Shown piece by piece: positions 1-22,347 of a stretch of DNA of 22,347 bases. The notes beneath the pieces were generated by a model, which saw only the letters and a list, made by a program, of their open reading frames with translations, was not told the origin of the DNA and ran no database searches. The stretch is from a virus, in IMG/VR virus record IMGVR_UViG_3300031857_001525, positions 1-22,347 of that record, one strand, 5' to 3'. Each line of letters starts with the position of its first letter. Within the stretch, counting starts at the first letter, position 1. A program made the position numbers and the translations under genes.

Positions 1-238
1 TTCGGTTTCGTTTCGGGCTATGTTGTGTTATTGCGCTTTGTTGGTATCGGGTACGGGCAATTGTATTGCGGTTGATTGCGCTTCTTTGGTATCTTGTTTG
101 GTGTTTGGGTATGTGTGTAAGGGGGTAGGGTTGGAAGGGAAATATAATATTGGGAACGGCTGCAAATGTAGTGTAATATATTAGAGTAATGCAATTGTGA
201 AATGTTAAAATCTTTTAACAAAACTTTAACAATATTTA
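1..238. other. Non-coding G/T-rich left edge
   Basis: About 240 bases hold no convincing gene. The first 130 bases are strikingly poor in A on the + strand and rich in G and T, unlike the A-rich + strand that follows. A possible 67-codon reading frame on the minus strand (18-221) has a low-complexity Pro/Thr/Tyr/Asn composition and is probably only the complement of this skew. The stretch contains a tandem imperfect repeat (listed separately) and leads into a promoter. It may be the edge of a larger intergenic or regulatory region cut by the window. Confidence 0.6.
31..93 (+). repeat. Imperfect direct repeat, 45-bp period
   Basis: TTGCGCTTTGTTGGTATC at 31-48 recurs as TTGCGCTTCTTTGGTATC at 76-93. 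This is 16 of 18 matches at an offset of 45 bases, inside non-coding DNA upstream of the first promoter. A shorter echo (ATTGCGGTTGATTGCG) lies between the copies. Function is unknown. Binding sites for a regulator or part of a longer repeat array to the left are possible. Confidence 0.55.
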
Positions 239-270
239 TTTTGCTGAAAAGAAAATACGTCTTATATTTG
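239..270 (+). promoter_or_regulatory. Bacteroidota-type promoter P1
   Basis: TTTTG at 239-243 is followed after 19 nt by TATATTTG at 263-270, a full match to the known Bacteroidota consensus (TTTG / TAnnTTTG). It lies 31 nt before the ATG at 302 and heads the first run of + strand genes. The -33 block TTATTTTGCT is shared with the promoters at 3420 and 4749. Confidence 0.8.
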
Positions 271-301
271 CTTTATCAATTAACCAACTAAATAGAAAAT
301 C

Positions 302-409
302 ATGTACAAAATGACCAAAAAAGAAAAAGAAACCCTTAGCAATGAAATTGCCATTACTTCAATTATTGTCATTATTTTTTTACTTATAACCTTAGCCGAT
401 AACCTATAA
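302..409 (+). CDS. 35-aa single-helix membrane peptide
   Basis: This small reading frame starts right after promoter P1 and ends 12 nt before the next gene. The product has a charged N-terminus (KKEKE) and one hydrophobic stretch at about residues 16-32 (Ile/Val/Leu/Phe-rich), so a one-pass inner-membrane peptide with a cytoplasmic N-terminus is likely. An ATG three codons downstream (311) is an equally plausible start. No family is recognised. It resembles the other tiny membrane peptides of this arm (656, 6173, 6555, 8500, 8746) in design only. Confidence 0.6.
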   Translation: MYKMTKKEKETLSNEIAITSIIVIIFLLITLADNL

Positions 410-421
410 AAATTAAAACAC

Positions 422-631
422 ATGAACCACATTAAAAAACTTCAGGCCGAAAATACCCAGTTAAAAAATAACATAGAAACCGCTATAAATGAATTAATAG
501 AATACCAACGCTATTATAATTCGGCTAAATTTACCAGCGTTGAAAATGATTTTGCCCATGTTAGTACGGACGTATACGTTAAAATAACTACCATAAAAAT
601 GTATCTTCAAAACACCTTAAACGCTTTATAA
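422..631 (+). CDS. 69-aa coiled-coil protein
   Basis: The N-terminal 30 residues (IKKLQAENTQLKNN...) have a leucine/isoleucine heptad pattern typical of a short parallel coiled coil. The rest is mixed with no motif. Small phage proteins with this layout are common in Bacteroidota phages, but I know of no assigned role. It is transcribed with the 35-aa peptide 12 nt upstream, and its leader is A-rich (AAAATTAAAACACATG). Dimerisation is the only property the sequence supports. Confidence 0.7.
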   Translation: MNHIKKLQAENTQLKNNIETAINELIEYQRYYNSAKFTSVENDFAHVSTDVYVKITTIKMYLQNTLNAL

Positions 632-655
632 TTCTAAAACTATAAATTTAAACAC

Positions 656-787
656 ATGAACACACTAAACACACTTTTGCCAGTCCTTTACATTATTACG
701 CTAACCCTTTGCGGCTTATCCTTTACCGCTTTATTTTTAACATTTTTTTACAATTCATTAAAAGCTATCAAATCATTTTTATTTTAA
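656..787 (+). CDS. 43-aa membrane peptide
   Basis: The frame starts 24 nt after the coiled-coil gene. Residues 8-32 are almost wholly hydrophobic (Leu/Ile/Phe/Thr with one Cys-Gly), giving one long or two short membrane helices, and the tail carries two lysines. The leader (TTTAAACACATG) matches that of the previous gene. No family is recognised. Its position in a packed operon and its clean membrane profile argue that it is real. Confidence 0.6.
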   Translation: MNTLNTLLPVLYIITLTLCGLSFTALFLTFFYNSLKAIKSFLF

Positions 788-825
788 TTTGCTCAAATAT
801 TAATTAACTACAAAAACTTAATACA

Positions 826-1305
826 ATGAAACTAACAATTGAACAAAAAGAAGCCAACAAATTAGCAAGACAAGAAGCACGCAAAGAAGCTAAAAGATTA
901 GCAAAGATTGAAGCAGAACGCAACCAAAAACCCGTTAAAAGCATTGATTTTTCTATTGAATGGAAAAAGTCGAGGACGTGGGGTAATTGTCCACGATTAG
1001 ACGCCTTCGTAATATATAAAGACGGAACAACCGACCGCCTAACTTCGTACGCTTCAGGTTGCGGATACGATAAAGAAAGTACCGTATTGGCGGACGTTTT
1101 CAATAGTGTATTAAAATATAAAATTTATCAATTGCCCGAAGGCGCAAATTTACCATACGGAATACGTGCGGACGTTTACAAAGGCTTTTCAGGTGGTATC
1201 GGGGTAAATTGTTACTACGAAATAGGAAAAGCAATCGGCGGTACTTTTGTACGCACTGCAACCGGCAAAACCTTTGATGCTTATAAATATACCGATAACG
1301 AATAA
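826..1305 (+). CDS. 159-aa phage protein with Lys/Glu-rich N-terminal helix
   Basis: Residues 1-33 form a highly charged helix (KEANKLARQEARKEAKR...), followed by a compact domain of about 125 residues containing GNCPRLDAFV, a GCGYDKEST motif and a glycine-rich GFSGGIGVN turn. The pattern is familiar from unannotated proteins of Bacteroidota phages, but I cannot assign a role. The charged helix could bind nucleic acid or a partner protein. A TTAATTTGCT block at 785-793 upstream echoes the P1-P3 -33 block but lacks a good -7. It is the largest gene of the first 5 kb. Confidence 0.85.
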   Translation: MKLTIEQKEANKLARQEARKEAKRLAKIEAERNQKPVKSIDFSIEWKKSRTWGNCPRLDAFVIYKDGTTDRLTSYASGCGYDKESTVLADVFNSVLKYKIYQLPEGANLPYGIRADVYKGFSGGIGVNCYYEIGKAIGGTFVRTATGKTFDAYKYTDNE

Positions 1306-1337
1306 AACAACCTTAAAACACCCTTAAACCTTAAAAA

Positions 1338-1553
1338 ATGGAAAATTTAACATGTACCAGTTGGCTAAATGGCAAACACTCCGCCGACATAGAAATAAAT
1401 ACGCGCCTTCCTTATGTGGCTTTATATGATTTCTTTGCGCAGGGAGAAAACGCGGAAGAAATAATAAACGAAATAAACGAAATATATAATAACGAAAAAT
1501 TAAATTTTACACCTTTACAAGCGTGTGAATATTGGGCAAGTAACCGCCTATAA
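1338..1553 (+). CDS. 71-aa hypothetical protein
   Basis: An acidic small protein. An N-terminal TSWLNG segment and likely strands are followed by a helix rich in Glu, Asn and Ile (GENAEEIINEINEIYNNEK). The end of the protein (FTPLQACEYW) resembles the tail of small phage proteins that end in a helix. The leader has the AAACCTTAAAAAATG form shared with 1982. No family is recognised. Confidence 0.7.
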   Translation: MENLTCTSWLNGKHSADIEINTRLPYVALYDFFAQGENAEEIINEINEIYNNEKLNFTPLQACEYWASNRL

Positions 1554-1575
1554 AAAAACCTTAAAAACTAATAAA

Positions 1576-1959
1576 ATGAACTACCAACAACAAGCCAATG
1601 ACTTTGCAACAAAAAACGGCGTAAAGCTAATAATTAATAGCAGTAAATACGGCAACCACTTTGCCGGAGATGAACAAAAGCGCTTTATTTTTAATTGTAC
1701 ACTAACAAGAAACGGCAAAAAATTTACTTTAGATTTTGGGCAATCAATAGCAGCAGAGGACACACTCCCAACCATGTATGATATTTTATCTTGTTTAACT
1801 AAATACAACCCCGAAACCTTCGAGGACTTTTGCAGCGAATACGGATACAATACCGATAGCACTAACGCACAAAAGACATATAAAGCAGTAAAGCGTGAAT
1901 TTAACGGGGTAAATAGATTATTCGGCGATATATTGGAACAATTACAAGAAATACAATAA
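1576..1959 (+). CDS. 127-aa hypothetical protein
   Basis: I chose the ATG at 1576 because it follows the recurrent A-rich leader (AAACCTTAAAAACTAATAAAATG type). The upstream ATG at 1525 would overlap the previous gene by 29 nt and add an atypical peptide. The product mixes strands (GVKLIINSS, RFIFNCTLTRNGKKFTLDF) with C-terminal helices and a TMYDILSCLTKYNPETFEDF block followed by YGYNTDS. Small phage proteins with a YDILSCL..YdP.tFEDFC..YGYD pattern are frequent, but to my knowledge none has an assigned function. Confidence 0.8.
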   Translation: MNYQQQANDFATKNGVKLIINSSKYGNHFAGDEQKRFIFNCTLTRNGKKFTLDFGQSIAAEDTLPTMYDILSCLTKYNPETFEDFCSEYGYNTDSTNAQKTYKAVKREFNGVNRLFGDILEQLQEIQ

Positions 1960-1981
1960 AACAACCTTAAAACCTTAAAAA

Positions 1982-2155
1982 ATGACAATTTTAACAACCG
2001 GTAACACATATACCAACACAAGCACAAACGTAATACACTATAAAGTAATTTATTTGAATACATTGGGGCAATTTCAGGAAGTTGCAGACACACTAAAGCC
2101 ACTGCAAAGCATAACCAAAACCAACCCCAAAAACAAAGTAATAGTACATAACTAA
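1982..2155 (+). CDS. 57-aa hypothetical protein
   Basis: The frame begins after the leader AACCTTAAAAAATG, which repeats the one in front of 1338, and ends 12 nt before the next gene. The product is Thr/Asn-rich at the N-terminus, then has two likely strands (NVIHYKVIYLN) and a lysine-rich end. It carries no cysteine, signal peptide or membrane helix. No family is recognised. Confidence 0.6.
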   Translation: MTILTTGNTYTNTSTNVIHYKVIYLNTLGQFQEVADTLKPLQSITKTNPKNKVIVHN

Positions 2156-2167
2156 AACCGCATAAAA

Positions 2168-2383
2168 ATGACACTTACCACCGCCCCCGAAGTAATGGAA
2201 GCAATTAGAAATACTTTATTTTTTACCGGTAGGACAACCAACGGAAAAGAAGGTACAATAAATTGCCTAACAACTAATGACCTATTTTTAGCTAATGGCT
2301 ATATAAATAAAACCATGCACCGAAAAATAGAGAAAATTTACGCCCAATATTTAAAAGACATAAACACATTGAAACACATTTAA
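2168..2383 (+). CDS. 71-aa hypothetical protein
   Basis: A mostly helical small basic protein with an N-terminal TTAPEVMEAIRNTLF helix, a Gly/Thr-rich central turn and a C-terminal lysine-rich helix. It is co-directional with both neighbours, 12 nt downstream of one and 12 nt upstream of the other. No family is recognised and no catalytic motif is visible. Confidence 0.65.
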   Translation: MTLTTAPEVMEAIRNTLFFTGRTTNGKEGTINCLTTNDLFLANGYINKTMHRKIEKIYAQYLKDINTLKHI

Positions 2384-2395
2384 AAAATTAATACA

Positions 2396-2584
2396 ATGGC
2401 AAAATATTCACTTTGGACACTAGACCACGAAAGTATTTACACAATAAGAGCCTATAAAATAAAAGACACCAGCAGCACAAAGGAAGTACAAAAATGGATT
2501 GATGAAGATACCGACCACGCAGCCAGTTTTTTTAGGGAAGAAAACGAAGTAAACGCAGCCTATTTACAAACCTTTGAAAATTAA
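2396..2584 (+). CDS. 62-aa acidic hypothetical protein
   Basis: The short acidic product starts with likely strands (KYSLWTLDHESIYTIRAYK) and ends in a Glu/Asp-rich helix (VQKWIDEDTDHAASFF). The high negative charge could mimic DNA, as in many small phage inhibitors, but this is only a thought from composition. The gene lies in the packed + strand operon, with the CCAATAAAACCTAATAAAAT leader block following it. Confidence 0.65.
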   Translation: MAKYSLWTLDHESIYTIRAYKIKDTSSTKEVQKWIDEDTDHAASFFREENEVNAAYLQTFEN

Positions 2585-2605
2585 CAACCAATAAAACCTA
2601 ATAAA

Positions 2606-2824
2606 ATGGAAAACATTGAAACAAATTTTAATTCTCCACATTGGAAATCATACGGCGTTTACGCAATTGCTTTGCAGCTAAAAAATCAAGATTTAGGCGC
2701 AATAGATGTAATGTGGCAAGAAGCTATTGACTTATATGAGCAATTTTATAAAAGCGAATGGAACGATTTTAAGGAGTCGGAGCTAGAATGTATAAATAAA
2801 TTTATGCAACATATTAACCAATAA
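2606..2824 (+). CDS. 72-aa acidic helical protein
   Basis: The protein is tryptophan-rich for its size (three Trp), acidic and mostly helical (ALQLKNQDLGAIDVMWQEA; ESELECINKFMQHI). The ATG is the end of a 21-nt block at 2588-2608 that is repeated identically at 2987-3007 in front of another gene. No family is recognised. Confidence 0.65.
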   Translation: MENIETNFNSPHWKSYGVYAIALQLKNQDLGAIDVMWQEAIDLYEQFYKSEWNDFKESELECINKFMQHINQ

Positions 2825-2834
2825 AACCCCAAAA

Positions 2835-2993
2835 ATGAAAGCAAAGTATAAAATTATACAAGATGTAAGCGACCAAGACAACCCCAGCGGATTATACCTT
2901 GTAATTGATACAACAAAAGACAAAATTTTAGCTGAATTTGATTTTAAGAAGGAAGCAAAACAATTTTTGAAAGAATTAAAAGAAAACCAATAA
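2835..2993 (+). CDS. 52-aa hypothetical protein
   Basis: The frame starts 11 nt after the previous stop. The product has an N-terminal strand, a PSGLYLVIDTTKDKILAEF hairpin and a lysine-rich helix (FKKEAKQFLKELKE), a simple beta-beta-alpha layout. No membrane segment or cysteine is present. Its codon pattern and tight fit between neighbours support it as a gene. No family is recognised. Confidence 0.65.
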   Translation: MKAKYKIIQDVSDQDNPSGLYLVIDTTKDKILAEFDFKKEAKQFLKELKENQ

Positions 2994-3004
2994 AACCTAA
3001 TAAA

Positions 3005-3178
3005 ATGAATACATTTACAATGTATGCTACAATTAAAGTAAAAGTAGCTACCAACCTAAGTAAAGCGGAAGCCATTGAGGAATTTACCGAAAATTGCGAA
3101 TATTTTTTGCAAAGTACCGACAATGTAAAAGTAATAGAAACCGAATGGGAAGAAACAAATTTAAATTTAACACACTAA
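3005..3178 (+). CDS. 57-aa hypothetical protein, beta-alpha-beta
   Basis: The predicted layout is strand (MYATIKVKVATN), helix (SKAEAIEEFTENCEYFL), strand (NVKVIETEWEE), like the tiny 'KAEA' phage proteins with a half-ferredoxin fold. The ATG belongs to the repeated 21-nt leader block also found before 2606. It is acidic overall. No function can be assigned. Confidence 0.65.
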   Translation: MNTFTMYATIKVKVATNLSKAEAIEEFTENCEYFLQSTDNVKVIETEWEETNLNLTH

Positions 3179-3192
3179 TAAAACCCTAAATA

Positions 3193-3399
3193 ATGATTGA
3201 AACACTTTTATACGGCTGCAAAATAGACCAGCCCGACTACATGGAAGAAATACTATACCAGTGCAAAGGATATACCAATAAAGAGGAACTTATGCAGAAG
3301 GGCAAACAATGGGCAGAAGTAAACGGATATAACCGCCTGAGAATAAGAGAAATAAACCTAAGCCAAAAACCCGATTTTATAAAGGCCATAACTATTTAA
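3193..3399 (+). CDS. 68-aa hypothetical protein
   Basis: The protein has two cysteines in similar surroundings (LYGCKID and LYQCKGY) followed by a KEELMQKGKQWAEVNGY helix and a basic end. The C-terminal part (helix, 'WAEVNGYNRLRIREI') is typical of small phage proteins of unknown role. It is the last gene before promoter P2, and no hairpin terminator is visible in the 20 nt after its stop. Confidence 0.65.
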   Translation: MIETLLYGCKIDQPDYMEEILYQCKGYTNKEELMQKGKQWAEVNGYNRLRIREINLSQKPDFIKAITI

Positions 3400-3419
3400 G
3401 TATTTTTTAACACTTTTTA

Positions 3420-3451
3420 TTTTGCTTAAATAAAGCAGCAACCTAATTTTA
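3420..3451 (+). promoter_or_regulatory. Bacteroidota-type promoter P2
   Basis: TTTTG at 3420-3424 is followed after 19 nt by TAATTTTA at 3444-3451, seven of eight matches to TAnnTTTG with the final G replaced by A. The flank TTATTTTGCT is identical to that of P1 and P3. It lies 24 nt upstream of the ATG at 3476. Confidence 0.6.
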
Positions 3452-3475
3452 CTAAATCATTAAAACCATAAGACA

Positions 3476-3589
3476 ATGACCGCAGCAATTTTATTAGCCA
3501 GTTTATGCACCTTATTAGTATGTGCAGACCTTACAAGTAAAGAAACAGGATACACAAATAACAATTTTGAAGATATTAAAAACAATTAA
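3476..3589 (+). CDS. 37-aa peptide with N-terminal hydrophobic helix
   Basis: The first gene after promoter P2. Residues 2-17 are hydrophobic (Ala/Leu/Ile with Cys), with no basic start, followed by a polar Asn-rich tail (SKETGYTNNNFEDIKNN). It could be a one-pass membrane peptide, less probably a signal peptide with a short exported end. No family is recognised. Confidence 0.55.
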   Translation: MTAAILLASLCTLLVCADLTSKETGYTNNNFEDIKNN

Positions 3590-3620
3590 ACCAATTAAAT
3601 AACAATTAAATTAAATTAAA

Positions 3621-3863
3621 ATGAGATACACAACAGAATACAACCCAGAAATTTCAGAAACTTGTAAGACTTATATTAGTAACAATGTAGTCCCTAGCTT
3701 TTCAAGTGAAGATACTGATATTTATTCGCTTGATTATATTTCCGAAGTATTAAAAATACAAATGAATGAAGGCAATGAAGAAGTTATTTTTAACTTACCT
3801 TCAAATGATATGAAAGTATTGCAAAATCTTATTGATGAAAAAGTAGATTATATTGAATTTTAA
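3621..3863 (+). CDS. 80-aa acidic hypothetical protein
   Basis: The protein is strongly acidic (Asp/Glu through the whole length) with a helical centre (YISEVLKIQMNEGNEEVIF) and a C-terminal VLQNLIDEKVDYIEF helix. No known motif is present. The leader before it is a run of AATTAAAT units (3590-3620). Negative charge could suggest a DNA-mimic or inhibitor role, but nothing specific supports it. Confidence 0.65.
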   Translation: MRYTTEYNPEISETCKTYISNNVVPSFSSEDTDIYSLDYISEVLKIQMNEGNEEVIFNLPSNDMKVLQNLIDEKVDYIEF

Positions 3864-3884
3864 CCTTATTAAACCAATTAAACC

Positions 3885-4151
3885 ATGAAAAAAGAATTTG
3901 AATTCACTTTAGATGAAAAAATGACAATTTGGAACAGGAAACAATTTACAATTGAGGCCGACACAATCGAGGAAGCAAGACAAAAGGCCATTGAATTGGT
4001 AGATAATGGAGAGGAAATAGACTTCTACTCCAGTGAATACCTTTATGAAACGGAAAACCCATTGGAAGTTAGTAAAAATGATGGCCATGCCACTATTGTA
4101 TTAATGCACAACGCAGGAAGAAACACAAATAACATATACGAAAACAAATAA
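3885..4151 (+). CDS. 88-aa hypothetical protein, DpnD/PcfM-like pattern
   Basis: The order is strand (FTIEADTIEEA start), then helix (ARQKAIELVDNGEEI), then strand (FYSSEYLYETE). This 'v.A.s.eEA...a.....g' pattern occurs in small proteins annotated as DpnD/PcfM-like, whose role is unknown. The match is by eye only and weak. The leader TTATTAAACCAATTAAACCA (3866-3885) is repeated identically at 7123-7142 before another gene. Confidence 0.65.
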   Translation: MKKEFEFTLDEKMTIWNRKQFTIEADTIEEARQKAIELVDNGEEIDFYSSEYLYETENPLEVSKNDGHATIVLMHNAGRNTNNIYENK

Positions 4152-4163
4152 AACCAACCACAC

Positions 4164-4331
4164 ATGACAAACGAAACAAGACAAAACGTAATTGACACCA
4201 TTATCGACTTAGCCGGTGATGAATTTGAAAGCCCAGCCGATTATATCCAGTTAGCAAGGGAAACCCCTGAAGAATTAGTAAATAGATTAATTGGAATAGC
4301 TTGTTATTATAGAGATGAATACAATAATTAA
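4164..4331 (+). CDS. 55-aa acidic helical protein
   Basis: A short, acidic and mostly helical product (QNVIDTIIDLAGDEF; ETPEELVNRLIGIACYYRDE). It fits exactly between the genes at 3885 and 4353 with spacers of 12 and 21 nt. No family is recognised. Confidence 0.6.
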   Translation: MTNETRQNVIDTIIDLAGDEFESPADYIQLARETPEELVNRLIGIACYYRDEYNN

Positions 4332-4352
4332 ACCCATTAAAACCAACCAACC

Positions 4353-4556
4353 ATGATTGACCTAAGAAAACCACGCAGAACACCAAAGGAAGTAAAGTTG
4401 ATAGCCGTTAAAGATACTGGAATACAAGAGGCAGTGTACAAAGTGAATAATGTAGTTTATTTTGCTGAAATACAGAACGACCAAGAAGGCGAATTCTATT
4501 TCCTACACATGAGTAAAGCTATTTATTTACCTGATGAATTTCAACAAAAAGATTAA
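4353..4556 (+). CDS. 67-aa hypothetical protein
   Basis: A basic N-terminus (RKPRRTPKEVK) is followed by strands (VKLIAVKDTGI, VYFAEIQNDQEGEFYFL), so a small beta-rich fold is likely. The basic start could touch nucleic acid. It ends 3 nt before the next gene's ATG, consistent with coupled translation. No family is recognised. Confidence 0.65.
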   Translation: MIDLRKPRRTPKEVKLIAVKDTGIQEAVYKVNNVVYFAEIQNDQEGEFYFLHMSKAIYLPDEFQQKD

Positions 4557-4559
4557 GCC

Positions 4560-4724
4560 ATGACACCCGAAAAGATAGCAATGCAAATAAAGGCCATAAA
4601 TAACCGCATTAAAGCTGGTAAAGTTAAAAATGTATACTCAGCTAAGGGAAAGATAGAAGCCCTTAAAATAGCCTATTTAAAAGCCAAACAAGAGCAAAGC
4701 TGGAATAACTATTTAGCCAATTAA
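4560..4724 (+). CDS. 54-aa basic helical protein
   Basis: The product is lysine-rich and almost all helical (PEKIAMQIKAINNRIKAGKV; KIEALKIAYLKAKQEQ) with a helical-hairpin look. It starts 3 nt after the previous gene and is the last gene before promoter P3. High basic charge suggests nucleic-acid or membrane-surface contact, without direct evidence. Confidence 0.6.
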   Translation: MTPEKIAMQIKAINNRIKAGKVKNVYSAKGKIEALKIAYLKAKQEQSWNNYLAN

Positions 4725-4748
4725 ATGTTAATTCAATTAAATTTCTTA

Positions 4749-4778
4749 TTTTGCTATAATAAAATAGTCATAACTTCG
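4749..4778 (+). promoter_or_regulatory. Bacteroidota-type promoter P3
   Basis: TTTTG at 4749-4753 is followed after 17 nt by TAACTTCG at 4771-4778, seven of eight matches to TAnnTTTG. The -33 flank TTATTTTGCT is the same as at P1 and P2. The ATG at 4805 is 26 nt downstream. Confidence 0.55.
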
Positions 4779-4804
4779 TTTAATTAAATTAAAACATTAA
4801 CCCC

Positions 4805-4990
4805 ATGACAAAAAAAGTATATAGCGTAGCTGAATATATTGCCATGAATGATGCAATAAGAAACGCAACCGCCCGTATTAAAAATGGCAAGTTAGAATAT
4901 CTACACAATGATAGGTGGATAAAGCCACAAGAGTTTACAAGATATAACCCAACCCCAGTATACACTAAAAAACCTGCTTCAATAGTATGA
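4805..4990 (+). CDS. 61-aa basic hypothetical protein
   Basis: The first gene after promoter P3. The N-terminus (KKVYSVAEYIAMNDAIRNA) resembles the start of small helix-turn-helix proteins, but the second helix of such a fold is not clear. A strand segment (GKLEYLHNDRWIKPQEF) and a proline-rich basic tail follow. The stop overlaps the next ATG (ATGA), so the two are translationally coupled. Confidence 0.65.
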   Translation: MTKKVYSVAEYIAMNDAIRNATARIKNGKLEYLHNDRWIKPQEFTRYNPTPVYTKKPASIV

Positions 4991-5334
4991 AATCAAGTTC
5001 CAATATAGTATCCGCTATACAACACTTAAAAATGGCACAAGAGCATTTAAAGGACTTTAATAGGGATAACCCCAATACAAAAGGCAGTAAGCTATTTCAA
5101 ACCTATATTGATAAAATAGAATGGATATATAGGGATTTTATAAGTAACCCAATATTACCACAAGACGTTACCAGTGGTATAAAAGAAGAATGGAATAGTG
5201 ATGTCTTTTGTGTACCAGCAATAACTGATAAGGTATCCGTATTAAGACCTGACCAAAGAGAAATGATAGAGGAAATTATAGATGGAATGATAGCTGGAGA
5301 GGAAGTTAAATTCATTGATACACCAAATAAATAA
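4987..5334 (+). CDS. 115-aa phage protein of unknown function
   Basis: A helical N-terminal half (AIQHLKMAQEHLKDF ... TYIDKIEWIYRDFISNP) is followed by KEEWNSDVFCVPAITDKV and an acidic C-terminal helix (DQREMIEEIIDGMIAGEEV). I recognise the pattern as one that recurs in unannotated proteins of Bacteroidota phages. The reading frame begins at the ATGA overlap with 4805. No enzyme motif is visible. A scaffold or inhibitor role cannot be judged. Confidence 0.8.
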   Translation: MKSSSNIVSAIQHLKMAQEHLKDFNRDNPNTKGSKLFQTYIDKIEWIYRDFISNPILPQDVTSGIKEEWNSDVFCVPAITDKVSVLRPDQREMIEEIIDGMIAGEEVKFIDTPNK

Positions 5335-5341
5335 AAACAAT

Positions 5342-5560
5342 ATGAACACAACAAAATTTGAACTATTAGAAGAAACAGAAGTAAATGGGCAAGTATGGTA
5401 TAAGATTTACCAAGACGGAAGCTATATATACGGCACATTAACAAGACACTTAGAGGAAGCTACTAAAAATTTAGAAGCCTTTGCCAATGGCAAACAAGCT
5501 GCACCCATTTTAAAAGTAATTAAAACAATAGAAGTAAATGAAACACACAAAACAGATTAG
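5342..5560 (+). CDS. 72-aa hypothetical protein
   Basis: I chose the ATG at 5342, 7 nt after the previous stop. An in-frame ATG at 5315 would overlap that gene by 20 nt and add an unlikely peptide. The product has an N-terminal three-strand look (FELLEETEVNGQVWYKIYQD) then a helix (TRHLEEATKNLEAFANGK) and a strand. Its last 23 nt overlap the start of 5538, a sign of coupling. No family is recognised. Confidence 0.7.
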   Translation: MNTTKFELLEETEVNGQVWYKIYQDGSYIYGTLTRHLEEATKNLEAFANGKQAAPILKVIKTIEVNETHKTD

Positions 5561-5744
5561 TTTATCGGAATACGCATCAAGAGTAAGCCCTGAAGGTTTT
5601 AGGAAGAATAGAAAGAACCCTGAAGAACCATTAACCCAGCAAGCTATTAAGTATAGAATTAAAATGGGTATGGAACTACCTGATGTAATAGAAAGTAAAA
5701 AGATAGGTAAGGTACACGTGCTTACCGTAGATGCAAATTTTTAA
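5538..5744 (+). CDS. 68-aa helix-turn-helix-like DNA-binding protein
   Basis: The pattern ISLSEYASRV ... LTQQAIKYRIKMGMELPDVI ... IGKVHVLTV fits the small excisionase/MerR-like winged helix: first helix with the 'EYA' start, recognition helix around 'QQAIKYRIK', then a beta wing ending in a hydrophobic strand. This is an inference from pattern. If correct, it would be a phage regulator acting on DNA. It overlaps the previous gene by 23 nt, and an insertion between the two helices (EGFRKNRKNPEEP) is longer than usual. Confidence 0.75.
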   Translation: MKHTKQISLSEYASRVSPEGFRKNRKNPEEPLTQQAIKYRIKMGMELPDVIESKKIGKVHVLTVDANF

Positions 5745-5761
5745 CCAAATAAATAAACACC

Positions 5762-5953
5762 ATGAAAACAGCAATGCAAGAAATGATTGAATATGTAAAA
5801 GAAGTATGGGGGTGGGACCAAGATTTTGAGATAGAGGCAAAAGAACTACTTGAAAAAGAAAAGAAACAAATAGAACAAGCATTTAGAAAAGGAGGTGATT
5901 TCCGTTCATTTGGAGGCAACCCCGATTATTACAACGAAACCTATAAAAATTAA
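5762..5953 (+). CDS. MKTAMQE-family small protein, copy 1 (63 aa)
   Basis: A member of a three-gene family in this window (with 5960 and 7866). The shared parts are an N-terminal MKTAMQE block and helix, an acidic-basic middle (ELLEKEKKQIEQAF), and a C-terminal D/EYYNxTYK tail. The middle differs between copies. Such 'MKTAMQEL...KEK..I...YYN.TY' proteins are common in Bacteroidota phages and have no assigned function as far as I know. All helical, soluble. Confidence 0.8.
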   Translation: MKTAMQEMIEYVKEVWGWDQDFEIEAKELLEKEKKQIEQAFRKGGDFRSFGGNPDYYNETYKN

Positions 5954-5959
5954 AACACC

Positions 5960-6169
5960 ATGAAAACACCAATAGACATTATAATTAAAGCCAAGAAAGA
6001 AATGAACCAAAATGATTTCTGTGATTGGCTGGAGGAAACCTTACCAATATTTAAAGATTTAGAAAAATCTCACATAACAAAAGCTCATTTATCTGGTGGA
6101 TTGAATAGGATTATGGGAGAGCCACCAATAACAAGTGAAGAATATTTTAATAACAACTATAAAGAGTAA
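5960..6169 (+). CDS. MKT-family small protein, copy 2 (69 aa)
   Basis: Begins 6 nt after copy 1 and is its divergent relative: N-terminal MKTPIDIIIKAKKE, an acidic helix, and a C-terminal SEEYFNNNYKE tail matching the EYYNxTYK end of the family. The central part (ISLSGG-like AHLSGGLNRIMGEPPIT) is unrelated to the others. Tandem position suggests local duplication followed by divergence. No function is known to me. Confidence 0.75.
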   Translation: MKTPIDIIIKAKKEMNQNDFCDWLEETLPIFKDLEKSHITKAHLSGGLNRIMGEPPITSEEYFNNNYKE

Positions 6170-6172
6170 ACC

Positions 6173-6301
6173 ATGTTAGCATTAAAAATATTTATATTGT
6201 TAGCTATCTTTTTAGGCTTCATTGCCTTTATGACAATAGCTTGTGTACTAATTGTATTATTAATTGAAAAAAGAATTAAGAATGGATACACCAACGATTA
6301 A
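6173..6301 (+). CDS. 42-aa membrane peptide
   Basis: One long hydrophobic segment at residues 5-31 (Leu/Ile/Phe/Ala) is followed by a basic end (EKRIKNGYTND), predicting a membrane helix with the C-terminus in the cytoplasm. The gene starts 3 nt after 5960 and overlaps the next gene by 20 nt in another frame. No family is recognised. Confidence 0.6.
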   Translation: MLALKIFILLAIFLGFIAFMTIACVLIVLLIEKRIKNGYTND

Positions 6302-6455
6302 ATGGTTAGAGAATAGTATCTCTACTGCTCCTAATGAAATATCCTTGAATGGTATTAGAAATTGTATCAAGTGGTTTGCTCAAATGGAACCAACAGATGA
6401 ACAAATACTTGAGGAACTTTACCAATCTATTGAGAACAAGAAAAGATTTGTGTAA
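6282..6455 (+). CDS. 57-aa acidic helical protein
   Basis: I chose the ATG at 6282. A TTG at 6264 is in frame but lies deep in the previous gene. The product has a central NGIRNCIKWF helix and an acidic helix (TDEQILEELYQSIENKKRF). The 'tikwLe..l' opening and 'QAKEMEK..I' style of end resemble small phage proteins without known function. Its stop overlaps the next ATG (TAATG). Confidence 0.65.
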   Translation: MDTPTIKWLENSISTAPNEISLNGIRNCIKWFAQMEPTDEQILEELYQSIENKKRFV

Positions 6456-6619
6456 TGAACCACCTGATATATATTGCCCGTAAAAACGCTGTTAAAACTT
6501 GGAGGTCATACCCAAAGCCACCAAAAAATAGACTACAAAAACCAGTAATAAAACATGAAAGAAAAAATCCTCCTAATCTTATTTACCTTTTATTTTATAT
6601 TGTATTTGGTAAGCCTTAA
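6455..6619 (+). CDS. Possible 54-aa basic protein
   Basis: The ATG overlaps the previous stop (TAATG), and the frame fills an otherwise empty 100 nt. The product is basic and proline-rich (WRSYPKPPKNRLQKP) and ends in a hydrophobic stretch. However, its last 65 nt overlap the better-looking 30-aa membrane gene at 6555 in another frame. That hydrophobic end could simply be the shadow of that gene. Confidence 0.35.
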   Translation: MNHLIYIARKNAVKTWRSYPKPPKNRLQKPVIKHERKNPPNLIYLLFYIVFGKP

Positions 6620-6647
6620 AGAACGTAAAAAACTACTAAACGACTAA
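6555..6647 (+). CDS. 30-aa single-helix membrane peptide
   Basis: A classic tiny membrane peptide: MKEK start, hydrophobic helix at residues 5-20 (LLILFTFYFILYLV), then a strongly basic end (LKERKKLLND). The ATG follows an A-rich stretch and the stop lies 4 nt before the next gene. Too short for usual gene callers. No family is recognised. Confidence 0.6.
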   Translation: MKEKILLILFTFYFILYLVSLKERKKLLND

Positions 6648-6651
6648 AGCC

Positions 6652-6864
6652 ATGACAGAACTACAAAAACAATACATTGACCAGAACCACTCCAAAGAAC
6701 CAATATCAGTAATGGTAACAGACATTGGCTTAACCTACCTTCAAATATTAACTTACTTTAAGGAAATGGGATATGAGCCAAGAAAGAAAAGAAGTAGAAG
6801 GCATGAACATAGAACCCCAGCCAACTGCTTTGATGTAGATACCTATAACCCATCTACAATATGA
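6652..6864 (+). CDS. 70-aa HTH-like, basic-tailed protein
   Basis: The N-terminal half (ELQKQYIDQNHSKEPISVM to LTYLQILTYFKEMG) follows the pattern of small phage helix-turn-helix proteins in which 'is.ma.dlgls...V..yl...g' forms the recognition unit. A very basic patch follows (PRKKRSRRHEHR), suited to DNA contact. DNA binding is inferred, not shown. The stop overlaps the next ATG (ATGA). The last bases (ACCTATAACC...ACAATATGA) resemble the gene end at 8085-8108. Confidence 0.7.
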   Translation: MTELQKQYIDQNHSKEPISVMVTDIGLTYLQILTYFKEMGYEPRKKRSRRHEHRTPANCFDVDTYNPSTI

Positions 6865-6986
6865 AAGTTGCACTAAAGTACACCTATTCTTTATTTCAAT
6901 ATATCATACTACTATCTACCTATACTTGTTCTTTATTTATAGTATATAGTATGTTGGATATGGTATATTGTATATTATTTAATTAA
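6861..6986 (+). CDS. 41-aa hydrophobic peptide
   Basis: Starts at the ATGA overlap with the previous gene. The product is hydrophobic over residues 9-40 (Leu/Ile/Tyr/Val) with cysteines and tyrosines, and could span the membrane once or twice. The DNA is very AT-rich and grades into the non-coding stretch, so a chance frame is possible. Coupled start and membrane profile favour a gene. Confidence 0.45.
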   Translation: MKVALKYTYSLFQYIILLSTYTCSLFIVYSMLDMVYCILFN

Positions 6987-6991
6987 ATTCA

Positions 6992-7130
6992 GTATAAATA
7001 CTTAATATTAAATAATTAATTTAATTAACTTTACATTTTATTGATAACTACAAACCAGAAACAATATAAGATTGCGTATTTATACTTAATATTAATTAAA
7101 TTAATTAAATCAACTTTGTACTTTATTAAA
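6992..7130 (+). repeat. Imperfect tandem duplication, offset 84-85 bp
   Basis: GTATAAATACTTAATATTAA at 6992-7011 recurs as GTATTTATACTTAATATTAA at 7076-7095 (18 of 20 matches). After each copy an AATTAAT-rich run leads to AACTTT (7027 and 7112) and a further T-rich segment, at an offset of 85. The two units, about 50 bp each, flank the YKPETI remnant. Confidence 0.6.
7043..7069 (+). pseudogene. Remnant of a MKTAMQE-family gene 3' end
   Basis: In one frame the bases read D-N-Y-K-P-E-T-I-stop, matching the YKPETI end of the intact gene at 7866-8108. A 16-nt identity (AAACCAGAAACAATAT at 7052-7067 and 8091-8106) supports this. No start codon is available upstream. It looks like the tail of a deleted or displaced family copy. 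Confidence 0.5.
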
Positions 7131-7150
7131 CCAATTAAACCAATAAACCT

Positions 7151-7345
7151 ATGAACACATTTTATGTAATTAAAGACCTTCGTGATAACTCTTATGTTGC
7201 TTATGATTTAGAGTCGTATATGACTATAAGTTCTGCTTACGAATTTAATAGTGAACAAGATGCCATTGAATTTGCAGCAAATCACTTTGATTCCTATTCC
7301 AAATTTACAATAGAAAAAGTATATCAACTTAACCAAAACAAATAA
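7151..7345 (+). CDS. 64-aa hypothetical protein
   Basis: The order is strand (TFYVIKDLRDNSYVAYD), then strand/turn (MTISSAYEFN), then helix (SEQDAIEFAANHFD), then strand (KFTIEKVYQL), a small alpha/beta protein without cysteine or catalytic motif. The leader contains the 20-nt block at 7123-7142 identical to the one before 3885. This, and similar protein layout, hints that the two genes share an origin or a mode of expression. Confidence 0.7.
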   Translation: MNTFYVIKDLRDNSYVAYDLESYMTISSAYEFNSEQDAIEFAANHFDSYSKFTIEKVYQLNQNK

Positions 7346-7367
7346 AGAACCAAAACAAATAAAATCA

Positions 7368-7375
7368 TATATTTG
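7368..7375 (+). promoter_or_regulatory. -7 element directly before HNH gene
   Basis: TATATTTG, identical to the -7 of P1, ends 4 nt before the ATG at 7380. No TTG -33 is found at the right distance. With the usual 5-8 nt from this element to the transcription start, the transcript would have almost no leader. Confidence 0.5.
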
Positions 7376-7379
7376 CATT

Positions 7380-7862
7380 ATGATTAATTATAGGCAAATA
7401 TGGATTAAAAAACATGGCAAAATACCAATTGATAACAACGGTAGAAGCTATGAAATTCATCATATTGATGGGAATAGAAAGAATAATTCAATTGAAAACT
7501 TGGTTTGTATTAGTATTGATGAACACTACCAAATTCATTTAAAAAATGGCCAAATACACGCTGCTAATTTAATTGCAAATAGAATGAATAAACAATTATT
7601 GACCGGACATCATTTTACTGATGAGGTAAAAAAGAAAATAAGTGATTCAAAAAAAGGTAAATTAAAATCTGAAACTCATAAACAAAAAATGAGTGATGCT
7701 AAAAAGGGTAAAATTTTTACTGAATCACATAAACAAAATTTAAAAAAAGAAAAATTGAAGTTAACTTGTCCAGTTTGTGGACTTATTGGTGGCGCTAATG
7801 CAATTAAAAGGTTTCATTATGATAAATGCGGTAAACCATATATATTTAAACGTAACAAATAA
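7380..7862 (+). CDS. Free-standing HNH homing endonuclease with NUMOD3 motifs
   Basis: Residues 24-44 carry the HNH nuclease core (YEIHHIDGNRKNNSIENLV, with H27-H28, D30, N32, N36). Two NUMOD3-type DNA-binding repeats follow at about 79-93 and 99-112 (TDEVKKKISDSKKGK; ETHKQKMSDAKKGK), then a probable C-terminal zinc finger (C130, C133, H146, C150). The family makes a nick or break at a target DNA site so that its own gene is copied in. The genes on both sides are intact, so it sits between genes and not in an intron. It has its own -7 element, separating it from operon expression. Confidence 0.92.
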   Translation: MINYRQIWIKKHGKIPIDNNGRSYEIHHIDGNRKNNSIENLVCISIDEHYQIHLKNGQIHAANLIANRMNKQLLTGHHFTDEVKKKISDSKKGKLKSETHKQKMSDAKKGKIFTESHKQNLKKEKLKLTCPVCGLIGGANAIKRFHYDKCGKPYIFKRNK

Positions 7863-7865
7863 CCT

Positions 7866-8108
7866 ATGAAAACAGCAATGCAAGAATTAATTGATGAATT
7901 AAGAAGTTTAGCTTTTACTGAATGTCATATAAGTATGGGAGCTATTATGCTTACGCAAGGACACATTGACGAATTAGAAGAAAAATATCTTAAGAAAGAA
8001 AAAGACCAAATTATATCTTCTTATAATGAACCTCTATGGATTACTGATAAACCAAATGTTAAAGCAGAAGAATACTACAACCAAACCTATAAACCAGAAA
8101 CAATATGA
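7866..8108 (+). CDS. MKTAMQE-family small protein, copy 3 (80 aa)
   Basis: Third member of the family with 5762 and 5960: MKTAMQELIDELRS start, KYLKKEKDQIISSY middle, and EEYYNQTYKPETI end. The inserted middle (residues about 17-38, TECHISMGAIMLTQGH) is unique to this copy. It starts 3 nt after the HNH gene, and its stop overlaps the next ATG (ATGA). Soluble and helical, function unknown. Confidence 0.8.
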   Translation: MKTAMQELIDELRSLAFTECHISMGAIMLTQGHIDELEEKYLKKEKDQIISSYNEPLWITDKPNVKAEEYYNQTYKPETI

Positions 8109-8500
8109 AAAAGAAACCAATACATAAGTTTAATGGAGGCATGGGTGCTACCTTATGCCATCATTGTAGAGTTATAATAAACACAGGAATGACAGATGAC
8201 ATATACTGTAAGGATTGTGCTGACAACAAGGTAACTTACCATAACAGATACAGAGATAAGATAATCTTTGAACATAATGGAGATGAAGTTATTATGACAG
8301 GTGGTTCATGGATGCGGTATGGTATAGCAGATGATGATAGTATTAATATGGTAGACCCATCAGGTGGGCCTTATATTGAGTTAGGTAATAACCTTAACTA
8401 TTTTTTTCCTAAAGGAGAATACCAAGACCTTATCGTAGAATCTATTAGGTTAAAAGATGGGGAAGGAGAAGCCACAACAGTTATATTTAAAATTAAATAA
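8105..8500 (+). CDS. 131-aa protein with N-terminal zinc ribbon
   Basis: Residues 7-38 hold HKFNGGMGATLCHHC ... IYCKDC, with C18/C21 and C35/C38 forming a four-cysteine zinc ribbon. I recognise this HKFNGGxGAxLCxxC block from many Bacteroidota phage proteins of unknown role. The C-terminal 85 residues form a separate, likely beta-rich domain (KIIFEHNGDEVIMTGGSW ... TTVIFKIK), so the gene looks like a fusion of a common ribbon with another module. It overlaps both neighbours (ATGA and TAATG). Confidence 0.85.
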   Translation: MKKKPIHKFNGGMGATLCHHCRVIINTGMTDDIYCKDCADNKVTYHNRYRDKIIFEHNGDEVIMTGGSWMRYGIADDDSINMVDPSGGPYIELGNNLNYFFPKGEYQDLIVESIRLKDGEGEATTVIFKIK

Positions 8501-8571
8501 TGGTAGTAATACTACTAATTTTGGCTGCATTTTACTTCCTACTTTGGCTAACTTTATTACATATTTTGTAA
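8500..8571 (+). CDS. 23-aa membrane peptide
   Basis: The ATG overlaps the stop of the zinc-ribbon gene (TAATG). The product is hydrophobic from residue 2 to 23 (Val/Ile/Leu/Ala/Phe, with Trp), one membrane helix with almost nothing else. It is too short for standard gene calling, but the coupled start and pure membrane profile are suggestive. It is the last frame before the repeat-bearing gap. Confidence 0.45.
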   Translation: MVVILLILAAFYFLLWLTLLHIL

Positions 8572-8582
8572 AGTACTACCCT

Positions 8583-8733
8583 TACTTTATGTAAACTATA
8601 AGAGCAACATACTGCACTTTTTGTCGCTAAAGTCCTTTACACGACACTTTTTAGTACGTATATGCGTTTTATTACACTTTATGCACAACCGAATGTGCAC
8701 TTATTACTCATAATTGTACGTATATGCGTACAA
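8583..8733. repeat. Phased CACTTT motifs, direct repeat and two hairpins
   Basis: CACTTT starts at 8615, 8645 and 8675, exactly 30 bp apart, with wider agreement A-N-N-R-CACTTT-(T/A)-T-R. Related TACTTTATG (8583) and CACTTATTA (8698) flank them. GTACGTATATGCGT occurs at 8654-8667 and again at 8716-8729. Two perfect inverted repeats are present: TGCACA/TGTGCA (8682-8699) and TTGTACG/CGTACAA (8714-8733). The region could be an operator, a replication start, or encode a small structured RNA. Confidence 0.6.
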
Positions 8734-8742
8734 AAAACATAA
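8662..8742 (+). CDS. Possible 26-aa peptide within the repeat region
   Basis: A frame of 26 codons ends 3 nt before the ATG at 8746 and includes a hydrophobic run (VHLLLIIVRICV). It lies inside the repeats and hairpins, so a chance frame is as likely. It is listed because the neighbouring tiny membrane peptides have the same style. Confidence 0.2.
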   Translation: MRFITLYAQPNVHLLLIIVRICVQKT

Positions 8743-8745
8743 ACT

Positions 8746-8853
8746 ATGATAAAAATAATCCTTATTGCCGTCTACCTTATTGCCTTATTCTTATTTGTAA
8801 AGGATATGTGTAAAGCCCCATTGGTAAAAATAGATGAAGATGATGTCTATTAG
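8746..8853 (+). CDS. 35-aa membrane peptide at the convergence point
   Basis: Residues 2-18 are a hydrophobic helix (Ile/Leu/Ala/Val/Tyr), followed by KDMCK and an acidic tail (KIDEDDVY). It is probably a one-pass inner-membrane peptide. It is the last + strand gene. Its stop (TAG, 8851-8853) overlaps the stop of the convergent minus-strand gene (TAA, 8852-8850). The leader contains the CGTACAA hairpin arm. No family is recognised. Confidence 0.55.
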   Translation: MIKIILIAVYLIALFLFVKDMCKAPLVKIDEDDVY

Positions 8854-9206
8854 TGCTTAACTGGTAGTTGCTTTTTGTCTATGAATTTGTAGATAAACTC
8901 TGCTATGTGACCTGATAACCATGCTCCAGCTTCATCATCTACAATACCTCTGTCACTTTTTATTACATTAACCATGTGATAGTTTTCATGTGATAGGGTA
9001 TTGTGGCTTAAATACTTTTGCTCTATAATCATGTAGTAGACATCTATGTCTGGGGTGATAACTGTACCTTCTGCATCTCCTTCAAACATCTGCCCCATTT
9101 TATGCTTTTTGTATACTTTATTAGCTTCATTTATTAATGAATCTGTAATAATAAGTACCACCTTGCATCCGTAGGTAGATATTTTTAGTGTAGATGTTAG
9201 TTTCAT
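8850..9206 (-). CDS. HExxH metalloprotease-like phage protein (118 aa)
   Basis: The core is SHENYHMV, an HExxH zinc motif (H73, E74, H77), followed by an acidic DDE (90-92) that could give the third ligand as in short zincin-type peptidases, then a helix ending FIYKFID. No signal peptide or membrane helix is seen, so action in the cytoplasm is likely. I recognise the layout (KYLSHNTLSHENYH...) from many Bacteroidota phages, where it is unannotated. The substrate is unknown. It is last in the lysis operon and coupled to DUF3310 (TAATG). Confidence 0.85.
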   Translation of the reverse strand: MKLTSTLKISTYGCKVVLIITDSLINEANKVYKKHKMGQMFEGDAEGTVITPDIDVYYMIIEQKYLSHNTLSHENYHMVNVIKSDRGIVDDEAGAWLSGHIAEFIYKFIDKKQLPVKH

Positions 9207-9427
9207 TAGTCCTCATTTATTAGTCTGTTAATATACCAAACTGCCTTTTTTAAATCTTCCTTCCCACCTTTACGTTTCCATCTCCAAAGATACTTAATTG
9301 CGTTACCAGTAGCAAATGCTTCTTTCCCATCTAATCCTTTTACTGCTTCTTCAATAGCATCTATACATTCTATATTACCAGCATTATAATGTACTGGATG
9401 GTCTACCTTAGATAATTCTTCCGTCAT
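9206..9427 (-). CDS. DUF3310 protein (73 aa)
   Basis: The sequence shows the typical DUF3310 features: VDHPVHYNAGNIECIDAIE near the N-terminus, a FATGNAIKYLWRWKRKGG centre, and a KKAVWYINRLI end. This family is widespread in phages and often labelled nucleotide kinase-like, but that role is not well established. The start at 9427 overlaps the end of the phosphoesterase gene by 20 nt, and the stop overlaps the next ATG. The full length agrees with the family core. Confidence 0.9.
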   Translation of the reverse strand: MTEELSKVDHPVHYNAGNIECIDAIEEAVKGLDGKEAFATGNAIKYLWRWKRKGGKEDLKKAVWYINRLINED

Positions 9428-10406
9428 GAATAGCTATGTTATTTACCTTAAAATCTCCATTTTTCTCTACTAATATATGGGCAAACCCTAAATTATGCTT
9501 AGTACCATGTGGGTCGTAATCGGGCGCTAAAGTACAAAGGCACCCGACTGACCATGTACCAATTGTTTCACCCTTCAATGTCTTTTCAACATGGTGGCTA
9601 GTGGTATGTACGTGGCCAATGATTGCATTTGATTTTACACGTAAAAATAACCCTCTAGCTGCATTTACAGGAGCAAATACCCCACGAATCATTGTATGTC
9701 CATGGTGCATCTGTAATTTTCCAGCCATTAAAACAACGTGCTCTGCAAAGAACTTTACACCTAACTCATCAAGCTTCATTCTTTGTGGAAGATGATAGTA
9801 CTCATCACTAAACAAAATAGGAGCTTTCTTTATTAAGTATCGCTTAATCCATGCGTCATGATTGCCCTCAATCCAAAAGAATTTGGCTTTAGGGAACTGG
9901 AACTTTAGGTATTCTATAAATTGTTTTGCATATTCAAACCATGTTCTAACATCATCAAGGCCCGGCGGTGGCGCATCATGGCTTGTAAATGGTGTATTAT
10001 CCAATATATCACCTCCCAGAACAATGCAATTCACATCATTCTTTTTACCATATTCAACTGCTAATTCAATAGCTTCATTGTCTTGGTTAGGTATGTGAAC
10101 ATCAGAAAGCCAAAGAATGTTATTACACTCTTTAGGTAGAATTTGAAACTCTCTTTCCTTGCAATTTGAAGGAGGTAATTGTGGTTTATGTTCCATCATG
10201 TTTCTTGTTAGTTTTCTATTTTTCCCACCCATTGCACCAGTAATAGTTCTAATCATTGTTCTGGCAACTTCTGGATTATCAAACAAATGAGGATGTCTTT
10301 CAAATGCTATCTTTCCCAAGTTGGCTTTAGAACTATTAGGGAACTCTAATAAAAGCTCCCTGATTACTTTATTCTTTACTGTTGGCCCTGTGTGTTGATT
10401 TGGCAT
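9408..10406 (-). CDS. Calcineurin-like metallophosphoesterase with N-terminal HTH-like region (332 aa)
   Basis: All motifs of the two-metal phosphoesterase fold are present: SDVH (D102, H104), GGD (D133), EGNHD (N182, H183, D184), HHGH (H235, H237) and GHVH (H265, H267). Residues 1-75 form an extra helical, basic region with a winged-helix-like pattern that could hold DNA. The family cuts phosphodiester bonds in nucleic acids or nucleotides. In phages such enzymes are thought to process DNA, but the substrate here is not known. It overlaps the endolysin stop (TAATG) and DUF3310 (20 nt). Placement in a lysis operon is notable. Confidence 0.9.
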   Translation of the reverse strand: MPNQHTGPTVKNKVIRELLLEFPNSSKANLGKIAFERHPHLFDNPEVARTMIRTITGAMGGKNRKLTRNMMEHKPQLPPSNCKEREFQILPKECNNILWLSDVHIPNQDNEAIELAVEYGKKNDVNCIVLGGDILDNTPFTSHDAPPPGLDDVRTWFEYAKQFIEYLKFQFPKAKFFWIEGNHDAWIKRYLIKKAPILFSDEYYHLPQRMKLDELGVKFFAEHVVLMAGKLQMHHGHTMIRGVFAPVNAARGLFLRVKSNAIIGHVHTTSHHVEKTLKGETIGTWSVGCLCTLAPDYDPHGTKHNLGFAHILVEKNGDFKVNNIAIHDGRII

Positions 10407-11026
10407 TACGCTAAGGTATTATGGAATAAATCAAATTTCTCCTGTCGGTCAGAAAGCCCATGGGTACCTCCATTTACTCTTTTTGTTACTGCTAATACTA
10501 CATCATGGCTGTGGCCTTTGTCACATATATCCCATAGTTTATTTTTATGGAAAAAGAAAGCTGCTGAAGTAAGCGGATATTTGGTAGCCACTAAATCAGG
10601 ATTGGCCATAATATCATCATCTACAAATTTATCAAATGCTGCGTAATTATCTCGGCCTGTGAGCTGAATGTAGCCAGCTCCCTTATATTTCCAACCATCT
10701 CCACTAGCTTCATCTCCATTACCCATTCTATTAGCATAAACTCTATTAGCTATCTTTTCAGGTTGGCGTGCGTATTTATTAGCTAATTCTTTGTCGGGTG
10801 TTTTACCGTCTGCTTTTTTAAAATACTTACCAAAAATATTCAAAAGTCCATCAGCAGAATAGTTTAAGTTTTCTCTTACTAATTTAAAATTACCGCTTTC
10901 ATGTGCGCACTGAGAAAGGAAATGAGATAGCTTTAACGGATTATCAATACCAAATTTTTCCATTATAAAAGGTATTTCCTCCATTACATTGGCAGGAATT
11001 TTTTTAGATAACGATTCTAGTTTCAT
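10406..11026 (-). CDS. GH19 chitinase-like endolysin (206 aa)
   Basis: Glycoside hydrolase family 19 signature: LSHFLSQCAHESGNF with the likely catalytic acid E43, a second Glu nine residues later (E52, RENLNYSA), then YANRMGNGDEASGDGWKYKG and GYIQLTGRDNY. The nine-residue spacing matches bacterial GH19 enzymes. Phage members cut the sugar backbone of peptidoglycan. There is no signal peptide, so release through a holin is needed, consistent with the LydA-like holin upstream. The single domain fills the whole length, with no separate wall-binding module. Confidence 0.95.
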   Translation of the reverse strand: MKLESLSKKIPANVMEEIPFIMEKFGIDNPLKLSHFLSQCAHESGNFKLVRENLNYSADGLLNIFGKYFKKADGKTPDKELANKYARQPEKIANRVYANRMGNGDEASGDGWKYKGAGYIQLTGRDNYAAFDKFVDDDIMANPDLVATKYPLTSAAFFFHKNKLWDICDKGHSHDVVLAVTKRVNGGTHGLSDRQEKFDLFHNTLA

Positions 11027-11027
11027 T

Positions 11028-11462
11028 TTACTTTATTTTTAAGTCTTTATTAATACCGATTGAGTATGCTCCAAAAGTTCCACCAAATGCACTTTGCGCT
11101 CCGTAGCTTAAAACGAAAGAGTAGTCTTTCTTCATTGGGATAGTATAATTGAAATCATACTCCATTGTTATGTCTTTATGGTGATAGAAGTAGCCTATTG
11201 CTGCACTAACACTAAAGTTTTCATAAATCGGGAATGTAGCCATAACCTCTTGATAGAAGTCCTTGCTATCCAAAGTCCACCATCCACTGTTAATACCAAC
11301 TGCTGTTTTCCCAAAATACTTTCCTACTTCAATAGTTGCGCCTATTAAATTCTTAGTATCACTTAATGGTGTGTTAAAAGCTACGTTTGGGGCAGCCATA
11401 ACATAATACTGGGCTTTACCCTTTAACGCAAAACATAAACATATTATTGCTATAAGTCTCAT
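11028..11462 (-). CDS. Small outer-membrane beta-barrel protein (144 aa)
   Basis: Residues 1-18 are a signal peptide ending KAQ before YYV, a cleavage form common in Bacteroidota. The mature part alternates polar and hydrophobic residues in about eight strands with aromatic ends (TFGAYSIGINKDL, FSVSAAIGYFYHH), like eight-strand barrels of the OmpA/OmpX type. It is exported to the outer membrane. The gene overlaps the previous one (ATGA) and lies just before the endolysin. By analogy with phage lambda Lom or with superinfection-blocking proteins it may alter the cell surface. This is inference only. Confidence 0.75.
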   Translation of the reverse strand: MRLIAIICLCFALKGKAQYYVMAAPNVAFNTPLSDTKNLIGATIEVGKYFGKTAVGINSGWWTLDSKDFYQEVMATFPIYENFSVSAAIGYFYHHKDITMEYDFNYTIPMKKDYSFVLSYGAQSAFGGTFGAYSIGINKDLKIK

Positions 11463-12106
11463 TTCTTTTTCTTTTTAACGGCAGCTTTTTTAATTGGCTT
11501 TCTTGTAGATTTTTTTACAACCTGCTTTCTGTTCTTAAATATATCGTAAATAATAGAGCCTAAAAGTGCAATGGCTAAGGCAATAGCTCCTATCATAAAG
11601 TTAGAAAACTTATTTAGTAAAGTTATCATTCCTTTAGTATCCTTTGCTCCTATTGTTGTTTGTATGTCTATTAAGTCATTAACGTACTCTAAAACGGGAT
11701 ATATCTTTTTATCCATTTCTCTCGCTTCTTCATCAGTAACTATGCCGTCTGCCGATATTTCAGCAAAATAATTGTCAGCTTCGTTAATATACATTTGTGC
11801 TTTATCGCTTACTTCTTTTTCTTCTGGTGTCTGGTAAGTCTTTAAATAAGCAGCCCACATTGTATCTGTAATCTCCTTTTCTTTTTGGATAGCAACTAAA
11901 TCAATTTTGCCACCTTTAATAACTTTAATTTGGTCTTGTATTGCAGAGCCGTAATAATCAAACTTGCGGCTCAAATAAGGCTGAGGAACTAATCTATCTT
12001 GGTAAACGCTTGTTGCAGTCTTTTTAATTGTGTATTCTACATATTTACCAAAACCTGCAATAGTTAGAATTATAGCAGTCAATACGATTAATAGTGTGTT
12101 TTTCAT
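11459..12106 (-). CDS. Four-helix-bundle membrane sensor-like protein (215 aa)
   Basis: The architecture is N-terminal membrane helix (4-22), about 145 periplasmic residues of long helices resembling the four-helix bundle sensor domain of chemoreceptors (TTA-like KKTATSVYQDRLVPQPYL start), a second membrane helix (170-189) and a short lysine-rich cytoplasmic tail. The HAMP and signalling domains of true receptors are absent. It is coupled to the holin upstream and the barrel protein downstream by ATGA overlaps. A role in lysis timing, similar in principle to antiholins with a periplasmic sensing domain, is a hypothesis. Confidence 0.75.
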   Translation of the reverse strand: MKNTLLIVLTAIILTIAGFGKYVEYTIKKTATSVYQDRLVPQPYLSRKFDYYGSAIQDQIKVIKGGKIDLVAIQKEKEITDTMWAAYLKTYQTPEEKEVSDKAQMYINEADNYFAEISADGIVTDEEAREMDKKIYPVLEYVNDLIDIQTTIGAKDTKGMITLLNKFSNFMIGAIALAIALLGSIIYDIFKNRKQVVKKSTRKPIKKAAVKKKKK

Positions 12107-12438
12107 CGTTTTCTTTTTGTTTTCGGTTTCTCTTTTTTTATGAATGACATAGGGTCGGATGCGAATTGACCACTTATTTTCAATACTCCTTGTATTATTT
12201 CTGGACTATTCAAACCGACTAAACCATACGCAACAGCCTTATACATAGAATCCACCTCAAACTGCTCCATAACAAACCACGCAATAAGCGAAGCTATCAT
12301 AGAGCTTATCATTTTCTTAAACACCTCAGAACCAGATTGTTCCTCATTAGTTGTGACAAGGCGAGCCACCATACCAGCAGCTCCGATGAGCAAAACTACC
12401 CATCCCCCATCTAGAAAATGAGATACAAAATTATCCAA
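12103..12438 (-). CDS. LydA-like (superfamily III) holin, TTG start (111 aa)
   Basis: The N-terminal FLDGGWVVLLIGAAGMVARL block is typical of the LydA-type holin family. A second hydrophobic helix (about 43-60, MISSMIASLIAWFVM) and a moderately hydrophobic third segment follow, with a basic tail (KKEKPKTKRKR) in the cytoplasm. Holins form the inner-membrane lesions that release endolysin. The start is TTG at 12438: in-frame stops lie directly upstream, and the first ATG would delete the conserved N-terminal helix. The end overlaps the next gene by ATGA. Confidence 0.85.
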   Translation of the reverse strand: MDNFVSHFLDGGWVVLLIGAAGMVARLVTTNEEQSGSEVFKKMISSMIASLIAWFVMEQFEVDSMYKAVAYGLVGLNSPEIIQGVLKISGQFASDPMSFIKKEKPKTKRKR

Positions 12439-12441
12439 CTA

Positions 12442-12681
12442 TTAGTCAGTTTTCTCTTTCTTAAATATCTTTTCTGCAGATGTAAGGCCTAGGCAACCAA
12501 ACGCCAAAGCAGCTACAGCTTGAACAAGCACTGCCGATGGGGCAAAATGTTCTTCTGTAAATGAATTTGCGTACATGGTCCAGCAAAGGAATCCAGAACA
12601 TACGATACCAACTAATCTTTTACTTGATGCTTCTCCGTTGTCTGACACGAAGCCCGAAGCCCAGCTAAATAATCTTTTCAT
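12442..12681 (-). CDS. 79-aa two-helix membrane protein, holin candidate
   Basis: I chose the ATG at 12681 because it overlaps the stop of the 28-aa peptide gene. The frame extends upstream to 12729, but that part is out-of-frame coding DNA of the peptide. The protein has FSWASGFVSDNGEASSKR, then two hydrophobic helices (LVGIVCSGFLCWTMYA and VLVQAVAALAFGCLGLTSA) and a charged KKEKTD end. This 'sddnG..sskR...' opening is common in small membrane proteins of Bacteroidota phage lysis regions. It may be a second holin or a holin regulator. Confidence 0.8.
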   Translation of the reverse strand: MKRLFSWASGFVSDNGEASSKRLVGIVCSGFLCWTMYANSFTEEHFAPSAVLVQAVAALAFGCLGLTSAEKIFKKEKTD

Positions 12682-12764
12682 GTTAATAAAACTAATAATG
12701 TTACAATAATAATAAACCCCAACACCCAAACAAACCCTTTAATATTATGATTTATCTGTTTCAT
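12678..12764 (-). CDS. 28-aa membrane peptide between spanin and holin genes
   Basis: This tiny frame is joined to both neighbours by ATGA overlaps: its ATG overlaps the spanin stop, and its stop overlaps the ATG at 12681. Residues 10-27 are one hydrophobic helix (GFVWVLGFIIIVTLLVLL) after a polar start (KQINHNIK). Overlaps at both ends make chance unlikely. It could be a pinholin-like or antiholin-like peptide. No homologue is known to me. Confidence 0.7.
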   Translation of the reverse strand: MKQINHNIKGFVWVLGFIIIVTLLVLLT

Positions 12765-13198
12765 TTTCTCAGTTTTTCATAGATATAAATAACTAAAACT
12801 ATAACCATTATGAAGAATAAAATCTTATAAAAGTTATTAGCAGTTTTTTCTTTACTTTTCTCTGTGGTGGTTTTTTGGATGGTTTCTGACTTATTGGTAT
12901 TAACAGAATCCTTTTTGCTTAGTTTCGTGTCTGATTGCTTCTCTTTAGTTCCTGATGTCCAAGTTTCTGTATACTTTGGAATCGTAATCATACTATCTTT
13001 GGTTACCCATAGGGTATCGTAGTATGTTATTGTTTTTGTGAAATACTGCTCTTTTTCAATCACTTTAGTAACGCTGTCATAGAACGTAACGTGTACCGAA
13101 TCTAATGTTCTAGTTACGGTACTGTCTGTTCTTTTCTCGTTCTTTTTAACTGTTGCGCAGCTACAAAGGAAAAGTAGTAAAAATGCTACCTTTCCCAT
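12761..13198 (-). CDS. Probable one-piece spanin (u-spanin), 145 aa
   Basis: The N-terminus AFLLLFLCSCATVKK is a lipoprotein signal with lipobox LCSC, placing the lipid on Cys14 and anchoring it in the outer membrane. The C-terminus (about 125-140, ILFFIMVIVLVIYIY) is a membrane helix that would sit in the inner membrane. The 105 residues between are Thr/Ser/Lys/Glu-rich and periplasmic. Lipobox plus C-terminal helix in one protein is the known layout of unimolecular spanins (phage T1 gp11), which fuse outer and inner membranes at the last step of lysis. Its location among holin genes fits. Confidence 0.75.
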   Translation of the reverse strand: MGKVAFLLLFLCSCATVKKNEKRTDSTVTRTLDSVHVTFYDSVTKVIEKEQYFTKTITYYDTLWVTKDSMITIPKYTETWTSGTKEKQSDTKLSKKDSVNTNKSETIQKTTTEKSKEKTANNFYKILFFIMVIVLVIYIYEKLRK

Positions 13199-13383
13199 TA
13201 TGCGTCACGCTTTTTAATGTTCTTCGTTTTCTTATGGTAGTATCTAATGGCAAATATACCAGATACAATAGCCACCAAACCGGCAGCTAAACTTACAAAT
13301 GGTTGGATAGCGCTTATTGTTACGGCTGCTCCAGAAATGCTAATTAGTGTAGCGATGTCGGCTTGGTGACTGTGATTTGTCAT
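13198..13383 (-). CDS. 61-aa membrane protein
   Basis: A polar start (NHSHQADIATL) is followed by two hydrophobic stretches (about 12-27 and 29-47: LISISGAAVTISAI; VSLAAGLVAIVSGIFAIRYY) and a basic tail (HKKTKNIKKRDA). Two helices with a basic C-terminus fit class II holins and also many small lysis helpers. The start is 7 nt after the previous gene, and the stop overlaps the spanin ATG (TAATG). Confidence 0.75.
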   Translation of the reverse strand: MTNHSHQADIATLISISGAAVTISAIQPFVSLAAGLVAIVSGIFAIRYYHKKTKNIKKRDA

Positions 13384-13390
13384 TTTCTTG

Positions 13391-13801
13391 TTATTTGTCT
13401 ACTAATTTTAAAAAAACAGGATAAACTTCTTCTGTTTCAATAGACTCTAGTGTATCAGGGGTAACATCTGTTGACCACAAGCTAACCACGTCTATTTCTT
13501 TTTCAGCTTTTAGTAAATCCAAGTACTCTTTGTTAAATTCTTCCATTTTTTCTTTAGGGATGAATCTTTCTTCTCCTTCCCCTTCGCCAAACTTGTCAAA
13601 AAGCTCCTTTTTAGACTCATCTAGCAACTTTACTTCCGCTTCTACTACTTTGTTAAGCCTTTGGAAATAAAGCTTGTTTTTCATGCTTGTTTTTTGTTTT
13701 AGAAGTCCATTAGAAACCACGGTAGAAACACCATCTTTAGTGTAAGTCATACCATTTAATTCATAATGCAGTTCTACGATTTCATTCAGGTTTAATTTCA
13801 T
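13391..13801 (-). CDS. 136-aa acidic helical protein
   Basis: The first gene of the lysis operon, 16 nt after a promoter -7. The opening KLNLNEIVELHYELNG is followed by long charged helices (KLYFQRLNKVVEAEVKLLDE; EKMEEFNKEYLDLLKAEKEI) and a conserved-looking C-terminal VSLWSTDVTPDTLESIET. The layout recalls DUF1617-type small phage proteins near tail and lysis genes, but the match is only by eye. It might be a chaperone or assembly factor. No membrane helix or signal is present. Confidence 0.75.
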   Translation of the reverse strand: MKLNLNEIVELHYELNGMTYTKDGVSTVVSNGLLKQKTSMKNKLYFQRLNKVVEAEVKLLDESKKELFDKFGEGEGEERFIPKEKMEEFNKEYLDLLKAEKEIDVVSLWSTDVTPDTLESIETEEVYPVFLKLVDK

Positions 13802-13817
13802 AAAATATGTGTTTTGT

Positions 13818-13850
13818 CAAAAATAGTCAATTTTAATTAAAAACTACAAA
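13818..13850 (-). promoter_or_regulatory. Promoter of the lysis operon
   Basis: On the minus strand TTTG at 13850-13847 is followed after 21 nt by TATTTTTG at 13825-13818, a full match to TAnnTTTG. The ATG at 13801 is 16 nt further. The -33 lies inside the last codons of the 119-aa gene, so fibre and lysis units abut. Confidence 0.65.
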
Positions 13851-14203
13851 ACTTGTCCACTATTTTCTGACGGAGCCCACGGTAACGGAAGGGTGATTTC
13901 CACAGGGTTAATCTGTAGGGCGATATTAGCCTCTAGGCTAGCTTGCATAGCTTCCATTGGCAATATCTCCTCCAGCCATGAAATTACTTCCGCTTCAGTT
14001 ACATCCTCGTAAGGAACGAAGTTCTGAGGGTTAGGTTGAGCTACGCTGGATGCACCATAGGTTTCTGCAAACCATGTTTTATCCCCATCTACTTGTGTGG
14101 CTTGGTAGCGCCAATGTATTACATTGATTACGTTTGGTAATCCTTCTGATTCTACAGCGCAGTTAAGCTGGCTGATGACCCATGAAAAGCTTGTTGTTGT
14201 CAT
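13844..14203 (-). CDS. DUF7936-like fibre-neighbour protein (119 aa)
   Basis: I chose the ATG at 14203 (TTTSFSWVISQLNCAVESEG), 14 nt after the fibre stop. An upstream in-frame ATG lies inside the fibre gene. The pattern WVISQL..., VINVIHWRYQAT, VPYEDVTEAEVISWLEE and a final LPLPW is that of a widespread small phage family (DUF7936 type) often found next to tail or fibre genes. Its role is not settled. A fibre assembly partner is a reasonable guess from position. Confidence 0.8.
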   Translation of the reverse strand: MTTTSFSWVISQLNCAVESEGLPNVINVIHWRYQATQVDGDKTWFAETYGASSVAQPNPQNFVPYEDVTEAEVISWLEEILPMEAMQASLEANIALQINPVEITLPLPWAPSENSGQVL

Positions 14204-14217
14204 TTTTATTTTAATTT

Positions 14218-17200
14218 TTAAGGTAATCCTTGCAATGCAGGAATTGTGTAAGTTGTTCCGTTTATTTCTACTATTATATAATGATTTGTTGATACTGTAC
14301 CTGAAACTGCATTTCCTAATTTCCAAGATTGTGCAGTTCCGTTTGTTGGTGCGCCTGTTGAAATACTACCAGTAATATTTATATTTCCAGCATTACCGTT
14401 AAGGTCAATTACAGATACACCACTGTTATTGAATAATTGTACACCAACAGCACTACTGCTATAGTCTTGATAAATTATGAATCTACTGTTTGCATTAACT
14501 CCGTTAAGACGAAAGTTGCCGCCAGCTACTGTTAATCTTTCAGCAGGACTGCTCGTTCCAATACCAACTAACCCCCCACTTGTTATGCGCATACGTTCAG
14601 AAATAGTGTCATTGCCTGAAATTGTGCTAAATGTCATCCCACCATTATTCAATGCGTTGTTTTGGCCTAATACACCAATTGATGCTTTATAGAACCCCCC
14701 CATAGCAAGCATATATACTACGCCTTCATTATTTGTACCTCTTCTATCTCCATAAACTAAATATGAATCTATACCTGTTAAGTTATTTGAAACAAGAATT
14801 TTATTTCCGGATGACAAAGCAATTCCATTAACAGAACCACCAATATCAGTATTAGTAGAATTAACAAGTAAAGTTCCCCCACTTGTTATGCGCATACGTT
14901 CGGAGCCAGCGGTTCTAAGTGTTAATAATTCAAAATTTGATGTACCTGTGTTGCTTGGATTTTCTATATAGAATCCACTTGTTAAACTATCTGAAGTACG
15001 AGTACCTTGGAATCCAACTCTTTGCCCGTCTACTGCCCATTCTCCATAAATTGATTCTTTACCAAAACGACCAACAACACCGCTACCTTCACGATATACA
15101 TCTAATTTATAGCTTGGTGAGTTAGTACCTATACCTACGTTACCTGCACTATTAATTAATACTTTAGTAGATGGAGAAGTGGCACCAGCATCAGATAAAG
15201 CAAATGATATTGTGCTAGTATTTGTTGTTCCTGCGGCTATTGAAATTGATGCTTGACCAAAACTAGAATTATCATTATATTGCCCGCCAGCATAATAGTA
15301 GTTAGAAGTTAAATATAAAGCGTGAGAAAATTGTCCAATATGGCCTTTAGGAGTTGATGAATAGCCAATAAAATCAATATGATTGGTATTTGGATTAGCT
15401 GAATTGTCTATTGTTAATTTTGTACTTGGCGATGTAGTACCTATACCCAATCTACCACTCGCATCTAACGTCATTGCTTGGGTAAAGGATATAGCGTTAC
15501 CTGCCGTTCCTGAAGAGGCTTGATACCAAAGATGTGTGCTTCCGTCTTGCACATAGGCACTTGCGGAATTGCTTGTTATATACTTGTAACCACTATTATA
15601 ATAGGAATTATTAAATACTATTGTTCCAAATGTTCCACTATTTGCCAAAGCACCTGAATTACCAAATTGAAATGCCTTTACATTTGTTCCACTCCACGAA
15701 CTCGGTGTAACTCCTAATCCTAAATTGCCTGAAGTAGATAAGGTCATTTGCGCTGCTCCATCAGTACCAAAAGCTAAAGGGGTATTTGCGCCACTTGTTC
15801 CATAGTTAGTTGTAATTAAACCTAAAGAGCCTGTATGTGCAATAGCGATTGCATTGTTGTTAGAAGAACTTGCTACTAATATACCTTCGTAAGTATTAGC
15901 AGTTTCCATCTTCACAAAAAACTTAGGAGAACCAAAACCTGATGCAGATGTTGCATTAATAAAAACTCTTGTACCATCATCATACACTAAACTATTCCCT
16001 ATTGTACTTGTACCTGTAAACTTAGGTAGGTAGTTTGTAGTACCTGTACCCCCAACAGCGTTGGCAGGTATCTGACTTGTTAAAGCAAGTGTGCCTGTAG
16101 CGCTTGGTAAAGTATATGTATAAGTTCCGTTACCTATAGTACTTGAAAAAATGGTGTTACCGTACAAATTATTATTCGTACCATCCCATCTATATTTAAT
16201 ATTACCTTGACCATCAGCCAATATAATATTATTAGAAACATTCCCTATAGATGAACCTAAAGAGCCTCCTAATATCGTATTGTATGAGCCTGTAGTTAAA
16301 TTATCCAATCCAGAACCTGCTCCAATGGCTATATTTCCAACACCTGTGGTAATATATTTTGCAGTATTATCTCCAATAGCAATGTTATTATTTCCTGAAG
16401 TTTCATTAATTAATGTTTCTGCTCCAATTGCTATATTCGCAAATCCTGTTGTATTTTTCCATAATGGGAATGTGCCAATGGCTACGTTTCTTGAGCCAGT
16501 AGTATTTGCAGATAAAGCATTATCTCCAAGTATAACATTATTCGCTCCCGTTCCAGCTCCTTTTCCAACAAGAACACCGTTAACAGTTAAGTCGTATGCC
16601 CCTAAATTAACTGCTCCTGTCGCTCCCGTGTACGGAACATAACCAGTTTGAACATCGCTAATTAGAGCTAAAGTTCCCGCAGCTCCCGGCAAAGTATATG
16701 TATAAGTTCCATTTGATAAAGTAGAACCTAAAGTTAAACCACCACTAAGCACGGCGTTACCGTTTGAATCTAAACTCATCTTTTGGGTAGCAGTTCCTGA
16801 GCCAAAACCAAACAATATCTTTCCGTTGTTCTGGTTACCAATGGTCATATCTCCTGAAACAGAACCCTGTATATAGTTATTAGCACCACCCGACATTGCA
16901 ATAAAACCATTAATTGTCGCACCTGTAGCAGCATTAGTTAATCTTACAGACGGAGCAGTACCTACCAATTGTATTTGGTCATCCGTTCCCCCTGTATTAA
17001 TTACAACTTTTGCAGTAAATGTTTTAAGAGCCGTAATGGTCTGAGTGGTATCAGTAGTAACATAGTTACCTGCTGGTTGCTTACTATTAAATGTAGTCCA
17101 ATCCGTAGAGCTTAAATAGCCATTTTGAGAGCCTGTAGCCACTTGTATAGAGAAAGCCCCAGTTCCACTATTATATGCCAATGGTGAGCTTGCAGATAGC

Positions 17201-19464
17201 GAAGAAAGGGTAATAAAGTTTGCACCGTTAGTAAGCTGACTTGTATTGGTTGGAATTGTAATAACACCAGTAGTATTATCATAAGCTCCCGAACCTGCCG
17301 TAAAGCTTAATGCAAGTCTTGCTCTTGAGTCTAAGTAGTATAAATTAGTACCTTCTGCGATATTAGAAGTAGTCAAACTCACCGCTCCTGTAAACCCGTT
17401 CACCGAACTTACTGCGTCTGTATTGTCTACTTTATCCCATGTAGAGCCATTAAATATAGCCCAGTCACCTATTTTCCAATCAGTGATACCATTTAAGTTA
17501 GTAGAACCAGCTACATCTACTATGTAGTAGTAACCCTTAGTTCCAACAGAACTTGTTAATGTAGGGGTATTTGTAGATGCGTTCCATGTGCCTTGATAAG
17601 TAACGCCACCAGCTAATCCTGAGATTTGGTTTTGAACTTTACCAAAAGCCTGTAATATAGAATCAGTAGCAGCAATAGTGCCACCACCTGTTAAATTTAA
17701 TCCTGTAAGCAGCTTACCTGTAACCGCAGAAGTACTTAAAGTTACACTAGCACTTCCCGGTCCTGAAGCAGTAGCCTCTCCCGTTAATGCAGTTATATAG
17801 TTTCCTGCTGCCTGTTTATTATTAAAGGTATTCCAATCAGTGCTAGATAAGTAACCATCAGTTGACGTAGTAGCCTGAGATATTGAAAATACTCCTGTAG
17901 TATTACTATAACTTAATGGAGCCGTAGCTGATAAAGCTGTTAGAGTGATAAAAGAACTTGGGTTAGAAGCTAAATAGTAAGTACTATTATCATAGCTAAT
18001 AGTTGTGCCGCTAATCTTTACAAAACCAGTTCCGCTTAATGCCGCTTGTTTATTATTAAAAGTTGCCCAATCTGTAGAGCTCAAGTAACCATTAACCGAA
18101 GCTGATGCAGCAGGTATAGATATAGTACCAGACGTATTTATCAATGGAGCGCTAAAAGTTAAAGCAGCCTGCTTAGAATTAAAAGTATTCCAATCGGTAG
18201 AACTCAAATAACCATCGGTAGATGTAGTTGCTTGAGTAATTCCTATAGTTCCTGAGCCAGTGATTGTACCACCTGTAAGTGGGCCCGTAGTCGCAACACT
18301 TGTAACAGTTCCTACAGACCATGTTCTGTTTGCAGAAATATCGTAAGCGGTTCCGTTGATAGTTAATGTAGTAGCTGCGTTTGCAGGCGTATATCCTAAT
18401 AGTGTTCCAATAGTAGCAGACTTCCAAAGATTAGTAGCTGTATCTCTATATAAAACACCTTTATTAACATAAGGGGTTGGTGCAACGTCATGCAATTCTT
18501 CTAATTCATAACCATTGTCAACCTTTACAAATATCTTACCATGATTTTGGTGTGCATAAACTACAAAACCAACAATAACCGTATGTATAGGTGCTGTAGG
18601 TTTTACATTTGTAATAGCTCCTGAAGTAGTACCACTTAAATAAAGGGTATCCCCATCCGCCCAAGTTTCACCTTGAAGTGAACCAGTAGTATTAATTTCA
18701 TTTACTAAACCAGAAACGGTAATAAATCCTTCCTGATTATTACTTATATTTTCAGTTACTAAACCTAAAGTATCTTTTGAGTTTGCGTCATTATCTGCTC
18801 TAGCTAACCCTACCTGAAGTCTTTGGCCTTGAGCTCCAATTATTTTTACAGCTTGGTAATTTGATTCTAATAAATTACCTCCTGTTCCATTTACTACTCT
18901 CGCTACTTGCTCTTGTCCAATCTGAAGTGTAACATTATTACCCATCAAACGCAAGTCCATTGTGCCATCAGTAGAATTCCATTGCATCCTTCCTACCTGT
19001 AAAGCACCAGACGGTGTTAAATCTGCTTGAAAGTATCCTGAAGAAATTCCATACTCTCCTAAATCAACATTACCTGTAGCTCCTGTATAAGGCACATATC
19101 CTGTTAATGCACTACTGTAATTAGGAATATTTAATGTACCTGCTATTAATGTCGCAGGACCACTGCTCCCTGTTGTAGTTAAAGTAATAGTTCCTTGCTT
19201 AGAATTAAATGTACTCCAATCAGCAGAGCTTAATAAACCTCTATTAGTTGCAGATGAAGTTGGAATATTTAATGTAATACTTCCACTTGTAGTAACGGGA
19301 CTATTTGCAACATTTACATCAGTTCCTGTTGAACCAACAGTTAAACCAACGCTTGTTACCGTACCTGCATCAGTTGCTACTTCTACAATACCATTAACGG
19401 CTTTTAATACACCGTTTAAATCTTTTATCTTAACATCACCGGTAAAAAAACCTTGTATTGCCAT
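14218..19464 (-). CDS. Giant repetitive tail/head fibre protein (1748 aa)
   Basis: The N-terminus (QGFFTGDVKIKDLNGVLKAV) is a short attachment-like segment. Five copies of L-S-S-x-D-W-x-T-F-N-x-K-Q occur at about residues 77, 418, 458, 536 and 781. VPYTGATG occurs at about 123 and 944. A YadA-like stretch of NNIAIG-type repeats lies at about 965-1068, two NGTYTYTLP units flank it, GIGTxSPxxKL units occur at about 1340, 1441 and 1632, and SERMRITSGG at about 1518 and 1620. These are trimeric beta-fibre features, so it probably binds the host surface. No peptidase S74 chaperone is seen at the end, which instead reads VEINGTTYTIPALQGLP. Confidence 0.9.
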   Translation of the reverse strand: MAIQGFFTGDVKIKDLNGVLKAVNGIVEVATDAGTVTSVGLTVGSTGTDVNVANSPVTTSGSITLNIPTSSATNRGLLSSADWSTFNSKQGTITLTTTGSSGPATLIAGTLNIPNYSSALTGYVPYTGATGNVDLGEYGISSGYFQADLTPSGALQVGRMQWNSTDGTMDLRLMGNNVTLQIGQEQVARVVNGTGGNLLESNYQAVKIIGAQGQRLQVGLARADNDANSKDTLGLVTENISNNQEGFITVSGLVNEINTTGSLQGETWADGDTLYLSGTTSGAITNVKPTAPIHTVIVGFVVYAHQNHGKIFVKVDNGYELEELHDVAPTPYVNKGVLYRDTATNLWKSATIGTLLGYTPANAATTLTINGTAYDISANRTWSVGTVTSVATTGPLTGGTITGSGTIGITQATTSTDGYLSSTDWNTFNSKQAALTFSAPLINTSGTISIPAASASVNGYLSSTDWATFNNKQAALSGTGFVKISGTTISYDNSTYYLASNPSSFITLTALSATAPLSYSNTTGVFSISQATTSTDGYLSSTDWNTFNNKQAAGNYITALTGEATASGPGSASVTLSTSAVTGKLLTGLNLTGGGTIAATDSILQAFGKVQNQISGLAGGVTYQGTWNASTNTPTLTSSVGTKGYYYIVDVAGSTNLNGITDWKIGDWAIFNGSTWDKVDNTDAVSSVNGFTGAVSLTTSNIAEGTNLYYLDSRARLALSFTAGSGAYDNTTGVITIPTNTSQLTNGANFITLSSLSASSPLAYNSGTGAFSIQVATGSQNGYLSSTDWTTFNSKQPAGNYVTTDTTQTITALKTFTAKVVINTGGTDDQIQLVGTAPSVRLTNAATGATINGFIAMSGGANNYIQGSVSGDMTIGNQNNGKILFGFGSGTATQKMSLDSNGNAVLSGGLTLGSTLSNGTYTYTLPGAAGTLALISDVQTGYVPYTGATGAVNLGAYDLTVNGVLVGKGAGTGANNVILGDNALSANTTGSRNVAIGTFPLWKNTTGFANIAIGAETLINETSGNNNIAIGDNTAKYITTGVGNIAIGAGSGLDNLTTGSYNTILGGSLGSSIGNVSNNIILADGQGNIKYRWDGTNNNLYGNTIFSSTIGNGTYTYTLPSATGTLALTSQIPANAVGGTGTTNYLPKFTGTSTIGNSLVYDDGTRVFINATSASGFGSPKFFVKMETANTYEGILVASSSNNNAIAIAHTGSLGLITTNYGTSGANTPLAFGTDGAAQMTLSTSGNLGLGVTPSSWSGTNVKAFQFGNSGALANSGTFGTIVFNNSYYNSGYKYITSNSASAYVQDGSTHLWYQASSGTAGNAISFTQAMTLDASGRLGIGTTSPSTKLTIDNSANPNTNHIDFIGYSSTPKGHIGQFSHALYLTSNYYYAGGQYNDNSSFGQASISIAAGTTNTSTISFALSDAGATSPSTKVLINSAGNVGIGTNSPSYKLDVYREGSGVVGRFGKESIYGEWAVDGQRVGFQGTRTSDSLTSGFYIENPSNTGTSNFELLTLRTAGSERMRITSGGTLLVNSTNTDIGGSVNGIALSSGNKILVSNNLTGIDSYLVYGDRRGTNNEGVVYMLAMGGFYKASIGVLGQNNALNNGGMTFSTISGNDTISERMRITSGGLVGIGTSSPAERLTVAGGNFRLNGVNANSRFIIYQDYSSSAVGVQLFNNSGVSVIDLNGNAGNINITGSISTGAPTNGTAQSWKLGNAVSGTVSTNHYIIVEINGTTYTIPALQGLP

Positions 19465-19479
19465 TTTAATATTTTTTTA

Positions 19480-19998
19480 TTAGATAACCAATATTCTCAC
19501 AAACTCTCCAGTTTGGAACGGAACAGTTGATGCAACAGTTAGCACTCCGGTATTAGTATCCCATTTAACTTGATTACCCGTAGGTGTACCACTAAATATA
19601 ATTTCACCAACATCAATACCACCTCTACTTGCATAAAGAAGAACTTTATCAATTGCTTCAGAGAATGTAATTGTTGTAGAACCACCACTTGCGAACTTAG
19701 AATACTGCTCAATAGTTCTTGTAGAACCACCGCTACTTGGATTAACAACGATACCACCTGTGCCAATAATTCCTTCTGCTTCATAAGCATACCCACCGCA
19801 CATTCCATATACGTACTCTGTAAAACCAACAAGGTTGATGCCCGTGTAATTCACATCATCAACCCACTCTAAAATATCAGCTTCCATTTGCAATTTCTTA
19901 GGTAAATTCAAATCTGTTTCTTTACCTAATTCAATATCTCTTATTGCTAAAGATGCTGAAACTTTTGCTATATCAATAACATCTGCTGTAGTTGGCAT
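19480..19998 (-). CDS. 172-aa probable virion/fibre-associated protein
   Basis: A helical N-terminal part (TADVIDIAKVSASLAIRDIE ... LQMEADILEWVD) is followed by a glycine-rich linker (YGMCGGYAYEAEGIIGTGG) and a beta-rich C-terminal domain (STTITFSEAIDKVLLYASRG ... GEFVRILVI). Similar C-terminal domains occur in short fibre or baseplate-like proteins of Bacteroidota phages. Its position, coupled by TAATG to the next gene upstream and 15 nt before the giant fibre, suggests it links the fibre to the particle. No enzyme motif is visible. Confidence 0.7.
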   Translation of the reverse strand: MPTTADVIDIAKVSASLAIRDIELGKETDLNLPKKLQMEADILEWVDDVNYTGINLVGFTEYVYGMCGGYAYEAEGIIGTGGIVVNPSSGGSTRTIEQYSKFASGGSTTITFSEAIDKVLLYASRGGIDVGEIIFSGTPTGNQVKWDTNTGVLTVASTVPFQTGEFVRILVI

Positions 19999-20516
19999 TA
20001 GTAAACTAATTTAGGATTGTCAATAATGTATTTTGCTTTATTCAAACTTAATTGCGCAATAGCAATACCTGCACCTAATGAAATTGCATCATCTGCCGCA
20101 CGGATATAAGTATTTAAAGCAAACTTTGTAGAAAGCCAATTATCGCCGTCCAATCTTTCAGGAGTAGATATTTGAGCTTTAGATAATTTAGTATTATAAA
20201 TTTTTGCGTACGTAGAAAAACAATACGTAACAGTCTTGCTATATAGCACATTTGAGTTATCCCTCCATTCAACAGTGATGTTCAATGCATAATCTTTATC
20301 CAATACGTTAAAACTAATTGTGTTTCCGGTAGCTAATGACCATACTTCATAGTTGGTGGTTGTACCAGTTTCAACTAAATAAGTACCATCTGATTTCTGC
20401 ATATATACCCTTCTGGTAGTGATAGCAGCATCAGAACCTGTACTTGTATCATCTAATATCAATAAATTAGGCGTTGATATAACCTGAGAGGCGGCGAAAT
20501 TTTGTGTAAACGGCAT
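19998..20516 (-). CDS. 172-aa probable virion protein (PFTQNF family)
   Basis: I chose the ATG at 20516 (M-P-F-T-Q-N-F...), 15 nt after a -7 element. A longer frame to 20543 would run into the promoter. The protein is beta-rich in its first 115 residues (SDAAITTRRVYMQKSDGTYL ... NITVEWRDNSNVLYSKTVTY) with a helical end (LSLNKAKYIIDN). I recognise this opening and the DTSTGSDAAITxRRVY block from many unannotated Bacteroidota phage proteins next to fibre genes. A virion surface or adaptor protein is likely but unproven. Confidence 0.75.
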   Translation of the reverse strand: MPFTQNFAASQVISTPNLLILDDTSTGSDAAITTRRVYMQKSDGTYLVETGTTTNYEVWSLATGNTISFNVLDKDYALNITVEWRDNSNVLYSKTVTYCFSTYAKIYNTKLSKAQISTPERLDGDNWLSTKFALNTYIRAADDAISLGAGIAIAQLSLNKAKYIIDNPKLVY

Positions 20517-20531
20517 AATAAAAAAGTTTAC

Positions 20532-20539
20532 CAAAACTA
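20532..20539 (-). promoter_or_regulatory. -7 element before the fibre operon
   Basis: TAGTTTTG on the minus strand matches TAnnTTTG and lies 15 nt before the ATG at 20516, just after the terminator. No clear TTG -33 is present, since this area is the terminator's T-tract. Confidence 0.5.
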
Positions 20540-20560
20540 CCAAAAAAATGTTAAATAATA

Positions 20561-20597
20561 AAAAAAGCCCTACTTTTTTATGGTAGAGCTTTTTTAT
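20561..20597 (-). terminator. Rho-independent terminator after the 301-aa gene
   Basis: On the minus strand the arms GCTCTAC (20589-20583) and GTAGGGC (20573-20567) pair fully, with one G-U wobble, and are extended by A/T runs. They enclose a 9-nt loop and are followed by TTTTTTTATTATT. On the + strand the wobble would be a C/A mismatch, so the minus direction is favoured. Confidence 0.8.
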
Positions 20598-20614
20598 TAT
20601 AATTTAATTAAATT

Positions 20615-21520
20615 TTAAGCCTTAGCTAACTCATTTAATTGCTTCTCGATATTAGCAAGAACTTCTTTACCATTCTTTGAAGTTTGGATAAATTGAGTCA
20701 ATGCATCTGTTACATTTCCTCTGTCTTGTTTAGAGATTGTAGTGATTTCTTGAGAGCCGATTGAAACCTTACCGGTAGCCATATCAAATGAAATAATTTC
20801 ATTATCTAAACCTTGTCTTACAGCTGATTTAATGTCTTTAGAAGGGTCTGTATAAACTTTTAAGAACTCGTCTGGCTTAGAGCGAGCAAAGTTTGCAACC
20901 TCAGCTAAAATCACTTCATCATCAGTAAATTCATTCCAGTTAAGTGCAGCTCCAATTTTACGAGCTTCTGCTGGCTTCATCTTAGAAATAATACCAATTG
21001 CTTCTTTTAGGATTTCAAAACCTTGAAGTGCCTTTTGGCTTGATTTTCTTTGATTTACAACACCAAAAAGTGGCGCTTTACTAGCATCTCTTGCTTCTCC
21101 TAAAACGCTATCTCTGTTGTAGTTACTAATCATAAGGTACTCATAAAGCTCCTCATCTTTTTGATTACCACCTACTAATGCGAAACGACCTGTGAATTGG
21201 AATCCACCTAAGCCATCGCTAACACCCGGCATAAAGAATCTTTCCTTGCCCGGCTTTTCACCATCCCACCAATCAGCTACTACCACATCTACCCATGCAT
21301 CTTTACCTTGTTTAGCTAGATAAGGGTCTTTAATCCTATCTCTAGTAGGGATGTTTGCTTTTGGATAAAGTAATGGGTTTCTTTGTCTTTCTTTCTCATC
21401 TGGGTCGTTGTTTTTAACCCCTGTAAGCATCTCAAAAGTTACAGATTGTCCCGGCTCTAAGGCAGGAATAGCTCTCTTTAAATCTTCTGAAATTCCGTTG
21501 AATTTTCCAACTACTTGCAT
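20615..21520 (-). CDS. 301-aa unidentified protein in the structural region
   Basis: The N-terminal 140 residues look like an alpha/beta domain with many charged turns (EPGQSVTFEMLTGVKNNDPD, WVDVVVADWWDGEKPGKERF, GFQFTGRFALVGG). The C-terminal half is helical and charged (KALQGFEILKEAIGIISKMK; DALTQFIQTSKNGKEVLANI). It lacks signal, membrane and enzyme motifs. Location between a probable capsid-side gene and fibre genes suggests a virion or assembly protein. It has no promoter of its own directly upstream and ends in a terminator. I do not recognise the family. Confidence 0.85.
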   Translation of the reverse strand: MQVVGKFNGISEDLKRAIPALEPGQSVTFEMLTGVKNNDPDEKERQRNPLLYPKANIPTRDRIKDPYLAKQGKDAWVDVVVADWWDGEKPGKERFFMPGVSDGLGGFQFTGRFALVGGNQKDEELYEYLMISNYNRDSVLGEARDASKAPLFGVVNQRKSSQKALQGFEILKEAIGIISKMKPAEARKIGAALNWNEFTDDEVILAEVANFARSKPDEFLKVYTDPSKDIKSAVRQGLDNEIISFDMATGKVSIGSQEITTISKQDRGNVTDALTQFIQTSKNGKEVLANIEKQLNELAKA

Positions 21521-21545
21521 ATATGTGTTTTTTTGGTTTAAAATA

Positions 21546-22106
21546 CTAGACTACATGAGTCCAGCTAGTTCCGTTTAATATTTTTTGAATTGTAGTTTTT
21601 CCAATGTTAAACATTATTGATAACTTCCAATGAGAAAACCTACCTGTTTTATACAACAATTTTATTGCCAAAACCTTATCTTCATCCAAAATGGCAGTAC
21701 TTCTTTCAGAGCCTCTAGTCACCTTAAGTTTACCAGCTTCGTATGCGTGCTTTGCATTTCTGCTATGGTCACACCATTCTAAATTTTCTGCTCTATTGTC
21801 AGCCCTGTCGCTATTCAGATGATTAACAATCCTAAATTTTTCAGGATTAGGATTATCCACAAATGCTCTAGCAACTAAAACATGGACATTCTGCATCTTT
21901 TTTATACCATCTTTCTTAAAAGATACCACTTTGTACCCATGACTATTACTACCTATTACTATTTTTTCTTTAGAAACTCTCATTCCTTTACTATGCCTTA
22001 ATAGCCTAGGAAGCATTTTTATCCTGCCTAAATTACTTACTTCATAGTATCCGTCATATAAATCACCCTTCACACCTAATATGGGTTTCCAAATTTCTTG
22101 TTCCAT
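21546..22106 (-). CDS. HNH homing endonuclease with NUMOD4 and HTH (186 aa)
   Basis: The order is NUMOD4 motif (EIWKPILGVKGDLYDGYYEV then SNLGRI, 4-29), HNH_3 nuclease core (VHVLVARAFVDNP, VNHLNSDRADNRAENLEWC, 74-112, then NAKHA), and a C-terminal helix-turn-helix (KLSIMFNIGKTTIQKILNG, 161-179) for site recognition. I chose the ATG at 22106. A longer frame would translate the terminator hairpin. It makes cuts that copy its gene into related phages. It lies between a terminator-promoter unit and the 301-aa gene. Confidence 0.93.
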   Translation of the reverse strand: MEQEIWKPILGVKGDLYDGYYEVSNLGRIKMLPRLLRHSKGMRVSKEKIVIGSNSHGYKVVSFKKDGIKKMQNVHVLVARAFVDNPNPEKFRIVNHLNSDRADNRAENLEWCDHSRNAKHAYEAGKLKVTRGSERSTAILDEDKVLAIKLLYKTGRFSHWKLSIMFNIGKTTIQKILNGTSWTHVV

Positions 22107-22121
22107 GAATTTTGATTTATA

Positions 22122-22129
22122 CAAATATA
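22122..22129 (-). promoter_or_regulatory. -7 element before the second HNH gene
   Basis: TATATTTG on the minus strand is identical to the -7 at 263 and 7368 and lies 15 nt before the ATG at 22106. It starts two bases past the T-tract of the terminator hairpin. No clear -33 is visible. Confidence 0.55.
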
Positions 22130-22131
22130 AT

Positions 22132-22155
22132 AAAAGGGGTGGAAAATCCACCCCC
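22132..22155 (-). terminator. Rho-independent terminator after the partial virion gene
   Basis: A perfect 8-bp stem (TCCACCCC/GGGGTGGA at 22136-22143 and 22147-22154) with a 3-nt loop is followed on the minus strand by TTTTATTATA. It sits 14 nt after the stop of the truncated gene at the right edge. Confidence 0.8.
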
Positions 22156-22168
22156 ATTATCATTAAAA

Positions 22169-22347
22169 TTATGCCAAAACTTGTTGACGTAGGAAGTGCT
22201 GAGCGCCTAAAATTTCAAGGCCCTGCGCAGTTGTCCAAGAACAAGTCCAGTTCATTGCATCTCCGTTAGGATTTACTGGAGAAATTGCACCGCTGTGGAT
22301 TTCACCAATCATATCGTTACCGAATTTAGTTTGAGCTGGTACGTATC
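22169..22347 (-). CDS. 3' end of a probable virion protein (partial)
   Basis: The last 58 residues of a gene that continues past the right edge. The piece (YVPAQTKFGNDMIGEIHSGA ... NWTCSWTTAQGLEILGAQHF and a final RQQVLA) has the hydrophobic, Gly/Ala-rich character of a capsid-type protein end. The gene ends in a strong terminator, as highly expressed capsid genes often do. A major capsid protein is possible but cannot be proven from this fragment. Confidence 0.6.
   Translation of the reverse strand, partial: YVPAQTKFGNDMIGEIHSGAISPVNPNGDAMNWTCSWTTAQGLEILGAQHFLRQQVLA

Follow-up and report, generated by a model that had tools for sequence, protein, structure and literature searches.

A degenerate array of tandem small hairpins at the early/late junction of an uncultivated phage: a candidate operon-end RNA element

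Described systems and the hairpin array

In bacterial chromosomes, the short palindromic units known as REP and BIME are clustered in intergenic regions, often past the end of operons, and are gained or lost unit by unit. The hairpin array considered here differs from them in sequence and size, is borne by phages, occupies one locus per contig and has no associated transposase that could be seen. Intrinsic and bidirectional terminators offer a second comparison, as in relatives of the phage studied the first hairpin of the region (H1) displays an A-tract, a stem and a T-tract (AAAGGTAGT-N6-ACTACCTTT) directly after a gene, and as the arrays lie between operons. The H1 of relatives fits the layout of a stem-loop that closes an operon and runs into a stretch of T, the copy in our phage being worn. 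The array itself, in contrast to such terminators, is a tandem series of several AT-rich, weak hairpins with a conserved spacer of 15 nt, mostly without a T run, and its terminating activity is a prediction. Origin iterons and phage operators or stoperators share with it the presence of short repeats within a gene-free gap, but the conserved part of the array is a hairpin plus a spacer, mostly oriented with transcription, while the repeated motif and its spacing are not conserved. The closest phage parallel found is the ESAS of cluster K mycobacteriophages, located upstream of start codons with the 13-bp SAS, in many copies per genome (PMC3203893). Both consist of short imperfect inverted repeats that are phage-specific, intergenic and common to related phages; however, the arrays mostly follow operon ends instead of gene starts, with one locus per contig and no SAS.

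The preliminary description of this locus knew of no described counterpart, and the searches agree with it. No match of the window to Rfam 15 exceeded the gathering score, and a loose search of the gap yielded only chance-level matches. Within INPHARED (50,697 phage records), neither megablast with the window nor blastn with the region or the module gave a significant or relevant match to gap or module, and no matching system emerged from a non-exhaustive search of papers on tandem terminators and on palindromic repeats in phages. One spacer-word match, in a Dehalococcoidia MAG, came from the scan of a genome collection; it has no array context and was taken as chance. The array may accordingly be viewed as a set of operon-end hairpins belonging to a new sequence family, with a function predicted from sequence.

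The convergent junction and its repeats

The window analyzed here is the whole IMG/VR record of an uncultivated phage, 22,347 bases in length. Its plus-strand genes, mostly short, extend to position 8500 and its minus-strand genes begin at 8850, the gap between them (8500-8850) being the meeting point of two converging transcription arms, early on the plus strand and late on the minus strand. The minus arm comprises, in order, an unknown 118-aa protein (phrog_1365; 8850-9206, minus), encoded by the last gene of the late operon and upstream neighbor of the minus-strand units described below, a DUF3310 protein, a metallophosphoesterase and a GH19-type endolysin. A small plus-strand frame at 8746-8853 (MIKIILIAVYLIALFLFVKDMCKAPLVKIDEDDVY, 35 aa), which would encode a membrane protein, was retained as a gene because comparison with relatives revealed 7-8 synonymous versus 4-6 non-synonymous differences across its 35 codons; in four relatives it is conserved immediately past the array. 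Two other frames were rejected as genes: a 23-aa frame (8501-8572), which is the non-coding H1 segment matching relatives, and a 26-aa frame at 8662. The latter might have been a conserved protein accounting for the repeats, yet it lies inside the hairpin units and is preserved in no relative seen.

Elsewhere in the window, HNH homing endonucleases with the motifs NUMOD3 and NUMOD4 are encoded twice, at 7380-7862 (plus) and 21546-22163 (minus). Two paralogous small genes (5762-5953 and 7866-8108) start with MKTAMQE(M/L)I and have nearly identical 5' DNA; similar genes also follow the ERF gene in L104-type contigs, so that they apparently form a repeated small-gene family of these phages. A 52-nt stretch (7076-7127) recurs nearby at 83% identity, the second match being found within L002, a contig presented below.

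Direct reading confirmed CACTTT at 8615, 8645 and 8675 on the plus strand, in steps of exactly 30 bp, a perfect 14-nt repeat (GTACGTATATGCGT) at 8654-8667 and 8716-8729, and two dyads with perfect arms, TGCACA-ACCGAA-TGTGCA (8682-8699) and TTGTACG-TATATG-CGTACAA (8714-8733). The two looser flanking copies are also present (TACTTT at 8583, CACTTA at 8698), but outside the 30-bp register, at steps of 32 and 23. Coordinates and chance tests both bear out a gap free of genes in which the two arms meet and in which repeats and hairpins are non-random. In a gap of like composition, the 14-nt perfect repeat has a probability of about 0.0005, and five perfect 6-bp dyads with loops of 3-9 were observed versus 1.0 expected (P 0.014); repeats and dyads are clearly beyond chance. 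The CACTTT triple exceeds chance only modestly: at least one equally spaced hexamer triple is expected in such a gap with P ~0.02, the window holds four of them versus ~0.5 expected, and CACTTT itself is not enriched there (17 copies versus 19 expected).

The plus-strand RNA of 8500-8740 folded better than 200 of 200 shuffles (z -3.5). The minus strand folded less well (z -1.9), a difference due in part to pairing between the two near-palindromic 14-mers; in plus-strand RNA this pairing would form a long stem (8654-8732) enclosing the 8682-8699 hairpin. Stem energies within the gap range from -1.6 to -8.6 kcal/mol, the stems being AT-rich and weak, and a crude terminator scan of the gap passed only the 8682-8699 hairpin, on the plus strand.

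The hairpin module in related phages

Relatives were gathered through the metallophosphoesterase gene, giving 24 loci, and further loci through the 118-aa and 131-aa neighbors and through hairpin and spacer words. Two sequence words retrieved 83 and 32 contigs, some of the 83 being chance coding matches; coding matches of TGTACGTWYTGRYGTACA (L105, L108, L146, L165) were excluded. The 17-nt GGTAGT palindrome alone was abandoned as a marker, being too unspecific and located within coding sequence in many of its 44 contigs. A single relative, L002, shares the whole gap, with 99.98% identity over 8.2 kb, and may effectively be regarded as the same virus. Apart from L002, the CACTTT triple is absent from all relatives examined. 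The alignment with the gaps of relatives proposed in the preliminary description therefore revealed no conservation of motif or spacing beyond L002, and the reading as iterons or as a multi-site operator fails the check set there, because the 30-bp spacing is unique to the window and this nearly identical contig. The spacing is better understood as the period of a worn tandem repeat, hence as a by-product.

What relatives do share is a module of small hairpins. The last gene of an operon is followed by H1 (AAAGGTAGT-N6-ACTAC(C/T)TTT), by the segment TTTTGGCTGCATTTTACTTCC and by the H2 hairpins AAAGT..ACTTT, after which come the unit TGTACG-N6-YGTACA with its 15-nt spacer (TAATGTGTAATAAAC and variants), H4 (TGCAC-N8-GTGC) and further hairpins, e.g., TTGCAACAATGTTGCAA or GCATGGATTTTCAGAAAATTTCATGC. 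In the tandem unit, a hairpin of 18 nt is joined to a spacer of 15 nt (approximately TAATGTGTAATAAA). Successive spacers are 33 nt apart in L195 and L200, and perfect or near-perfect 33-nt tandem units (TAATGTGTNATAAAA + TGCACANNNNNNTATGCA) are found in L195, L199 and L200. There, between a 468-aa and a 301-aa gene, they are followed by repeated GTGTCGC words, resembling ACACGACACTTTTT of the window.

Dozens of contigs carry the module at a boundary between operons, and close relatives differ by entire hairpins (~21, 23, 30, 54, and 75 nt). In the largest group, it sits between a GNAT acetyltransferase gene and an ERF recombinase operon, several of these arrays being directly followed by a promoter of the Bacteroidetes type, TTTG...TAnnTTTG (consensus from PMC6414381). 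It occupies a convergent junction like that of the window in L007, L015, L070, L072, L077, L078, and L084; L007 and L015, which have the same convergent gap, carry the hairpins GGTAGTAATACTACT, TGTACG..GTACA and TGCAC..GTGCA. The unit model found no match in near-complete relatives of 58-70 kb. Judging from translations, genes resembling homing endonucleases lie inside the hairpin gap, GIY-YIG-like in L095, L069, and L004 and HNH-like in L094, and the gap may be a preferred insertion site. In L003, L005, L008, L009, L010, L012, L014, and L017-L020, a minus-strand frame after the 118-aa gene replaces the gap, so that the junction of the arms lies further away; homology to the plus arm of the window restarts at ~8594 in L008, L009, L010, and L018.

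The gap of the window is a worn copy of this previously unlisted family of tandem small hairpins, found at the end of gene blocks in related phages. On the plus strand, H1 (TGGTAGT-AAT-ACTACTA, 8501-8517, -5.3 kcal/mol) follows the last gene and is a worn copy of the terminator-like hairpin of relatives. Then comes the same trailer segment as after their H1, TTTTGGCTGCATTTTACTTCC...ACTTTGGC...CTTTATTACATA..TTTTGTAAAGT..ACTTTATGTAAA (8518-8596), which includes H2 (AAAGT-N9-ACTTT, 8570-8588, -4.5 kcal/mol). The other half of the copy lies inverted, and roughly four degenerate units can be recognized on its minus strand (8733-8700, 8699-8667, 8666-8634, and 8633-8602). Unit 1 comprises the hairpin TTGTACG-CATATA-CGTACAA (8733-8714, -8.6 kcal/mol) and the spacer TTATGAGTAATAAG, and contains the second copy of the 14-nt repeat. 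Unit 2 comprises the hairpin TGCACA-TTCGGT-TGTGCA (8699-8682) and the spacer TAAAGTGTAATAAAA (8681-8667), as identified by a covariance model, and contains the third CACTTT (8675-8680). Unit 3 (CGCATATACGTACTAAAAAGTGTCGTGTAAAGG), placed by register, holds the second CACTTT (8645-8650) and the first copy of the 14-nt repeat. The first CACTTT, AAAGTG on the minus strand (8615-8620), falls within an ACTTT-N8-AAAGT dyad (8616-8633). AAAGTG, the reverse of CACTTT, occurs in or beside the spacer of three of the approximately four units.

Homology was evaluated with this covariance model of the 18-nt hairpin and 15-nt spacer, trained on 18 relatives with the window excluded. The best match within the window, at 8699-8657 of the minus strand, reached 31.1 bits (E 1.2e-5), versus 18.0 bits for the best plus-strand match, and the window unit was also recovered in a 546-kb search (E 3e-4), which places the window within the family. 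Unit 1 scored 11.5 bits on the minus strand and 18.0 bits on the plus strand. The spacer PWM alone gave no exceptional score over the whole 22-kb window, and the homology claim therefore relies on hairpin plus spacer; within the gap only, spacer scores had P values of 0.018 (best) and 0.0003 (second).

A proposed operon-end RNA element and its rivals

The orientation of the module mostly follows that of transcription. Of 30 loci, 26, window included, have the unit pointing the same way as the gene ahead of it. The 30 loci, many of them close kin, represent about eight independent contexts, and L188, L190, L197, and L062 are the exceptions. The window conforms to this rule, its minus-strand units lying 151 nt past the last gene of the late operon. 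Spacers scored without their hairpins lay almost always on that same strand in the arrays of relatives. Pairing was also maintained on one strand. At pair 4 of H1, the transcript strand has G.U in 16 distinct sequences, G-C in 14 and A-C in none, and pair 6 of the unit hairpin varies between G-C and G.U; these G.U pairs favor RNA because they are mismatches on the opposite strand. The arms change in concert, being TGTACG/CGTACA in most relatives and TGCACA/TGTGCA in the window; L195 and L200 have TGCACA/TATGCA, with one mismatch. Against this RNA reading stand a few A-C cells in H4 and in the TTGCAAC hairpin, as well as the better folding of the plus strand of the gap, opposite to the one on which the units read. 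An RNA 3'-end element nevertheless fits better than iterons or operators, because the tandem units are mostly in one orientation relative to transcription, in line with the structured RNA that the preliminary description listed among its options.

The explanation that we favor, and to which we would give roughly an even chance, is an array of RNA hairpins ending operons at the convergent early/late junction, through termination or protection of the 3' end. The gap would then be made of two operon ends placed back to back. Its left half (8501-8596) would form the 3' trailer of the plus-strand early operon, with the A/T-flanked H1 and then H2; its right half, read from 8733 to ~8610, would be a degenerate tandem array of ~30-33-nt minus-strand units that lies shortly past the late lysis/structural operon. 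Once transcribed, the hairpins would fold successively and stop or weaken the polymerase, protect the 3' end from exonucleases as a cap, or do both, with less collision and less antisense transcription between the convergent arms as the outcome. In relatives, the same module would end an operon, and a fresh promoter can follow. Any termination is probably only partial, because the conserved plus gene at 8746-8853 lies beyond the array with no recognizable promoter.

A serious rival, although we consider it unlikely, is that of neutral or selfish repeats, short palindromic units spreading and recombining at phage module boundaries with no function for the phage. The gain and loss of whole units, the decay of the window copies, the absence of the unit from near-complete relatives and its inversion without obvious harm all agree with it, as does the insertion, at this very boundary, of minus-strand genes and of homing endonuclease genes (GIY-YIG in L095 and L004, HNH in L094). 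Such repeats would however hardly be expected to keep their orientation to transcription mostly intact, to maintain arm pairing despite sequence change, or to retain the 15-nt spacer across phages with differing flanking genes. A discrete non-coding RNA acting in trans after processing from the operon trailer is quite improbable. The structured plus-strand RNA (z -3.5) and the spacer words conserved across phages would suit it, whereas unit number and order differ among close relatives, no Rfam family was recognized and the window gap has no internal promoter.

We give slightly less credit still to a multi-site operator, in which a phage protein would bind the dyads and control the early/late switch. 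Dyads do recur with constant geometry (5-bp arms, N8), and a promoter lies directly downstream in several relatives. Arm sequences, however, vary among dyads, which makes a single-protein operator unlikely; moreover, G.U pairing confined to one strand suggests RNA, relatives other than L002 lack the CACTTT triple, and the window gap is convergent and devoid of any promoter of the Bacteroidetes type. Least probable is a replication origin with iterons: the gap is gene-free, repeated and dyad-rich, the array precedes the ERF recombinase operon in relatives and the strand skew does change sign at the gap, but that change coincides with the coding-strand switch, which accounts for it and deprives it of value as origin evidence, the units are freely gained, lost and inverted, the repeat motif and spacing are restricted to the window and L002, and the 58-70 kb relatives lack the unit, which argues against an origin unless theirs has diverged.

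More tentatively, and with a probability that we regard as low, the operon-end array could represent a novel type of 3'-end element in phage RNA, in which a portable series of tandem 33-nt units, each a hairpin with its conserved spacer, can lengthen, shorten or invert unit-wise. This would adjust termination or RNA decay at the edges of operons, the spacer possibly being read by a phage or host protein. The locus also teaches that striking exact spacing in one genome can stem from a degenerate tandem repeat. The natural series of arrays differing by entire hairpins offers a ready test of transcript ending by tandem weak hairpins. In uncultivated phages of the Bacteroidetes type, operon ends and terminators are barely mapped, and a recognizable border module would aid the annotation of their transcription units.
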